A DNA stretch of 64,000 bases from Alphaproteobacteria bacterium (GTDB taxonomy: Bacteria; Pseudomonadota; Alphaproteobacteria; UBA7887). Position 1 is the first letter of the stretch. Each line of letters opens with the position of its first letter. Shown piece by piece: positions 1 through 64,000 of this stretch. A model generated the notes under the pieces. It searched no databases and was not told where the DNA came from. It saw only the letters and a program-made list of their open reading frames with translations. The stretch lies in NCBI GenBank assembly GCA_030739735.1, contig JASLYQ010000011.1, positions 381-64,380 on the forward strand. The letters run 5' to 3'. The translations under genes were made by a program, and so were the position numbers.

Positions 1-43
1 ACGAATCTGGGGGTCGGGAGTTCGAATCTTCCCGGGCGCGCCA
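1..43 (+). tRNA. tRNA-Arg(ACG), 3' part only
   Basis: The window opens inside a tRNA. Reading back from a genomically encoded CCA at 41-43, the discriminator is G40, the acceptor 3' strand is 33-39, and the T arm is GGGAG-TTCGAAT-CTTCC at 16-32. A five-base variable loop lies at 11-15 and the 3' anticodon stem at 6-10. This places bases 1-3 (ACG) at the anticodon, so the tRNA reads arginine CGN codons. The 5' half lies outside the window, so the anticodon call rests on spacing from the 3' end. Confidence 0.85.
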
Positions 44-496
44 CATTTCCAAACGTGATGAAAGCCAGGCGATACGGCTAAACTGACGCATTGTAAGCGT
101 GAGCCGTTAATTCTGGAAGATTCCGAGCGGCTTCGCGCCAAATACCACCTAGAAACCGATTTAGTGACCGTCGATCGGCTGTCCTATCGCGACCTGTCCA
201 ACAGCTATCTCGAGGATAGGCCGACTGCGCTCAGATGCGTAGAAAGTTTCGATTTTATATCCTGGCACCCCGGGCATGGCAGCGTCGGCACGCGTGCCCG
301 TTCTGCATCCCATCTGTGTTATTTGGAGGTGCAGCGCGATGCCCTGTATGGACATATCCGGGGATCCCGATGTCGAGGCGATCAAGCTCCTGATCCGTAT
401 ATAGGTCTATCCCTATTGGGGCTCGTACGAGCGCTGGCTCTACCTTAATATCGAAGGCACGGTACGCCATATTTAGCAATTTCGACGTGGGAGCCG
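44..496. other. Intergenic stretch, no intact gene
   Basis: No convincing complete gene is visible between the tRNA and the Cache protein. On the plus strand around 341-475 the reading has a coding look (GDPDVEAIKLLIR, then after an in-frame stop YWGSYERWLYLNIEGTVR), which could be the tail of a decayed gene. I could not identify the family. A 94-codon open frame at 164-448 has no ribosome-binding site and no recognisable motif and is not called. Confidence 0.4.
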
Positions 497-964
497 ATGA
501 TGTTACGCTTGGCTATGACGTTTTTGTTCCTTGCCGCGGCCCTACCGGTGGTGGCGGACGAGTGCAGCTTTGCCGGTCCGGAAGAGGCCAAGGCTATGGT
601 TGAGCGGGCTGAGAAACGTATCGCAGATGTGGGTGCGCAAACCGCGTTGCATGAGTTCATGGACGCCGGCGGTGATTTTTTCGACCGCGACCTCTATGTC
701 TTCGTGCTCGATTTTAGCGGTAACGTCTGGGCCCACGGCTTGCGCCCTGACGTGGTCGGCAGCAATGGTATCGAGGCACAGTCGGCCGACGGACGCTACT
801 ATGTCCAGAAAATGATCGCGCTTGCTCAGAACAGTGGCGAAGGCTGGGTCGAGTATGAGTTCATTAACCCCTGCACCGGTGACTTTGCGTCTAAGGTTAG
901 CTTCGTCAAGCGTGTCGGCGACCTTATCGTCGGCGTCGGTGCTTACGGCACCGTCTCCACTTAG
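497..964 (+). CDS. Secreted single Cache domain protein
   Basis: A 155-residue protein that begins with a hydrophobic signal peptide (about residues 1-20, likely cut after VVA) and continues as one small alpha/beta domain. The repeated pattern of acidic loops and the segment LYVFVLDFSGNVWAHG, followed by DGRYYVQKMIALA and a C-terminal GVGAYGT, matches the single-Cache (sCache_2) sensor fold that binds small metabolites. There is no membrane anchor or output domain, so it probably acts as a soluble periplasmic ligand-binding protein. A GGGAG at 489-493 favours the second ATG (500) over 497. The downstream acyl-CoA ligase starts 11 bases after the stop, so the two may be cotranscribed. Confidence 0.75.
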   Translation: MMLRLAMTFLFLAAALPVVADECSFAGPEEAKAMVERAEKRIADVGAQTALHEFMDAGGDFFDRDLYVFVLDFSGNVWAHGLRPDVVGSNGIEAQSADGRYYVQKMIALAQNSGEGWVEYEFINPCTGDFASKVSFVKRVGDLIVGVGAYGTVST

Positions 965-974
965 AACTTCCCTG

Positions 975-2606
975 ATGGCAAACAGCCCCTATGATGTCGG
1001 CCTACCCCAAACGCCTGCCAATTACCAACCCCTGACGCCGCTATCCTTCCTTGACCGTGCTGCGGCGGTGCATCCGGAGCGCATCGCTTGGGTGCATGGC
1101 GAGCAACGCAAAACGTATCGTGACTTTGCGAGCCGCTGCCGGAAACTGGCCGCGGCATTGGCAGTTCACGATATCGGTCGCGGTGACACGGTGGCTGTGC
1201 TGGCGCCGAACATACCAGCTGTTCTGGAGGCTCATTATGCCGTTGCCATGGCCGGTGCCGTGCTCAACGCCATTAATACGCGTCTCGATCCTACAGCGGT
1301 ACGCTTCATCCTTGAGCACAGCGAAGCCAAGCTGATCATCACCGACCGTGAATTGGCGCCAGTGCTTGCCGTAGCCCTTGACGGTATGGCAAGTGCACCG
1401 CTCGTGGTTAATTATGACGATCCCAGTTATCAGGGCCCCGGCGAACGCATTGGCGAGATTGAATATGAGGGCTTTCTCGATGAGGGCGCAGCGAACTTCA
1501 TGGCCCTGCCCGTGCTCGACGAATGGGATGCGATCAGCCTGAATTACACGTCCGGCACCACCGGCAATCCCAAAGGTGTTATTTATCACCATCGCGGTGC
1601 CTTCCTGAACGCACTCGGTAATCAGATGGTCTGGAGCATGCCTCAGCATCCGGTGTATCTCTGGACCCTGCCGATGTTCCATTGCAACGGTTGGTGCTTT
1701 CCCTGGACGATCACAGCGCTGGCCGGAACTCATATCTGCCTGCGCCGAGTCGAGGCGGGCCAGATCTACGACGCCATCGCACAACACAAGGTCACGCATT
1801 TCTGCGGTGCTCCGGTCGTGCTGTCGATGCTGGTCAATACCGCTGTGGACGAGCCCCGACCACTGGCATCGCCAGTCTCCGTAATGACCGCCGCGGCACC
1901 CCCACCGCCGCCCGTCATCGCGGCAATGGAAGCGGCCGGATTCCATGTGACGCACGTCTATGGCCTGACCGAGTGCTACGGCCCGGGGGTAGTATGTGAT
2001 TGGCACGAGGAGTGGAACGACCTACCCGCGGAGGAGCAGGCCCGCCTGAAGGCGCGCCAAGGTGTCCGCTATCCCGTGCTCGAAAGCGTTGGTGTGTTTG
2101 ATTCCGAGACCATGCGCCCCACCCCTGCGGACGGCGAGACCATGGGCGAAGTAATGATGCGCGGCAATACCGTCATGAAGGGATACCTGAAGAACGAATC
2201 TGCCACCAACGAGGCTTTCGCCGATGGTTGGTTCCATACCGGCGACCTCGGCGTGATGCACGATGACGGCTACATAGAGCTCAAGGATCGCTTGAAGGAC
2301 ATCATCATTTCGGGCGGCGAGAACATCTCCTCGATAGAAGTCGAGGAAGTGCTCTACATGCATCTGTCGGTACTGGAAGCGGCCGTGGTGGCCCGGCCCG
2401 ACGAAAAATGGGGCGAGACCCCTTGCGCCTTCGTTAATCTCAAGGACAACGCACCGACCGTGAGTGAAGGTGACCTCATTGCCTTTTGCCGCGACAAGCT
2501 AGCAGGCTTCAAAACTCCGAGGACCGTCGTCTTCGGGCCTTTGCCAAAAACCTCGACAGGCAAAATCAAAAAAAATGTATTGCGGGAAAGAACCCGAGCG
2601 CTATAG
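975..2606 (+). CDS. Acyl-CoA synthetase, DmdB/medium-chain type
   Basis: AMP-forming ligase of 543 residues that activates a carboxylic acid to its CoA thioester in two steps through an acyl-adenylate. The phosphate-binding signature YTSGTTGNPKGV is at residues 191-202, a YGLTE motif lies near 335, the hinge HTGDLG near 425, and the catalytic lysine sits in PKTSTGKIKKN near the C terminus. The N-terminal layout (NYQPLTPLSFLDRAA) is that of the branch containing medium-chain acyl ligases and methylmercaptopropionyl-CoA ligase DmdB. The frame is open further upstream to 822, but that part overlaps the Cache gene and lacks ligase similarity, so ATG 975 is chosen. The natural acid cannot be told from the sequence. 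Confidence 0.88.
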   Translation: MANSPYDVGLPQTPANYQPLTPLSFLDRAAAVHPERIAWVHGEQRKTYRDFASRCRKLAAALAVHDIGRGDTVAVLAPNIPAVLEAHYAVAMAGAVLNAINTRLDPTAVRFILEHSEAKLIITDRELAPVLAVALDGMASAPLVVNYDDPSYQGPGERIGEIEYEGFLDEGAANFMALPVLDEWDAISLNYTSGTTGNPKGVIYHHRGAFLNALGNQMVWSMPQHPVYLWTLPMFHCNGWCFPWTITALAGTHICLRRVEAGQIYDAIAQHKVTHFCGAPVVLSMLVNTAVDEPRPLASPVSVMTAAAPPPPPVIAAMEAAGFHVTHVYGLTECYGPGVVCDWHEEWNDLPAEEQARLKARQGVRYPVLESVGVFDSETMRPTPADGETMGEVMMRGNTVMKGYLKNESATNEAFADGWFHTGDLGVMHDDGYIELKDRLKDIIISGGENISSIEVEEVLYMHLSVLEAAVVARPDEKWGETPCAFVNLKDNAPTVSEGDLIAFCRDKLAGFKTPRTVVFGPLPKTSTGKIKKNVLRERTRAL

Positions 2607-2639
2607 GAGGCGTTGAGCTTACCTCCAGGGGATCGATCA

Positions 2640-3908
2640 TTGGACATTATCGCCGCGAACGGCACATTGATGCTTGGTTTAGCCCTCGTGCTGGGCGTGT
2701 TCATGACCTGGGGTATCGGCGCCAACGACGTCGCCAATGCCATGGGAACCTCGGTCGGCTCGGGCGCCATCACGGTGACAACGGCAGTGATAATCGCGGC
2801 CATCTTTGAATTTGCTGGCGCGGCGATCGCCGGCGGCCATGTCACCGCTACCGTGCGTCGCAATATCGTAGATTCCGCGATGTTCACCAACACGCCTGAG
2901 ATACTGGTGTTGGGCATGTTGGCAGCCTTGTTTTCGGCCGGGGTTTGGCTGTTGGTGGCCTCGGCCCGGGGCTGGCCGGTCTCGACGACCCATTCGATCG
3001 TCGGCGCCCTCATCGGCTTCGCCGTGGTATCGGCGGGGACCACAGCTGTGAACTGGCCGAAAGTCGGCCAGATCGCCGCGAGCTGGGTTATCTCTCCCCT
3101 GATAGGTGGCGCCATCGCGTTCGCGTTGAAGGTCAGTGTCAGAAAGTTGATTCTCACTGGCGATGACCCCGCTGCCTGCGCCCGTCGCTACGGCCCTGCC
3201 TATGTTTTCCTCTTAGGCTTTGTGGTCTCGCTCGTAACTCTGTTCAAGGGCCTGAAGCATCTCAAACTTGAGCTCAGCATTGAGGGCAGTTTTATCGTTG
3301 CCTCCTTGATTGGCGTGCTGGCGGCAGTGCTGGGGCAATACCTGATCGCCCGGGTGCACACGACCGAAAGCCAAGACCGCGATGTCGCGCTGATGAACGT
3401 CGAACGCATATTCACCCCGATGATGCTGTTTGCCGCCTGTGCCATGGCGTTCGCCCATGGCTCCAACGATGTCGCCAACGGCATCGGCCCGCTTGCGGCC
3501 GTATATGGAATTGTCAGTGCAGGCGGCGAGATCGCCAATAAGTCGGCGTTGCCGTTATGGGTGCTACTGCTCGGCGGCGGCGGCATAGTCGCCGGCCTTG
3601 CCACGTACGGCTATCGGGTGATGGAAACCATCGGCACGCGCATCACAGCGCTCACGCCAAATCGTGGCTTCTGCGCAACCCTGGCGGCGGCGGCAACTGT
3701 GGTTCTGGCCTCGCGCACCGGCTTGCCGGTCTCGACGACACATATCGCCGTTGGCGCTGTCATGGGTGTCGGCTTGGCTCGCTCGGTCGATGAAGTCGAT
3801 CTACGGCTGTTTCGCGATATCGTTGTATCATGGGTGGTGACACTACCGCTCGCCGCCGGCCTCGCCGCGCTTGCCTTTATTGTCCTGCGCACCCTGTTCG
3901 GCGCTTAA
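2640..3908 (+). CDS. pit: PiT-family inorganic phosphate transporter
   Basis: Low-affinity phosphate permease of about 422 residues, driven by proton or sodium symport in the inner membrane. It carries the two inverted PiT signatures: GANDVANAMGTSVGSGAIT near the N terminus and HGSNDVANGIGPLAAV in the second half, each followed by a GxPVSTTH-type motif (GWPVSTTHSIVGA, GLPVSTTHIAVGA). About ten hydrophobic segments are visible. The start is uncertain: the frame opens at TTG 2613, but its AGGAGG lies only two bases away; TTG 2640, with AGGGGA about eight bases upstream, fits better. No PhoU-like partner is adjacent. The stop overlaps the stop of the convergent chromate transporter by a shared TTAA. 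Confidence 0.9.
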   Translation: MDIIAANGTLMLGLALVLGVFMTWGIGANDVANAMGTSVGSGAITVTTAVIIAAIFEFAGAAIAGGHVTATVRRNIVDSAMFTNTPEILVLGMLAALFSAGVWLLVASARGWPVSTTHSIVGALIGFAVVSAGTTAVNWPKVGQIAASWVISPLIGGAIAFALKVSVRKLILTGDDPAACARRYGPAYVFLLGFVVSLVTLFKGLKHLKLELSIEGSFIVASLIGVLAAVLGQYLIARVHTTESQDRDVALMNVERIFTPMMLFAACAMAFAHGSNDVANGIGPLAAVYGIVSAGGEIANKSALPLWVLLLGGGGIVAGLATYGYRVMETIGTRITALTPNRGFCATLAAAATVVLASRTGLPVSTTHIAVGAVMGVGLARSVDEVDLRLFRDIVVSWVVTLPLAAGLAALAFIVLRTLFGA

Positions 3909-4438
3909 AGTAATATCAGCGCAGCAACGACGAAAACTACGATGCCGACGAACGGCGAGATATCGAAAAGCGCCACCGCCACGAACAGTAATAGTGCTAG
4001 GATCAGTGCCGGCAGTGAGAGCTGGTCGGTAACGAGCGGCTTGGCCAAGGCATAGAGAGCCGCGCCCAGTAGGGCAACGGCGGCATAGCGCATACCGATT
4101 AGTAGCTTTCGCACTAAGGTGCTGTCCTGGTGCACAACGATGAGCCGCCAAAGCACCACCGCGAGCACCAGCCCAGGCAGGTTGAGAGCGAGGACGCTGG
4201 CAAGCATGCCCGGAACGCCGCCAACTTTGAGCCCGATCAAGGCGGACAACTTCACTGCTGTTAGACCAGGAAAGAGGTAGCTTGCGCCTAGTAGCGAGGC
4301 AAACTCTTCTATGTTTAGCCAGCCACGGTTCTCGATGCATTCTTGTTCGATCAGGGTGATCATGGAATTACCGCCGCCGAGCGCGAATAAGCCGATGCGG
4401 CCGAAGCTAACTAGCAGTTGCCAGGCTTCTAGCATCAA
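3905..4438 (-). CDS. Chromate transporter, single CHR domain
   Basis: A 177-residue membrane protein with one CHR domain, half the size of classical two-domain ChrA. It shows the family pattern FGRIGLFALGGGNSMI near the N terminus, an E-rich segment (IEQECIENRGW) and a PGL-containing helix (YLFPGLTAVKLSALIG), then five or six hydrophobic helices. CHR proteins export or import oxyanions such as chromate or sulfate. Short CHR proteins normally work as heteromeric pairs encoded side by side, but no second CHR gene is next to this one. Its start overlaps the stop of the GPP34-family gene by four bases (ATGA), suggesting translational coupling with that unusual partner. Confidence 0.82.
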   Translation of the reverse strand: MMLEAWQLLVSFGRIGLFALGGGNSMITLIEQECIENRGWLNIEEFASLLGASYLFPGLTAVKLSALIGLKVGGVPGMLASVLALNLPGLVLAVVLWRLIVVHQDSTLVRKLLIGMRYAAVALLGAALYALAKPLVTDQLSLPALILALLLFVAVALFDISPFVGIVVFVVAALILL

Positions 4439-5652
4439 GACTCAGAAACAGCGGCGAGAAAATCGACGTATCCCATGACCATTCCGCGCTCCGGCAGAGC
4501 CCGCGGGCGTTCGGCTAGAATACGACCATGGTCGGGTCCCTCGACGCAGACAGTCCAATGAACTTGATCACGCACGGTCACCTCGGCAAACTCATACCTT
4601 AGCGAGGCATCAAAATTAATTCGAAAGCGCCGCTTGCGTGCCTTAAGTAGGCGGGGCGCATAGTCGAGACGGTTGAGCAGCACTTCTAGTCCCTTGATGT
4701 CCTCAATTGGCTCGTCGAGCCCGCTGAGGCGTGGAAACAAGGCTGCAATATCCGCAGCGACGAAAGGGAACTTAAATTTTTGCTTGCGCATGAAGGCCTG
4801 CAGCTGACCATAAGTCTCGATGCATTGTTTCACTTCCAGGCCATCAGCACGCACCTTGACACTGTCGCGGCGTTCCGGGATTAGCAGATAACGGTCGGTC
4901 ACACGTGTGGTGGATAGCTTGCGCCCTGGCGGAGATGCCAAAGCGCCTGTCGCAGCCAAAGTCGGAACTTGCTCGCTCCAGAAAGCACGCCATTCCCACA
5001 GACGTCGTCCTCCGACCGGCGCTGCGGAACTTGCTGTCTCAGCATCCACATAAGACGCGGTCACAGCCGCAACGATTTCCGAGCCTACCAACGGTAGCCG
5101 CGCCGCATGGTCGATTCTCTCGGCCAGACGCCGCAACTCTTTGCCGCCGAGCGCCCGCTCAAACAGCCGGCAAGCATGGGCCAAACCTATCAAAAGTGCT
5201 TCACGAGGCTTGATCGGTTTCTTGCGCTCCAGATGCTCAAGCAAACGCCTGACACGGGCGGCTGCTTTCGGTGCTGTCGCAAACCCTGTAACGCTAAAGC
5301 CGCCAGCAAGCGGCCAAGCGTCCGCGGTCAGTAGGCTTCGCTCGCTCATGGCGTCCAGCACCGTCGCCTCGAGATCGATTGCGCCGTCACTGAGATCGTC
5401 AAGCCAATACTCTACCGGCCGTGCCTCTCCCGCCGCGTGAATGCGGCCGAGCACCGTATCCAGATATCCAATCCCGAGCGGCGACCAGTCGACAAGGTTG
5501 ACACCATCACCGCTCACCCCGATTCGCTCTGCCAGAAGCAGATCTGTGAGTGCCGTGCCGGCTAGCGCTGGAACCATAGTCGGCCGCACCGGCACCGCCT
5601 GGGTGCCGCCGGAAAACGACAACAAGATTAGATCCTCGCATGTCGTATACAT
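4435..5652 (-). CDS. GPP34-domain protein with C-terminal extension
   Basis: A 405-residue soluble protein. The first about 220 residues resemble the GPP34 (GOLPH3) fold: EDLILLSFSGG at the N terminus, TALTDLLLAERI, and helical stretches with paired leucines (AARVRRLLEHLERKKP). In eukaryotes this family binds phosphoinositides at the Golgi; the bacterial members are uncharacterised. The last about 170 residues form a separate beta-rich region (RVTDRYLLIPERRDSVKVR... EFAEVTVRDQVHWTVCVEG) that I do not recognise with confidence, though a CYTH-like fold is conceivable. It is the first gene of a two-gene operon with the half-size chromate transporter. Family assignment is by eye. Confidence 0.55.
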   Translation of the reverse strand: MYTTCEDLILLSFSGGTQAVPVRPTMVPALAGTALTDLLLAERIGVSGDGVNLVDWSPLGIGYLDTVLGRIHAAGEARPVEYWLDDLSDGAIDLEATVLDAMSERSLLTADAWPLAGGFSVTGFATAPKAAARVRRLLEHLERKKPIKPREALLIGLAHACRLFERALGGKELRRLAERIDHAARLPLVGSEIVAAVTASYVDAETASSAAPVGGRRLWEWRAFWSEQVPTLAATGALASPPGRKLSTTRVTDRYLLIPERRDSVKVRADGLEVKQCIETYGQLQAFMRKQKFKFPFVAADIAALFPRLSGLDEPIEDIKGLEVLLNRLDYAPRLLKARKRRFRINFDASLRYEFAEVTVRDQVHWTVCVEGPDHGRILAERPRALPERGMVMGYVDFLAAVSES

Positions 5653-5714
5653 GGTAACTCAGCAGTTAATACTTATCGTAAAACTGTCATAAATAAACCG
5701 TCAGATCTACCGCG

Positions 5715-6398
5715 CTACTGATAAATAGTCATCGTCCGACCACGCACCGAGAAGCCGTCGAGCCGTTTGAGAAAGCTCATGCCAAGGAGAGATGTGCTCA
5801 GATCCGTTTGACTGATCGACGCACGCACATTCTCGACCGCGATCGGACCGATACTAATGCTTTCCAGGCGGATGGGTGCACCAAATATAGTACCGTTGGC
5901 CGTAGTATAGGCGCGAGTATACGAGAGACTATCCGGGTCCAGACCAACACGCTCAGCGTCCGTCAGCGACAAGATGACATCGCTGGCGCCCGTATCGACA
6001 ACGAATATCACGGAGGTGCCGTCAACAAACGCCTCGACAACGAAGTCACCGCCGTCATTGGCTACGATGCTGGCCTCACTCGGACTGCTTGAAACGCTTC
6101 GACGGGGGTTCAACTCGGCGCGAATCCTTTCCGGTACAAAGCTCCTTTGCTGCCAAACCGCGTAGCCCAGGGCGACGACGCCGATTATGCCTGTCCATAT
6201 TGTGAGGTTGCGCAGGTTGCCGCTGAGACGGTCAGCAAAGATTACCGGTCCGATGATCAGCAACAATGCCACCGCATAAACGATGCGCATTATTCCAGCC
6301 TCGGACTCTGCCACGGACGGATTCAAAAGGAAAAGAACCAATAAGCCAGCAGCAAATAGCGCCGCCAGCACGAGAAAGGCAATAGAGCATTCCCTCAA
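5715..6398 (-). CDS. Membrane-anchored retropepsin-like aspartic protease
   Basis: A 227-residue protein with about three transmembrane segments in the first 85 residues and a soluble domain after residue 115. That domain has the clan AA signature FVVDTGASDVILS, with catalytic Asp135, followed by the conserved tail LLGMSFLKRLDGF. This matches the TIGR02281 family of alphaproteobacterial retropepsin-like proteins, presumably active as a homodimer on the periplasmic side. Its start overlaps the arsC stop by four bases, so it is translated from the same message as arsC and the signalling genes upstream. The substrate is unknown. Confidence 0.82.
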   Translation of the reverse strand: MRECSIAFLVLAALFAAGLLVLFLLNPSVAESEAGIMRIVYAVALLLIIGPVIFADRLSGNLRNLTIWTGIIGVVALGYAVWQQRSFVPERIRAELNPRRSVSSSPSEASIVANDGGDFVVEAFVDGTSVIFVVDTGASDVILSLTDAERVGLDPDSLSYTRAYTTANGTIFGAPIRLESISIGPIAVENVRASISQTDLSTSLLGMSFLKRLDGFSVRGRTMTIYQ

Positions 6399-6742
6399 AG
6401 GATGTCTAATACGGCTTCCGGCGGGCGCCCAAGTGCAGCCCTTTGGCCATTGACCACGATCGGACGCTCTATCAATATAGGATTGGATACCATGCCATCA
6501 ATCAGTGTTGCATCGTCAAGGTTGTTGTCGGCGAGTCCATTTTCCTTATAAGCTGCTTCCTTGCGCCGCATTAGCTCGCGCGGCACGAGACCAAGCTTCT
6601 TCAAAAGTCCAGCCAGTGTCTTGGCATCCGGAGGCGACTTTAGATATTCGACGATGTCCGGCTCGACACCCTTATCGCACAACAATTGCAGAGTTTGGCG
6701 CGACTTGCTGCACTGTGGATTATGATAAATGGTTACGGGCAT
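6395..6742 (-). CDS. arsC: Arsenate reductase, glutaredoxin-linked
   Basis: A 115-residue ArsC/Spx-fold protein. The N-terminal HNPQCSKSRQTL carries the catalytic cysteine, and the later arginines (LVPRELMRRKE, PILIERPIVVNG) match the residues that hold arsenate in ArsC. The family reduces arsenate to arsenite with glutathione and glutaredoxin. No arsB, acr3 or arsR is adjacent; the ArsR-ArsI pair is 46 kb away. It lies 15 bases after the cyclase gene and overlaps the protease gene, so its job may be housekeeping thiol chemistry rather than dedicated arsenic resistance. Confidence 0.85.
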   Translation of the reverse strand: MPVTIYHNPQCSKSRQTLQLLCDKGVEPDIVEYLKSPPDAKTLAGLLKKLGLVPRELMRRKEAAYKENGLADNNLDDATLIDGMVSNPILIERPIVVNGQRAALGRPPEAVLDIL

Positions 6743-6757
6743 GGGAAAACCTCACTC

Positions 6758-8965
6758 CTACTTTCTTTTGGCAACATAGACGCCATCCCAATCCTCATTC
6801 GGCGGCACAGCGCGAAACTCGGCTACGCGCTCCGCAATGACGTCATAATAATCTCCCAGTGGCCAGCCGTCGGCAAGCTCTCGGCAAGTTGTAAGCTGGG
6901 CCTCACAATCGTCCCAGGTCTGCGAGCGGTAGGCATCCAGCATGGCATTATGGCGTTCCACCAGCCCTGCAAAGCCAACACTGCGGACCACGTCACCATC
7001 CCCGACCAGGGTATAAATGCGTTCCGGCTGTTGGCGCCCTTTGACCTGAATAAGATCAAGCTCCAAAGTCGCCATCTCGTCGAGCCGCGCCTGTGTACGT
7101 TCGCCTATGACAATATCAACCCGATAGGGTTTGCACTGCCCCTCTAGACGCGATGCCAAATTAACACCATCGCCGAGCACAGAATAATCGAAGCGCTGCT
7201 CCGATCCCATATTACCGACACAAACCTCGTCGGTATTAATACCGATACCGATGCGTATAGGCTTGTGCTGGCGACCCTCCGCCTCGTCCTCGGTCTTGCG
7301 TTCCCGATTCAGTTCTCGGCACGCGGCCAGCATGAGTAGCGCCGCGGTGCAGCCATGATTGACATGCGCCTCGTCATCGAGCGGTGCATTCCAAAAGGCC
7401 ATCACGCAATCGCCAATATATTTATCGATGGTGCCACCGCCCGCCATGATGATCCCGGTTATCGGTGTCAGAAAACGGTTGATAAGTTCGGTCAGACCCT
7501 CAGGCTCAAAATCCTCGGCAAGGGAAGTAAAGTCGCGAATATCGGCGAACATCAAGGTAAGAGATTTCATCTCGCCGCCCAACTTGAGCTGCGATGGATC
7601 GGCGGCCAGTGTCTCCACCATGGCCGGGGCGAGAAAGCGACCGAAGGCATCGCGAATCTGCTGGCGCTGCGCCTCCTCTCCGCGATAGCTTAGGTAGCTT
7701 AACGTTATGTACAGCACCAATCCGGTGAGCGAGGCATAAAGCGGGTCTGCAAGCAAACGATGTTCGCTGAAAGCATACCACGAAGCCCCGAACATGCCGA
7801 CGGAAACTATTACACCAAGTAGTAAGGAATAGGTGGCACCGAGTAGTGGCACGAAAATGATCATCAGCAGGCCGATGGCAACGAGCGCAGTGCCTTCTGC
7901 TGCCTCCAGCCAAGGCGGACGGGTCAGGAAGTTCTGGGTCAGCACCGTCTCGAGAAATTGGGCATGAACCTCGAAGCCCGGCGTTCCCGGCCCCATGGGC
8001 GTCTGCTTGATATCATGCAGGCCGATCGCCGAAGTGCCGAATACCACCATGGCATCTCGCAGACGCTGGGGTGGGACGGTTCCGTCGAGAACATCCGCGG
8101 CGGAAACGTAAAGGTTTTCCAGCGAACGCCTGAAGTACGGCCAAACCCGGAAATTTGCGTCCGTCTCAATCTCTGGTACGGTTTGTATGCGGACGATTCT
8201 CTGCTGAAGCTTCTCATCCGTCTTCACCAGCACGGTCGGCTTACCGCTCAAGACGCGCAACATCTCCAGCCCGAGTGCAGGATAAATATCGTTCCCCACG
8301 CGCGTGACCAATGGCAAGCGGCGAACAACCTGGTCGATCTCGGGCGGCATGGCGATCATGCCTATGCCAGCTGCTGCTGCCTCCAATTCCGGGACATTCC
8401 GGAGTACCCCGGAAAAGGCATACATGAACGGTTTCGGATCGGGGCCCAGTTCCGCGAACGTCGCCTTTCGCCCAAGCCCCTCCTGCGGCTGCGTCTCCAC
8501 GGGCAGCCCCGACTGGCCAAGCACCACCATTATGCGCCCCATCGCCTTGGCGAGGCGCTCCTCATTAGTCGGCATGGCCCGTAACTGCGAGATCACGTCG
8601 GGATCAAGCCCCCTCAGCTCATCGGCCAACAGGCTTGGCGACAGACGGTCATATTCGGAAAACAAGATGTCGAAGCCGATAACCAATGTCTGATATTCGG
8701 CAAGACGATTTATCAGCCTCGCTAGGGTCGCGCGAGACCATGGCCACTGCCCGACGCGCTGTAGGCTGTCCTCGTCGATATCGAGCAGCACGATGGGCAC
8801 CCGTGTGGGCTGCGGCTCACGCGGCAAGCTACGATGAAACTGGTCAAAAGTCGCCAACCGTAATTGTTGCACTGGGGTCGGATCCCAGTTGCGAATACCC
8901 CAGACCACGACCAATATCGCAAAACCGACGACATGCATAAGTTTGATCTTGGGACGCCAAAGCAT
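6758..8965 (-). CDS. CHASE2-domain adenylate/guanylate cyclase
   Basis: A 735-residue signalling protein: an N-terminal membrane segment, a large extracytoplasmic CHASE2 sensor (about residues 30-330; IVLLDIDEDSLQRVGQWPWSR is typical), about three transmembrane helices (about 345-425), and a C-terminal class III cyclase domain from about 460 to 640. Metal-binding aspartates are visible in LMFADIRDFTSLA and in YIGDCVMAFWNAP, and the transition-state part in LGDGVNLASRLEG. It should make cAMP (or cGMP) in response to an external signal. It lies 20 bases downstream of the REC-GAF-HD-GYP gene, an arrangement that couples two second messengers in one operon. Confidence 0.9.
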   Translation of the reverse strand: MLWRPKIKLMHVVGFAILVVVWGIRNWDPTPVQQLRLATFDQFHRSLPREPQPTRVPIVLLDIDEDSLQRVGQWPWSRATLARLINRLAEYQTLVIGFDILFSEYDRLSPSLLADELRGLDPDVISQLRAMPTNEERLAKAMGRIMVVLGQSGLPVETQPQEGLGRKATFAELGPDPKPFMYAFSGVLRNVPELEAAAAGIGMIAMPPEIDQVVRRLPLVTRVGNDIYPALGLEMLRVLSGKPTVLVKTDEKLQQRIVRIQTVPEIETDANFRVWPYFRRSLENLYVSAADVLDGTVPPQRLRDAMVVFGTSAIGLHDIKQTPMGPGTPGFEVHAQFLETVLTQNFLTRPPWLEAAEGTALVAIGLLMIIFVPLLGATYSLLLGVIVSVGMFGASWYAFSEHRLLADPLYASLTGLVLYITLSYLSYRGEEAQRQQIRDAFGRFLAPAMVETLAADPSQLKLGGEMKSLTLMFADIRDFTSLAEDFEPEGLTELINRFLTPITGIIMAGGGTIDKYIGDCVMAFWNAPLDDEAHVNHGCTAALLMLAACRELNRERKTEDEAEGRQHKPIRIGIGINTDEVCVGNMGSEQRFDYSVLGDGVNLASRLEGQCKPYRVDIVIGERTQARLDEMATLELDLIQVKGRQQPERIYTLVGDGDVVRSVGFAGLVERHNAMLDAYRSQTWDDCEAQLTTCRELADGWPLGDYYDVIAERVAEFRAVPPNEDWDGVYVAKRK

Positions 8966-8985
8966 CTATGACATCGCCCGCGACG

Positions 8986-11022
8986 TTAGGTGCCCGCTTG
9001 CGGCTCGGGTGCGGTGTCCGGAATTGCATCCGGCAACGGACCCAAATATTCGCTGACATCGACCTTGTCAATCTGTTCTGGAAGAAGGAACTGCTCAGCA
9101 TAACGTTCGTAAATCTTGTGCTCGACAAAGAGGTCGAACAGGTCTGGGTCGATATGATGCTCGTGCTTCATTTTGCCAAGAATCGTCATCGCCACGCTCA
9201 GCTTCATTGCCTTCTTGTAGGGGCGATCGCTTGCAGTTAAGGCTTCGAACACGTCCGCTATTATCATCATGCGGGCCGGCACTGACATTTCGTAGCGTAA
9301 CAACCCTCGTGGATAGCCTCTTCCGTCCACACGTTCGTGATGACCGCCAGCGAACTCAGGCACGTTGCGTAGGTTTTTTGGAAACGGTAGTTTCTCAAGC
9401 ATCTCGATCGTTATCACGATGTGATGATTGATGATCTCCCGCTCCTCGGCAGTCAGCGTGCCGCGCCTGATACTGAGGTTATAGACCTCATTCTTGGTAA
9501 GGAACGCCTGGTCATCGCCATTGGCATCACACCAAGTGCGCGCAGCGATCTGCTCCACTCTGTCGACCATCTCGGCGCTCATGAACTCGCCGCCTACATT
9601 GATGCGCTCGATAAAGGCGAGATCGTTATTGATCGCCGCAACAGAATTGGAAAAGGTTTTGCGCAGCGCGCCGGCATCGGGGCCAGAGCGTGCCATTAAA
9701 TAGGCAATCTCGGCGTCGCGTTTCAGGACCTCCGCGCGGGCACGCACGGTATGCAGACGATCGTAAATCGTCTCAAGCTTCGTCGCTTTGTCAACCACAT
9801 ATTCCGGTGTTGTCACCTTACCGCAGTCGTGCAACCAAGCCGCCGTCATGAGCTCGTATTTCTGTTCCTCATCCATAGTGAAGTCGGCGAAGGGAGAGGT
9901 GGCTGCATCACATGCAACATCCGCTATCATTCCGGTTAGAAATGGCACGCGTGCGCAATGATCACCTTGATAGGACGACTTGGTATCGATTGCCGCTGCA
10001 ATAAGTTTGATAAAGGCATCGAGTAGCCCTCTCTGCCCTTCCAGTAGCGTTTGGTTGTCGATGGCAACGGCAGCTTGGCTCGCCAGAGACTCAACAACTT
10101 CCTGCACCTCGGCTGTGAAGGGAACGACCTCACCCTTACGCCTATCCATAGCATTGATGAGTTGCAGAACACCAATTACCTCACCCGTATTATTCCTCAT
10201 CGGGATGGTCAGGAAAGATGTTGAACGATAGTTATGCTCAAAATCAAAGCATTGCATGCCAGTGAAATCAAAGCCATCGGCCTCATAGGCATCAGAAATA
10301 TTCACCGTCTCCGCCGTCAAGGCGACATGTGTGGCGATGTTGGCATGGTTGGGCTTACCGCTGCCAACTGCGTAGAGGGGTAGCGGCGCGAACGGTATGG
10401 GCTCGTCGGTAGCACCGCCCAGAGCAAGATTCAGCGAGTCGCTCCGCACGATGGCAAAACGCAGCTCTTTCTCGTCTTCACTCATGAGATAAATCGTGCC
10501 GCCATCCGCATCTGCGAGGCCCTTGGCATACAGCAGAATGTTCTCGGCCAGGCGATTCTTATTATGCTCCGCCGACAACGCCACGCCGATCTCGTTTAAG
10601 GCCCGAAAGTGCCCAAGTTGCTCCTTGACCTGATCACGGAGCTGTCGCTGATTCCTGGCTGCCTGCAACCGACCGCGGATTAGCTCAGGGATCAGGGGGC
10701 GCATCTCGAGGAAATCGGCTCCCGCCGCAAGGATTGCATCTGCCTGATCAAGATGGCTCTCATCGATGATCCCAATCACGGACAGTGTCACGCCATCAGG
10801 CTCGGCGCGCAGAGATTGGAGCAGACCCATACCACCCAGCGTCCTGTCGGTCATGTCCAACAACATGACCTCCGGATCGTACTCATCGAGGACAGCCCGC
10901 GCCGCTGCCACATTATCGATCATGGCAAAGGTTATTGCCTCTGCACTAAATTGCTCCGAAAATGTGCGCCGGTCTTTTTCGTCGCGATCGACAACCAAAG
11001 CCGTGACGGGACCGTCACTCAC
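8986..11022 (-). CDS. REC-GAF-HD-GYP phosphodiesterase
   Basis: A 678-residue response-regulator-like protein. Residues 1-125 resemble a receiver domain with a candidate phosphoacceptor aspartate in VMLLDMTDRTLGG. A GAF sensor follows (about 145-330; FLTIPMRNNTGEVIGVLQLI). The output is an HD-GYP domain from about 345, with the metal pair in WLHDCGKVTTPEY and the family signature GHHERVDGRGYPRGL. HD-GYP enzymes hydrolyse cyclic di-GMP. The region between the HD pair and the GYP motif is long and contains an inserted helical segment, as in other GAF-HD-GYP proteins. It is the first gene of the minus-strand operon that continues to the cyclase, arsC and the protease. Confidence 0.88.
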   Translation of the reverse strand: MSDGPVTALVVDRDEKDRRTFSEQFSAEAITFAMIDNVAAARAVLDEYDPEVMLLDMTDRTLGGMGLLQSLRAEPDGVTLSVIGIIDESHLDQADAILAAGADFLEMRPLIPELIRGRLQAARNQRQLRDQVKEQLGHFRALNEIGVALSAEHNKNRLAENILLYAKGLADADGGTIYLMSEDEKELRFAIVRSDSLNLALGGATDEPIPFAPLPLYAVGSGKPNHANIATHVALTAETVNISDAYEADGFDFTGMQCFDFEHNYRSTSFLTIPMRNNTGEVIGVLQLINAMDRRKGEVVPFTAEVQEVVESLASQAAVAIDNQTLLEGQRGLLDAFIKLIAAAIDTKSSYQGDHCARVPFLTGMIADVACDAATSPFADFTMDEEQKYELMTAAWLHDCGKVTTPEYVVDKATKLETIYDRLHTVRARAEVLKRDAEIAYLMARSGPDAGALRKTFSNSVAAINNDLAFIERINVGGEFMSAEMVDRVEQIAARTWCDANGDDQAFLTKNEVYNLSIRRGTLTAEEREIINHHIVITIEMLEKLPFPKNLRNVPEFAGGHHERVDGRGYPRGLLRYEMSVPARMMIIADVFEALTASDRPYKKAMKLSVAMTILGKMKHEHHIDPDLFDLFVEHKIYERYAEQFLLPEQIDKVDVSEYLGPLPDAIPDTAPEPQAGT

Positions 11023-11211
11023 TTGGCGCCTCCTTGCTACGCCCGCCCCTGATGGGACGCCAACGACAAAATCTCCTTGTGGGAATTAGAGTCAATTGCG
11101 ATCCGAGTTGGCTAGGCAGTATCCCACGGCAGGCAGAAATTTTAACTATATTGCAGAAACTCAATGCTGCAAAGTACGGTGCAAAACCTTGCCAACAGCG
11201 AAAGCCTCCCT

Positions 11212-12054
11212 ATGACCAGTGACAATATGACTAGTGAACAAAATGTCGACGATATACACGCTCATTCCTTTGGCGCCCGGCGCGTCGGAGCCGTAAATTG
11301 GCTTGGGCTCTGGACGCTCTATGCGAAGGAAGTCAGGAGATTTATGAAAATTCCAGCGCAAACGGTGCTGGCGCCGACCGTTACTACGTTGGTCTTCTTG
11401 GCGGTATTTGCCCTCGCGCTAGGCGGCGCCATGCGTGAGATCAAAGGGATTCCATTTTTGATTTTTTTGGCACCTGGCTTGATCATGATGGCGATAGTAC
11501 AGAACTCCTTCGCCAACACTTCGTCTTCCGTCATGGGCTCTAAGGTACAGGGCAATTTCGTTGACGTGCTGATTCCTCCATTCAGCCCAAGCGAGCTAAC
11601 ACTGGCGTTGGCAGGTGGCGGTGTGACCCGTGGTCTCATGGTCGGAATTGCCGTCGCCGTGGTGATGACCGGATTTGTCGACTTAAAAATACATAACGCG
11701 CTGGCAATGGCATTCTACGCTGTTTCAGCGTCCTTGATGTTATCTTTGATCGGTTTAGCCACCGCAATTTGGGCCGAAAAATTCGATCAGATGGCCGCCA
11801 TTACCAACTTCTTTGTGACGCCTTTGGCGTTTCTGTCTGGAACATTTTACTCGATCGATAGGTTGCCTGAGTCGTGGCACATGGTTAGCTTGTGCAATCC
11901 ATTTTTCTATATGATCGACGGCATGCGCTATGCCTTCATAGGCATGGCTGAGGGGTCACTAGTGCTAGGTACCGTTATCCTTCTTCTTACCAATGTGGCG
12001 CTATGGACCCTGTGCTGGTGGATGTTATCGAGCGGATACAAGATCAAGGAATAG
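11212..12054 (+). CDS. ABC-2 type permease, no adjacent ATPase
   Basis: About 280 residues with six hydrophobic segments and the ABC-2 signature region (GTFYSIDRLPESWHMVSLCNPFFY). It resembles NodJ/YadH-type exporter permeases, which pair with a separate ATPase to export polysaccharide, lipid or drug. Here the upstream gene is divergent and the downstream one is a dioxygenase, so the ATPase must be encoded elsewhere or is lost. The frame opens at 11164; ATG 11212 and ATG 11227 are alternatives, and none has a strong ribosome-binding site. The local DNA is slightly richer in A and T than its neighbours. Confidence 0.82.
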   Translation: MTSDNMTSEQNVDDIHAHSFGARRVGAVNWLGLWTLYAKEVRRFMKIPAQTVLAPTVTTLVFLAVFALALGGAMREIKGIPFLIFLAPGLIMMAIVQNSFANTSSSVMGSKVQGNFVDVLIPPFSPSELTLALAGGGVTRGLMVGIAVAVVMTGFVDLKIHNALAMAFYAVSASLMLSLIGLATAIWAEKFDQMAAITNFFVTPLAFLSGTFYSIDRLPESWHMVSLCNPFFYMIDGMRYAFIGMAEGSLVLGTVILLLTNVALWTLCWWMLSSGYKIKE

Positions 12055-12129
12055 AGTTACGTGGGGCTTGTCTGGGTCGAATTGGCCCGGCATCATCAGG
12101 CGGTTAAAAAGCAAGTGAAAGGCACCTCT

Positions 12130-12993
12130 ATGGACGCCAATGTGATGCACACGTTGACCGAGCTACAGCGAGAGCAATGGGCGGTCGATGGATATCTGCA
12201 GATCGAGGGTGCGCTAAGTTCGGAAGAGGTCGAGCTTTTCAGTAACGAACTTGACAGGATACGCCTGTTGCCCGGTTACGAGCCGGCGTGCGGGAACTTG
12301 CCACTTGGCCATTACGCATGGGTTGATCATGCCGATCCAGACCCCTCCGCGTTCATGGATCGGCGCAACCTGCTCCCCTATCACCAGGCGTTCATAGACC
12401 TCATCGATAAGCTGGAAACCTTCGACCTGATTGTCGATATCATGGGACCCTGTATCCAGTTCTCTATGTCGCAGGCAATCGTGCGTCCCTCCCATGATAA
12501 CTTTGACGGCTACACCCATACCGATGGCGGCGAAGGGCAGCGGCGTATTCGTGTCACCGAGACCAGTTTCCCACTTGCCGTAAAGGTGCTGTATTTGCTC
12601 AGCGACGTGTCCGGCACGGACTGTGGCAACTTCACTTTGTTTCCGGGGAGCCATATGCGCCCCTTCCCTGAAGGCGCTGAACGTGCGCCACACCCCCATG
12701 CGCCCGGTGCGGTGCAAACCACGGGAAAGGCCGGTGACGCCTTTATCTTTCCGCACTCGATCTGGCACGGCCCCGCGCCTAACAATTCCGGCAGAGCCAG
12801 AAAAACATTGCTCTACAATTATTGTCAGATGTTCATCCGTTGGTACGATTTTGGTGAACCGCCGAGAGACGTGCTGGATAGCTGCACGCCACGCCAGCAA
12901 CGTTTGTTGGGCAATCTAGGCTACGATTTTCGCCCGGGATCCTACTTCTACGTGCCCGAGGATCAGGAGGCTGTAATAACCGGCCAAACATAG
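12130..12993 (+). CDS. Phytanoyl-CoA dioxygenase family protein
   Basis: A 287-residue Fe(II)/2-oxoglutarate oxygenase of the PhyH family. The iron ligands appear as His130 and Asp132 in YTHTDGG and His213 in HSIWHGPAPNN, with the 2-oxoglutarate-binding arginine just after (residue 222 or 224). Bacterial PhyH proteins hydroxylate varied small molecules, so the substrate cannot be named. An upstream GTG at 12061 keeps the frame open, but ATG 12130 gives the usual family start (LTELQREQWAVDGYLQIEGAL). It stands alone between the permease and the arginine genes. Confidence 0.83.
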   Translation: MDANVMHTLTELQREQWAVDGYLQIEGALSSEEVELFSNELDRIRLLPGYEPACGNLPLGHYAWVDHADPDPSAFMDRRNLLPYHQAFIDLIDKLETFDLIVDIMGPCIQFSMSQAIVRPSHDNFDGYTHTDGGEGQRRIRVTETSFPLAVKVLYLLSDVSGTDCGNFTLFPGSHMRPFPEGAERAPHPHAPGAVQTTGKAGDAFIFPHSIWHGPAPNNSGRARKTLLYNYCQMFIRWYDFGEPPRDVLDSCTPRQQRLLGNLGYDFRPGSYFYVPEDQEAVITGQT

Positions 12994-13098
12994 AGCACGA
13001 TCTGCGTTGACAAGCGCCTATCGTGTCACGATACTCCCCGCCTTTTTTTCCGGCGCGCCAACAATGCGGGTCGAGCCATCTGGAATCAGGAGAGTCCA

Positions 13099-14268
13099 AT
13101 GTCTGCGGTGATGCCGACCTACGGCCGGATAGAAATCGCTTTCGAGTGTGGCAATGGTGCTTATCTCGTCGCGACGGATGGCCGGCGATACCTGGACTTC
13201 GCCACTGGTATCGCCGTCAACACGCTCGGCCATGCCCATCCGCGCCTAATCTCGGCGCTGGAAGAACAGTCTAAGAAGCTTTGGCATTGCTCCAATTTGT
13301 ATCGGATTCCGGAACAAGAGCGTCTTGCCGAACGGCTCTGCGAGCATAGCTTTGGTGAGAGTGTTTTCTTTTGTAATTCCGGCGCTGAAGCAATGGAAGG
13401 CGTTATAAAAGTTGCACGGAAATATCACAGCGCCAGTGGCAACCCGCAACGGTATAGGATTATCGCCTTCGATGGCGCCTTCCACGGCCGCACTTTGGCA
13501 ACACTCGCTGCCGGCGGTAACGAGAAGGCTCTAGATGGGTTTGGTCCAGTGATGGATGGCTTCGACCATGTGCCGTTCGGTGATGCCAACGCAGTGCGCG
13601 CGGCCATAACGGGTGAGACAGGGGCTATTCTTGTCGAACCGATTCAAGGCGAAAGTGGTGTCAACCCTGCCGCGAACGACTTTCTGGCGGAGTTACGGAC
13701 GATCGCCAATGAGTTTGCTATCTTGCTGCTGTTCGACGAGGTACAGACGGGTATCGGGCATACCGGTAAGCTGTTCGCATACGAGTGGTGTAGCGTAACG
13801 CCCGACGTCATGGGTCTTGCCAAAGGACTCGGTGGCGGCTTCCCTATCGGCGCCGTCGTTGCGACGGAGGCGGCTGCTATAGGCATGGTTTCCGGCACAC
13901 ATGGCTCAACCTTCGGCGGTAACCCACTCGCCGTGGCCGCTGGTAATGCTGTGCTGGACGAGATTTTGGCGGACGGTTTCCTAGAAAACGTGAAGGCTAC
14001 AGGCAAGTATCTACACTCGCGTGTCGGCGATGTGGCGGCTCACTACCCCAATATCATCGAATCAGTACGTGGCCAGGGTCTTTTGCTCGGTATGAAATGC
14101 GCCATCACCAACATGGACTTGGTCGCCGATATGCGCGAGCGTGGCGTCCTCTTGGTCCCCGCCGGCGACAATGTTGCGCGCATGCTACCGCCTTTGATCA
14201 TTAGTGAGACCGAGGTCGATGAGGCGGTCAGCGCGCTGGAGACGTCCTGCCAAGAGCTGGAAAGATGA
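13099..14268 (+). CDS. argD: Acetylornithine aminotransferase
   Basis: A 389-residue class III, PLP-dependent aminotransferase that makes N-acetylornithine in arginine biosynthesis. The N terminus (GNGAYLVATDGRRYLDFATG) and the PLP-lysine region GLAKGLGGGFPIGA (Lys near residue 242) are typical, as is LLFDEVQTGIGHTGKLFA with the cofactor-binding aspartate. An AGGAG sits seven bases before ATG 13099. Its stop overlaps the argF start by four bases (ATGA), giving the common argD-argF operon of alphaproteobacteria. It could also act on succinyldiaminopimelate. Confidence 0.93.
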   Translation: MSAVMPTYGRIEIAFECGNGAYLVATDGRRYLDFATGIAVNTLGHAHPRLISALEEQSKKLWHCSNLYRIPEQERLAERLCEHSFGESVFFCNSGAEAMEGVIKVARKYHSASGNPQRYRIIAFDGAFHGRTLATLAAGGNEKALDGFGPVMDGFDHVPFGDANAVRAAITGETGAILVEPIQGESGVNPAANDFLAELRTIANEFAILLLFDEVQTGIGHTGKLFAYEWCSVTPDVMGLAKGLGGGFPIGAVVATEAAAIGMVSGTHGSTFGGNPLAVAAGNAVLDEILADGFLENVKATGKYLHSRVGDVAAHYPNIIESVRGQGLLLGMKCAITNMDLVADMRERGVLLVPAGDNVARMLPPLIISETEVDEAVSALETSCQELER

Positions 14269-15173
14269 CCGCACTGCGTCACTTCCTGGATCTCGACCAG
14301 ATCGATGCGTCCAGCTTGCGTGAGCTGGTCGATCAGGCGGCAATGCTGAAGGCGGGGCGCGGCGGCAACGCCGGTACTCCGCTCGCTGGGCACACATTGG
14401 CGATGCTCTTTGAAAAACCCTCGACCCGCACACGCATCTCGTTCGAGGTTGGCATGGCCGAACTCGGCGGTCGCACGGTTATACTAAACCCTGGGGAAAG
14501 CCAGATGGGCCGGGGTGAGACGGCCACCGATACCGCCCGCGTCTTGTCGCGCTATGTCGACGCGGCGATGCTGCGCGTAAAACGGCACGATACACTAATC
14601 GAGTTCGCCGATGCCGCCGCCGTACCAGTGATTAACGGTCTTTCGGACCGCAGCCACCCCTGTCAGATTCTGGCCGATATCCTGACCTTCGAGGAACACA
14701 AGGGACCGGTCGCCGGCAGAACCATCGCCTGGACAGGCGATGGCAATAATGTCGCCACGTCTTGGATACATGCGGCCGTGCGCTTTGGCTTTACGCTACG
14801 GCTTGCATGCCCCACCCTTCTTGCGCCGAATCCTAAAATTATGGATTGGGCTGCCGAGAACGCCGGCGCGGTTAGCCTGGGTGTGGACGCAGCCGAGGCA
14901 GTCACAGGTGCGGATTGTGTGGTCGCCGATACATGGGTTTCGATGGGCGACGATCCGGGAAGCCGGCATCGCCTGCTCGAGCCCTACCGGGTTGACGCCG
15001 ATTTGATGTCGAAGGCGGCAGCGGATGCTATCTTCCTGCATTGTCTGCCAGCGCACCGCGGTAACGAAGTGAGCGCCGATGTTATCGACGGCTCGAGTTC
15101 GAAAGTGTGGGATGAAGCTGAGAACAGATTGCATGCCCAGAAGGCTGTTCTTCTTTGGTGTCTGAACGCGTGA
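14265..15173 (+). CDS. argF: Ornithine carbamoyltransferase
   Basis: A 302-residue transcarbamylase that joins ornithine and carbamoyl phosphate to citrulline. The carbamoyl phosphate motif STRTR is at residues 53-57, HPCQ near 130, the ornithine loop contains SMGDD, and the catalytic HCLPAHRG is near 262. It is translationally coupled to argD. In many alphaproteobacteria hslO follows; here only a broken hslO relic does. Confidence 0.95.
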   Translation: MTALRHFLDLDQIDASSLRELVDQAAMLKAGRGGNAGTPLAGHTLAMLFEKPSTRTRISFEVGMAELGGRTVILNPGESQMGRGETATDTARVLSRYVDAAMLRVKRHDTLIEFADAAAVPVINGLSDRSHPCQILADILTFEEHKGPVAGRTIAWTGDGNNVATSWIHAAVRFGFTLRLACPTLLAPNPKIMDWAAENAGAVSLGVDAAEAVTGADCVVADTWVSMGDDPGSRHRLLEPYRVDADLMSKAAADAIFLHCLPAHRGNEVSADVIDGSSSKVWDEAENRLHAQKAVLLWCLNA

Positions 15174-15179
15174 CGCGCC

Positions 15180-15521
15180 GTGACTGAAGCTGCCCTTTCT
15201 GACGATCTGATCCAACCATTTCATATCTAGGCGCTTGGCGTGTATGGGCGGCTGGTCAGGCTCGGATCCACCATCAACCAGATCTTGGGTCGTCGCGCCT
15301 ACCCGTCCGCTGTTTCACCTTATGGCGTGGGTTTGTATGAGACGGAGCCGGTGCGTTCTTTCTGCCTCCGTTCGGTCAAGTGGGCTGGTACGCTAGTGCG
15401 CTCATCCCCCAGCGGCGACCACGCTGAGTTAGCCGACGACGGCATCATCTAGATCACTTGCGACTATTGCGGGGCACGCTATCTCTTCGGTCTGGACGGT
15501 GATTTCATCGATTCCGCATAA
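15180..15521 (+). pseudogene. hslO: hslO (Hsp33) relic, middle deleted
   Basis: Starting at GTG 15180, seven bases after argF, a single frame runs 113 codons with two in-frame stops (TAG 15228 and TAG 15450). The first part (VYGRLVRLGSTINQILGRR) matches the Hsp33 N terminus. The second (LYETEPVRSFC, then HAELADDGII, stop, ITCDYCGARYLFGLDG) matches the Hsp33 C-terminal zinc-binding region. About 190 residues of the core are missing at roughly 15310-15330. Only the second CxxC pair of the redox switch survives; the first CxC is changed to CLRS. Position right after argF agrees with the usual argD-argF-hslO order. It cannot make a working redox chaperone. Confidence 0.85.
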
Positions 15522-15579
15522 GGCTTTGTCCTGATGGTGAGCGGTCTATACTTTTCTGACATTGTATGGAGTTTTCCCA

Positions 15580-16152
15580 ATGCGCTTTGCTATCGCCGCC
15601 ACCGCCGCACTGCTGCTGGCTTGTGCACCATCGCCGCCCGAGGCGAACTTCCCAGAGATCGCCTTCCGTGATTCGCCTGCCTTCCGCATCGACGTGGCAG
15701 TGATCGAACTGGTCGAGAGCTACCAGCCTCCACTACGCACACCACACGTGGATCACGAGTCGCCCGTGCCGCCCCTGGTCCTTTTACGCAACTGGGTGCG
15801 GGACCGGCTTGTCGCGGACGGCGCAACCGGTAGCCTCAAGGCGACTGTGGTTGATGCGCGCATCACTGAGACACTGTTATCTGTCAACGAGGATTTGGCT
15901 GCTAGCTTCACAACAGAGCAGGCCGTGCGCTTTGATGGTCGCGTCGAGATGCGCCTGGAGATCATGGATAGCGCGGCCAGCGGGCATGCGAACGTATACG
16001 GGGAAGCCACGCGCTCGCGCACAATGCCGGAAGACGCAACCCTGCGTGAACGCCAGGAAGTTCTGTTTCAGATCGCAGAGGATCTGGCCAACGACCTAAA
16101 CACTGTGCTCGATGGCAACATTCGTCAGCACTTCGCCCGTTATCTGCGCTAG
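15580..16152 (+). CDS. Predicted lipoprotein of unknown function
   Basis: A 190-residue protein whose first 16 residues form a lipoprotein signal ending in a lipobox (LLLACAPS), so the mature protein should begin at that cysteine. The rest is soluble with alternating beta-like stretches (FRIDVAVIELVESY, LKATVVDARITETLL, VRFDGRVEMRLEIMD). It ends with a helical tail that speaks of ADGs and aspartates but has no motif I recognise. ATG 15580 is preferred over 15562 because GGAG lies eight bases before it. It stands alone between the hslO relic and the convergent lysS. I recognise no family. Confidence 0.72.
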   Translation: MRFAIAATAALLLACAPSPPEANFPEIAFRDSPAFRIDVAVIELVESYQPPLRTPHVDHESPVPPLVLLRNWVRDRLVADGATGSLKATVVDARITETLLSVNEDLAASFTTEQAVRFDGRVEMRLEIMDSAASGHANVYGEATRSRTMPEDATLRERQEVLFQIAEDLANDLNTVLDGNIRQHFARYLR

Positions 16153-16156
16153 GACA

Positions 16157-16414
16157 CTATTGGCCGGCGGCTTGGCGGTACATCTGCAGCATCTGAGCGC
16201 GCCCTTTAGGTGACAGATCTTGGGGTGACTGCCGAATTCCAACGCGCGCCTCCGGCCGAAGATAGTCGCCGTCGTCGAAGGTCGTACCGGTGCCGCGCAG
16301 CGCGCGCCAAGTGTTGGCGGCATTAAGGGCGCGCCTGCTAGCCTTCTGAAAGCCTACTGTGTCGGCGCGAGATCGTTCCTGAATGAACGTTCTATTAAGT
16401 TCCGATAGTGTCAC
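16157..16414 (-). CDS. Small hypothetical protein after lysS
   Basis: An open frame of 85 codons whose ATG (16414) lies 20 bases inside the 3' end of lysS and ends just before the convergent lipoprotein gene. It is basic and hydrophilic (ten or more Arg/Lys), with no membrane segment. The arrangement fits translational coupling to lysS, and the frame is preferred over the other minus-strand frame here because of that position. I recognise no family. It may not be a real gene. Confidence 0.35.
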
Positions 16415-17978
16415 CGACTACAACCTTATCGATCAAGGCAACCGTCTCGTCACGCCCGTAAAGGGCAATAAACGAGCCCATGCGCGGCCCCTGACTTTGC
16501 CCCAGCAGAATTTCGTACAGCGCCTTAAACCAATCGCGCAAATTAGCAAAATCGTGCTGGTTGCCGACCTCGTAGACCGTGTTCTGAATGTCTTCCGCAG
16601 AGGCGATGCTCGGTAAGCTCATGAGCGCAGTTGATAGATCCTTCAGCGCCTCGGTTTCGCCCTCCACCGGTGCACGATAGTGCTTTGTGGGTCTGACAAA
16701 ATCCCGGTAATAGGCGATGGCGTAGCCGACCAGCTCGTCGAGCATGGGATTGGCTTCAGGCCTTGCATCCGGCGCGTAGCGGCTGATGAAGCCCCATAAC
16801 ACCGCCTTGTCCTCTGTGTTGCAAACGCTCGCGAGGTTCATCAGGATATTGAAGGAGAGTGGTACCTCCTGCTCCGGCGGCGCGCCATCGTGGATGTGCC
16901 AGACCGGGTTGCTCAGGCGGTCATTTTCGTCCTGGTTGGCGAACTTGGCACGATGGGTCAGGTAGTCATCGACGTGACGCGGAATGACGTCGAAATAGAG
17001 CCGCTTCGCCTTCCGTGGGCTCTGATACATGTAGAGTGACAGGCTCTCCTGCGAGCCGTAGGTCAGCCATTCCTCGATGGTCAGACCGTTGCCCTTGGAT
17101 TTGGAAATCTTCTGACCAGATTCGTCGAGAAACAGTTCATAGGTAAGGTTCTCTGGCGGCGTGCCGCCGAGAATGCGGCAAATCCGGCTGGAAAGCTGCA
17201 ACGATGGACTGAGATCCTTGCCCGACATCTCATAATCGACGTCCAGTGCCACCCAGCGCATAGCCCAATCCGCTTTCCATTGCAGCTTGCAGGCGCCGCC
17301 GGTGACCGTCACCTCGACGTGGCGCCCATCCTCGTCCTCGTAAACGATGGTTCCGGCGTCCACATCACGTGCTACGACGGGAACTTGCAGAACGCGGCCC
17401 GTGCGCGGGCAAAGCGGCAGGAACGGGCTGTAGGTAGCGCGGCGTTCTGGCCCGAGCGTCGGCAGTATGACCTCGGTGACCTTGTCGTAGTGGGCCAGCA
17501 CAGCAAGCAGTGTGGCATCGAACTCACCGCTCCGGTAGGTCTCGGTGGCGCTCTTGAACTCGTAGTCGAAGCCAAATGTGTCGAGAAAGGCGCGCAGGCG
17601 CGCATTATTGTGTGCGCCAAAGCTCTCGTGTGTATCGAATGGATCGGGAATCGCCGTCAGCGGCTTGCTGAGATGCGCCGCAAGCATCCCCTGCTGTGGG
17701 ATGTTCTCGGGAACCTTGCGGAGCCCATCCATGTCGTCGGAGAAAGCGACAAGGCGTGTCGGGATGTCGCTGAAGCACGCAAAAGCCCGACGCACCATGG
17801 TTGTGCGCGCCACCTCGCCGAAGGTGCCGATATGCGGCAGCCCAGATGGCCCGTAACCTGTCTCGAGCAATACATGCCCTTTAACTGGCGTCTTACCGTC
17901 CACTCGGTCGAGCAGCTGGCGCGCCTCCACAAAGGGCCACGCTTTGCTGTGGCGGGCAATCTCATTGATGTCGGACAT
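16395..17978 (-). CDS. lysS: Lysyl-tRNA synthetase, class I
   Basis: A 527-residue class I lysyl-tRNA synthetase (LysK type), unrelated in fold to the class II enzyme of most bacteria. The HIGH-like motif HIGT is at residues 49-52 and the KMSKS-like KISKSKGNG near 292; between them lies the Rossmann core with a zinc-like cysteine region ([15 protein letters not shown]). Class I LysRS is mainly archaeal but typical of alphaproteobacteria, so this supports the lineage. The gene is monocistronic or followed by the 85-codon frame. Confidence 0.93.
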
Positions 17979-17985
17979 AATGGTG

Positions 17986-18015
17986 TGTGTAGGCCGGCAC
18001 TTCCGGGAACGTCAA
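17986..18015 (-). promoter_or_regulatory. Possible sigma70 promoter of lysS
   Basis: Reading the minus strand, TTGACG (18010-18015) is followed after 18 bases by TACACA (17986-17991), with lysS starting at 17978. The boxes match four or more of six consensus bases each. The resulting 5' leader would be very short (a few bases), so either translation starts on a near-leaderless message or this is a chance match. Confidence 0.3.
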
Positions 18016-18147
18016 TGCAGGAAATAACTATCTGCGATGGCCTAGACCATAGCGCCGAGACACGTCTCCAGCTTGAAAATTCCTTAATATTGCCGCTGAC
18101 TTAAAATTCTCAGCCACATGCGTCAGGCTAACGCAAACGCATAAACT

Positions 18148-18193
18148 AAAAAATCGGGCCGCGGCAGTTCGAGTGGATGAGCGCCGCGACCCG
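18148..18193 (-). terminator. Rho-independent terminator, minus strand
   Basis: On the minus strand an 11-bp stem (arms 18183-18193 and 18155-18165, one G-U pair, otherwise perfect and GC-rich) closes a 17-base loop. It is followed by A and then six T (18148-18153). This is the classical intrinsic terminator form. It would end transcripts coming from tlyA-ispA-xseB or from a separate RNA gene starting after tlyA; the tlyA stop is about 180 bases upstream of the stem. Confidence 0.8.
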
Positions 18194-18376
18194 TGTATGT
18201 TGGTGTGGAAGGTCGTTGGAAAGGAACATGGGAACTATAGAAGAACTCGATAACACATCAGTAACAGCAAGCTGATGTGCTGCCCGAAGCAGTGCCCGCC
18301 AATAGCTGAAAACGACTGTAGCCCAGAATACTGTAAAAGAAATAAGGCGAGCAACTAGGGTAAAAAGTGATGACTA
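18194..18376 (-). ncRNA. Candidate structured RNA or 3' UTR
   Basis: This 180-base stretch between the tlyA stop and the minus-strand terminator has no open frame of note. It holds two neighbouring hairpins: CACATCAG/CTGATGTG (18254-18261 with 18072-style partner at 18272-18279, loop of ten) and CTGC-CCGAA-GCAG (18280-18292, plus strand reading). Together with the terminator they could form a small RNA or a long structured 3' untranslated region. I do not recognise 6S, SRP or RNase P signatures. This is only a candidate. Confidence 0.3.
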
Positions 18377-19132
18377 TCACACACCGGCGTCGGAACGTGT
18401 TTTTCTCGCAGCGATAAGATACTCGACATTCCCTCGCGGCCCGGTAATCGGGCTCTCGATGATGCCCAGAACGCTCCAATCCAACAGCGAATCGAGCCAG
18501 CAGCGGATGCGCTCACAAGCTTCTTCGCGCAGTGCCGGATCTCGGATGACACCATGTTTTCCGACTTGCTCCTTCCTGACCTCGAATTGCGGCTTGATCA
18601 ATGCGACCAGCAGTGCCCCCGGTGCGGCGATCTTAAGCGATGCTGGCAAGATCGTCCGAAGACCGATAAAGCTCGCATCACAAACCACCATATGGATTGC
18701 CTCTGACATTAAGTCAGCATTCAAGTGGCGTGCATTGGTTCGCTCAAGAACCACGACGCGAGGGTTGTTGCGTAAGCGCCAATCGAGCTGCCCATGCCCG
18801 ACATCAATGGCATAAACGCGTGTTGCGCCCTGAGATAGAAGCACGTCCGTAAAGCCCCCTGTCGCTGCGCCGATATCGAGGGCGGCTTGTCCAGAGGGGT
18901 CTATATCGAATCTCTCCAACGCGTGGGCTAGCTTAACACCACCACGGGAGACCCAAGGATAATCGGGTCCCCGAACTTCCAGTGGCGCGTCATCAGAGAT
19001 CTTTTGTCCGGATTTTTCGAGGCGCCGCTCACCAGTGTAAACCTTACCGGCAATAATCAACGCTTGTGCCCGCGTCTCGTTGTCAGCGAAGCCACGCGCT
19101 ACCATCAATGCGTCGACACGAGTCTTGCTCAC
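18377..19132 (-). CDS. tlyA: TlyA-family rRNA 2'-O-methyltransferase
   Basis: A 251-residue protein with an N-terminal S4 RNA-binding domain (about 1-60; VDALMVARGFADNETRAQAL) and an FtsJ-like methyltransferase domain. The SAM site is in ALDIGAATGGFTDVLLSQGA near residue 85, and KPQFE is the conserved late motif. TlyA methylates ribosomal cytidines and was once called hemolysin A. It directly follows ispA, two bases apart, as the last gene of the xseB-ispA-tlyA operon. Confidence 0.92.
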   Translation of the reverse strand: MSKTRVDALMVARGFADNETRAQALIIAGKVYTGERRLEKSGQKISDDAPLEVRGPDYPWVSRGGVKLAHALERFDIDPSGQAALDIGAATGGFTDVLLSQGATRVYAIDVGHGQLDWRLRNNPRVVVLERTNARHLNADLMSEAIHMVVCDASFIGLRTILPASLKIAAPGALLVALIKPQFEVRKEQVGKHGVIRDPALREEACERIRCWLDSLLDWSVLGIIESPITGPRGNVEYLIAARKTRSDAGV

Positions 19133-19134
19133 AA

Positions 19135-20022
19135 TTAGTGGCTGCGCTGTACCATGAAGCGCGCAGCGGCTCGTAATCCATCGGCGCGGTCATCAAAGTC
19201 ATGGAGGTGTGCAACAGCCGACTCAACCAAACCTGCCGCACGGTTTCTGGCTTCGGCAACACCCAAAAATGAGATAAATGTCGCTTTCCCCGCCGCCAGA
19301 TCTTTGCCGACGCCTTTGCCGACTTCCTCGACATCGCCTTCAACATCGAGCAGGTCATCGGCGATCTGGAAAGCAAGACCAAGATCTTTTGCATAACTCG
19401 CGAGCGCGGCCATCTCGCTTGCTGATGCTCTCCCCAGTATGGCCCCAGCTTCACATGATACGGCTATCAGAGCCCCCGTTTTCATCGCCTGCAACGTGAT
19501 GATCGCCTCAAGATCAAGTTTATGTTTTTCTGCCTCCAAATCAATCATTTGACCGCCAACCATGCCATGCCACCCCGCCGCACGCGCCAACGCCAGCACC
19601 AACGCCGCACGGATATTACCGTCGTCGTCTGTGCCACAATCACTCAGCACCTCGAACGCGAGGGTGAGCAACGCATCACCAGCTAGAATGGCCGTGGCCT
19701 CATCAAAAGCTATATGTACTGTCGGCTTGCCACGCCGCAGATCATCGTCATCCATCGCCGGCAAATCGTCGTGAATCAAGGAATAGCAGTGCACCATTTC
19801 AATGGCCGCCGCTGCTCGAAGGGGCCCCTTCCCCACTGCACCAAACAGTTTTGCTGATTCCAACACCAAAAACGGTCGCAGGCGCTTGCCACCGCCCAGT
19901 GCGGCATAGCGCATTGCCTCTATCAAACGGTGATGATCACCTTCAATTTCGGAAATCAGAACAGTAAGTTCCCGTTCGACCGCACCAACGGAGGCTGCCA
20001 ATGCCTCAAGCAGATCGGTCAA
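19135..20022 (-). CDS. ispA: Farnesyl diphosphate synthase-type prenyltransferase
   Basis: A 295-residue trans-isoprenyl diphosphate synthase that condenses isopentenyl diphosphate with allylic partners, probably to farnesyl diphosphate. The first aspartate-rich motif (HDDLPAMDDDDLRRG) starts at residue 85 and the second (QIADDLLDVEGD) lies near 230; GGKRLRP near 44 binds the homoallylic substrate. The start overlaps the xseB stop by four bases. In related genomes dxs normally follows ispA; here tlyA follows directly. Confidence 0.92.
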   Translation of the reverse strand: MTDLLEALAASVGAVERELTVLISEIEGDHHRLIEAMRYAALGGGKRLRPFLVLESAKLFGAVGKGPLRAAAAIEMVHCYSLIHDDLPAMDDDDLRRGKPTVHIAFDEATAILAGDALLTLAFEVLSDCGTDDDGNIRAALVLALARAAGWHGMVGGQMIDLEAEKHKLDLEAIITLQAMKTGALIAVSCEAGAILGRASASEMAALASYAKDLGLAFQIADDLLDVEGDVEEVGKGVGKDLAAGKATFISFLGVAEARNRAAGLVESAVAHLHDFDDRADGLRAAARFMVQRSH

Positions 20023-20300
20023 GTGTCGGTCCCGTCGTCCTCAGATACTGAAGCACTCAAAGAGCCGTCTGGCCCCACAGCAATTCGGCTGATACGCTGC
20101 TCCGCCTGCCGCAATTTTCCCTCGCAATGCCTTTTCAGTGCAGCGCCTCGAGCGTAAGCCTCGATCGCTCCATCAAGGTCGATCTCACCCTCTTCCAGAT
20201 TCCGCACAATTTCTTCCAAGGCCGTCAAGGCCTGCTCAAATGTCATCGCTTCTACATCATCGAAATGATCAGTATCAGCTTGGGATGAGACCCTTGCCAT
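20019..20300 (-). CDS. xseB: Exodeoxyribonuclease VII small subunit
   Basis: A 93-residue, acidic, mostly helical protein with the XseB signature FEQALTALEEIVRNLEEGE followed by LDGAIEAYARGAALKRHC. It is the small subunit that binds in several copies to XseA to cut single-stranded DNA. It is the first gene of the xseB-ispA-tlyA operon and ends in an ATGA overlap with ispA. An ATG slightly inside the frame could also serve as the start. Confidence 0.9.
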   Translation of the reverse strand: MARVSSQADTDHFDDVEAMTFEQALTALEEIVRNLEEGEIDLDGAIEAYARGAALKRHCEGKLRQAEQRISRIAVGPDGSLSASVSEDDGTDT

Positions 20301-20324
20301 TCTTGTCCCCTTTTCGGTCCGACA

Positions 20325-21248
20325 TCACTCGGCCATCAGTGCTCCAATATGGGCCGCAACCGACGTCGCGAGCGCCTGCGGCTCATACCCCCCTTCTAGG
20401 GTCGATACAACACGACCGCTACAGCATTGCTCGGCGGCTTTTACCACTTCCTGCGTTATCCATTTATAATCCTGCTCACTCAGTTGCAATTGGGCCAGGG
20501 GGTCGGCACGGTGCCCGTCGAACCCTGCCGACATAAGTATCAACTCGGGCTGAAATTTGACCATCAGAGGAAGAAATCTCCCCCACGCAGCGCGAAAATG
20601 AGACCCAGAGGCGCCGGGCGGCAACAGCATATTGACCAGATTTCCCACGCCAACATCCGCGACACCGCCCGTTCCGGGATAAAGCCGCATCTGGTGCGTT
20701 GAGCCAAACATCACTGCAGGCTCGTCGGCAAAGGCGGCAGCAGTTCCGTTACCATGGTGCACGTCAAAATCAACAATAGCTACCCGCTCAAGCCCATGCT
20801 CGCCAAGCGCATGTCGAGCCCCCACTGCAACATTGTTGAAAAGGCAAAACCCCATGGAGCGGGTCGGTTCCGCATGGTGTCCAGGTGGGCGAACCGCACA
20901 AAAAGCACGTTTCGCATCGCCCTCCATTACGGCATCAACCGCCGCACACACTGCCCCGGCAGCCCGCAAAGCTGCCTCTCCTGATCCCGGCGACATAACG
21001 GTGTCCGCGTCAATCACGACCCTTCCCACCGCGGGACTGGCCGCCAACAATTGATCCACATAATACTGCGGATGCACGCGACACACCTGCTTGAGTGACA
21101 CTTCTGGCGCCTCACACCGCACCAGACCATCAAAATGATGGGTCTCTAGAATGTCGACTATTGCACGCAACCGATCCGCACGCTCCGGATGATTCGGTCC
21201 GGGATCGTGTTCAAGGAAAATCGGGTGATAATAAAGCTGCACGGCCAT
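20325..21248 (-). CDS. Histone deacetylase-like amidohydrolase
   Basis: A 307-residue enzyme of the arginase/deacetylase fold. The paired histidines in RPPGHHAEP are His124 and His125, and the zinc ligands lie in VDFDVHHGNGT (Asp162, His164) and SAGFDGHRADPL (about Asp250). Bacterial members act on acetylpolyamines or other acetylated amides rather than histones. The frame is open 69 codons further upstream (to 21455), but that part overlaps the divergent efflux gene, so ATG 21248 (MAVQLYYHPIFLEHDPG) is chosen. It sits 25 bases after xseB on the same strand and may join that operon. Confidence 0.9.
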   Translation of the reverse strand: MAVQLYYHPIFLEHDPGPNHPERADRLRAIVDILETHHFDGLVRCEAPEVSLKQVCRVHPQYYVDQLLAASPAVGRVVIDADTVMSPGSGEAALRAAGAVCAAVDAVMEGDAKRAFCAVRPPGHHAEPTRSMGFCLFNNVAVGARHALGEHGLERVAIVDFDVHHGNGTAAAFADEPAVMFGSTHQMRLYPGTGGVADVGVGNLVNMLLPPGASGSHFRAAWGRFLPLMVKFQPELILMSAGFDGHRADPLAQLQLSEQDYKWITQEVVKAAEQCCSGRVVSTLEGGYEPQALATSVAAHIGALMAE

Positions 21249-21408
21249 AGCTACGCTAAAGGCTAAAGTAACATTCCAACAATTCGAACACGCTCCAAAA
21301 CGCAAACGTGGATGTTCAAACAGCAGGTCAGCATTGCGTGTACGCCACTTGTGTGCAAAGCCTTTTGCAGAAATATTCCGTACCAATATTGGGTGAGGGA
21401 AAAACTTT

Positions 21409-22569
21409 GTGCTAGGCCTCGGCAAAACCATAGGCTCTTTGTTCATCCAACTCATCGTCGTCGTCGCCCTGGGGGCCGGCGGTTGGTGGACCTATCAGAA
21501 TCGGGAATCGCTTCCCTTCATTGATGGTGCCGGCGGTGAAACGGATGCAAAAAATGAGCGTCCACCGACCCCTGTGGATATTGCCGGTGCAAGGCTCGAC
21601 TCCGTACTTGTCACACTTGAGGCGATTGGCACTGCTCGTGCGAACGAGTCCATTACGATGATGTCAGACGAGATGGGTTTGGTGTCAAAGATTCATTTTT
21701 CTGAGGGCGCTCAAGTAAATGAAGGAGACATTCTTGTCAGCCTTGACAGTGGTATTCAGCAGGCGGAAATTGAGATCAACCGGGCAGAAATCGCGGTCCA
21801 TCAAGCTCGGTTGGAGAATGCGCGCCAACTCTACGCGCGGGCTGAGCGCCTAAGACAGAGCCAAAACGTGCCTGAAGCACGAGTGGACGAACTTGCTGCG
21901 AACCTCAAAGCGGCGGAGGCGGAGGTCAAGCGTTGGGAGGCTGCACTTACAGCCACACGGGTTCGCCTTTCAAAACGCGAAGTCCGCGCGCCGTTTTCGG
22001 GCCGCCTAGGGATGCGAAACATTTCCGTTGGTGCGCTTGTGGAACCTGGTGATCCAATCGTGACACTTGACGACATCACCACCATAAAACTCGATTTTCA
22101 GGTGCCCGAACGTAATCTCGCCCATCTTCAGCCCAGTCAGGAAGTCACAGCGGAAACTGACGCTTATCCAGGACGTATCTTTTTTGGACGCGTGGCAGCC
22201 ATTGGCAGCCGGATCGACGCTGTCACCAGAGCTGTGAGCGTACGCGCCCTCATCGACAACGCGGACGAGGCTCTCAAGCCTGGGATGTTCCTGCTTGTTG
22301 AACTGGGAGTTTCCATCCGCCATCAAGCAGTGATTATTCCCGAGGAGGCCGTCGTTGCTAATGGTACACAGCAATACGTCTTTATTGTCGATGAAGGTCA
22401 AGCTCGCCAGTCCTCGGTGGAACTCGGACAAAGAATGGTAGGAGAGGTTGAAGTGGTCAGCGGCGTGTTGGCGGGCGAAGCGATCATCGTTGGGGGCGTA
22501 CAAAAAGTAAGAGACGGTGCAAGTGTGGCTCCGCGACCTCCTGCTGCAGAGGCTGTTGCGGCACAATAA
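21409..22569 (+). CDS. RND efflux periplasmic adaptor
   Basis: A 386-residue membrane-fusion protein. A GTG start (GAGGGA ten bases before) leads into one N-terminal hydrophobic anchor, a lipoyl-type half-motif around residue 110, a coiled-coil hairpin rich in Ala, Glu and Arg (about 120-185), and the second lipoyl half (VRAPFSGRLGMRNISVGALVEPGD). It bridges the inner-membrane pump encoded next to it, three bases downstream, and an outer-membrane channel. No TolC-type gene is present in the window. Confidence 0.92.
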   Translation: MLGLGKTIGSLFIQLIVVVALGAGGWWTYQNRESLPFIDGAGGETDAKNERPPTPVDIAGARLDSVLVTLEAIGTARANESITMMSDEMGLVSKIHFSEGAQVNEGDILVSLDSGIQQAEIEINRAEIAVHQARLENARQLYARAERLRQSQNVPEARVDELAANLKAAEAEVKRWEAALTATRVRLSKREVRAPFSGRLGMRNISVGALVEPGDPIVTLDDITTIKLDFQVPERNLAHLQPSQEVTAETDAYPGRIFFGRVAAIGSRIDAVTRAVSVRALIDNADEALKPGMFLLVELGVSIRHQAVIIPEEAVVANGTQQYVFIVDEGQARQSSVELGQRMVGEVEVVSGVLAGEAIIVGGVQKVRDGASVAPRPPAAEAVAAQ

Positions 22570-22572
22570 GCA

Positions 22573-25500
22573 ATGGTTCTTTCCGATACTTCCATAAAAC
22601 GCCCGGTTTTCGCGTCTGTCGTAAGCCTGATTCTCATCATATTCGGCCTATTTGCCTTTGATCGCTTGGCTGTCCGTGAGTACCCGGACATCGATCCACC
22701 AACCGTATCCATCGTCACGCTCTATAAGGGTGCTTCGGCACAGATTATGGAGACACAAGTCACCCAGATCATTGAGGAAGCGATTGCCGGCATTGAAGGC
22801 ATAAAGCTGATCACGTCGAAAAGTCGGGAGGAGAGAAGTCAAGTCGACATCGAGTTCGTTCTGGGACGGAACGTCGATACGGCTGCCAACGACGTTCGTG
22901 ACAAAGTAGCACGCTCGATAGGTAACCTACCACTCGACGTAGAAGCCCCGATCGTCTCAAAAGTTGAGGCGGACGCGCGCCCCATGCTTTGGATCGCGCT
23001 AACAAGCGATGAGTGGGATGCCATCCAGCTAAGTGACTACGCCGACCGGCACCTTGTTGACCGTCTCTCTGTTGTGCCCGGCGTCGCTAAGGTCATGATC
23101 GGCGGCGAAAGAAAGCCAGCCATCAGAATATGGCTCGACCGCAGGGCTATGGCAGCACGCGGGCTTACGGTTCAAGACGTAGAGGCGGCGTTGCTGGCAC
23201 AGAACGTGGAACTCCCTTCTGGGCGAATCGAATCCAACTTACGCGAATTTACGGTGCGCACTGAGTCAGCATTGGTCACACCGGATGAGTTTCGCGACCT
23301 CGTGCTACTGGCGAAGGATGGATACTTAGTACGGCTGCACGAGATCGCCGAAGTTGAACTTGGCACGGAAGAACTGCGGTACGAGGTGCGCGCTAACGGT
23401 GAAGCAGCAATTGGCCTTGGTGTAGTCAAACAGTCAAAAGCTAATGAGTTGGCGATCGCAGAGGGAATTCTGGAGGAGATAGAGAAAATCCGACCTAGTT
23501 TGGCGCGCCAAGTTAAGATGAAAGTCGCCTACGACAAGTCTCGTTTTGTCGATGCATCAATTGACGGGGTATTCCATGCCCTCTTCGTAGCACTCGCCCT
23601 TGTTGTTGGCGTGATATTCGTCTTTCTGCGCAGTCTCCGCGCCACAATTATACCGGCGGTGGCAATTCCTGTGTCGCTAACAGCATCTTTTATGGTCCTT
23701 GCTGCACTTGGATATTCCATCAATGTGCTTACCCTACTGGCCTACGTCCTTGCAGTTGGGCTGGTTGTCGATGATGCAATCGTTGTTCTTGAGAACATTC
23801 ACCGTCGTATAGAACGAGGTGAGCCAGTCTTGCTTGCGAGTTATCGTGGCGCTCGTCAAATTAGCTTTGCTGTAATTGCCACTACGCTTGCGCTGGTCGC
23901 GGTCTTTATTCCGATATCGTTGATGACGGGAAACACCGGGCGCCTATTCAGCGAATTCGGCGTAACCGTCGCGGCCACCGTGCTGTTTTCTGGTCTTGTA
24001 GCCCTGACACTAACACCCATGATGTGTTCAAAATTGCTAGTTTCCAAAGAGCATGAAAGCTTTCTGTATAAAGCGACAGAATTTCTATTTCACCTCCTAA
24101 ACAAGAGCTACGAGCTGCTCCTGCGCGGTACCCTGGCACTACCCGTGGTAATGATTTTCATCGGTCTGGTTATCTCTTTGGTCGCTAAGGGATTCTACGA
24201 TCACATAAACCAGGAATTTGCCCCCACTGAAGATCGTGGCGTCTTTTTAGTCGTCTTAAATGCTCCGGAGGGCGCCACAATCAACTATACCAGGGCCTAT
24301 CTGGAAGAGGCCGAACAAAAGCTGGAATCTCTCTTTGAGAACGGTGAAGCGGATACAATATTTGGAGTTGTCGCGCCTGGTCTGAGCCGCCCGAGCCCTG
24401 TTAATTTCGCGATTGCTTTCGTTGTTCTGGAGCCATGGGCGAAGCGTGAACGTAAGCAACAGGAAATCGTTGCCGAGATGTTTCCCAAACTGTTGGGCAT
24501 TCCCGGTGCAATGGTATTCGCTATCAATCCCCCAAGCTTAAATCAACCTGGCCGAAAAACTCCTGTTCAATTTGTTATCGGCGGCCCGTCCTATGATATG
24601 CTGCGCGAGTGGAGCAGTGTAATTTTGGAAGGGGCCGCGGAGAACCCTAATTTATTAAGCATACAAAGTGATTTCAAAGAGACAAAACCAGAGCTTCGTG
24701 TGGATATTCACCGCGATCGGGCCGCAGATTTAGGGGTCTCAATTCAAGCGATTGGGCGAACACTTGAGACGATGCTCGGGTCACGGTTTGTCAGCACATT
24801 CAATGACAGGGGCGTTCAGTACAATGTCGTCATGCAAGCGCACGACGATGACCGTGTGACGCCAAGTGATCTAACAAACATAAATGTAAGATCAAGTACG
24901 ACGGGAAAACTGATATCGTTATCAAGCTTGGTTACCGTAAGTGAAGCAGCGGGTCCAAAAGAACTCAATCGAGTGGATCGCATGCGCGCGGTCACGATTT
25001 CTACCTCACTCGCGCCGGGCTACACTCTTGGCGAAGCCCTGAGCTATCTCGATGCCCTTGCCCGAGACCGCTTGCCGGGAGAAGCAAGAATTACCTATGG
25101 TGGGCAATCTCGTGAATTTCGTGACTCCTCCTCATCGCTTTTGCTCACATTCATTCTTGCGATCATTATTATTTATTTGGTTCTTGGAGCGCAATTCGAG
25201 AGCTTTATCCATCCATTCATCATTCTTCTATCGGTTCCGCTAGCGGTAACCGGAGCATTAGGCACATTGTTGCTCACTGGCATCACCTTGAATGTCTATT
25301 CGCAGATCGGAATGGTGATGCTAATAGGACTGGTGGCTAAGAATGCTATTCTTATTGTCGAATTTGCGAACCAATTAAGAGAACAAGGCGCTGAGGTACG
25401 TGAAGCAATAATACGCTCCTCGCTTGCTCGCTTCCGACCAATTTTGATGACTACGATCGCAACAGTTTGCGGCGCCATGCCTCTTGCATTCGCCGATGGA

Positions 25501-25731
25501 GCAGGTGCTGAAAGTAGATCGTCTATTGGCTGGGTTATTATTGGTGGTGTAAGTTTTTCTACTATTTTATCTTTATTTATAGTGCCCGTACTATATTCAA
25601 TTCTTGCACGCTTCACGAGGCCATCTAGCCATATTGCCGACCGTTTGCGAAACCTAGAATCAGAATACGTCGATCGCGAGGCGCGTGGCGAGGAAGGTCC
25701 GATTGCGGTCAGCCCGGCACCGGTGAAGTAA
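22573..25731 (+). CDS. RND multidrug/solvent efflux pump
   Basis: A 1052-residue inner-membrane pump of the HAE1 branch (AcrB/MexB-like). The proton-relay helix has the typical paired aspartates in GLVVDDAIVVLENIHRR, and the C-terminal half repeats the helix bundle with a matching GLVAKNAILIVEFANQLRE. Two large periplasmic loops carry porter segments. Together with the adaptor it should export hydrophobic compounds using proton-motive force. The tail is AT-richer than its start. The two genes are transcribed together; no regulator is adjacent. Confidence 0.95.
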   Translation: MVLSDTSIKRPVFASVVSLILIIFGLFAFDRLAVREYPDIDPPTVSIVTLYKGASAQIMETQVTQIIEEAIAGIEGIKLITSKSREERSQVDIEFVLGRNVDTAANDVRDKVARSIGNLPLDVEAPIVSKVEADARPMLWIALTSDEWDAIQLSDYADRHLVDRLSVVPGVAKVMIGGERKPAIRIWLDRRAMAARGLTVQDVEAALLAQNVELPSGRIESNLREFTVRTESALVTPDEFRDLVLLAKDGYLVRLHEIAEVELGTEELRYEVRANGEAAIGLGVVKQSKANELAIAEGILEEIEKIRPSLARQVKMKVAYDKSRFVDASIDGVFHALFVALALVVGVIFVFLRSLRATIIPAVAIPVSLTASFMVLAALGYSINVLTLLAYVLAVGLVVDDAIVVLENIHRRIERGEPVLLASYRGARQISFAVIATTLALVAVFIPISLMTGNTGRLFSEFGVTVAATVLFSGLVALTLTPMMCSKLLVSKEHESFLYKATEFLFHLLNKSYELLLRGTLALPVVMIFIGLVISLVAKGFYDHINQEFAPTEDRGVFLVVLNAPEGATINYTRAYLEEAEQKLESLFENGEADTIFGVVAPGLSRPSPVNFAIAFVVLEPWAKRERKQQEIVAEMFPKLLGIPGAMVFAINPPSLNQPGRKTPVQFVIGGPSYDMLREWSSVILEGAAENPNLLSIQSDFKETKPELRVDIHRDRAADLGVSIQAIGRTLETMLGSRFVSTFNDRGVQYNVVMQAHDDDRVTPSDLTNINVRSSTTGKLISLSSLVTVSEAAGPKELNRVDRMRAVTISTSLAPGYTLGEALSYLDALARDRLPGEARITYGGQSREFRDSSSSLLLTFILAIIIIYLVLGAQFESFIHPFIILLSVPLAVTGALGTLLLTGITLNVYSQIGMVMLIGLVAKNAILIVEFANQLREQGAEVREAIIRSSLARFRPILMTTIATVCGAMPLAFADGAGAESRSSIGWVIIGGVSFSTILSLFIVPVLYSILARFTRPSSHIADRLRNLESEYVDREARGEEGPIAVSPAPVK

Positions 25732-25862
25732 CGAGCCTCCTTAACGACCCGGCCTCACCTTGAGGGCTGTCACCCCCCAAACGAAATCTTCTGCACGCTT
25801 ACCCAATATTTTTCCATATGAGCAAACTTATAGCAGTCTCTATTTTAACCTATTGAAATTAT

Positions 25863-25939
25863 TGGCGCGCCCGGCAGGACTCGAACCTGCGACCTGTGGA
25901 TTAGAAGTCCACCGCTCTATCCGGCTGAGCTACGGGCGC
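25863..25939 (-). tRNA. tRNA-Arg(TCT)
   Basis: A complete 77-base cloverleaf on the minus strand, including the encoded CCA (25863-25865). The acceptor begins GCGCCCG; the D arm has CTCAG and GATAGAG; the anticodon loop is CTTCTAA in a GTGGA/TCCAC stem, giving anticodon TCT. The T arm is GCAGG-TTCGAGT-CCTGC. It decodes AGA. Confidence 0.97.
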
Positions 25940-25943
25940 GCGA

Positions 25944-26188
25944 GATTATTTTGACCCTATCGTAACGGAAGTTGTCAGCGTAGGTCTCGATATTGAGCCT
26001 GTGCTCACCTGGCTCGCTGATCTCGTACGTGTGACCATTGCGCTCGCCAAAAGCGGCCCCCGCCCCACGGCTTGGAAAGCAATGCGAGCTAGCCGCCGGA
26101 ATCGACTGGGTTCATCCAGCCAGCGCCACACATTGCCCAGTCCGAACTGCATCGCAGTCTTGGCCAGCCGATAGATACTTGCCGTCAT
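25944..26188 (-). pseudogene. NDUFS4-like complex I subunit relic
   Basis: On the minus strand from ATG 26188 the frame begins TASIYRLAKTAMQFGLGN, the start typical of the alphaproteobacterial ETC complex I subunit (NDUFS4/PF04800 family). After WRWLDEPSR the similarity jumps to another frame: FPSRGAGAAFGERNGHTYEI and then ETYADNFRYDRV, the conserved family end. About 25 central residues are missing and at least one frameshift is needed. The relic runs into the tRNA-Arg. A long spurious frame crosses both tRNAs in this region. Confidence 0.62.
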
Positions 26189-26225
26189 ATCCGCGTCCTT
26201 GTCGTGCTCCGGTTCACGGTATTCT

Positions 26226-26302
<77 letters not shown>

Positions 26303-26397
26303 ATGGTCAAGAAATGTAGGTATTTGCGCCGCCAGCAGCAACCCCACTCCTATATGATAGTGTCAGCGTCTTAAACAAGCCAGAATGGGGCAGGTCA

Positions 26398-26688
26398 ATG
26401 AGTGTCAATTTCGGGCTGCATGTGAAATCGAAGAAACACTGGGCTAACAACCAGACCTTTCCCGGCAATGCCAAGGAAGAGGCGACCTACTATGCCAAGC
26501 GGCAATATGCTGGGACTTATAACGATAACGAGGAGATGAATCGGGCCTGTGAGAGAGCGATGTCCGAAGCCGTACCTAAGCCGCAACCAGACATGGCTCG
26601 GTCAAAGCCGAGGCAGGCGCCGAGACCAACGGCAAAGACGGTGGCCAAAGCCGGCAGCGGTGCCGGGACACTAGCGAGCATAGGCTGA
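26398..26688 (+). CDS. Small basic hypothetical protein
   Basis: A 96-residue, hydrophilic, strongly basic protein with no signal or membrane segment. The first 60 residues look folded (SVNFGLHVKSKKHWANNQTF); the last 35 are Pro/Arg/Lys/Ala-rich and probably disordered. An AGGTCA-containing purine stretch (GGGGCAGGTCA) ends directly at ATG 26398. It lies 14 bases before the ABC ATPase but I recognise no family. Confidence 0.5.
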   Translation: MSVNFGLHVKSKKHWANNQTFPGNAKEEATYYAKRQYAGTYNDNEEMNRACERAMSEAVPKPQPDMARSKPRQAPRPTAKTVAKAGSGAGTLASIG

Positions 26689-26702
26689 TCCCACCAACCG
26701 CC

Positions 26703-27431
26703 ATGGCACCGGCGGTGTCGATCACGGACGCACAGCTCGGTTATGACGGGGTCGTGCTGTTTGACGGCCTGTCCATGACCTTGGAGGCGGGGCGACTGAC
26801 AGCGCTGCTCGGCCCGAGCGGCATCGGCAAGACTAGCCTATTGCGCCTCATCGCCGGCCTGGCACAACCGAGCGAAAAAGGGCAGGTTGCCTGCAGCGAC
26901 GGTGGCTCGTTGGCCGGACGGGTCGCCTATATGGCGCAGTCCGATCTCCTGCTGCCTTGGCTCAGCGTGGTTGACAACGTTGCCCTTGGCGCCCGCCTGC
27001 GCGGCCAGCCCGCCGATATGACGCGCGCCTGCACCCTGCTTTCAGAGCTTGGTCTTGAGGGTTACGAGGGCGCCTTGCCACAGAGCCTTTCGGTCGGAAT
27101 GCGCCAACGCGCGGCGCTTGCCCGCACCCTCATGGAGGACCGGCCTATCGTTCTCATGGACGAGCCCTTCTCCGGTCTTGACGCGATCACCCGCGCCCGC
27201 CTGCAGGAGCTCGCCGTGAGCACGCTAGCGGGGCGTACAGTTCTACTGGTTACGCACGATCCTCTGGAAGCGATTCGCATCGCCGAGCGTATTGAGGTGA
27301 TGGCCGGCCGCCCGGCCAGCCTCGGCGCGCCCCTAACGCCACCAGGCAGGCCGCCGCGCGACAGCTCGACGCCGGACCTAGCGGCACTCTATGGCGACCT
27401 CATGCGGCGCCTCACGGCGGCCGGATCATAA
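26703..27431 (+). CDS. ABC importer ATPase, ThiZ-like
   Basis: A 242-residue ATPase with Walker A GPSGIGKTS, signature LSVGMRQR, and Walker B IVLMDEPFSG; the D loop (SGLDAITRA) and the H-loop histidine (VTHDPLEA) are present. It resembles the ATPase of NMT1/THI5-type importers for hydroxymethylpyrimidine or similar nitrogen heterocycles. It overlaps the permease start by one base. No TPP riboswitch-like sequence is visible upstream. Confidence 0.85.
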   Translation: MAPAVSITDAQLGYDGVVLFDGLSMTLEAGRLTALLGPSGIGKTSLLRLIAGLAQPSEKGQVACSDGGSLAGRVAYMAQSDLLLPWLSVVDNVALGARLRGQPADMTRACTLLSELGLEGYEGALPQSLSVGMRQRAALARTLMEDRPIVLMDEPFSGLDAITRARLQELAVSTLAGRTVLLVTHDPLEAIRIAERIEVMAGRPASLGAPLTPPGRPPRDSSTPDLAALYGDLMRRLTAAGS

Positions 27432-28177
27432 TGACTGTCCTGCGTCGCCTCGCCGTCGCCCTCGGGCTGCTCGCGCTCTGGCAGGCTGTGGTCTGGCTCG
27501 CGGCGACACCGCCCTACATCCTACCTGGGCCGAACCTTGCACTTTTGGCGCTTATCGAGCATCGCATCCTTATCATCGAGCATGCCGCGATCACCCTGTT
27601 GGAGATCGTACTCGGTATGATCATCGGCACTGCTTGCGGCGCTGCCAGCGCGCTGGCCCTCGCCCGTTTCGGCACCGCTCGTGCCTGGCTGTTGCCGGTG
27701 CTAGTGGTGAGTCAGGCGTTGCCCGTCTTCGCGCTGGCACCGCTGTTGGTGTTGTGGCTCGGCTACGGCCTCGGCTCGAAGGTGGCTATGGCAGTACTGA
27801 TTATCTATTTCCCGGTCACCGCCACCTTCTACGACGGTCTGAGGCGCACTGACACCGACTGGCTCAACCTCGCCACCACCATGGGCGCCTCTCCGCTCAC
27901 CATCCTCTTCCGCATCCGCCTGCCGGCGGCGTTGCCGGCACTTGCTTCTGGCATGCGGGTTGCGGCGTCGGTGGCGCCCATCGGCGCCATCGTCGGCGAA
28001 TGGGTGGGATCGAGCGCCGGGCTCGGCTACCTGATGTTGCATGCCAATGGACGTATGCAGATTGATTTAGTTTTCGCCGCCCTATTAGTCCTGGCCGTCA
28101 TTGCCGTAGCACTCTATTCCACCGTCGACCGCGGCATGCGCGCGTTGATGCCCTGGCAATCCGAAACGGTCAGCTGA
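27431..28177 (+). CDS. ABC importer permease, ThiX-like
   Basis: A 248-residue inner-membrane permease with about six helices and the ABC importer EAA-like loop (NLATTMGASPLTILFRIRLPAALPAL) that contacts the ATPase. It belongs to the SsuC/TauC-like branch that serves NMT1/THI5 binding proteins. It begins at ATG 27431, overlapping the ATPase stop, and the binding protein follows after about 650 bases that hold a probable gene relic. Confidence 0.87.
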   Translation: MTVLRRLAVALGLLALWQAVVWLAATPPYILPGPNLALLALIEHRILIIEHAAITLLEIVLGMIIGTACGAASALALARFGTARAWLLPVLVVSQALPVFALAPLLVLWLGYGLGSKVAMAVLIIYFPVTATFYDGLRRTDTDWLNLATTMGASPLTILFRIRLPAALPALASGMRVAASVAPIGAIVGEWVGSSAGLGYLMLHANGRMQIDLVFAALLVLAVIAVALYSTVDRGMRALMPWQSETVS

Positions 28178-28554
28178 AAGCTTGTCTGAGGCCGGCGCAA
28201 GACGCTGCTTCCGTCGGGCTACTGACGTAAGACTGCGAATAGGTGTTTCGAATCGGTGGTGCGGCGAAGCGGCGCCTCATACTGCTCGTCCAGGAGCGCC
28301 CGTCCTCCGTTAACCTGCCCCAAAGCCGTTGGCATTGAGCAAAACCGACAGCATCTCTCTAGATTTGTAGGACTGGGTGACTAGGTTGTGGTCTGGGGTT
28401 ACTTCAGAAAACGGCTGAGGAATATCCCAGGTCAACATAGGTCGCCTGACAGGGCAGCAGATTCCGCACCACAGGACCCGGGGTTGTTTCGCGTCCGCCA
28501 GATGTTAGCCTAGCGTGCGGCTCGGCAAACAAGGCCCGGGCGAAGGAGTTTGGG
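28178..28554. other. Intergenic stretch within the importer locus
   Basis: No intact gene is visible. On the minus strand near 28222-28335 a short frame (NGGRALLDEQYEAPLRRTTD, then KHLFAVLRQ and a stop) has a coding look but no start and no known family. No terminator or riboswitch is evident. Confidence 0.35.
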
Positions 28555-28795
28555 ATGGACATTCCCGCGCCTGCCCTTAGTGATGTTGAAACGCTGGAGT
28601 GCTACTTTGTTGCCGGGACCCGGGCCATGGCCACGCTGGAAGACGATCTGCGCCAGGGCTTGCCGACCCGGCCGCAAGTTCCCCGAAGTGACACCTGAGA
28701 CCATGCGAGAGGAAAGCAAATTCGAGACGGAGTTTCACTTCACTCAGGAAGATGAAGCCTTCTTACTTGTGCTGGCGCGCCCGTGCAAATCCTAG
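28555..28795 (+). pseudogene. Possible frameshifted small gene
   Basis: A strong AAGGAG (28543-28548) stands seven bases before ATG 28555, opening a 47-codon frame (MDIPAPALSDVETLECYF, then AMATLEDDLRQGL) that ends at TGA 28696. From about 28670 another frame continues the coding look (KFPEVTPETMREESKFETEF) to a stop at 28795. Joining the two near the CCCC run at 28681 would give a protein of roughly 75-80 residues. I recognise no family; it may be a decayed gene or chance. Confidence 0.35.
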
Positions 28796-28835
28796 TATCC
28801 CGCAAATCCCGACTCGAAATGCAACCCAACCCACA

Positions 28836-29774
28836 ATGAAACATGCTCCCGCCCTTCTGCTCACGATCCTCTGTGCCGTGCCCGGCTTGGCGAGCGCGAA
28901 CGAAGAGTTGACCGTTTTGCTGGATTGGTTTGTCAATCCGGACCATGCGCCGCTGATTGTCGCCCAGGAAAAGGGGTTTTTTGCCGATCAGGGCTTATCG
29001 GTGGAGTTGGTGGCACCGGCTGACCCCTCTGCACCGCCCAAGCTGGTGGCCGCCGGTCAGGCCTTTATCGCAGTGTCGTACCAACCGCAGCTTCATATCC
29101 AGGTGGCCAAGGGCCTGCCGCTGACCCGCTTTGCTACCCTCGTCGCAACACCGCTCAATGCCCTTGTGGTGTTGGCGGGTAGCCCGATCCGCTCGATAGC
29201 CGATCTGGACGGACGAAAGGTGGGCTTTTCCGTCGGCGGCTTCGAAGACGCCCTGCTCAGCGCAATGCTCTCACAGGCGGGTCTCGGCCTCGATAGCATC
29301 ACATTAATCAACGTCAACTTTTCTCTCTCGCCTTCGCTGATCTCCGGTCAGGTCGACGCAGTGATAGGCGCGTTTCGAAATTTCGAACTTAATCAGATGG
29401 ATATTGCTGGCAAACCCGGGCGCGCGTTCTATGTGGAAGAGCATGGGGTGCCAGCCTATGACGAACTGATTCTGGTCGCGCGCAGGGATAGTGTGGATGA
29501 TCCTAAACTGGCTGCTTTTCTGCAGGCGCTCGAAGCTGGTGTGCAATTTCTGGTAAATCACCCGGAGGAGAGTTGGGCACTGTTCATCAAGGACCGTCCG
29601 GAGTTGGACGACGAACTCAATCGGCGGGCCTGGCGCGATACGCTTCCTCGTTTCGCGCTGCGTCCGGCGGCACTCGATAAGGGACGATATGATCGATTTA
29701 GCCGCTTTCTTGCCGAACAAGGCCTTATCGACGAAGCCCTTCCGGCCGACGCCTATGCTGTGGCGCTCGACTGA
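28836..29774 (+). CDS. NMT1/THI5-like substrate-binding protein
   Basis: A 312-residue periplasmic binding protein. Signal peptide at 1-21 (LLLTILCAVPGLASA), then the family start ELTVLLDWFVNPDHAPLIVAQEKGFF and the typical GRKVGFSVGGFEDALL segment. It resembles ThiY, which delivers N-formyl-aminomethyl-aminopyrimidine to ThiXZ. The frame is open to 28752, but ATG 28836 directly precedes the signal peptide. The ATPase and permease are upstream on the same strand. Confidence 0.85.
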   Translation: MKHAPALLLTILCAVPGLASANEELTVLLDWFVNPDHAPLIVAQEKGFFADQGLSVELVAPADPSAPPKLVAAGQAFIAVSYQPQLHIQVAKGLPLTRFATLVATPLNALVVLAGSPIRSIADLDGRKVGFSVGGFEDALLSAMLSQAGLGLDSITLINVNFSLSPSLISGQVDAVIGAFRNFELNQMDIAGKPGRAFYVEEHGVPAYDELILVARRDSVDDPKLAAFLQALEAGVQFLVNHPEESWALFIKDRPELDDELNRRAWRDTLPRFALRPAALDKGRYDRFSRFLAEQGLIDEALPADAYAVALD

Positions 29775-29809
29775 GCGCGCACGACAGTCCTAAGGTCCGG
29801 GGGCAAGGG

Positions 29810-30289
29810 GTGCGATATCGGCTCTCGCTTTTCGTGATGCTGGCGGCGGTATGGCTGCTCCTTTCGGGACATTACACGCCTCTGCTGCTGGTTTTCGGTG
29901 CCCTATCCTGCGCCTTCGTGACTTATCTGGCTCAACGATTCGATGTGGTCGACCATGAAAGCCACCCACTACACATGTGGTGGCGCCTGCCCGGCTATTG
30001 GGTTTGGTTGCTGGTCGAAATCATCAAGAGCAACATCGATGTCGGCCGCTGCATCATTCACCCGAGCTTGCCAATCGATCCCAGGCTGTTCGAGGTCGAT
30101 GCCAGTCAGAAGACCGATCTTGGGCTGGTCGTATTCGCGAACTCGATCACGCTGACGCCAGGAACGATCTCAGTTGACGTGCGCAAGGACAAAATCCTGG
30201 TGCACGCGCTCAGCGCCGAAGGCGCCGAGAATCTACGTCGCGGCACCATGAACTCTAAGGTGACGGCTTTGGAGGGAAGCGACCCATGA
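29810..30289 (+). CDS. mrpE: Antiporter subunit MrpE/MnhE
   Basis: A 159-residue MrpE protein: two to three N-terminal helices, then a short cytoplasmic domain with the conserved FANSITLTPGTISVDV. It starts at GTG 29810. It opens the ten-gene cation/proton antiporter operon and overlaps mrpF by four bases. Subunit E is needed for assembly of Mrp-type Na+/H+ antiporters in the inner membrane. Confidence 0.92.
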   Translation: MRYRLSLFVMLAAVWLLLSGHYTPLLLVFGALSCAFVTYLAQRFDVVDHESHPLHMWWRLPGYWVWLLVEIIKSNIDVGRCIIHPSLPIDPRLFEVDASQKTDLGLVVFANSITLTPGTISVDVRKDKILVHALSAEGAENLRRGTMNSKVTALEGSDP

Positions 30290-30576
30290 CCGGGGCTTTC
30301 GCCGTCGCGACCATAGCGTTGCTCGTGACAATGGCGCTTGCGATCGCCCGCGCCGTCGCCGGGCCGACGGTCTTCGATCGCATCCTAGCGGCGAATGCTT
30401 TCGGCACCAAGACCGTGCTGTTGATCGCGGTGCTCGGGTTCCTCACCGGGCGGCCAGATTTCCTCGATCTCGGGCTGGTTTACGCGCTGATCAACTTCAT
30501 CGGTGTCATCGCGGCAATGAAGTATTTCAAGTTCGGTGGCTTCTACGACCGCCGGCCTTGGGACGCGAAGCGATGA
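30286..30576 (+). CDS. mrpF: Antiporter subunit MrpF/MnhF
   Basis: A 96-residue, three-helix membrane protein with the MrpF pattern ARAVAGPTVFDRILAANAFGT and FLDLGLVYALINFIG. It is one of the small scaffold subunits near the ion path. It overlaps both mrpE and mrpG by four bases. Confidence 0.92.
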   Translation: MTGAFAVATIALLVTMALAIARAVAGPTVFDRILAANAFGTKTVLLIAVLGFLTGRPDFLDLGLVYALINFIGVIAAMKYFKFGGFYDRRPWDAKR

Positions 30577-30905
30577 GCCTAGTCCTGGACATTCTGGGCT
30601 GGGTCTGCCTGCTCTCAGGATCGGCAATTATTCTGGTCGGCGGCATTGGCCTGTTGCGCCTGCCGGATTTCTACAGCCGTGCCCACGCGGCCAGCATGAC
30701 AGATACGCTGGGAGCGGCGCTGGTCATCGTCGGCATGATGATCGAAGCCGGCTGGTCGTTGAACCTGGGACGACTTGCCTTCATCCTCATCTTCCTACTC
30801 TTTACCAGCCCGACGGCCAGCCATGCGCTGGCGCACTCGGCCCTGGTCAGCGGCCTCAAGCCCTGGTCGAAACTCGATCCTGCCGACAAGGCGGAAAGCG
30901 AGTGA
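30573..30905 (+). CDS. mrpG: Antiporter subunit MrpG/MnhG
   Basis: A 110-residue, three-helix protein with the MrpG signature GGIGLLRLPDFYSRAHAAS and FTSPTASHALAHSAL. ATG 30573 overlaps the mrpF stop (ATGA) and is preferred over 30558. Its stop shares one base with the next start. Confidence 0.92.
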   Translation: MSLVLDILGWVCLLSGSAIILVGGIGLLRLPDFYSRAHAASMTDTLGAALVIVGMMIEAGWSLNLGRLAFILIFLLFTSPTASHALAHSALVSGLKPWSKLDPADKAESE

Positions 30906-31453
30906 TGGAACAGGTTGTCCACGTCGCTCTGCTTGCCCTATTGGTCGCGACGGCTCTACTGATCGTGCGCATGCGCAGTATTCTCGCCGTAGTCATGCTA
31001 AGCGGCATTTACAGCTTCGTCATGGCGATCATCTTTCTGGTGCTCGATGCCGTCGACGTCGCTTTCACGGAGGCGGCCGTCGGCGCCGGCATTACCACCG
31101 TGTTGGGTTTGATGGCTCTATCGTTGACCGAGGATCGAGAAAAAATACCTGTACACCGGCCGATCTTGCCACTCGCCGTGGTCTCGATTACGGGCGCGCT
31201 TCTACTCTATGCCGTAACGGACATGCCGGCGATCGGCGACCCCGACGCCCCGGTTCACGGCCATGTTGCCCCGCGTTACATCAAGGAGACGCCACACGCC
31301 ATCGGCATTCCCAATATCGTCACCTCGGTGCTAGCGGACTATCGAGGCTATGACACCCTTGGCGAGGTCGGCGTGATCTTCACGGCCGGTGTTGGCATCA
31401 TGCTGCTGCTCGGACGCCGCTCACGGCGGCGCGAAGAGGAGGGTGACAAATGA
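30905..31453 (+). CDS. DUF4040/MbhE-like antiporter subunit
   Basis: A 182-residue membrane protein corresponding to the C-terminal part of MrpA, equivalent to a fusion of MbhD (DUF4040, residues about 1-75 with VAFTEAAVGAGITTVLGLMAL) and MbhE (about 100-180, RGYDTLGEVGVIFTAGVGIMLLLG). In standard Mrp complexes these helices are fused behind the large A subunit; here they stand alone, as in the archaeal Mbh/Mbs modules. The frame is open further upstream inside mrpG, but ATG 30905 is the real start. Confidence 0.85.
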   Translation: MEQVVHVALLALLVATALLIVRMRSILAVVMLSGIYSFVMAIIFLVLDAVDVAFTEAAVGAGITTVLGLMALSLTEDREKIPVHRPILPLAVVSITGALLLYAVTDMPAIGDPDAPVHGHVAPRYIKETPHAIGIPNIVTSVLADYRGYDTLGEVGVIFTAGVGIMLLLGRRSRRREEEGDK

Positions 31454-31881
31454 GAGAGCACCTGATCCTGCGCGTCATCACCAAGTTCCTCATCCCCTTT
31501 ATTCTCTTGTTCGGGCTTTACGTACAATTCCATGGCGATTATGGCCCGGGCGGCGGCTTTCAGGCGGGCGTGATTATTGGCGCTGGCTGCATTCTCTATG
31601 GCCTCGTCTTCGGGCTCGAGACGTTGCGCCGGGCTATCCCGCCGGGCATCGTGCAAGGCTTGGTGGCGATCGGGCTGACTATCTATGCCGGCACCGGATT
31701 CATCACAGTGCTGATGGGCGGGCACTTCCTCGACTACGCCCGCCTCGCCCATGACACACAACACGGCCATCATTACGGCATTCTCATCGTCGAGCTCGGT
31801 GTCGGCATCACCGTTAGTGCCGTCATGCTGACTATCTTTTATGGGTTCGCCGGACGCGGCGAAGAAAACGCAGGCGGCTGA
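31450..31881 (+). CDS. mrpB: Antiporter subunit MrpB/MnhB
   Basis: A 143-residue, four-helix protein with the MnhB pattern FGLYVQFHGDYGPGGGFQAG and HHYGILIVELGVGITV. It lies in the membrane next to subunit C. It overlaps the DUF4040 gene by four bases and shares its last base with mrpC. Confidence 0.92.
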   Translation: MREHLILRVITKFLIPFILLFGLYVQFHGDYGPGGGFQAGVIIGAGCILYGLVFGLETLRRAIPPGIVQGLVAIGLTIYAGTGFITVLMGGHFLDYARLAHDTQHGHHYGILIVELGVGITVSAVMLTIFYGFAGRGEENAGG

Positions 31882-32246
31882 TGGAAATCTTCAGTCGCTA
31901 CGCCTATTGGGTCGTTGTGTTGGTGATGATGATCGGCTTCTACATCGTCATCGATCGCGGCAATCTGGTAAAGAAGCTGATCGGGCTCAACATCTTCCAA
32001 ACCGCCGTATTTCTGCTTTACATCTCGGCCGGAAAGATCTTCGGCGGTACCGCCCCGATCATCGACGATGACGCCGAGCTCTATTCTAATCCCCTGCCGC
32101 ACGTTCTAATTCTTACCGCCATCGTGGTTGGCGTGGCAACCTTGGCGCTCGGCCTGGCCTTAGTGGTGCGCATCAAGGAGGCCTACGGCACAGTAGAAGA
32201 AGACGAAATTCAGGCGATCGAAAATCGCGAGGAGAATAGCGCGTGA
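31881..32246 (+). CDS. mrpC: Antiporter subunit MrpC/MnhC (NuoK-like)
   Basis: A 121-residue, three-helix homologue of NuoK, with the conserved LVKKLIGLNIFQTAVFLLYI and PLPHVLILTAIVVGVATLAL. In complex I-like machines this subunit carries a membrane glutamate near the proton path. It overlaps mrpD (GTG start) by four bases. Confidence 0.92.
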   Translation: MEIFSRYAYWVVVLVMMIGFYIVIDRGNLVKKLIGLNIFQTAVFLLYISAGKIFGGTAPIIDDDAELYSNPLPHVLILTAIVVGVATLALGLALVVRIKEAYGTVEEDEIQAIENREENSA

Positions 32247-33721
32247 TCGCCGCTAACCTGGCAGCGCTGCAGGTTGCGGTGCCGCTGATCGGTGCGCCTT
32301 TGTGCACGCTGGTCGGCCGTGGTGCCCGGGCCTGGGCGCTTAGCCTGATCATCACCTGGGCGGCCTTCGCCATGGCTATCGGCCTCATGGTGCAAGTCGC
32401 GTCGGACGGGTCCATCAGCTACATGATGGGCGACTGGCCGGCGCCGTGGGGCATCGAATATCGCGTCGATATCTTCAACGCGTTCGTGTTACTGTTGGTC
32501 ACGGGCGTGGCGTCTGCCGTCATGCCTTTCGCCTATCACAGCGTCAAGGCAGAGATTAGCGCTGACAAGCACCGCCTATTCTACACCGCCTATCTGCTGA
32601 CCTTCGCCGGCCTCTTGGGCATGACGATTACCGGCGATGCCTTCAACGCCTTCGTGTTCATGGAGATCTCGTCGCTCTCGAGCTATGTACTGATTAGCCT
32701 TGGTCGCGACCGGCGCGCCCTGTTCGCGAGCTATCAATATCTTGTGCTTGGCACCATCGGTGCAACATTTTTTGTTATCGCCATCGGCCTGCTCTATATC
32801 GCCACTGGCACGCTTAACATGGCGGATCTGGCCGAGCGCTTGCCAGCGCTCTCGAGTAACACGGTGGTGATCGCCGCCTATGCCTTCCTGATCGTCGGCC
32901 TGAGCCTCAAGCTGGCCCTGTTCCCGCTGCATCTCTGGCTACCGAATGCGTACACCTTCGCACCATCTGTGGTTTCCGCTCTGCTTGCCGGAACAGCGAC
33001 CAAGGTAGGTGTGTATCTGTTGCTGCGCTTCATGTTTGGGGTGTTTGGCGTCGATTTTTCAATCGGTGAACATCCCGTAGCCGGACTGCTAATGCCGCTT
33101 GCCATGGTGGCTGCCGTCTCATGCTCTCTGGTTGCTATCACCCAGGTGAATGTTAAGCGCTTGCTGGCCTATTCGTCGCTAGCGCAAATCGGCTACATCG
33201 TGCTCGGCATCAGCTTGGCTAACGAGACCGGGCTCACCGGCGCGGTGGTCCATCTGTTCAACCACGCCCTGATGAAGGGTGCCATGTTCATCGCGCTGGG
33301 CTGCATAATGCTGCGCGTCGGCGGTACCGACTTTGAGCACATCAAGGGCCTCGGCAAGCGCATGCCCTTGACCATGGTAGCTTTCGTGCTGGCCGGTCTG
33401 AGCCTGATTGGCATACCTGGCACGGTCGGCTTCGTTAGCAAGTGGTATCTGGTTCTAGCGGCGCTGGAGCGCGACCTCTGGCCGATCGCGGTGATCATCA
33501 TGATCACCTCACTAATGGCCGCGGTCTATATCTGGCGGGTGCTCGAGGCAGCCTACTTTGGGGAACCCGATACGAGCATCGAAATCAAAGAGGCCCCGTG
33601 GCCCATGGTCAGCGCAGCCTGGGTGCTGGCGGCGGCCTGTGTGCTCTTCGGTTTGGCCACGGATCTTACCGTCGGCACGGCCAACGAGGCCGCCAGGATG
33701 ATGCTGGGGGCGGGTTCATGA
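32243..33721 (+). CDS. mrpD: Antiporter subunit MrpD (NuoM/N-like)
   Basis: A 492-residue, about 14-helix proton-antiporter-like subunit. It has the conserved glutamate helix (FNAFVFMEISSLSSYVLIS), the lysine-bearing LSLKLALFPLHLWLPNAYTFAPS and the broken helix with LAYSSLAQIGYIVLG. It starts with GTG 32243 and overlaps the next large subunit by four bases. It is one of three such subunits in the operon. Confidence 0.93.
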   Translation: MIAANLAALQVAVPLIGAPLCTLVGRGARAWALSLIITWAAFAMAIGLMVQVASDGSISYMMGDWPAPWGIEYRVDIFNAFVLLLVTGVASAVMPFAYHSVKAEISADKHRLFYTAYLLTFAGLLGMTITGDAFNAFVFMEISSLSSYVLISLGRDRRALFASYQYLVLGTIGATFFVIAIGLLYIATGTLNMADLAERLPALSSNTVVIAAYAFLIVGLSLKLALFPLHLWLPNAYTFAPSVVSALLAGTATKVGVYLLLRFMFGVFGVDFSIGEHPVAGLLMPLAMVAAVSCSLVAITQVNVKRLLAYSSLAQIGYIVLGISLANETGLTGAVVHLFNHALMKGAMFIALGCIMLRVGGTDFEHIKGLGKRMPLTMVAFVLAGLSLIGIPGTVGFVSKWYLVLAALERDLWPIAVIIMITSLMAAVYIWRVLEAAYFGEPDTSIEIKEAPWPMVSAAWVLAAACVLFGLATDLTVGTANEAARMMLGAGS

Positions 33722-35178
33722 GCGGCTCCTTCGTGGTCGGCTTGGCGCCACTGTGGCCGCTCGTCGGCGCAGTGATGATCTGGCTCTCCGGCTCGCTGCC
33801 CAATGTACGCGAAGGTGTGACCCTGGTGACGGCGGTAGTGCTGCTGTTGCTGGTCGCCTCGCTGGCACCGGCGGTGATGGCGGGGGAGCGACCGGCAGCC
33901 GAGCTTTTTGAAGTTCTGCCCGGCGTTCGGCTGGCCTTCGAGGTCGAGCCGCTCGGCATGCTATTCGCGTTGATCGCCTCGTTTCTCTGGCTACCAAACT
34001 CGCTTTACGCAATCGGCTACATGCGGGCGCATCACGAGCAGAACCAGACCCGTTTCTATGTCTGCTTCGCCATCGCCCTGTCCAGTGCGGTCGGTGTCGC
34101 CTTCGCCGCAAATCTGTTCACGCTGTTCTTGTTCTACGAGCTACTCACCATCTCGACATATCCGCTCGTCACACACGCAGGAACGGACAAGGCGCGGCGC
34201 TCGGGTCGAGTCTATCTCGGCGTCTTGATCGGCACCTCGATCGCTTTCCAGTTACTCGCCATCATGATCACATGGGCGGTAGCCGGGACCATGGAGTTCA
34301 CGGTCGGCGGCATTCTCGCCGGCAATGCAGAACCCGCGACCATCGGCATCTTGTTCGCGCTATACATGTTTGGCGTCGGCAAGGCTGCAACCATGCCCTT
34401 CCATCGCTGGCTGCCCGCCGCCATGGTAGCACCGACACCGGTCAGCGCCCTGCTGCATGCGGTCGCCGTGGTCAAAGCGGGTGTTTTTACGGTGCTCAAG
34501 ATCGTCATCTACGTGTTTGGCCTTGACCTGATGACAGGCGCGCACCCCGGCCAATGGCTGACCTGGCTTGCCGCTTTCACGCTGCTGACTGCCTCGCTGG
34601 TGGCCATGACAAAGAATAATCTCAAGGCACGGCTAGCCTATTCCACGATCAGCCAGCTCGCCTATATCGTGCTTGCGGCGGCGCTGGCGACGCCGGCGGC
34701 TATCGTCGGCGGCGGCATGCACATGTTGATGCACGCCTTCGGTAAGATCACGCTGTTCTTTTGTGCCGGCGCCATCATCATCACAGCACACAAGGAAGAC
34801 ATCTCCGACATGCGTGGACTGGGCCGTGCCATGCCGGTGACGCTTTTCGCCTTCTTCATCGGCGCCCTCAGCGTCATCGGCCTACCGCCTTTCGGCGGCG
34901 CCTGGAGTAAGTGGTACATCGCGCTCGGCGCGGTAGAGGCCGAGCAACTGATCTTCGTCGTCGTACTGATGGTCTCGAGCCTGTTGAACGTGGCCTATTT
35001 CATACCTGTCGTGGTGCGCGGCTTCTTCCCCGGTGAGCGCCCGACGACCTTTGATAACGGCGTAAAGGAAGCGCCGCTCGCCTGTCTCGTGCCGATCGTC
35101 TTTACCGCCGCCATGTGCCTGGTCCTGTTCGTTTTCCCGGACCCGGCCTATCGCTTGCTCTCACAACTTGTGCCCTGA
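33718..35178 (+). CDS. Second NuoM/N-like antiporter subunit
   Basis: A 486-residue paralogue of MrpD with helices and charged residues in the same places (NLFTLFLFYELLTISTYPL; KAATMPFHRWLPAAM; LAYSTISQLAYIVLAAAL). The frame is open 92 codons further upstream inside mrpD; ATG 33718, overlapping the mrpD stop by four bases, is taken as the start. It likely replaces the large MrpA-type half or adds a further ion channel to the complex. Confidence 0.88.
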   Translation: MSGSFVVGLAPLWPLVGAVMIWLSGSLPNVREGVTLVTAVVLLLLVASLAPAVMAGERPAAELFEVLPGVRLAFEVEPLGMLFALIASFLWLPNSLYAIGYMRAHHEQNQTRFYVCFAIALSSAVGVAFAANLFTLFLFYELLTISTYPLVTHAGTDKARRSGRVYLGVLIGTSIAFQLLAIMITWAVAGTMEFTVGGILAGNAEPATIGILFALYMFGVGKAATMPFHRWLPAAMVAPTPVSALLHAVAVVKAGVFTVLKIVIYVFGLDLMTGAHPGQWLTWLAAFTLLTASLVAMTKNNLKARLAYSTISQLAYIVLAAALATPAAIVGGGMHMLMHAFGKITLFFCAGAIIITAHKEDISDMRGLGRAMPVTLFAFFIGALSVIGLPPFGGAWSKWYIALGAVEAEQLIFVVVLMVSSLLNVAYFIPVVVRGFFPGERPTTFDNGVKEAPLACLVPIVFTAAMCLVLFVFPDPAYRLLSQLVP

Positions 35179-35190
35179 GCGAGGACCGTG

Positions 35191-35466
35191 ATGACACCGC
35201 CGCCGCACGAAAAGAGATACTGGTTGGACGATCTCGGCAATGTACGCAAGGTGTTGTGGGCGCTCTACATCACCTGCGCCGTGCTGGCCACCCTCGATCT
35301 GTTTTACGATAGGCATTCCGAGTTCGCCTTCGAAGGCTGGTTCGGTTTCTTCGGCGTCTACGGTTTCGTCTGTTGCGTGCTGCTAGTGCTGGCAGCAAAA
35401 GAATTACGCAAGCTGATTTCGCGACCCAAGAACTATTACGACGCGGAGGACGGGGATGACGCATAG
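35191..35466 (+). CDS. Small two-helix operon protein
   Basis: A 91-residue membrane protein with two hydrophobic segments (about 20-40 and 50-70) flanked by charged ends; the tail is acidic (YYDAEDGDDA). A GAGG at 35181-35184 fits ATG 35191 or GTG 35188. It lies inside the antiporter operon, and its end overlaps the third large subunit by 11 bases. I recognise no named family. It may be an accessory subunit. Confidence 0.7.
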   Translation: MTPPPHEKRYWLDDLGNVRKVLWALYITCAVLATLDLFYDRHSEFAFEGWFGFFGVYGFVCCVLLVLAAKELRKLISRPKNYYDAEDGDDA

Positions 35467-37156
35467 CCTGGCCGCCTTTCCGCCCTTCCTGATCTTTTTT
35501 GTTGGCGCCCTGCTGATCCCCTTCTTACACGAGCGCTTCCGCCCCGCCTGGTCGCTGTTCGTGCCGCTGACCGGGCTGATCAATCTGATGGGCATCGAGC
35601 ACGGCGTCTACTGGCAGACGGGGATCCTGGATTACACACTCACCCTCGGGCGTGTGGACGGACTATCGTTTTTCTTCGCCCTGCTCTTTCACATCGCCAC
35701 GGTGTTGGCGAGCATCTTCGCCCTGCACGTCCGCGATCCCATCCAGCAGGTCTGCGCCCTACTCTATTCCGGTGCTGCGCTCGGGGCGGTGATGGCGGGA
35801 GATCTGCTAACGTTGTTCATCTTTTGGGAGATCATGGCGGTCTCCTCGGGCTTTCTGATCTGGGCCCGGCGCACGCCGCGCGCCGAGAGCGCCGGTCAGC
35901 GCTATCTCATCACCCAGGTTCTCTCCGGCGTGATCCTGCTGGCGGGCTCTATTGTTTATTTCGGCGAGACTGGGAGTCTCGCCTTCGAAGCGCTATCACT
36001 GGAGACCCTCGGCGCTAAGATGATTCTGCTTGCCTTCGGCATTAAATGCGCCTGGCCCTTCCTGCACAATTGGCTCACCGACGCCTATCCGGAAGCAACA
36101 CCAACCGGCACCGTTTTCCTGAGCGCCTTCACCACCAAGGTCGCGGTTTACGCCCTTGTTCGCTCCTTCCCGGGCACCGAGATGCTGATTTGGGTGGGTA
36201 CGGCAATGGCGATGTTCCCGATCTTCTTCGCCGTTATCGAGAACGATCTGCGCCGCGTGCTCTCCTACAGCCTGATCAACCAGGTCGGCTTCATGGTGGT
36301 GGGCATCGGACTAGGCACCGAGCTTGCGCTGAACGGCGCTGTCAGTCACGCCTTTAACGACGTGGTCTTCAAAGGCCTGTTGTTCATGAGCATGGGTGCC
36401 GTATTGCATATGACAGGACGCATCGATGGCACGGACCTCGGCGGTCTCTACAAGAGCATGCCCTGGACCACGACCTTTTGCATCGTCGGCGCCGCTTCGA
36501 TATCGGCCTTCCCGTTGTTCTCTGGCTTCGTTTCAAAGTCGATGGTGATGGCGGCAGCCGCGCAAGAAGGCTACGTCGTGGTCTTCCTGCTACTGCTATT
36601 CGCCTCGGCCGGTGTCTTCCATCATGCCGGTATTAAGATTCCGTTTTTCGCCTTCTTCGCCCACGACTCCGGTCTGCGCCCAAGCGAAGCGCCACGCAAC
36701 ATGTTAGTGGCGATGGGCTTGGCCGCCTTCATTTGCGTTTTCAATGGCGTCTATCCGTGGATCCTGTACGACCTCCTGCCATGGCAGGTGGATTACCAAC
36801 CCTATACGCTGACCCATATAATTACCCAGACACAGTTGCTGTTTTTCTCGGCACTTGCATTCACCCTGCTAATGATCGCCGACCTCTATCCGCCGGAGCT
36901 AAAGCTGGTGAACCTGGATGCGGATTGGTTTATCCGTCGCCTAGGCAAAGCATTGATTCTAGGCGTCGGCGGCTCGGTGATGCTGGCTTGGTCGAACCTG
37001 GTGTCTGTGCTACGAGCCGGCGCGGGCGGTGTCGGCGGCTACCTCTGGCACAGCCACGGCCCGCGCGGCATTTTTTCGCGTACCTGGCCGACCGGCGCTA
37101 CGGTCATGTGGATTGGTGTCCTTCTCGTAGTATACCTGCTGATCAACTACGTATAA
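35456..37156 (+). CDS. Third NuoM/N-like antiporter subunit
   Basis: A 566-residue antiporter-like subunit, longer than MrpD, with the acidic helix LTLFIFWEIMAVSSGFLIWAR, the lysine motif GIKCAWPFLHNWLTDAYPEATP and a broken helix (LSYSLINQVGFMVVGIGLG). About 14-15 helices plus a C-terminal extension are visible. It ends the operon. The three large subunits differ enough in sequence to be old paralogues rather than recent copies. Confidence 0.9.
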   Translation: MTHSLAAFPPFLIFFVGALLIPFLHERFRPAWSLFVPLTGLINLMGIEHGVYWQTGILDYTLTLGRVDGLSFFFALLFHIATVLASIFALHVRDPIQQVCALLYSGAALGAVMAGDLLTLFIFWEIMAVSSGFLIWARRTPRAESAGQRYLITQVLSGVILLAGSIVYFGETGSLAFEALSLETLGAKMILLAFGIKCAWPFLHNWLTDAYPEATPTGTVFLSAFTTKVAVYALVRSFPGTEMLIWVGTAMAMFPIFFAVIENDLRRVLSYSLINQVGFMVVGIGLGTELALNGAVSHAFNDVVFKGLLFMSMGAVLHMTGRIDGTDLGGLYKSMPWTTTFCIVGAASISAFPLFSGFVSKSMVMAAAAQEGYVVVFLLLLFASAGVFHHAGIKIPFFAFFAHDSGLRPSEAPRNMLVAMGLAAFICVFNGVYPWILYDLLPWQVDYQPYTLTHIITQTQLLFFSALAFTLLMIADLYPPELKLVNLDADWFIRRLGKALILGVGGSVMLAWSNLVSVLRAGAGGVGGYLWHSHGPRGIFSRTWPTGATVMWIGVLLVVYLLINYV

Positions 37157-37207
37157 TCATGTTGCCTTGAGCAGCGGCGCCGGCTTCCTAGAGGTCACAT
37201 TCAGTGA

Positions 37208-37537
37208 TTAGTTGGCGCTACCTGGGCGAACTATATAGCGGCCGTCTCGGATGCCATCGAACATAGCGCTCGCCTCCGGATGAGCGATAGGCTCACCGGT
37301 CTCATCTGGCAGCAGATTCTGCTCTGAAACGTAAGCGATGTAGCTCGTGTCCTCGTTTTCGGCGAGCAGGTGATAATAGGGTTGGTCCTTGCGCGGACGG
37401 GCTTCGCGCGGGATCGCCTGATACCATTCCTCGGTATTCGCGAATTCCGGATCAACATCGAAGATTACCCCACGAAACGGGTAGATCCGGTGCTTGACGA
37501 TAGCGCCGATCTGAAACTTCGCCTGTCTAACTTCCAT
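37208..37537 (-). CDS. hspQ: Heat shock protein HspQ
   Basis: A 109-residue member of the HspQ/YccV family: FQIGAIVKHRIYPFRGVIFDVDPEF at the start (in two parts, the glycine-rich turn is diagnostic), then QPYYHLLAEN and YVSEQNLLPD. HspQ binds hemimethylated DNA in some species and is a specificity factor for Lon in others. ATG 37537 is chosen over 37600 because the family starts there. It is divergent from the FAH gene. Confidence 0.88.
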   Translation of the reverse strand: MEVRQAKFQIGAIVKHRIYPFRGVIFDVDPEFANTEEWYQAIPREARPRKDQPYYHLLAENEDTSYIAYVSEQNLLPDETGEPIAHPEASAMFDGIRDGRYIVRPGSAN

Positions 37538-37940
37538 GACCGTCTCAGCCTCCGGCAACCTCGCTTCCCTGGTTAAGGGTAAGGTAATTAGCTGCAGCAC
37601 GCTACCCCGCTTGCTCTTAATCTCTTGCGCGGTCTCTGTTCGAAAACCCAGCGGTTGACCGCCTTGCTAAGGTGATAGCGAGGGGCGCTCTTTAGCGGCC
37701 CCGCCTGGCCGGTATACCCGGCTCTGTGGGTCACGGTAATGAGCTTGGCGGTGCCGTCGGTTGGCGCTCGTGATGGGTGCGATTGAGCGGCCAGGCAACG
37801 ATATCGAAGCTGGAAACGGTAGCGGTTCATACTGTTTGTGGCCAAGATCGGGGTGGCCAGGTCTTATCCTACAACGAGTGCGTTGTCGCGGGCGCGCTTG
37901 GTCCGCTATACCTACGCTCTCGCACAATTGGGGAAGTTGG
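37538..37940. other. Divergent intergenic stretch
   Basis: About 400 bases between hspQ and the FAH gene. No intact gene is seen. A short hairpin with a bulged G (GGGGC-GCT, loop CTTT, AGC-G-GCCCC near 37683-37703) lacks a T tract. The minus strand has an open frame with a coding look (APRYHLSKAVNRWVFEQR) but no family I recognise. Promoters for both genes must lie here. Confidence 0.35.
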
Positions 37941-39152
37941 ATGGATTTTGCGTTAGATTCGGAGATCGTGCTGCCTTACGACGGGCTCAACGGCGCTTTG
38001 GTGGGGCGTTGCTGGGTGCCCGGTGCAGGGCCTGAGGGAGGGCCCAGCGTCGTGGTGCTCGGCGAAACGGGGGTCTACGACATTACCGCCGCCTTCTCCA
38101 CTTCCGCCGATGTCATGAACGCGGCCAATCCGCCCTTCGCGATTGCCAATACGGGCAGTGCGGAGCGGCTTGGTAGCGTCGACGAGATTCTTAACAACTC
38201 GGTGCCTGCACAACGCGACCCGACAAAGCCGTGGTTCCTCAGCCCGATCGACCTACAAGCCATCAAGGCGGCGGGAGTAACCTTCCTCGACAGCCTCATG
38301 GAGCGAGTGATCGAGGAACTGGCAGAAGGTGATCCCGAGCGTGCCGAAGAGGTGCGGAACTCCATCGCCGCCGAAATAGGCGCCAGCCTGCAAGGCATCC
38401 GCCCGGGCTCGAACGAGGCCATGAAACTCAAGAAATCCCTACAGAAACGCGACCTCTGGTCGCCCTATCTCGAGGTTGGCATTGGGCCCGATGCAGAAAT
38501 TTTCACCAAGGCCCAACCCATGTCGTCAGTGGGCTTGGGCGCCGATATTGGTATTCCCGAGTTCTCAACCTGGAACAATCCGGAGCCGGAGGCCGTGTTG
38601 GTGATCAACGCGCGCGGCGAGATTGTTGGTGCCACCCTCGGCAACGATGTCAACCTGCGCGACGTCGAGGGCCGCAGTGCGCTCTTGCTGGGGCGCGCTA
38701 AGGACAACAATGCCTCCTGCGCCATCGGACCCTTCATCCGCCTTTTCGATCGCACCTTCAGCCTCGACGACCTCAAGAGCATCGACATTAGCCTGGTCGT
38801 CGGCGGCGACGATGAATTCTCGCTACAGGGAACCTCATCGATGGGCCTGATAAGTCGCGACCCGGCTGACTTAGTGGCGCAGACCCTCAATGATACCCAT
38901 CAATATCCTGACGGCCTGGTACTTATGACTGGCACCATGTTCGCGCCAACCCAGGATCGCGGCGAGCCAGGGCGAGGGTTTACGCACGAACTCGGTGACC
39001 TGGTAGTGATCGAGACCCCACTGCTCGGCGCCCTGTACAACCGCGTCGCCCATTGCCACGAGGCGCCGCCATGGGAGTTCGGCATCGGCGAATTGATGCG
39101 AAACTTGGCCGGCCGCGGCTTGCTCAAGCCGGGGCCAAAATCTGGGGAGTAG
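37941..39152 (+). CDS. Fumarylacetoacetate hydrolase family enzyme
   Basis: A 403-residue FAH-fold protein. The C-terminal half carries the family core (GNDVNLRDVEGRSALLLGRAKD, with the acidic metal-binding residues before it, and PDGLVLMTGTMFAPTQDRG). Members with this length act on sugar-acid or aromatic breakdown intermediates as hydrolases, decarboxylases or 2-keto-3-deoxy-acid dehydratases. The frame extends to 37761, but ATG 37941 follows GGGGAAG and begins the conserved part. It is followed by a VOC protein five bases downstream and faces the catabolic operon on the other strand. Confidence 0.8.
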   Translation: MDFALDSEIVLPYDGLNGALVGRCWVPGAGPEGGPSVVVLGETGVYDITAAFSTSADVMNAANPPFAIANTGSAERLGSVDEILNNSVPAQRDPTKPWFLSPIDLQAIKAAGVTFLDSLMERVIEELAEGDPERAEEVRNSIAAEIGASLQGIRPGSNEAMKLKKSLQKRDLWSPYLEVGIGPDAEIFTKAQPMSSVGLGADIGIPEFSTWNNPEPEAVLVINARGEIVGATLGNDVNLRDVEGRSALLLGRAKDNNASCAIGPFIRLFDRTFSLDDLKSIDISLVVGGDDEFSLQGTSSMGLISRDPADLVAQTLNDTHQYPDGLVLMTGTMFAPTQDRGEPGRGFTHELGDLVVIETPLLGALYNRVAHCHEAPPWEFGIGELMRNLAGRGLLKPGPKSGE

Positions 39153-39156
39153 AGGC

Positions 39157-39552
39157 ATGCCCGTGACAGCCCTCGACCACGTCACCATCGTCACCAAGAA
39201 CCTCGACGCCTCGCGTGCCTTCTATATCGGCCTCTTAGGATTGGAGGAGGTGGCCTGGCGTCCCGATTTTCCATTCGACGGCGCCTGGCTCAAGGTAGGC
39301 CCTAACGCTGTCGTCCATCTGATGGTGGCAAACCGCGATATTGGCGACGGCAACACCCAGCCCTTCGATCATTTCGCGCTCAAGGTTGAGAACATCAACA
39401 ACACGCGCCGCGTGCTCGATGAGGCAGGCTTGAGCTATCGCGAGGCAGATCCAGCCTCACACATCCACCAGATCTTTGTCGATGACCCCGACGGCGTCAC
39501 GGTCGAACTCAACTTCAATACCGACCAGGAACACGCCGAGGGTTGGGTCTGA
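39157..39552 (+). CDS. VOC superfamily (glyoxalase-like) protein
   Basis: A 131-residue single VOC domain with the two beta-alpha-beta-beta-beta modules. Candidate metal ligands are His8 in LDHVTIVTKN, a His near 66 in FDHFALKV, and Glu in VTVELNFN. It may be a dioxygenase, isomerase or lyase. It is cotranscribed with the FAH gene; its stop is adjacent to the stop of the convergent MmsB-like gene. Confidence 0.8.
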   Translation: MPVTALDHVTIVTKNLDASRAFYIGLLGLEEVAWRPDFPFDGAWLKVGPNAVVHLMVANRDIGDGNTQPFDHFALKVENINNTRRVLDEAGLSYREADPASHIHQIFVDDPDGVTVELNFNTDQEHAEGWV

Positions 39553-40443
39553 TCAGTCCGCCTTGCCTTCGAGCAGACGGATGATGCTGGAAGTGTCGAG
39601 ATGGCCGTTGCCGGCATTCACATAGGCCGCGTATAGGGCATGGGTTAGGGCGCCCAACGGCGACGGTGCCTCTACGCTGCGGGCTGCGGCCTGAGACAGC
39701 TTCAAGTCCTTGAGCATGAGCGAAGCAGCGAAACCAGGCGCAAATTCCCGATTAGCCGGCGAAGTTGGTACCGGCCCTGGCACCGGGCACATATGCTCCA
39801 GCACCCAGGAAGTCGCCGTCGAGCTCGACATCACGTCGTAGAGCGTCTGCACATCGAGGCCGAGCCGCTGGCCCATAACGAAGCTCTCCGAGATCGCCAA
39901 GGTGCCGATGGCAGCAACCATGTTATTGCAAAGCTTGGCCGCCTGGCCCATGCCGGGCCCGCCACAGTGGACTAAGGTCTCCCCCATGGCCTCGAGGATG
40001 GGCCGGGCACGGGCGAAGACAGCCGCCTCGCCGCCGCACATAAAGGTGAGCGTACTCGACTCCGCGCCCACAGTACCGCCGGAGACCGGCGCGTCCAACA
40101 TAGCCAAGCCGGCCTTGGTCGCCCCAGCATGCAGCGCCTGTGCCGTCTCGACGTCGATAGTCGAGGAATCGATAAATAGCGTGCCCGCCGCGGCCGCGGC
40201 CATGGCGCCGTCATCGAGTAGCGCCTGACCAACTTCAGCTCCCGTTGGTAGCATGGTCAAGCAGACTTCCGCGCCGCGCGCCGCCCCGGCCGCTGAGCTG
40301 GCCGCCCGGGCCCCCGCCTGCACCGCGAAACTAAGTGCATCGGCTGACAGGTCGTAAGCCGTCACGTCATGGCCAGCGGCTAACACATTGCGCACCATCG
40401 GGCCACCCATGCGGCCAATGCCGATAAAGCCGATTACGGCCAT
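39553..40443 (-). CDS. 3-hydroxyisobutyrate dehydrogenase-like (MmsB)
   Basis: A 296-residue beta-hydroxyacid dehydrogenase with an N-terminal NAD(P) motif (GFIGIGRMGGPMVRN, residues 5-19), the substrate motif DAPVSGGTVGAE near 118-129 and the catalytic lysine Lys170 in GQAAKLCNN. The long insert before the C terminus (PVPGPVPTSPANREF) is typical of MmsB. Other members reduce tartronate or sulfolactaldehyde semialdehydes, so the substrate is open. It is the last gene of the six-gene minus-strand operon, 11 bases after the bicupin. Confidence 0.85.
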   Translation of the reverse strand: MAVIGFIGIGRMGGPMVRNVLAAGHDVTAYDLSADALSFAVQAGARAASSAAGAARGAEVCLTMLPTGAEVGQALLDDGAMAAAAAGTLFIDSSTIDVETAQALHAGATKAGLAMLDAPVSGGTVGAESSTLTFMCGGEAAVFARARPILEAMGETLVHCGGPGMGQAAKLCNNMVAAIGTLAISESFVMGQRLGLDVQTLYDVMSSSTATSWVLEHMCPVPGPVPTSPANREFAPGFAASLMLKDLKLSQAAARSVEAPSPLGALTHALYAAYVNAGNGHLDTSSIIRLLEGKAD

Positions 40444-40453
40444 CGTTCATCTC

Positions 40454-41374
40454 CTATTCGAAGTGAAAACCCATGGTGCGGCAGTGGTAATAAAGCCCCC
40501 CATCCTGCACGATAAGCCAATTGACGCGCCGGCTGCTCTCGTTGTGGTGCGAATGCACGCTCTCGGGTGGCGTCACGGTGGTGAGCCAGGGCGACCAGTT
40601 CTTGCGTTCGCCGTCAACTAGGGAATAACCGCCCTCGCCGTCGACGATCAAGGACACGGCTACCGAGTTGTGCCGATGCGCCGGTTGTGCGCCTCCCGGC
40701 GCCAGCTGGTTCATGGCCAGCGTCAGCGTGGGCGAGATATTCTTGATAGCTTCGAGCCGCTCGGTCGCTAGCACCACAGCAAGCCCGGCGACAAGCTTTC
40801 CCGATAGCTTGGCCTCCGCAATATCTAGTTGGCGTGCGATCTCGGTGGCTGGAAAATACGCAGCCTGTACCAAGGCGGCCTCGGCGGCGGGCGGCCGAAA
40901 ATTCTCCTGCGCCAGCTGCGGCGCGTTGGTCACCAGCCAAAGCAGGCAATCAGCATCACCCGCCTGGTGCCGGATCGGCGTATCGCCCGGCTGGCAGACC
41001 ACATCCCCCGCCGCCCAATCAATGACATCGTTACCTTGTGTGCTACACCCTCCGCCGGCAATAACGAAAGTCAGCACTGTGCTCGCGCCGGCGTTGTGCT
41101 CAAGGGCCTCACCAGCCCGAATGCGTCCATAGGCCACCAACACCAACGGCGTGGTAGCCGGAAAAGGCAGCGCCAACGCATCACTCTGATCAAGCAGGAT
41201 GAACCCCGTCGCCGTCTCCGCATCCAGCGCCTGATTCCGCTCGCTGTCGAACACCCTCCCTGGCACCGGTGGATTGACCACGTTGAAGGCATTTCCCGAA
41301 TCGAAATAGCGCGCACGGCGGGTGTAGGACGCCTCAGAGGTGGCGACCGTCGCGGAGTCAATAGTATCAGTCAT
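40454..41374 (-). CDS. Bicupin protein
   Basis: A 306-residue protein with two cupin domains (about 70-150 and 210-300). The first lacks most metal histidines. The second keeps histidines in QPAHRHNSVAVSLIVDGEG and in VHSHHNESSRRVNW, enough to bind a metal. It resembles gentisate dioxygenase-like bicupins without the full catalytic set. It lies between rubredoxin and the MmsB-like gene in the catabolic operon. Its reaction is unknown. Confidence 0.75.
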   Translation of the reverse strand: MTDTIDSATVATSEASYTRRARYFDSGNAFNVVNPPVPGRVFDSERNQALDAETATGFILLDQSDALALPFPATTPLVLVAYGRIRAGEALEHNAGASTVLTFVIAGGGCSTQGNDVIDWAAGDVVCQPGDTPIRHQAGDADCLLWLVTNAPQLAQENFRPPAAEAALVQAAYFPATEIARQLDIAEAKLSGKLVAGLAVVLATERLEAIKNISPTLTLAMNQLAPGGAQPAHRHNSVAVSLIVDGEGGYSLVDGERKNWSPWLTTVTPPESVHSHHNESSRRVNWLIVQDGGLYYHCRTMGFHFE

Positions 41375-41402
41375 ATTTCGTGTTTCCGTTCTCAGTACAC
41401 CG

Positions 41403-41588
41403 TCAAGGGAGGCGTTGCACTTGATCTACCTCTAGTGACGAAAAGTTGCTCTTCGGCGTACCGCATTCGGAGCAGGTCCAATTGTCGGGAAGATCTTCGA
41501 AGGAGGTGCCGGGAGAAATATCATCCTCTGGGCAGCCTTCAGCCGGGTCATACACCCATTCGCAGGACAGACAGACCCACTTCTGCAT
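41403..41588 (-). CDS. Rubredoxin
   Basis: A 61-residue iron protein with the rubredoxin fold: cysteines at 6, 9, 39 and 42 in WVCLSCEWVYDP and NWTCSECGTPKS hold one iron. It is a one-electron carrier. It lies six bases downstream of the P450 gene on the same strand, which suggests that it serves the P450 as redox partner, or that it is used by one of the cupins. No rubredoxin reductase is present in the window. Confidence 0.93.
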   Translation of the reverse strand: MQKWVCLSCEWVYDPAEGCPEDDISPGTSFEDLPDNWTCSECGTPKSNFSSLEVDQVQRLP

Positions 41589-41593
41589 CGGCG

Positions 41594-42808
41594 TCAGCGC
41601 CGCTTGTGGAAGGAGATGGGCAATGCCTTTAGGGCCCGAGTCACAAATTCATCGGACCACTCCACGGTATCGGTCTCGAGCTTGAAGTCGCTGAAGCGGC
41701 GAAACAGTGCGGCGAAGGCAACCTGTGCCTCGATACGCGCGAGCGGTGCGCCGAGGCAGAGATGGATGCCGAGACCGAAGGCGTAGTGCGGGTTCTGGCT
41801 ACGTGTAATATTGAAGTGTTCGGCGTTCTCAAAATACTCGGGGTCACGGTTAGCAGCGGCAGTGAGAGCGTAGACGCGGTCGCCCTTAGCGATGGTCTCA
41901 CCACCAAGCTCGATCTCGTCAGCGGCGATGCGCGCCACCATCTGCACCGAGCTCTCGTAGCGTAGAAACTCCTCTACCGCCAACGGGATCAGCGCCGACT
42001 TCTGTCCGATCAGTGTCATCTGCCTTGGATGGCGCAGTAAGTTTAGCATACCATTAGCAATCAAATTAGTAGTCGTTTCATGACCCGCAAAGAGCATCAG
42101 CACCATGGTCGAGACGATCTCGTCGTCGCTCATGACATCGCTACCGTCATCCCCGCCCCTGATCATCAAACCAATTAGGTCGTCGCGCGGATTTTTCCGA
42201 TGGTCATCCACGACCTCTTGATAGAAAACAGTGATCTCGCGAATGGCCTTGGCCGCGCGGTCATACTTGTCAGGAGTCGAGCGTGCGATAAGTACGAACT
42301 TGCCAATTTCCACCGCCCATTCCTTGAGCTTGGGCACGTGTACGCGGTCGATACCCATGAGGTCGGCGATGACGAAAGCAGGAAACGGCCAAGCGAAGTC
42401 GTGCAAGAAGTCAATCTGTCCACGGTCTTCCAGCGTATCGAGCAATTCCTCGGCAACACGCTCGACCATGCGCCGTTGCTTCCGCAACTCGCGCGGCTTG
42501 AAGGCACCTTGCAGCACACGGCGTAGGCGCGTGTGTGACGGCGGGTCACGAAAGACCATCCAGTCACCGAGTACCCGTGCTATCTCACCCACCTTGCTTT
42601 TGCTCTTACCCGACAGGTGATCTACTAGCGGATTGAGCTTCTCGACCGAAAACCGTGTATCGGTGAGCACGGTCTTGGCATCCATGTGGCGCGTCACTAC
42701 CCAGGCCTTAACAGAGGGATTCCAATGCACCGGCGCAGTCTCGCGCATCTTCGCGAAAAGAACGTAGGGGTCCTGGATAGCCTCGTGGGACTTGAGGTCA
42801 AAATTCAT
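41594..42808 (-). CDS. Cytochrome P450
   Basis: A 404-residue soluble bacterial P450. The oxygen-binding helix has AGHETTTN near residue 245, the ExxR pair lies in EEFLRYESSV, and the heme-thiolate region FGLGIHLCLGAPLAR places the ligand at Cys351. It should hydroxylate or O-demethylate a small molecule in the cytoplasm. It has no adjacent ferredoxin or ferredoxin reductase, only the rubredoxin gene. It is central to the six-gene minus-strand operon. Confidence 0.93.
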   Translation of the reverse strand: MNFDLKSHEAIQDPYVLFAKMRETAPVHWNPSVKAWVVTRHMDAKTVLTDTRFSVEKLNPLVDHLSGKSKSKVGEIARVLGDWMVFRDPPSHTRLRRVLQGAFKPRELRKQRRMVERVAEELLDTLEDRGQIDFLHDFAWPFPAFVIADLMGIDRVHVPKLKEWAVEIGKFVLIARSTPDKYDRAAKAIREITVFYQEVVDDHRKNPRDDLIGLMIRGGDDGSDVMSDDEIVSTMVLMLFAGHETTTNLIANGMLNLLRHPRQMTLIGQKSALIPLAVEEFLRYESSVQMVARIAADEIELGGETIAKGDRVYALTAAANRDPEYFENAEHFNITRSQNPHYAFGLGIHLCLGAPLARIEAQVAFAALFRRFSDFKLETDTVEWSDEFVTRALKALPISFHKRR

Positions 42809-42873
42809 GATGACGTTACCGCTGGCAGTTTAGGTGGCGAACCATAGGGCACCCTCGCCTTGGGAACAATGTG

Positions 42874-43392
42874 CTACAACTCTTTCGCATCAATCAGGAC
42901 GGCGATGAGCAGCGCTGTCTCTTCACCGTGATTGACCCAGGCGTGATTGGTGCCACGTTGCACAACCACGTCGAAGGGTTCAAGGTCTGCCTCGTCATCG
43001 TCAAGCAGCAGCGTAACGCGCCCGGAGAGCAGAATTATGTAGTCGACCGTACGGGTCTTATGCATGGCTGGATGGCGTGTCGTGTCCACCAGTGCATCGG
43101 ACGCGTTCGTGGCGGCGAAACGCTCGCGCACCAGCGCCGCGCGCGCTCCAGGGTCCACACCGTCTGATGCGCTTTCGGGCAGCACACGGAAAGTGCGGAA
43201 CACGGTGCCGCAATCTGGTGGTGTCAGGCTCACGGGCCGATCAGTCGCATCGCCTGCAACCGTGTTGTCAAAGGGTGTTGCGTCAGTCACCCAAAGCTCA
43301 GAGAGATTACCGAGGCCACGGGCGCCGCCGTCCTGAATCTCGATGATGGAGCGGCCAACAGCATTGTGGCCGGTGACAATGCGTTTGCTCAT
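42874..43392 (-). CDS. Cupin domain protein
   Basis: A 172-residue protein whose C-terminal half is one cupin (YIILLSGRVTLLLDDDEADL, then RGTNHAWVNHGEE). Histidines in TRHPAMHKTRTVDY and HAWVNHGEE could bind a metal. ATG 43392 overlaps the stop of the dehydratase gene by four bases, which decides the start over 43437. It is the second gene of the operon. Function unknown; an isomerase or lyase is possible. Confidence 0.78.
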   Translation of the reverse strand: MSKRIVTGHNAVGRSIIEIQDGGARGLGNLSELWVTDATPFDNTVAGDATDRPVSLTPPDCGTVFRTFRVLPESASDGVDPGARAALVRERFAATNASDALVDTTRHPAMHKTRTVDYIILLSGRVTLLLDDDEADLEPFDVVVQRGTNHAWVNHGEETALLIAVLIDAKEL

Positions 43393-45128
43393 GGCGTGCT
43401 TGCCGTCTGTTTGGGCTTCAGAAAGGCGAGGTCGCACCCCTTATCGGCCTGCTCTACCTCGGCAAGATATAGCTTTAGCCAACCGCGCTCGGCGCCAGGA
43501 TGCGCCGATGGCGGAACCCAGACTTCACGCCGGTCCGCTAACGTAGCATCGTCGACTAACAATTCCAGGCTACGGGCATCAACATCAAGCCTGATGCGGT
43601 CGCCGGTCTCGACCAACGCCAGCGGCCCGCCGATCGCGGCTTCCGGTGTCGCGTGCAGGACGATAGCGCCGAAGGCCGTCCCGCTCATGCGCGCGTCCGA
43701 TACGCGCAGCATGTCCTTGATGCCGGCTTGCGCCAGCTTGCGCGGGATCGGAATGTAGCCGGACTCGGGCATACCCGGTGCGCCCTTGGGCCCAGCATTG
43801 CGCAATACTAGTACATCGTCGGCAGCAACATCGAGATCGGGAGAATCGATGCGGTTTGCCATGTCCTCCAGGCCATCGAATACCACCGCCCTACCCTCGT
43901 GACACATCAGCTCGGGTGTTGCCGCCGATTGCTTGATGATGGCACCATCAGGTGCAAGATTGCCGCGCAAGACGGCGATGCCACCCTCCGCGGACAAGGG
44001 GTCCGAGAACGGCCGCACTACGGCTTGCTCCCACGGCGAAGGCCCAGCTTTCAGCTCTTCACCCAAGGTGCGGCCGGTGACCGTGAGACAATCCAGGTCG
44101 AGCAAAGGACTTAACTCGCGTAGGACCGGTGCTAATCCGCCCGCCTTGAACAGGTCTTCCATATAGTGAGCGCCAGACGGCTTGAGGTCGACCAGCACCG
44201 GTGTCTCGCGACTTATGCGGTCAAAGGCTTCAAGGTCGACAGTAATGCCGCAGCGCCCGGCGATAGCGGCCATATGCACAAGCCCGTTGGTCGAGCCCCC
44301 GACCGCCAGAAGCAAGCGCAACGCGTTGGCGAAGGCGGCGGGTGTCATGATCCGGTCGGGTGTCAGACTTTCGGCAGCCATGACAACCGCGCGCGCACCC
44401 GTGGCTTCGGCAATTCGCCTACGCTCGGCATGCACAGCTGGCACCGTGGCGCTGCCCGGCAACATCATGCCGAGGGTCTCGGTCATCAGTGCCATGGTAC
44501 TGGCAGTGCCCATGACCATGCAGGTCCCGCCAGTGGTCGAGAGTTCGTTACTCACTTCCTTAATCTGCGCGTCGTCGAGTTCCCCGGCGCGGTAGCGTGC
44601 CCATTGGCGTCTGCAGTCGGTGCAGGCGCCGAGGCGCTCGCCACGCCATGAACCGGTGAGCATCGGCCCCGTGACAAGCTGTATAGCTGGTATGCCTGCG
44701 CTCGCCGCGGCCATCAGCTGTGCCGGCACGGTCTTGTCACAACCGCCGATCAGAACCACTGCATCCATCGGCTGGGCACGGACCATCTCTTCAGTATCGA
44801 TGGCCATGAGGTTGCGGAACAGCATGCTGGTCGGCGTTAGATAGGGCTCGCCGAGCGATATGGTGGGAAAGGTCACCGGCAAGCCGCCCGCCAGCATCAC
44901 GCCGCGGCTCACGGCATCGACAAGCTGCGGCACGGTTTGGTGGCAATTGTTGAACCCAGAGCCGGTGTCTGCAATGCCGATGATGGGGCGATCTAGATCC
45001 GAATCGGAATAGCCCATTGCCTTAGCGAAGCTTTTGCGCAGAAAGAAGGAAAAGTCCGTGTCCCCGTATTGGGTAAGTCCGCTGCGCATGCCGCTGGCGG
45101 GTTTCTTGCCGTCGTCCATTGCCGCCAC
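43389..45128 (-). CDS. IlvD/Edd-family dehydratase
   Basis: A 579-residue dehydratase. Three conserved cysteines (Cys62 in FNNCHQT, Cys130 in IGGCDKT, Cys203 in GTCMVMGTAS) fit a [2Fe-2S] centre as in L-arabinonate dehydratase, and ACTDCRRQWARYRAG is typical of sugar-acid members. It would turn an aldonate-type acid into a 2-keto-3-deoxy acid. Other members act on dihydroxyisovalerate or 6-deoxy-6-sulfogluconate. It is the first gene of the six-gene minus-strand operon. Confidence 0.9.
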   Translation of the reverse strand: MAAMDDGKKPASGMRSGLTQYGDTDFSFFLRKSFAKAMGYSDSDLDRPIIGIADTGSGFNNCHQTVPQLVDAVSRGVMLAGGLPVTFPTISLGEPYLTPTSMLFRNLMAIDTEEMVRAQPMDAVVLIGGCDKTVPAQLMAAASAGIPAIQLVTGPMLTGSWRGERLGACTDCRRQWARYRAGELDDAQIKEVSNELSTTGGTCMVMGTASTMALMTETLGMMLPGSATVPAVHAERRRIAEATGARAVVMAAESLTPDRIMTPAAFANALRLLLAVGGSTNGLVHMAAIAGRCGITVDLEAFDRISRETPVLVDLKPSGAHYMEDLFKAGGLAPVLRELSPLLDLDCLTVTGRTLGEELKAGPSPWEQAVVRPFSDPLSAEGGIAVLRGNLAPDGAIIKQSAATPELMCHEGRAVVFDGLEDMANRIDSPDLDVAADDVLVLRNAGPKGAPGMPESGYIPIPRKLAQAGIKDMLRVSDARMSGTAFGAIVLHATPEAAIGGPLALVETGDRIRLDVDARSLELLVDDATLADRREVWVPPSAHPGAERGWLKLYLAEVEQADKGCDLAFLKPKQTASTP

Positions 45129-45209
45129 CTTTCATGAAGCCGAGGCACAGAGTATCAGGCCTACACCAAACCTGAGAAGGTGCTAACATTCACCCCTTCG
45201 GAAGGAGGT

Positions 45210-45550
45210 TTGAGCGTAAAATATACAGAGCTTTACTGTTATCTGTGCCGGCATTCCGTGCCCATGACCGAGATCCGGTGCCGTCTCGACGAGGCCACGA
45301 CGGAGCGACCTCAGCCTCTTCGACTTTGCCTCTATCAATACCGGTAAATCACCCTACGCCGACTATTACGAGCAAACGCTGATCTCGCATGGGCCCAGCG
45401 GCTTGGTGGTGGTGAACAATGTGCTTTGGGGCGCCTTACTAACTATCCTGGAGAAGACCAGCCAAAACACCGTGATGTTGCAGGACTTGAATGCCATGGT
45501 GCCTGCTGCCCATGGGCGACGCTCTAACGCTGGCGGTCATGCGGCGCTGA
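45210..45550 (+). pseudogene. O-methyltransferase relic, SAM core deleted
   Basis: A strong AAGGAGG (45202-45208) precedes a TTG and a frame reading TELYCYLCRHSVPMTEIRCR, the usual start of class I caffeoyl-CoA-type O-methyltransferases. It then breaks. From about 45311 another frame gives LFDFASINTGKSPYADYYEQ, LVVVNNVLWG and TVMLQDLNAMVPA, and a third frame gives LLPMGDALTLAVMRR and a stop (45548-45550), all from the family's C-terminal half. The central SAM-binding region of roughly 100 residues is missing and two frameshifts are needed. Its tail overlaps the convergent DUF1289 gene. Confidence 0.78.
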
Positions 45551-45707
45551 CATAGCGCTTTTTCAACTCGGCCTGGACCGCGCGCTTCTCGTCGTCGGTG
45601 TAGAGCCGCCACTCGGCCACCTCCGTCAGCGTACGCTTACAGCCTCGGCAATAACCGCTGCGGGAATCAATAATGCAGACCCCGACGCAGGGGGAAACCA
45701 TGCTCAT
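45537..45707 (-). CDS. DUF1289-family small cysteine protein
   Basis: A 56-residue protein with the DUF1289 pattern SPCVGVCIIDSRSGYCRGCK followed by RTLTEVAEWRLYTDDEKRAV. Four cysteines in the first 25 residues suggest a metal-binding knuckle. ATG 45707 lies four bases after the SDR stop, so the two genes are likely cotranscribed. Its function is unknown. Confidence 0.82.
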   Translation of the reverse strand: MSMVSPCVGVCIIDSRSGYCRGCKRTLTEVAEWRLYTDDEKRAVQAELKKRYVSAA

Positions 45708-45711
45708 ATGG

Positions 45712-46473
45712 TTAGATGCAGCGCCCGCCGTCGATTTCGAGCATGGCGCCGGTGACCAACGAGCTTTCGTCCTCGGCGAAGAACAGCGCCGCGTTGGCGA
45801 TATCCACCGGCGTGCTCAGGCGCCCAAGTGGCACCGTGTTCTTGAAGGTGGTGCGGCCATCGACGGGGTCGGCATCGCCTAGAAAGACCTCCAGCATTGG
45901 CGTCTCTCCGGCCACCGGACAGATTCCGTTGACGCGGATTCCCTGGTCGGCGACCTCGAGCGCCAAGGCCTTGCACATGGGCACGAGGGCACCCTTCGTC
46001 GAATTGTAGACCGCCAGATTAGGCCGCGGCCGAATGGCCGCGGTGGAGACGGTGACAATAATGGAGCCACCCTTCCCCTCCATGGCGTGCACCGAGTGCT
46101 TAAGGCCCAGAAAAACGCTGCGCACGTTAATGTGAAAAATGTGATCGAAAAACTCATCCTCGGTCTCTGCCAGAGGACACGGGTTCATGCCTATGGCGGC
46201 GTTAAGGACAGAGATGTCGAGATTGCCGTAAGCGTCACGCGTGGCGTCAAACATAGCTCGCGAGGCAGCACTGTTGGCAACATCGGCCGCAACAAAAGTG
46301 GCAATGCCGTTTGCCGTCACGATCTCATCTGTGACACGCTGACCGTTCTCCGCATCGATATCAGCGACGACGGTCTTGGCGCCCTCGGCCGCGAAACACT
46401 TGGCAATTCCCTCGCCGAAGCCCGAGCCCGCGCCCGTGACCAAGGCAACCTTATCCTGCAACCGTCCGGCCAT
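45712..46473 (-). CDS. Short-chain dehydrogenase/reductase
   Basis: A 253-residue classical SDR. The NAD(P) motif TGAGSGFG is at residues 13-20, NAAIG marks the core, and the catalytic Ser143, Tyr156 and Lys160 are in VSTAAIRPRPNLAVYNSTK. Asp38 and Asp40 after the second strand (VVADID) favour NAD over NADP. ATG 46473 is chosen over 46530. The enzyme oxidises an unknown alcohol; the divergent fatty-acid-like genes and the dehydratase operon are both possible contexts. Confidence 0.87.
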   Translation of the reverse strand: MAGRLQDKVALVTGAGSGFGEGIAKCFAAEGAKTVVADIDAENGQRVTDEIVTANGIATFVAADVANSAASRAMFDATRDAYGNLDISVLNAAIGMNPCPLAETEDEFFDHIFHINVRSVFLGLKHSVHAMEGKGGSIIVTVSTAAIRPRPNLAVYNSTKGALVPMCKALALEVADQGIRVNGICPVAGETPMLEVFLGDADPVDGRTTFKNTVPLGRLSTPVDIANAALFFAEDESSLVTGAMLEIDGGRCI

Positions 46474-46562
46474 GCTATCCCCCCAGTGAAGTGGCGCGGG
46501 CACCCTCGCCGAAGCCGAGGAAAATTGCAATCCTGTCTAAGGCGCCGTACACCGGCCCGGCG

Positions 46563-47621
46563 ATGAGGCAGAATTTTCGAAGTACGGACGACATCACACC
46601 ACTGCCCTGGAAGCAGCTGGAAGCCTATTTGGCTGATGCGGGCCATGAGCTAGATCTGCGCCTGCCACCACGCCAGTTCGCTGGCGGCATGGGCAATCTC
46701 AACTATCTCATCCAATTCGACAGCAAGCCCTGTGTGCTACGCCGCCCACCGCTCGGGCCCATCCCCCCCGGCGCCAACGACATGGCGCGCGAGCACCGCG
46801 TGCTTAGCTCTCTTTGGCGTTCCTTTTCGCTGGCCCCACAAAGCCTGCTCTATTGTGAGGACGAGTCCGTGCTCGGTGCCCACTTCCTGATCATGGAATA
46901 CCGCAACGGCACTGCTATTCAGGGCGGCACTTGGCCGCCAGATATGAGCAACGCCGACCGCCACGCTGTATGCGCCCTGCTGGTGAATAGCCTCGCCGAG
47001 TTACATGCTGTCAATCCGGCTGCCGTCGATCTCGGCAACTTTGGCAAGCCGGATGGCTTTCTCGACCGTGCCATCCGGGGCTGGGACAAGCGCCTCAAGG
47101 TGGCCAGCGATAGCGAGCCGCCTGCCCCGTCGCGTGAGGTTTCGGATTGGCTTGCCACGAACGTGCCGAGCACGGACAACGCCACCTTGCTGCACAACGA
47201 CTTCAAGCTCGACAACCTGCTGCTAGACCCCTCGGATCGCACAAAAGCCGTGGCCATGATCGACTGGGACCAGGCGACGCGCGGCGATCCGCTTTTCGAC
47301 CTAGCCACCCTGCTCAGCTACTGGGTCGAGCCGGGCGACCCGGACTGCATGACCATCATCGACCAGATGCCGACTGGGGCGGTGGGTTCCATGACCCGAG
47401 GTGAGGGGCGCGACCTTTATGCTAGCATCAGTGGCCGCGACCTGTCCAAGTTCCGCTTTTACCGCGTATTGGCCATGTTCAAGCTGGCGGTGGTATTCGT
47501 GCAGCTACATGCGCAATATCGCCGCGGCACGGTCGACAATCCGCGCTATGCACCCTTTGCTGACGCGGGTTGGGGAATCATGGAAATGGCCCACCAGGTG
47601 GCGCGCGGCCACGCCGAGTGA
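46563..47621 (+). CDS. APH-like phosphotransferase (ACAD10 type)
   Basis: A 352-residue aminoglycoside phosphotransferase-fold protein with the catalytic loop LLHNDFKLDNLLLD and the metal-binding VAMIDWDQATRGDPLFDLA. This branch is usually encoded next to acyl-CoA dehydrogenases and in animals is fused to them as ACAD10/11, where it phosphorylates 4-hydroxyacyl-CoA. Here an acyl-CoA dehydrogenase follows 10 bases downstream, which supports that role. The frame opens at 46491; ATG 46563 avoids overlap with the divergent SDR start region. Confidence 0.83.
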   Translation: MRQNFRSTDDITPLPWKQLEAYLADAGHELDLRLPPRQFAGGMGNLNYLIQFDSKPCVLRRPPLGPIPPGANDMAREHRVLSSLWRSFSLAPQSLLYCEDESVLGAHFLIMEYRNGTAIQGGTWPPDMSNADRHAVCALLVNSLAELHAVNPAAVDLGNFGKPDGFLDRAIRGWDKRLKVASDSEPPAPSREVSDWLATNVPSTDNATLLHNDFKLDNLLLDPSDRTKAVAMIDWDQATRGDPLFDLATLLSYWVEPGDPDCMTIIDQMPTGAVGSMTRGEGRDLYASISGRDLSKFRFYRVLAMFKLAVVFVQLHAQYRRGTVDNPRYAPFADAGWGIMEMAHQVARGHAE

Positions 47622-47631
47622 TGAGGTATCG

Positions 47632-48825
47632 ATGATTGACTTTTCCCTGAGCCCAGAGCTCGAAGATCTAAAGGCGCGCACGGAAGCCTTTATCCGTGAC
47701 GTGGTGATTCCGTACGAGGGAGACCCGCGAGAAGCTGCGCACGGCCCGGAAGACCCCTTACGCAGAGAACTCATCAAGAAGGCGCGCGAAGCCAGCCTGC
47801 TCAGTCCCCATGTCGGAAAGGACTACGGCGGCCTCGGACTCAACATGCGCGAGATGGCAGTGGTATTCGAAGCGGCCGGGTATTCTCTCCTAGGGCCGCA
47901 GGCACTCAATTGTTCGGCGCCAGACGAAGGCAACATGCATCTGCTAGAGGAGGTCGCAACCGAGACACAGAAGGAGCAATGGCTGCGTCCACTTGCGTCT
48001 GGTGAGATCCGCTCCTGCTTCTCGATGACCGAGCCACAAGGCGGGGCAGGCTCCGATCCCAACATGCTGGCAACCACCGCGCGCCAGGACGGAAATCATT
48101 GGGTGATTGATGGCCATAAATGGTTCATCACTGGCTTTGATGGTGCCAAGCTCAACATCATCATGGCGCGCACCGCGGATGCTATCGAGCGCGGCAAAGG
48201 TGCGACCATGTTCCTGATCGAAAACGATGATCCGGCGATCGAGCGTGTGCGCGTGCAGGACACCATGGAAACGAGCTTCGCGGGCGGACATTGTGAGATT
48301 CGCTTTCACGGCCTCAAAGTGACACCCGACCAAGTGCTTGGCGAGATTGGCGAAGGCTACCGCTATGCCCAAGTGCGGCTTGCCCCTGCCCGCCTTACCC
48401 ACTGCATGCGTTGGCTCGGTGCCGCACAGCGTGCGCACGACATCGCTAGCCGCTATGCGGTGAAGCGCCAGGCGTTCGGCAAACCACTGGCCGAGCACGA
48501 AGGGGTCGGCTTCAAGCTCGCAGACAATGAGATGGACATGCATATTACCCGTCTCGCCACCTGGCGGGCTTGCTGGGTGATGGACAATGACGGCGAGGCA
48601 CGCTCCGAATCCTCTATGGCCAAAGTTATTAGCTCAGAGGCCCTGTTCCGCGTTGTCGACCGCTGCATGCAGATTCTTGGTGGCATGGGAGTCACTGATG
48701 ACACGCTGGTCGAGCGACTGTGGCGCGAGATCCGCCCCTTCCGCATTTATGATGGTCCTTCGGAAGTGCACCGCTGGGCCATAGCCAAACGGATCGCCAG
48801 CCGCACCCGAAAAGCCATGGCATGA
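47632..48825 (+). CDS. Acyl-CoA dehydrogenase
   Basis: A 397-residue flavoprotein that introduces a 2,3 double bond into an acyl-CoA. Typical FAD and substrate motifs are present: CFSMTEPQGGAGSDP, ITGFDGAKLNIIMA and, near the C terminus, QILGGMGVTDDTLVERLWR. The start ATG 47632 follows a GAGG in the 3' end of the kinase gene. With the kinase it forms an ACAD10/11-like pair that may handle hydroxy-acids. Confidence 0.92.
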   Translation: MIDFSLSPELEDLKARTEAFIRDVVIPYEGDPREAAHGPEDPLRRELIKKAREASLLSPHVGKDYGGLGLNMREMAVVFEAAGYSLLGPQALNCSAPDEGNMHLLEEVATETQKEQWLRPLASGEIRSCFSMTEPQGGAGSDPNMLATTARQDGNHWVIDGHKWFITGFDGAKLNIIMARTADAIERGKGATMFLIENDDPAIERVRVQDTMETSFAGGHCEIRFHGLKVTPDQVLGEIGEGYRYAQVRLAPARLTHCMRWLGAAQRAHDIASRYAVKRQAFGKPLAEHEGVGFKLADNEMDMHITRLATWRACWVMDNDGEARSESSMAKVISSEALFRVVDRCMQILGGMGVTDDTLVERLWREIRPFRIYDGPSEVHRWAIAKRIASRTRKAMA

Positions 48826-49763
48826 TAGACCTTTCCGATATCGAGGCTGCGCAGCAACGCATCGAGGGCAAGGTACGGCGCACTCCCATCATGCAAGCTG
48901 GGCCTATGCGTGAGCCCGCCGTCGCTGATGCCGAGCTCTGGTTGAAGCTCGAATGCCAGCAGATTTCCGGCTCCTTCAAGGCGCGCGGCGCCACCAACAT
49001 GGTCACTTGCCTCGACGAGGCGAAGTTTGCGAAGGGCCTAGTCACGGCATCAGGGGGCAACCACGGCAGCGGCGTCGCCTACGCCGGCTGGCGGGCCGGC
49101 GCGCCCGTGCGTGTTTTTCTCCCGGAGGGCACACCACAAGCCAAGTACGATCTGCTCGCCGCCTGGGACGCCGAGGTCGTGACGCATGGCAAGGTCTGGG
49201 ACGACGCCAACGCCGCCGCACTCGCCGCCGCAGAAGCAGACGGGCTCACCTATGTGCATCCCTTTGCCGACGATCTCGTCGTGGCCGGACAAGGTACCCT
49301 CGGCTTGGAGATCTTCGGACAGCTGCCTCATCTCGACGTACTGGTGGTAGCCATCGGCGGCGGCGGCCTCATCGCCGGCGTTGCGGTAGCGGTCAAGGCG
49401 CTGAGCCCGGAGACGCGCATCATCGGCGTGGAGCCGACAGGCGCACCAACCTTGCAAGCGTGCGTCAAGGCTGGTGGGCTCGTCTCCATCGACAAGATCT
49501 CAACGCAAGTCGGTGTGCTGGCAGCCTTAACCACGGACCAAACTGTGCTTGATATCGTTACAGATTGCGTCGAGGACATCGTGTTGGTGAGCGACGACGA
49601 CATGCTGGCTGCCTCGCGCTGGCTGTGGCGCGAGTTCGGAGTCGCAGCCGAGCTCGGCGGCGCCGCCGCAACAGCCGCGCTCCTCAACGGCAAGATCAGC
49701 AACATCGTCGGCAAGCATGTCTGCAGCCTAATCTGCGGTTCCGGCCGCGACGGTATCGAATAA
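48822..49763 (+). CDS. Threonine/serine dehydratase-like PLP enzyme
   Basis: A 313-residue fold-type II PLP enzyme. The cofactor lysine is in ISGSFKARGATNMV (about residue 53), with SGGNHGSGVAYAG and the glycine-rich phosphate site VAIGGGGLIAGVA. It lacks the C-terminal ACT-like regulatory domain of biosynthetic IlvA, so it is a catabolic dehydratase, racemase or ammonia-lyase. It overlaps the dehydrogenase stop by four bases. Confidence 0.87.
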   Translation: MIDLSDIEAAQQRIEGKVRRTPIMQAGPMREPAVADAELWLKLECQQISGSFKARGATNMVTCLDEAKFAKGLVTASGGNHGSGVAYAGWRAGAPVRVFLPEGTPQAKYDLLAAWDAEVVTHGKVWDDANAAALAAAEADGLTYVHPFADDLVVAGQGTLGLEIFGQLPHLDVLVVAIGGGGLIAGVAVAVKALSPETRIIGVEPTGAPTLQACVKAGGLVSIDKISTQVGVLAALTTDQTVLDIVTDCVEDIVLVSDDDMLAASRWLWREFGVAAELGGAAATAALLNGKISNIVGKHVCSLICGSGRDGIE

Positions 49764-49773
49764 AGGGGGATTC

Positions 49774-50844
49774 GTGAGCGTACAACATGATAAACTAGCC
49801 GCGCTGACCGCGGCAATATTTCGCCACGCAGGAAGCTCTGACGACGAGGCTAACATCATCGCGCGCCACCTCATCGAAGCGAATCTAGTTGGCCATGACA
49901 GCCACGGCGTTATCCGCGCACCCGCCTACATACAGTGGGTACAGGAAGGTAAATTGGTACCCAACCAGACAATCACAGCCGTTTTTGAGAACGACTCCAT
50001 GGCGATCGTCGACGGTAATTTCGGCTTTGGCCAGAGCATCGGCGAGCAGTCGGTGGACCTTGGCATAGAGAAATGCCGTAAGTCGGGGCTGGCGCTGGTG
50101 GGTCTGCGCAATGCGGGTCATGTTGGGCGCGTCGGCGATTGGGCCATCCGCGCCGCGGCGCAGGGTCTAGTGTCTATACATTTCGTCAATACCTCCGGGG
50201 GCGGTATACTGGTGGCGCCGTTCGGCGGCATCGAACGCCGGCTATCGGCCAACCCCATCGCCGCCGGCATTCCTGTTGCAGGTGGTGAGCCGATTATCGC
50301 CGACCTCTCAACTTGCGTCATTGCGGAGGGCAAGATCCGTGTTGCGCGCAACAAGGGCGTGCCCGTACCGGATAACGCCATTCTCGACGGCAACGGCGAG
50401 CCAACCACAGACCCGGAAGCCTTTTATGCCGATCCCCCCGGTGCCATTCTCACTATCGGTGCGCACAAGGGCTATGTGCTTTCCATACTCTGCGAAGTGA
50501 TGGCAGGTGCAATTACAGGCAGTGGCTGCTCGAATCCTGACAATCCGACCGCCAAGAAGATTGTCAACGGCATGTGCTCTATCTACATTGACCCAAATAC
50601 GATAGCGAACGACAATTTTGCTGACGAAGTGAAAGGTTTAACCGATTGGGTAAAGAGCTCACCTAAGACTGAGGAAGGCGGTGAAATTCTCATGCCTGGA
50701 GATCCCGAGCTACGCACCAAGGCCGAGCGTATAGCGGGCGGCATCCCACTCGATGATAATACCTGGGCGCAACTTTCCGAGACCGCCGCCAAGGTCGGCA
50801 TCAACAATGCCGAAATCGCCCGCCTCGCCGGGCGAAACGTGTAA
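49774..50844 (+). CDS. LDH2/malate-type dehydrogenase, copy 1
   Basis: A 356-residue NAD(P)-dependent oxidoreductase of the LDH2/MDHG family, which includes malate, ureidoglycolate and (R)-sulfolactate dehydrogenases. His44 and Arg48 are in GHDSHGVIRAP and the catalytic histidine in RNAGHVGRVGDWA near residue 116. It starts at GTG 49774 after AAAGGGGG. It is a paralogue of the next gene, which lies 14 bases downstream. Confidence 0.88.
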   Translation: MSVQHDKLAALTAAIFRHAGSSDDEANIIARHLIEANLVGHDSHGVIRAPAYIQWVQEGKLVPNQTITAVFENDSMAIVDGNFGFGQSIGEQSVDLGIEKCRKSGLALVGLRNAGHVGRVGDWAIRAAAQGLVSIHFVNTSGGGILVAPFGGIERRLSANPIAAGIPVAGGEPIIADLSTCVIAEGKIRVARNKGVPVPDNAILDGNGEPTTDPEAFYADPPGAILTIGAHKGYVLSILCEVMAGAITGSGCSNPDNPTAKKIVNGMCSIYIDPNTIANDNFADEVKGLTDWVKSSPKTEEGGEILMPGDPELRTKAERIAGGIPLDDNTWAQLSETAAKVGINNAEIARLAGRNV

Positions 50845-50858
50845 AGGGTTCCTGGACC

Positions 50859-51941
50859 ATGGATATCACTGCCGATCAGCTGCGCGGTTTTACCGCAGAC
50901 ATCTTCACCGCCGCCGGTTGCAACCGTGAGGAAGGCGAGCGCATCGCCGATTATCTCGTCGGTGCCAATCTTGCTGGCCATCCGAGCCACGGCGTGATCC
51001 GCGTGCCGCGCTACGTCGGCGCAATACGAGCTGGCAAGGTGAATCCCGGACAGAAGATCACCGTGGTCAACGATACTGACGCCATCGCCATCGTCGACGG
51101 CCATTTCGGTTTTGGACAGACCATCGGCGAACAAGCCGTGGATTTGGGCATCGAGAAGGCCAGAAAGCATGGTGTGTCAGTTGTCGGCATCACCAATGTC
51201 AGCCATCTCGGACGCATAGGTGATTGGCCCATCCGCGCGGCGAATGCAGGCATGGTCTCGATCCATTTCGTCAACACCTCCGGCATCGGCCTACTGGTGG
51301 CGCCCTTCGGTGCAGCCGAGCGGCGCATGTCCACCAATCCCTTTGCCGTCGGCGTGCCGGTACAAGGCGAAGAGCCGGTGATCCTCGACTTCGCTACCTC
51401 GATCGTCGCCGAGGGCAAGGTCATGGTCTCTGTCGACGGCGGCAAACCGCTCCCGAAAGACGCCCTGGTCGACGAGGAAGGCAATCTAACTACCGACCAG
51501 TCGGTGATCTACGGGCCGATCACCGAGGAGCGCCCCTTGAACAGCCGCGGTGGCACCGGCGCCATCCGTGCCATGGGTGAGCATAAAGGCTCCGGACTGT
51601 CCATCATGTGCGAGTTGCTGGCCGGTGCACTATCCACCAGCGGCGCCGCCAGGCCTGGTATCGAGCAACTCTCGAACGGCATGCTATCCATTTACATGGA
51701 CGTGGCGACTTTTGATGCGGGGGGTGGTTTTGCCGAAGAGGTCAAGCGCTATCTCGACTTCGCCCGCAGCGCCAAGCCTATCAATTCCGGCGCGCCGTTA
51801 ATGATGCCAGGCGATCCGGAGCGCAGAAAACGCCGCGCCTACGAGGCCAACGGTATTCCGCTCGAGGACACAACCTGGCGCTCGCTGCTAGAGACCGCAG
51901 ACCTCGTTGGCATCAATCGCCCTGCCCTAGATGCTGGATAG
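50859..51941 (+). CDS. LDH2/malate-type dehydrogenase, copy 2
   Basis: A 360-residue member of the same family with equivalent residues (His44 and Arg48 in GHPSHGVIRVP; histidine in TNVSHLGRIGDWP). The two copies are clearly related along their whole length but differ at most positions, so the duplication is old and the substrates may differ. Its end overlaps the start of the TauE/SafE exporter by 11 bases. Confidence 0.88.
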   Translation: MDITADQLRGFTADIFTAAGCNREEGERIADYLVGANLAGHPSHGVIRVPRYVGAIRAGKVNPGQKITVVNDTDAIAIVDGHFGFGQTIGEQAVDLGIEKARKHGVSVVGITNVSHLGRIGDWPIRAANAGMVSIHFVNTSGIGLLVAPFGAAERRMSTNPFAVGVPVQGEEPVILDFATSIVAEGKVMVSVDGGKPLPKDALVDEEGNLTTDQSVIYGPITEERPLNSRGGTGAIRAMGEHKGSGLSIMCELLAGALSTSGAARPGIEQLSNGMLSIYMDVATFDAGGGFAEEVKRYLDFARSAKPINSGAPLMMPGDPERRKRRAYEANGIPLEDTTWRSLLETADLVGINRPALDAG

Positions 51942-52704
51942 TCTACCGCCAATTATCACCGACCCGATATTCTATGTGGTCGCCATCCCGGCCGTTCTGT
52001 TGCTGGGCATATCGAAAGCCGGCTTCGGTACCGGGCTCGGCGGTATGGCTGTGCCCCTGATGGCGCTTGGCATGCCTGTCTTTCAGGCGGCGGCAATCCT
52101 CCTGCCCATCCTCTGCCTAATGGACCTGATGACCTGTTGGGCCTTTCGGCGCAGTTGGGACGCCCGCAACCTGGCAATCATGATCCCCGGGGCGGCACTC
52201 GGCATCGCTATCGGCACGGCATCTGTCAGTCACCTCGAAGAACGCCACGTGGAACTACTGGTGGGCGTCATCGCCGTGGTTTTCGGCACGCGCTACTTTC
52301 TAACTCCGAGCCGTAACGAGCCGGCGACCGCAAACCGCGGTAAAGGCACGTTCTGGAGCGGTGTCTCCGGCTTCACCAGCTTCCTCGCCCACGCTGGCAG
52401 CCCGCCTATCAATGTCTACTTGCTGCCCCAAGCGCTAGAAAAGTCCTTGTTCGTGGGCACCACCGCGGTGCTGTTCGCCGCCATCAACTACATGAAGTTG
52501 CTGCCCTACGCCTGGCTCGGCCAGTTCTCGACCGAGAACATGACCACCGCGCTGGCACTGATTTGGTTGGTGCCGATCGCCATCTGGCTCGGGCTCAAAG
52601 TCCACCGTAACCTCGATACGCTGTTGTTTTATCGACTGTGCCACGGCTTCATGGTCATCCTAGGCGTCAAGCTTATCGGTGATGGACTGGCGGTCTGGGG
52701 CTGA
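51931..52704 (+). CDS. TauE/SafE-family sulfite/anion exporter
   Basis: A 257-residue membrane protein with about eight helices and the family repeat start SKAGFGTGLGGMAVPLMAL and, in the second half, SGFTSFLAHAGSPPINVYLLP. Members export sulfite, sulfoacetate or other organic anions. It overlaps the second dehydrogenase gene, so it likely handles a product of the same pathway. Confidence 0.87.
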   Translation: MLDSLPPIITDPIFYVVAIPAVLLLGISKAGFGTGLGGMAVPLMALGMPVFQAAAILLPILCLMDLMTCWAFRRSWDARNLAIMIPGAALGIAIGTASVSHLEERHVELLVGVIAVVFGTRYFLTPSRNEPATANRGKGTFWSGVSGFTSFLAHAGSPPINVYLLPQALEKSLFVGTTAVLFAAINYMKLLPYAWLGQFSTENMTTALALIWLVPIAIWLGLKVHRNLDTLLFYRLCHGFMVILGVKLIGDGLAVWG

Positions 52705-52747
52705 CAAGGGTTACATAATTCTATCTTTCCAGAACTATGAAAAAACT

Positions 52748-53056
52748 GTGGTTATCTCCTTGTCAGCACTAGCGCAGGAGAACCGCCTTGCTGTGTTTCG
52801 GCATCTGGTGGGGTTGGGACCCGCCCACCTGTCGCCGGGGCATATCGTCGACGCATTTTTCGTATCGGCTACCACGCTCTCTTTCTATTTTAAGGAGTTA
52901 CATGGCGCTGTACTGGTGTTGCTGCGCAAGAACAAGCGCTCGTTGTTCTACGCTGCCGACTACGCTGCCGCAGCGTTTCCGATCGACTATATGACGAAAA
53001 ACTGCTGCCGGCGCCCTGCGCCCGCAGCCCAGGAGGAGGAGACTCTCGCCTTATGA
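52748..53056 (+). CDS. ArsR-family repressor, atypical
   Basis: A protein of about 100 residues with the winged-helix core of ArsR regulators: SALAQENRLAVFRHLVGLGPA, then a recognition region SATTLSFYFKEL and YAADYAAAAFPIDYMTKNCC with paired cysteines at the end as in arsenite sensors. The usual HLKEL is YFKEL and the wing is rather basic, so its DNA site may differ. The start is uncertain (GTG 52748 or ATG 52679). Its stop overlaps arsI by four bases, consistent with autoregulation. Confidence 0.72.
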   Translation: MVISLSALAQENRLAVFRHLVGLGPAHLSPGHIVDAFFVSATTLSFYFKELHGAVLVLLRKNKRSLFYAADYAAAAFPIDYMTKNCCRRPAPAAQEEETLAL

Positions 53057-53475
53057 AACGCCTGCATGTCCATGTCTTGGTCGCTGACCTCGAGAAATCA
53101 ACGAAGTTCTATGCCACCCTATTCGGCAACGATCCGGTAGTGATCAAGTCCGACTACGCCAAGTGGATGCTCGACGATCCTGCTATCAACTTTGCAATCT
53201 CCTCGCGCAGCGGCGGCAGCGGCGCCCTCAGCCACCTCGGCTTCCAAGTCGACGAAAATGACGAACTCGACGAAATTCGCGGCCGTCTGGCAGCGGCCGG
53301 CAACGCCGTCACGGACCAAACCGACGCCGCCTGCTGCTACGCCAAGTCCGACAAGGCCTGGGTCACCGACCCCAGCGGCATCCCCTGGGAGACTTTTCAC
53401 AGCCATGGCCCGATCGAGGTCTTCGGTGACGATGGCGTACCCGAGGAGCCCGCCGCTTCCGGCTGTGGCGATTGA
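53053..53475 (+). CDS. arsI: ArsI-type C-As lyase (VOC family)
   Basis: A 140-residue VOC protein of the ArsI/CadI family. Candidate metal ligands are His5 or His7 in LHVHVLVADL, His61 in LSHLGFQV and Glu113 in PWETF; the vicinal pair Cys94-Cys95 in DAACCYAKSDKAWV binds trivalent organoarsenic in the family. ArsI cleaves the carbon-arsenic bond of methylarsenite with oxygen. It is coupled to the ArsR-like gene (ATGA overlap). A glycine/cysteine tail (SGCGD) closes it. Confidence 0.83.
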   Translation: MKRLHVHVLVADLEKSTKFYATLFGNDPVVIKSDYAKWMLDDPAINFAISSRSGGSGALSHLGFQVDENDELDEIRGRLAAAGNAVTDQTDAACCYAKSDKAWVTDPSGIPWETFHSHGPIEVFGDDGVPEEPAASGCGD

Positions 53476-54174
53476 TCAGTCCTGCCTGCGTCCCGCAGCC
53501 GGCAGCTTGGGCGGCTTATCGGGGCGTTCCGGTCCCCATACCTTGTCGTAATAGGTATCGGCGAGATTGAGCGCACCGATGGGATTGTGGGCTAGCACCC
53601 GGTCCTTGGCGACGAGAACCGTGGTCAGCCCCTCAGCATGGCGAAAGAATAGACCGTCATGGCCAACACAAAGGCCCAACACTACGTTTAACTGGCAGCC
53701 GGCACGGTTGAGAAATTCTGCTTGGGCTACCGGATTGCATATGGACTCGTGGCCGCCAGGAAATATCTTCTGATCTTCACGCAAACCGAGATCCTGCTTG
53801 TCCACGCCGCCGCTCTTGCAGGCTACGGACGCGACCTCAAAGCCGTGGCTCTCGAGGATGCCGCTCAAGGTCTTCGCATGGTCGACGAAGCTAATGCAGG
53901 TGGCGATGCCGATGCGCTTGAAGCCCATGTTGCGCGCGAAATGACAAATCTCTTCGACCCGCGTCCATTTGCAATAACCCTGTGATTCGACCTCAGCCGA
54001 GACCTGGGCTATGTGCCGCAGCTCGGGATCGTCGTAGCGCGACCAAGCGTCATCGAGCGCCTTGCCATCGACCTTGCTTGGGCAAAATCCCGGCCCGCGC
54101 TCGTCCGACGCGCCAACCCGGCAGGCACGAACGTTGGGCGGACAATAGGCGCACCCCGGTTCCTCGTATTTCAT
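53476..54174 (-). CDS. DUF1847 cysteine-rich protein
   Basis: A 232-residue protein with ten or more cysteines, several in pairs (GCAYCPPNVRACRVG, ESICNP, LGLCVGHDG). It fits the DUF1847 family, probably a metal-binding or metal-storing protein of unknown role. A strong GGAGGAG lies six bases before ATG 54174, so this start is preferred to 54210. It lies just downstream of the VWA gene on the same strand and is convergent with arsI. Confidence 0.8.
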   Translation of the reverse strand: MKYEEPGCAYCPPNVRACRVGASDERGPGFCPSKVDGKALDDAWSRYDDPELRHIAQVSAEVESQGYCKWTRVEEICHFARNMGFKRIGIATCISFVDHAKTLSGILESHGFEVASVACKSGGVDKQDLGLREDQKIFPGGHESICNPVAQAEFLNRAGCQLNVVLGLCVGHDGLFFRHAEGLTTVLVAKDRVLAHNPIGALNLADTYYDKVWGPERPDKPPKLPAAGRRQD

Positions 54175-54229
54175 GGCAATCTCCTCCGGTGACGGTGTCG
54201 CGTCAGTCACAGAAAAGCCTTAACCCATA

Positions 54230-55408
54230 TCAGCCCCGTCCCAGCAGCCGCATGCCTTCTTCCAGACCCTTGATGGTGAGCGGGAACATGCGCTCTCCCA
54301 TCAGCTGGCGGATCATCTGGATCGAGTGGGTATATTCCCAATGCTCGCGGGGCTCTGGATTCAGCCAAATGGCGGACGAATAGATCTCGAGCATGCGCTG
54401 CAGCCAAATACCGCCTGCTTCCTCATTCCAGTGCTCGACACTGCCGCCGGGATAAGTGATCTCGTAAGGCGACATGCTGGCATCTCCGACGAAGATAAGC
54501 TTGTAGTCGGCGGGATAGGTATGGAGCACCTCCCAGGTCGGCGTGCGTTGCGCGTGGCGGCGCATATTGTCGCGCCAGACGCTCTCGTAGGGGCAGTTGT
54601 GAAAGTAGAAATATTCCAGGTTCTTGAACTCGCTGCTGGCGGCCGAGAACAGCTCCTCGCAAGTACGCGCATGCACGTTCATGGAGCCACCGACGTCGAG
54701 AAACAACAGCACCTTGACCTTGTTGTGGCGCTCGGGGCGCATCTTGAGATCGAGCCAGCCGCCGTTGTCGGCGGTGGCCTTGATAGTGCCGTTCAAATCA
54801 AGTTCGGTATTGGCACCTTCGCGTACGAACTGGCGCAAGCGCCGCAGCGCCACCTTGATGTTGCGCGTACCGATGACAACCGAGTCGTCGAGGTTCTTGT
54901 ATTCGCGCTTATCCCAGACCTTGACGGCGCTGCGTCGTCGGCCCTCTTCCTGGCCGATGCGGATGCCTTCCGGGTGATCGCCATAAGCGCCGAATGGAGA
55001 GGTCCCGCCGGTGCCTATCCACTTGCTACCGCCTTGGTGGCGCCCCTGCTGCTCGGCCAAACGCTCCTTGAGGGTCTCCATGAGCTTGTCCCAACCAAGC
55101 TTTTCCAACTCCGCGCGTTCCTCCGGGCTCAGAAGCTTCTCGATCTCGCGCCGCAGCCACTCCTCAGGAATATCGGCCAACATGCCATCCGTAAGTGTCT
55201 CGACGCCCTGAAAGAACTCGCCGAAGGCCTGATCAAACCTGTCGTAATGGCGCTCGTCCTTCACCAGCGTCGCACGCGAGAGGCAGTAGAAGTCCTCGAC
55301 ACTATAATTGGCAAGACCGGCCTGGACCCCCTCAAGCAGGGTCAGATATTCGCGCAATGTCACCGGCACCTTGGCCTCACGCAGCTTGAGGAAAAAGTCG
55401 ACGAACAT
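54230..55408 (-). CDS. VWA-domain protein, CoxE-like
   Basis: A 392-residue protein with a helical N-terminal half and a C-terminal von Willebrand factor A domain. The metal-ion site is in LLFLDVGGSMNVHA, followed by YFYFHNCPYESVW and LIFVGDASMSPYE. VWA proteins of this type act with MoxR ATPases in maturation or activation of enzyme complexes. The MoxR gene lies 180 bases upstream on the same strand, a typical pairing. Confidence 0.85.
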   Translation of the reverse strand: MFVDFFLKLREAKVPVTLREYLTLLEGVQAGLANYSVEDFYCLSRATLVKDERHYDRFDQAFGEFFQGVETLTDGMLADIPEEWLRREIEKLLSPEERAELEKLGWDKLMETLKERLAEQQGRHQGGSKWIGTGGTSPFGAYGDHPEGIRIGQEEGRRRSAVKVWDKREYKNLDDSVVIGTRNIKVALRRLRQFVREGANTELDLNGTIKATADNGGWLDLKMRPERHNKVKVLLFLDVGGSMNVHARTCEELFSAASSEFKNLEYFYFHNCPYESVWRDNMRRHAQRTPTWEVLHTYPADYKLIFVGDASMSPYEITYPGGSVEHWNEEAGGIWLQRMLEIYSSAIWLNPEPREHWEYTHSIQMIRQLMGERMFPLTIKGLEEGMRLLGRG

Positions 55409-55592
55409 GCCCTGCCCCCTTATGCCAGGTTCTGGGATGGCCGGGGCAACGTGCGCCCCTGGGCACTGGCTTAGACCACGCGCCCTACCGGCCCGCAGCC
55501 CGTAGGTCGATAGAAGCCCCAGTGCGCTTTGGAGCGCAGTGCTAAATCACTGAGCAGCACCGACTCGTCAGGCAGTGCGGCGCGGAACGTAA

Positions 55593-56438
55593 TCATCCCC
55601 CCTGGCGGCGGGCGAGAAAGGCCAAGCGCTCGAAGAGGTGCACATCTTGCTCGTTTTTGAGCAGCGCGCCATAGAGCGGCGGGATGGCCTTGCCCCCGTC
55701 CTTCTCGCGCAACACTGCTGGGTCGATATCTTCGGCAAGCAGCAGCTTGAACCAGTCGAGTAGCTCCGAGGTCGATGGCTTCTTCTTCAGCCCGGGCACC
55801 TCGCGTACTTCATAGAACGCCTCCAGCGCCGCCTTGAGCAGGGTCTTCTTGATGCCCGGGTAATGCACGTCGACGATCTGCCCCATGGTCTCGGCATCGG
55901 GAAAGGCGATGTAATGGAAAAAACAACGGCGCAGGAAAGCATCCGGCAACTCCTTCTCATTGTTCGAGGTGATGACCACGATTGGCCGCTTAGCCGCCTT
56001 CACCGTCTGCTTGGTCTCGTAAACGAAGAACTCCATGCGATCGAGTTCGAGAAGCAGGTCGTTGGGGAACTCGATATCCGCCTTGTCGATCTCGTCGATC
56101 AGCAACACCGGGATATCTTCAGCCTCGAAGGCGTCCCACAGCTTGCCGCGTTCGATATAGTTGCTGATGTCCTTGACCCGGTCGTCGCCGAGCTGACCAT
56201 CGCGCAGCCGCGCCACCGCATCGTACTCGTATAGCCCCTGCTGAGCTGTCGTGGTCGATTTGATGTACCAGGGAATGATGTTCCTACCGAGCGCTCGAGC
56301 CACCTCCTCGGCCAGCATGGTCTTGCCCGTGCCAGGCTCCCCCTTGACCAGCAGTGGACGCTCTAGCGTGATCGCGGCATTTACCGCCACCATCAGATCC
56401 TCGGTGGCAACGTAGGTATCGGTTCCGGTGAATTTCAT
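55593..56438 (-). CDS. MoxR-family AAA ATPase
   Basis: A 281-residue AAA+ ATPase. Walker A GEPGTGKTM ends near Lys39, Walker B VLLIDEIDKADIEF lies near residue 110, and ITSNNEKELPDAFLRRC contains sensor I and the arginine finger. It works with VWA proteins as a chaperone-like loader for metal cofactors or other subunits. It is transcribed with the CoxE-like gene. Confidence 0.9.
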   Translation of the reverse strand: MKFTGTDTYVATEDLMVAVNAAITLERPLLVKGEPGTGKTMLAEEVARALGRNIIPWYIKSTTTAQQGLYEYDAVARLRDGQLGDDRVKDISNYIERGKLWDAFEAEDIPVLLIDEIDKADIEFPNDLLLELDRMEFFVYETKQTVKAAKRPIVVITSNNEKELPDAFLRRCFFHYIAFPDAETMGQIVDVHYPGIKKTLLKAALEAFYEVREVPGLKKKPSTSELLDWFKLLLAEDIDPAVLREKDGGKAIPPLYGALLKNEQDVHLFERLAFLARRQGG

Positions 56439-56580
56439 CGGCGCAGATCATTCCCTTCCATTCGCCCGACCGCACCATTGGCTGGATGGCGCACCAGGTC
56501 AAGCGGGCGTTGCTCGCGAGAGCGAGCCTCGGCTGATATACTCGCCGCAATAACACCATTTTATCGGGGAGGAAACGACA

Positions 56581-56752
56581 ATGCCGAACCGCAGGAAAGT
56601 TCTGACCGATACCGTGGTAATGCGGCCATTCCGGCGCCGGCGCGGCAGAACGCGCCCTTGCATCGCAACTGCGGGACGCTGACGGCAGCTTGGATGTCGA
56701 CTATGTGCGGCTGCGCTTCGCCGCCCACCTGATCGGAGCCCCCATCGCATGA
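56581..56752 (+). pseudogene. Collapsed gene before the MR enzyme
   Basis: A strong GGGGAGGA precedes ATG 56581, which opens MPNRRKVLTDTVV and soon ends. In another frame the DNA continues with GAGAAERALASQLRDADGSL and DYVRLRFAAHLIGAPIA, ending at TGA 56750-56752, which overlaps the ATG of the enolase-superfamily gene (ATGA) as a coupled gene would. So the start and the end of an operon gene seem to be kept while its middle is lost. I cannot name its family. Confidence 0.5.
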
Positions 56753-57885
56753 CAAGAATAACAAACATCACGGCAATCGGACTCGAGCACCATCTCGGCA
56801 TCGACAACGCCTATGGCATGGCGCGAGGCATGACGCCTGTGCGCAACATGACCCTGATAGAGATCGAGACAGATGCTGGCATCACAGGCATAGGAGAATC
56901 TTGGGGTCCCTGTCCCATGGTTGCTTCTTCGCTCGATGTGGTTCGCCCTTATTTTCTCGGTCGTGAGATATTTGATCGCGAACAAATCGTACACTATTTC
57001 TACAATCAACGTTACCATTTGGGAATCCAAAATACTATCACGTCGACGGTAGGCGGCATCAACATGGCGCTGTATGACGCCATGGGCAAACTGTACGACC
57101 TACCGTTATGCAAGTTACTCGGGGGGCAAGGTATCGACCGCGTTCCGGCCTATGCCTCGAGCGGCTATTTTGCAGCTAATCCCGCCTATCAGCTCGGCGA
57201 CCAGATGCTCGGATTCCGTGACGACCATTTCCCTGGCGTCAAAATAAAGATCGGCCATTCCCCGGGCAACGATGTCGAGCGCGTAGCGATGGGGCGAGAA
57301 GTGCTCGGTCCGGACATATTGTTGATGGTGGATGCTAATGGTAACTACACAGTGGACGAGGCGCTGGAGAGCATGCGGCGGATCGCCGATTACAACATCC
57401 ATTTCTACGAGGAGCCGCTGCCGCCGACCGACTTTGCCGGCTATACTGAACTACGCGCACGGGCGCCTATGCCGATCGCCGCCGGCGAGGCGCTTTATAC
57501 AGCTTGGGACTTCAAGCGCCTCATTGACGAGCGCTGCGCCGATATCGTGCAACCTGACATAACCTTGTGCGGAGGGCTTGATGAGACACGCGCCATCTGG
57601 CAGATGATCCGACTCGCCAACCTGCGGCTCTCACTGCATGTCTGGGGCGGCGGCGTGGGTTTGGCCGCGGCCGTGCATTTCCTCGCTGCCTTGTCACCCT
57701 CGCCGCACACGGACCGCATCCCGCATCCGGTTATGTTGGAATACGATCGCGGCACCAACGCGCTACGCAGCGACCTGCTGGTCACGCCTATCGCTTGCAT
57801 AGATGGCCACCTGACCGTTCCAGACGGCCCCGGACTCGGCATCGAGATCAACCGCGACGTGGTGGAGAAGTACCGGGTGGACTGA
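56749..57885 (+). CDS. Mandelate racemase/MLE-family enzyme
   Basis: A 378-residue enolase-superfamily enzyme. Catalytic Lys165-x-Lys167 (VKIKIG), metal ligands Asp195 (MVDANGNY), Glu221 (FYEEPLPPT) and Glu247 (AAGEALY), then Asp270 (VQPDITLCGG) and His297 (SLHVWGGG) are all present. This set fits acid-sugar dehydratases or racemases; the exact sugar acid is unknown. It is followed by an MFS transporter on the same strand. Confidence 0.9.
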   Translation: MTRITNITAIGLEHHLGIDNAYGMARGMTPVRNMTLIEIETDAGITGIGESWGPCPMVASSLDVVRPYFLGREIFDREQIVHYFYNQRYHLGIQNTITSTVGGINMALYDAMGKLYDLPLCKLLGGQGIDRVPAYASSGYFAANPAYQLGDQMLGFRDDHFPGVKIKIGHSPGNDVERVAMGREVLGPDILLMVDANGNYTVDEALESMRRIADYNIHFYEEPLPPTDFAGYTELRARAPMPIAAGEALYTAWDFKRLIDERCADIVQPDITLCGGLDETRAIWQMIRLANLRLSLHVWGGGVGLAAAVHFLAALSPSPHTDRIPHPVMLEYDRGTNALRSDLLVTPIACIDGHLTVPDGPGLGIEINRDVVEKYRVD

Positions 57886-57896
57886 TAGAAAGCCTT

Positions 57897-59108
57897 GTGC
57901 CTCAGTCACGCCCTTATGTCGTCTCCGGCTTCGCCGGCGTCGCCCACGCCTTCGCCCATCTCTCGGTGCTCCTTTATGCCACCGTGGTGCTGGTGCTCGA
58001 GGACGAGTGGGGCATGGGCTATGACGAACTGCTCGCGCTGTCAATCCCCATGATGATAATGTTTGGCTTGGGCGCACTTCCCGCCGGTTGGCTTGGCGAC
58101 CGCTGGTCCGAGGCCGGTATGCTGGCAATCTATCTGGTCGGGCTTGGCACATCGCTGATGCTTTGCGGCCTGGCCCAAGGGCCGCTGACGCTGGGCGCCA
58201 CATTGACATTGGTTGGGCTGTTTGCGGCTATTTTCCATCCCGTCGGCATTCCTTGGCTGGTGCACCACGCGCCCAATCGGGGCCGCGCCTTTGGCATAAA
58301 CGGCGTTTTCGGCAGTGCCGGAACCGCCGCTGCAGCACTGGTTGCTGGCGCCTTGGCGAGCCTGATCAGTTGGCGCGCCGCCTTCGTCGTACCCGGCGCG
58401 GCCTGCGTTCTGGCAGGTGCCATCTTCATCGTTGCCTGGCGACGTAACATTTTCGGCCCGCGCCTGCCGGAGCCACCCTCCCAGCCGAACGCCAACGCAC
58501 CGGGCGAACGCAAACGTGTCTTCATCGTCCTCGCCCTGACCGTGATGTGCACGGGCATGATCTACCAAATCACGTCGTTTGCCCTGCCCAAGCTGTTCGA
58601 CCAGCGCCTACCCCACATGTTCGGTGACAGGGTATTGGGTATCGGCGGCGCCGTGACGGCGGTCTACCTAGCCAGCGCCATAGCCCAGGTGATTGGCGGC
58701 GAGATGGCCGACCGCTTCCGCCTGCGCAGCATCTACATCAGTGCCCAATTCCTGCAAATTCCGTTCATAGCAGCCGCTTTCGTGCTGATCCATCCAGCCC
58801 TGATCCCTGCCGCCGCCATGATGATCAGCCTCAACGTTGCCGGCCAACCGGCCGAGAACGCACTGCTCGCTCGCCACACCCCACCCGAATGGCGTGGTCG
58901 CGTCTACGGCGCCAAGTTCGTCATTACCTTAGGTGCCTCGTCTCTCGGCGTCGCCCTAGTACCGCTGGTCTATCGCCTAACCGGCAGCCTCGACGCCCTG
59001 TTTCCCGTCATGATCGCCTTCGCCCTCATCGCCGCCCTCATCGCCACGCGCCTGCCGACGGAACCGAGGCGCCAGCGGGCACGGGCAGAGACGGTGCCGG
59101 CAGAGTAG
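57897..59108 (+). CDS. MFS transporter
   Basis: A 403-residue, 12-helix major facilitator with the cytoplasmic loop GWLGDRWSEAG after helix 2 and a matching GGEMADRFRLRS in the second half. The start is uncertain because the frame is open into the MR gene; GTG 57897 precedes PYVVSGFAGVAHAFAHLSVL, the natural first helix. It may import or export the sugar acid used by the MR enzyme. Confidence 0.85.
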   Translation: MPQSRPYVVSGFAGVAHAFAHLSVLLYATVVLVLEDEWGMGYDELLALSIPMMIMFGLGALPAGWLGDRWSEAGMLAIYLVGLGTSLMLCGLAQGPLTLGATLTLVGLFAAIFHPVGIPWLVHHAPNRGRAFGINGVFGSAGTAAAALVAGALASLISWRAAFVVPGAACVLAGAIFIVAWRRNIFGPRLPEPPSQPNANAPGERKRVFIVLALTVMCTGMIYQITSFALPKLFDQRLPHMFGDRVLGIGGAVTAVYLASAIAQVIGGEMADRFRLRSIYISAQFLQIPFIAAAFVLIHPALIPAAAMMISLNVAGQPAENALLARHTPPEWRGRVYGAKFVITLGASSLGVALVPLVYRLTGSLDALFPVMIAFALIAALIATRLPTEPRRQRARAETVPAE

Positions 59109-59198
59109 TTAGCTGTGTACACGCAGCAACAAATACCCCCAAAACGCATATAGGCTGCCCAACTGGGCGGCCCGCGCAGCTCCGAACTCCCGCTTGGC

Positions 59199-59813
59199 TT
59201 AACGCGAGTAGTACTCGATTACCAGGTTCGGCTGCATTTGTACTGGGTAGGGGATCTCGGCGAAGAGGGGCTGACGCAGGAAGGTGCCTTTGAGCTTATC
59301 GTGGTCGACCTCAACATAGTCCGGCAGTTCGCGGTCGGGCTGTTGCACGGTCTCGAGGATCAGCGGGTGCTGGCGGGACTTCTGGCGCACCTCAATGACG
59401 TCGCCCACGCTCACGCGATAGCTCGGAATGGTCACCCGGCGGCCATTGACGTGGAGATGGCCGTGGTTAACGATTTGTCGCGCGGCGAAGATGGTAGGCG
59501 CGAAGAGCATACGATAGGCCACCATGTCGAGGCGGCGCTCGAGTAAGCCAACCATGTTCTCACCGGTGTCACCGCGCAGGCGCACCGCCTCGCGGTAAAT
59601 GCGGCGGAATTGCTTTTCGGTGATCTCGCCATAATAGCCGCGCAGCTTCTGCTTCGCCTTAAGCTGGGTGCCATAATCCGACACCTTGCGGCGGCGCTGG
59701 CCGTGCTCGCCCGGGGGATATTCGCGCAGGTTCACAGGGCTCTTGGCCCGACCCCAGAGATTGACGCCAAGACGTCGGTCCAGCTTGTACTTCGATGCGT
59801 TCCGCCTGCTCAT
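59199..59813 (-). CDS. rpsD: 30S ribosomal protein S4
   Basis: A 204-residue ribosomal protein that binds 16S rRNA early in small-subunit assembly. The start [20 protein letters not shown] and the S4 domain ([28 protein letters not shown], split here by position) are typical. It stands alone, with a clear promoter upstream, as is usual for alphaproteobacteria. No terminator is obvious after it. Confidence 0.97.
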
Positions 59814-59876
59814 GCTCTAGCCGTGGTAAGTAACGGGCGGCACGCGTGCGCGGCCGCCTCGGAAATCCGGGCTCTT

Positions 59877-59904
59877 CCTATACAGCGCAGGGGCCGGATG
59901 TCAA
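59877..59904 (-). promoter_or_regulatory. Sigma70-type promoter of rpsD
   Basis: On the minus strand a perfect TTGACA (59899-59904) is followed after 16 bases by TATAGG (59877-59882), about 60 bases before the rpsD start. The -35 box overlaps the stop codon of the tupA-like gene (59901-59903). The match to consensus is strong and fits a highly expressed gene. Confidence 0.72.
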
Positions 59905-60710
59905 TCCGTTGCCGCCAGATCAGCCGGAAAAAACAGCTGCTCGCCATCGACCTCGAAACTAGCGATGGCTCCCTGCCCGACCGGCGAGAGCAGCCAATCG
60001 ACAAAGGCTCGGGCAGCGGCGGCTTTAACGTGCGGATGGCGTGCCGGATTGATGGCGATGACGCCGTAAGCGTTTACCAGCGCAGCATCGCCCTCGAAGA
60101 GCAACTCCAGCGAGCCCTTGTTGGCGAATGTGGCCCAGGTGGCGCGGTCCGAGAACACATACGCGGCCATGGCCGCGGCAGTATTGAGGGTAGCGCCCAT
60201 GCCGGCACCTAGCTCGCGATACCAGCCGTCTCTGGCCGGTAGCGGATCGATAGCTGCCTCCTGCCAGAGGGCACGCTCGGCCTTGTGGGTACCACTGTCG
60301 TCGCCGCGCGAGGCGAAGGGCACCGCTGTGCCGGCGATACGGGCGAAGGCGTCCGCAGCGCTATCCGCCGCCCCAACTTCCGCTGGGTCGTTGGCCGGAC
60401 CGACGATGACGAAGTCGTTGACCATTACGTCATGGCGCGCAAGACCGTGGCCGTCCACCACCAGGGCTTCCTCCGAGGCCCGATGATGCACCAGCACCAC
60501 GTCGGCATCACCGTTGCGCGCTAAGCGAATAGCCTGGCCGGTGCCAACCGCAATCACCTGTACGGCAATCCCGGTATCGCGTTCGAACTGTGGCAGCAGA
60601 TGAGCGAAAAGGCCCGAGTTCTCAGTTGATGTGGTCGAGGCCAGCGTGATCGTCTCGGCCGCGGCTCCGGACGACAGCAACAGTGCAGCCGCAAACAGTC
60701 GCATCACCAT
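59901..60710 (-). CDS. tupA: Tungstate-type ABC binding protein
   Basis: A 269-residue periplasmic binding protein. After the signal peptide (about 1-18) comes ITLASTTSTENSGLFAHLLP, the TupA/WtpA hallmark where TTSTxxSGL binds the oxyanion, then GTGQAIRLARNGDADVVLVH and SRGDDSGTHKAE. It is the third gene of a permease-ATPase-binding protein operon; its start overlaps the ATPase end. Tungstate or molybdate are the likely ligands. Confidence 0.88.
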   Translation of the reverse strand: MVMRLFAAALLLSSGAAAETITLASTTSTENSGLFAHLLPQFERDTGIAVQVIAVGTGQAIRLARNGDADVVLVHHRASEEALVVDGHGLARHDVMVNDFVIVGPANDPAEVGAADSAADAFARIAGTAVPFASRGDDSGTHKAERALWQEAAIDPLPARDGWYRELGAGMGATLNTAAAMAAYVFSDRATWATFANKGSLELLFEGDAALVNAYGVIAINPARHPHVKAAAARAFVDWLLSPVGQGAIASFEVDGEQLFFPADLAATD

Positions 60711-61417
60711 AAAAGCTTGCCCTCTAAAAATGCATTTGCCGTCTCACTTTGCGGGCTGGCGAAGAAGTCTTCGGCCGCAACATGCTCGTCCACCCGGCCT
60801 TGATGCAGGAAAATCACTTCGTCCGCCAGACGCCTCGCTTGCCCCATATCGTGTGTCGTCATCACCAGCTTGCAGCCTTGCGCGTGCATGTCCTCTACGA
60901 TGGCTTCCACGGCCGCTGTCGCGCCCGGGTCAAGGCTAGCCGTTGGCTCATCAAGGAACAAAACCTCGGGCTGCAAGGCCCAGACCCTGGCCAGGGCCAG
61001 CCGCTGCTGCTCGCCGCCCGAGAGTGTGGGAGCCGCTCGCATGGCGAAGTCGGCAAGGCCCGTGCACTCCAGAACCTCTGCGATGCGCTGCCCGCGCTCG
61101 GACCGCGGCACGCGGTGGATGACAAGCCCGTAGGCGACATTGGCATAGACCGAGCGCCGCAGCATGACCGGATCCTGAAATACCATGGCCTGCCGCTTGC
61201 GTTGCTCGCCAGCGTCGGGGCCCTGCCATTGCACACGGCCCCGGTGCGGCGAGAGAAGGCCATGGCAAACGCGCAGCAGCAGGCTCTTGCCCGCCCCGTT
61301 GGCCCCGAGGATGATGGTTTTTGGCCCGGCCTCGATGCGCAGAGATATGGCATCAAGCAAGGCCCTACCGTTAGCGTGCAGGCTGACCTCGCTCAACTCC
61401 AAAGGCAGAATCGCCAT
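60704..61417 (-). CDS. tupC: Tungstate-type ABC ATPase
   Basis: A 237-residue ATPase with Walker A GANGAGKSLL, signature LSGGEQQRLALARVW, Walker B LFLDEPTASLDPG and the H-loop in MTTHDMGQARR. It drives the importer formed with the adjacent permease. It is two bases downstream of the permease gene. Confidence 0.9.
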   Translation of the reverse strand: MAILPLELSEVSLHANGRALLDAISLRIEAGPKTIILGANGAGKSLLLRVCHGLLSPHRGRVQWQGPDAGEQRKRQAMVFQDPVMLRRSVYANVAYGLVIHRVPRSERGQRIAEVLECTGLADFAMRAAPTLSGGEQQRLALARVWALQPEVLFLDEPTASLDPGATAAVEAIVEDMHAQGCKLVMTTHDMGQARRLADEVIFLHQGRVDEHVAAEDFFASPQSETANAFLEGKLLW

Positions 61418-61419
61418 GC

Positions 61420-62139
61420 CTAACCCCAGCGGAGCGCGCGGGCGCGCGGGCGCGCAGCGCCAACCATTATGGCTGCCGTGGCACTGACCCCGATCGCCAC
61501 CAGCACCAGCACCATACCGAGCGCCAGCGCCAGCGCCAGGTTTCCCTTGCTAGTCTCGAGCGCGATTGTGGTGGTCATAACGCGGGTCGCATGGGCGATG
61601 TTGCCGCCGACGATGAGCACCGCACCAACCTCGGCGATGGCGCGCCCAAAGCCCGCCATGACCACGGTTACCAAACTCGCACGCGCATCCCAGAGCAGCG
61701 TCGCCGCCACTTGCGACAGGCTAGCACCGAGCGAACAGAGCTGTTCCCGATAGCTTTGGTAAAGGTCGCGCAGCAGGCGATGCGAGAGCGCCGCGACGAT
61801 AGGCAGCACAAGCACGCACTGGGCCAGGATCATCGCCGTCGGCGTGAACAAGAGACCGAGAAAGCCGAGCGGACCGGCGCGTGATAGAATCACGTAGAGC
61901 ATGAGACCGATAAAGACCGGCGGCAGCGCCATCAGCGCGTTCAACATCACCACGACGACGCGGCGCCCGGGAAAGCGCCAGACAGCGATTGCGGCGCCGA
62001 GCGGCAGACCGATCGCCGAGGCCACCACGACGGCGGTGAGACTGATCGCCAGCGAGCGGCAAACTATCTCCAGCAGCGCGGCATCCAGGGAAACGACCAG
62101 GCCCAGCGCCAAGCCAAAAGCTTCGGTGAGATCGGACAT
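61420..62139 (-). CDS. tupB: Tungstate-type ABC permease
   Basis: A 239-residue permease with about six helices and the importer loop (LGASLSQVAATLLWDARASLV, split at the EAA glycine). It begins MSDLTEAFGLALGL, the usual TupB start; an upstream ATG at 62169 is an alternative. The short C-terminal tail is Arg/Ala-rich. It opens the tupBCA operon. Confidence 0.87.
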   Translation of the reverse strand: MSDLTEAFGLALGLVVSLDAALLEIVCRSLAISLTAVVVASAIGLPLGAAIAVWRFPGRRVVVVMLNALMALPPVFIGLMLYVILSRAGPLGFLGLLFTPTAMILAQCVLVLPIVAALSHRLLRDLYQSYREQLCSLGASLSQVAATLLWDARASLVTVVMAGFGRAIAEVGAVLIVGGNIAHATRVMTTTIALETSKGNLALALALGMVLVLVAIGVSATAAIMVGAARPRARALRWG

Positions 62140-62185
62140 GCCCGAGACGTTACGGAAAGTTGTCGACAAATGAAATAGAGGTGGA

Positions 62186-62272
62186 TCAGTTGGCGCGCGG
62201 CACTTGGTTACGCCCTTCGTACTTGGTGGTGTACAGGGCCTGGTCGATGTTCGCTCTCAGGTTTTTAGGTAA
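62186..62272 (-). pseudogene. GGDEF-domain C-terminal relic
   Basis: On the minus strand a frame ending at TGA 62186-62188 finishes ANIDQALYTTKYEGRNQV, which matches the last helix of GGDEF diguanylate cyclases (ADxALYxAKxxGRN). Upstream of this the frame (to about 62419) reads Ser/Pro-rich sequence with a G run and no GGDEF motif. Only the tail of the gene seems left. Confidence 0.6.
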
Positions 62273-62462
62273 GCCGTTGCAGCTGCTGTCCGACACGCCG
62301 CGTTTGAACGGGGGGGGTGAACCACCGCCGGAGCTGGGCAGACCATGGCTGGGAACCCTCTGAGAGGCATCTGCATCAAACGGCTTTGCGGTGGCCTGAC
62401 CGCTACCCAGAAGAATCACCCCGAAACGAGTTAACCAGTACTAACTCAAAGGAATACCTCCC

Positions 62463-63236
62463 CTAATCGCGGCGGCGCCTGCCATGCTCCACCAGACCAG
62501 CAATTACGCCGCGTAAAGTGCGCACTTCCTGCTCGCTGAGCCGCGCGCGTTGGAAGATGTTGCGCAGGTTCCGCACCATGCTTGGACGCTTCTCCGCCAC
62601 GCGCAAAAAGCCGCAGGCGTCGAGCTCACCCTCCAGGTGCTGGAACAGGCCCTGCAACTCGGCCTTGCTGGCAGTCCGCGAGGCTCGCTCAGACAGATCT
62701 TCCGCGGGCGTATCGTCGGCTACTATGAACCATTGATGCGCCAGCAGAAGCACTGTCATGGCCAGATTTAGGGACGCAAAACCGGGATTGGTGGGAACGG
62801 TAACGACGGCATCCGCCAGCACCACAGAATCGTTGTCGAGGCCAGTACTTTCACGCCCCAGCATCATGCCGCAGCGCTCCCCGGCCGCAGCCGCTGTGCG
62901 CAAACGGGTCGCGGCCGTCGCCGGGGTCAGAACCAAGGTCCGCATGTCGCGAGGGCGCGCTGTCGCAGCCACGACAAAAGTGAGATCGGCAAGAGCGCTT
63001 TCGACATCACCGTAGACCCGCGCATCGTCTATGACCGTGTCGGCGCCAGAGGCATTGGCGCGCGCGGCGTCGTTCGGCCAGCCATCGCGCGGTGCCACTA
63101 GGCGCAGATCGGTAAGGCCGAAGTTGAACATGGCACGCACCGCGGAGCCGATGTTCTCGCCAAGCTGCGGGGCCACGAGAATCACCGCCGGTGCCGCGGC
63201 CGCGGGTAGCTCCCGGCTACGGTCCGTGCCCGCCAT
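62463..63236 (-). CDS. trmJ: tRNA 2'-O-methyltransferase TrmJ/TrmH family
   Basis: A 257-residue SPOUT methyltransferase. The N terminus has VILVAPQLGENIGSAVRAM and the knot region GMMLGRESTGLDNDSV and TNPGFASLNLAMTVLLLAH. A C-terminal extension of about 90 residues after the knot fits TrmJ, which methylates position 32 of certain tRNAs. ATG 63236 lies 20 bases inside the end of cimA and is chosen over the upstream 63353. Confidence 0.88.
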   Translation of the reverse strand: MAGTDRSRELPAAAAPAVILVAPQLGENIGSAVRAMFNFGLTDLRLVAPRDGWPNDAARANASGADTVIDDARVYGDVESALADLTFVVAATARPRDMRTLVLTPATAATRLRTAAAAGERCGMMLGRESTGLDNDSVVLADAVVTVPTNPGFASLNLAMTVLLLAHQWFIVADDTPAEDLSERASRTASKAELQGLFQHLEGELDACGFLRVAEKRPSMVRNLRNIFQRARLSEQEVRTLRGVIAGLVEHGRRRRD

Positions 63237-64000
63237 GGCTGCCCAGAAGACGATAGGTGATGGCGTCCTTGAGCGCGTCATAGGATGCAGCAATAACATT
63301 GGGCGACACGCCCACCGTCGCCCAACGTACACCCTCGGCGCCTTCGCTCTCAATCATGACACGGGTGACGGCAGCAGTGCCCGCTTCCGGCGTTAGGATG
63401 CGCACCTTATAATCGACCAGCCGCATCTCGGTGAGCGCCGGAAAGACGCCGCTCAGCACCTTGGTCAAGCCGTTCGCCAAGGCATCGACCGGCCCGTTGC
63501 CCTCGGCCACAGTCATGATTTGCTCGTCGTTGACAACCACCTTCATAGTCGCTTCCGAGAGCGTGACGCGCTGGCCGCGGGCGTCGATGCGCTGCTCATC
63601 GATAACGCGAAAGCTGGTTAGGTCGAAGAACTCCGGCACAGTGCCGATCGTGCGTCGCGCCAGCAACTCGAAGCTCGCTGTCGCGCCGTCATAGGCAAAG
63701 CCTTGCGCTTCGCGCTCCTTGACCAATTCCATGAGCCGACCGAGCTTCGGCGACTTGGCATCGATCTCGATACCCAGCTCCTCGAAGCGATGCAGGATGT
63801 TCGACCGCCCCGCCTGGTCCGAGACGACGACCTGGCGACGGTTGCCGACCAGCTCCGGTGCGATGTGTTCATAGGTCGTCGGATCCTTGGCCACGGCAGA
63901 GACATGCAGGCCGCCCTTATGGGCGAAAGCCGAAACCCCAACATAGGGACGCATCGGGTCATTAGCCCGATTCAGGCGCTCGTCGAGCATGTGAGAGACA
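63217..64000 (-). CDS. cimA: Citramalate synthase, C-terminal part
   Basis: The 3' part of a homocitrate synthase-like gene that continues beyond the window; 260 codons are visible. SAFAHKGGLHVSAVAKDP matches the end of the catalytic barrel, and the C-terminal LeuA regulatory domain (VTLSEATMKVVVNDEQIM, then NGPVDALANGLTKVL) follows. It condenses pyruvate and acetyl-CoA toward isoleucine in the CimA branch; 2-isopropylmalate synthase is the alternative. Its end overlaps trmJ. Confidence 0.9.
   Translation of the reverse strand, partial: VSHMLDERLNRANDPMRPYVGVSAFAHKGGLHVSAVAKDPTTYEHIAPELVGNRRQVVVSDQAGRSNILHRFEELGIEIDAKSPKLGRLMELVKEREAQGFAYDGATASFELLARRTIGTVPEFFDLTSFRVIDEQRIDARGQRVTLSEATMKVVVNDEQIMTVAEGNGPVDALANGLTKVLSGVFPALTEMRLVDYKVRILTPEAGTAAVTRVMIESEGAEGVRWATVGVSPNVIAASYDALKDAITYRLLGSHGGHGP

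Follow-up and report, generated by a model that had tools for sequence, protein, structure and literature searches.

Hsp33 and its usual place behind argF

Hsp33, the product of hslO, becomes a holdase upon oxidation of its four zinc-bound cysteines (PMC6758839). Among 80 named loci fetched with the argF gene of the window (i.e. the whole stretch of 64,000 nucleotides analyzed here), an Hsp33 match follows argF on the same strand in 76, usually within 200 bases, and the gene order that an earlier sequence-only reading of this DNA had taken as usual for the α-Proteobacteria is thus borne out. Of the four loci without a match, one lies on a contig that ends 78 bases past argF, and the other three (L072, L101 and L110) have room. 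In L101, a Rhodospirillaceae metagenome-assembled genome, argF lacks hslO and an open frame is found there (3883 onward) before a lipoprotein-like gene. An intact counterpart of the locus studied here belongs to a genome of the same family (G002), in which an hslO of 302 codons (L024:3776-4684) follows argF and precedes the lipoprotein gene that is also seen in the window.

At an E-value of 0.01, an Hsp33 match is obtained in 282 of 387 α-proteobacterial genomes that are at least 90% complete, and in 275 (73%) of the 377 that are at least 90% complete and at most 5% contaminated. About 27% of the latter have no match, and complete absence of hslO is hence common. Remnants caught in mid-decay, on the other hand, are rare: clear cases are those of the window genome (G000), G004 and G042, with G064, G272 and G392 left out. 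Judged by titles and abstracts, the open literature holds nothing on hslO pseudogenes.

A collapsed hslO frame in the window

The locus is anchored by an intact argF (ornithine carbamoyltransferase; 14265-15173, plus strand, as are all features below; Pfam OTCace and OTCace_N), which is 68% identical to the argF preceding the intact hslO of G002. Six bases after its stop begins the whole hslO remnant, a single frame (15180-15521) with two internal TAG stops. An intact lipoprotein gene follows (15562-16152, although its start may be an ATG near 15580); it is conserved behind argF/hslO across the family and has a weak, sub-threshold match to Pfam LptE (E 0.019). The remnant therefore fills the same gap between these two genes as hslO does in G002. 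Read without interruption, frame 1 translates as VTEAALSDDLIQPFHI, a stop, ALGVYGRLVRLGSTINQILGRRAYPSAVSPYGVGLYETEPVRSFCLRSVKWAGTLVRSSPSGDHAELADDGII, a second stop and ITCDYCGARYLFGLDGDFIDSA ahead of the terminal stop; the middle segment opens with ALGVYGRLVRLG, runs to SAVS at the junction, and resumes as PYGVGLYETEPVRSFCLRS to end in ADDGII.

Since pairwise alignment to G002 hslO at the DNA level was scattered, the comparison was made at the protein level. The N-terminal part of the remnant (15195-15317) corresponds to residues 1-41 of G002 Hsp33, with 56% identity, and the C-terminal part (15318-15518) to residues 236-302, the zinc/redox-switch domain, with 46% identity, adding up to 50% identity over 108 retained codons. 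Residues 42-235, which comprise the substrate-binding core and the linker, are absent, a loss of 194 codons that places the junction approximately at 15317-15318. The first stop lies at 15228-15230 and the second at 15450-15452, in front of the CxxC motif. The central claims of the sequence-only reading, that hslO has suffered an internal deletion of about 190 codons, that both ends of Hsp33 are fused in one frame without the core, and that two stop codons interrupt that frame, accordingly hold. The remnant scores 29.7 bits (E 5.7e-7) against Pfam HSP33 (PF01430), above the cut-off of 21.4 bits, over profile positions 218-272. This model does not report the short N-terminal part, but both parts of the translation match Hsp33 by tblastn, as that reading implied they should: the N-terminal one with 56% identity over 41 residues (E 1e-11) and the C-terminal one with E 2e-17, both in a small subject set. 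Scores of this order lie well beyond chance.

The remnant thus resembles hslO in its position after argF, in an N-terminal stretch of the form SDDLIQPF..GRLVRLG and in C-terminal zinc-domain residues that include the CxxC motif, and departs from it in the missing core and linker (about 194 codons), in the two stops and in the conversion of CxC to C-L-R. Where G002 carries CRC and CDYC, the remnant encodes CLR and CDYC. At the former CxC motif (15363-15371) the first cysteine codon is kept (TGC), followed by CTC and by CGT, which replaces the second cysteine with arginine; the CDYC motif (15459-15470) is intact. Codons for all but one of the four zinc cysteines consequently survive (15363, 15459 and 15468), and the statement that just two remain has to be amended. 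Only one of the three lies upstream of the second stop, and the CxxC part beyond it has no start codon. A working Hsp33 combines a full-length frame of about 290-300 aa, an N-terminal substrate-binding core with its linker, and four zinc cysteines in a CxC and a CxxC motif, none of which the remnant possesses in full. Judged from the sequence, these lesions exclude a working Hsp33 from this locus.

The weight of the two stops depends on how TAG is read. This codon terminates 16 of the 49 open frames of at least 250 aa in the 64-kb window (open frames, not verified genes), and it closes the lipoprotein gene at the same end as in its relatives (YLR followed by the stop). We therefore rejected TAG as a sense codon and, TAG being a normal stop in the window, took both TAGs of the remnant as genuine lesions. 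Automated gene calling at this locus may yield a spurious 70-aa protein (15240-15452).

Both ends of the gene remain well conserved and share a single frame, as might be expected if the collapsed gene were still of use, as the source of a short zinc peptide or, by read-through of the stops, of a protein. Against this speak the two stops, in a window where TAG is an ordinary terminator, the loss of one zinc cysteine and the missing start codon of the CxxC part. The conservation itself can be gauged against intact orthologues from other orders, whose mean identity to G002 over the same columns is about 0.40 (the printed mean of 0.417 over 81 rows counts G002 twice against itself), as compared to 50% for the remnant. 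Differences between the remnant and G002 amount to 0.36, 0.31 and 0.60 at the three codon positions, and as a measure of neutral drift these values are uninformative, since the remnant resembles intact distant orthologues. Because its ends are no more diverged from G002 than are those of intact orthologues, the remnant has presumably not been drifting for long. The lack of any sign of long neutral drift counts against a pseudogene, in that the loss of hslO would have to be fairly recent; such divergence fits a recent loss, and does not show retained function.

Losses of hslO in the family and beyond

Within the family, hslO is intact in G002 and heavily decayed in G004. The G004 remnant (L030:2517-2776) sits in the same gap between argF and the lipoprotein gene as that of the window, but it keeps other parts of the gene, around residues 30-70 (tblastn E 6e-10) and 133-161 (E 1e-3), with no zinc domain detected. 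In G001, G003, G006 and G008, argF is still followed by this lipoprotein gene, with no detectable hslO between them, a pattern that speaks against a use for a truncated product. G005 and G007 yield no Hsp33 match either, in assemblies that are only 63% and 70% complete. In a tree of ArgF, the window genome pairs with G002 (support 81/94) and the five other members (G001, G003, G004, G006 and G008) form a group of their own (93/87), a grouping that implies at least two losses of hslO within the family; with moderate support from a single short protein, the tree should be read as an indication of these losses.

A comparable internal collapse occurs in another α-proteobacterial family, in G042 (G042:C15), where it also lies behind argF (L022:3799-4223). 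As in the window, the stretch between the N-terminal part and the zinc domain has been lost. The endpoints differ, falling at about residues 96 and 240 in G002 numbering, and the G042 remnant carries a frameshift after residue 53 and all four zinc cysteines. G236, of the same genus, has an intact hslO, and the collapse in G042 is hence an independent event. That a second collapse also preserves the zinc domain, with its full set of cysteines, is the other point in favor of a functional short peptide or of read-through, but this remnant additionally carries its frameshift, and when set beside the lesions in the window and the empty loci of the four relatives it leaves that explanation very improbable. 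Even less credence is due to the broader proposal that internal collapses of hslO that spare the N-terminal strand along with the zinc domain are recurrent and selected, giving rise to a small zinc peptide with a role of its own.

The hslO pieces of G365 and G308 are found at the ends of contigs and probably result from cuts there. In G272 (G272:C1:3471769-3472648) and G392 (G392:C37:4031-5058) hslO appears as two matched pieces each, and these are possible further broken genes; the split hslO of G272 carries a TGA, in a single-contig assembly.

Absence of Hsp33 from the genome and its possible cover

Over the whole genome (2.64 Mb, 98.8% complete), the Pfam model detects no Hsp33 besides the remnant, and a search with the missing core of G002 alone retrieves nothing credible, with a best E-value of 0.02. 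On the latter result we rejected relocation of the core elsewhere in the genome, and with an assembly this complete a copy hidden in a gap is unlikely. With no working Hsp33 from the locus and no second copy, the organism would be without Hsp33, as the sequence-only reading had anticipated unless another copy existed.

The genome is assembled in 69 contigs, and it could be argued that the real one carries an intact hslO whose ends were joined by the assembler, or by binning of mixed strains. The remnant, however, lies about 15.6 kb inside an 84.6-kb contig, and a misjoin does not create two stops and a cysteine-to-arginine change outside the junction. It would be expected to leave an intact frame on either side, which is not seen, and a detached core piece, of which the G002-core search finds none elsewhere in the assembly; most of the family members examined have lost the gene as well. 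An artefact of this sort is thus hardly to be expected, and we regard the locus, with great confidence, as a genuine and ordinary hslO pseudogene, bearing an internal deletion and stops, in an organism without Hsp33 and as one of several losses in its family. The remnant is of an already known kind, ordinary gene loss caught partway. In the ancestor, the gap between argF and the lipoprotein gene would have held an intact hslO, as it does in G002; in the window lineage, the core that binds substrate and the linker would have been removed by an internal deletion, and point mutations would have introduced both TAG stops and the exchange of one zinc cysteine.

Such a course would amount to the loss of a dispensable hslO without replacement, with CnoX and general chaperones possibly covering for the missing Hsp33. 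CnoX of Caulobacter, also an α-proteobacterium, acts constitutively as a holdase (PMC6282202). The window genome retains a CnoX-type gene (PF14561, E 7e-32), which is likewise present in the family members checked, although the match in G008 is weak, and which may cover part of the Hsp33 job. The remnant offers a view of an oxidative-stress chaperone, kept by many bacteria, in the course of being lost, while related genomes present an intact orthologue or further stages of decay at the same locus, and it adds a data point to the dispensability of Hsp33 in many α-Proteobacteria, with no new mechanism indicated.

Elsewhere in the window, an intact class I lysyl-tRNA synthetase (Pfam tRNA-synt_1f), the less usual type in bacteria, is encoded at 16395-17978, and two adjacent genes of one family (Ldh_2, malate/L-lactate dehydrogenase) are found at 49774-50844 and 50859-51941, 14 bases apart.
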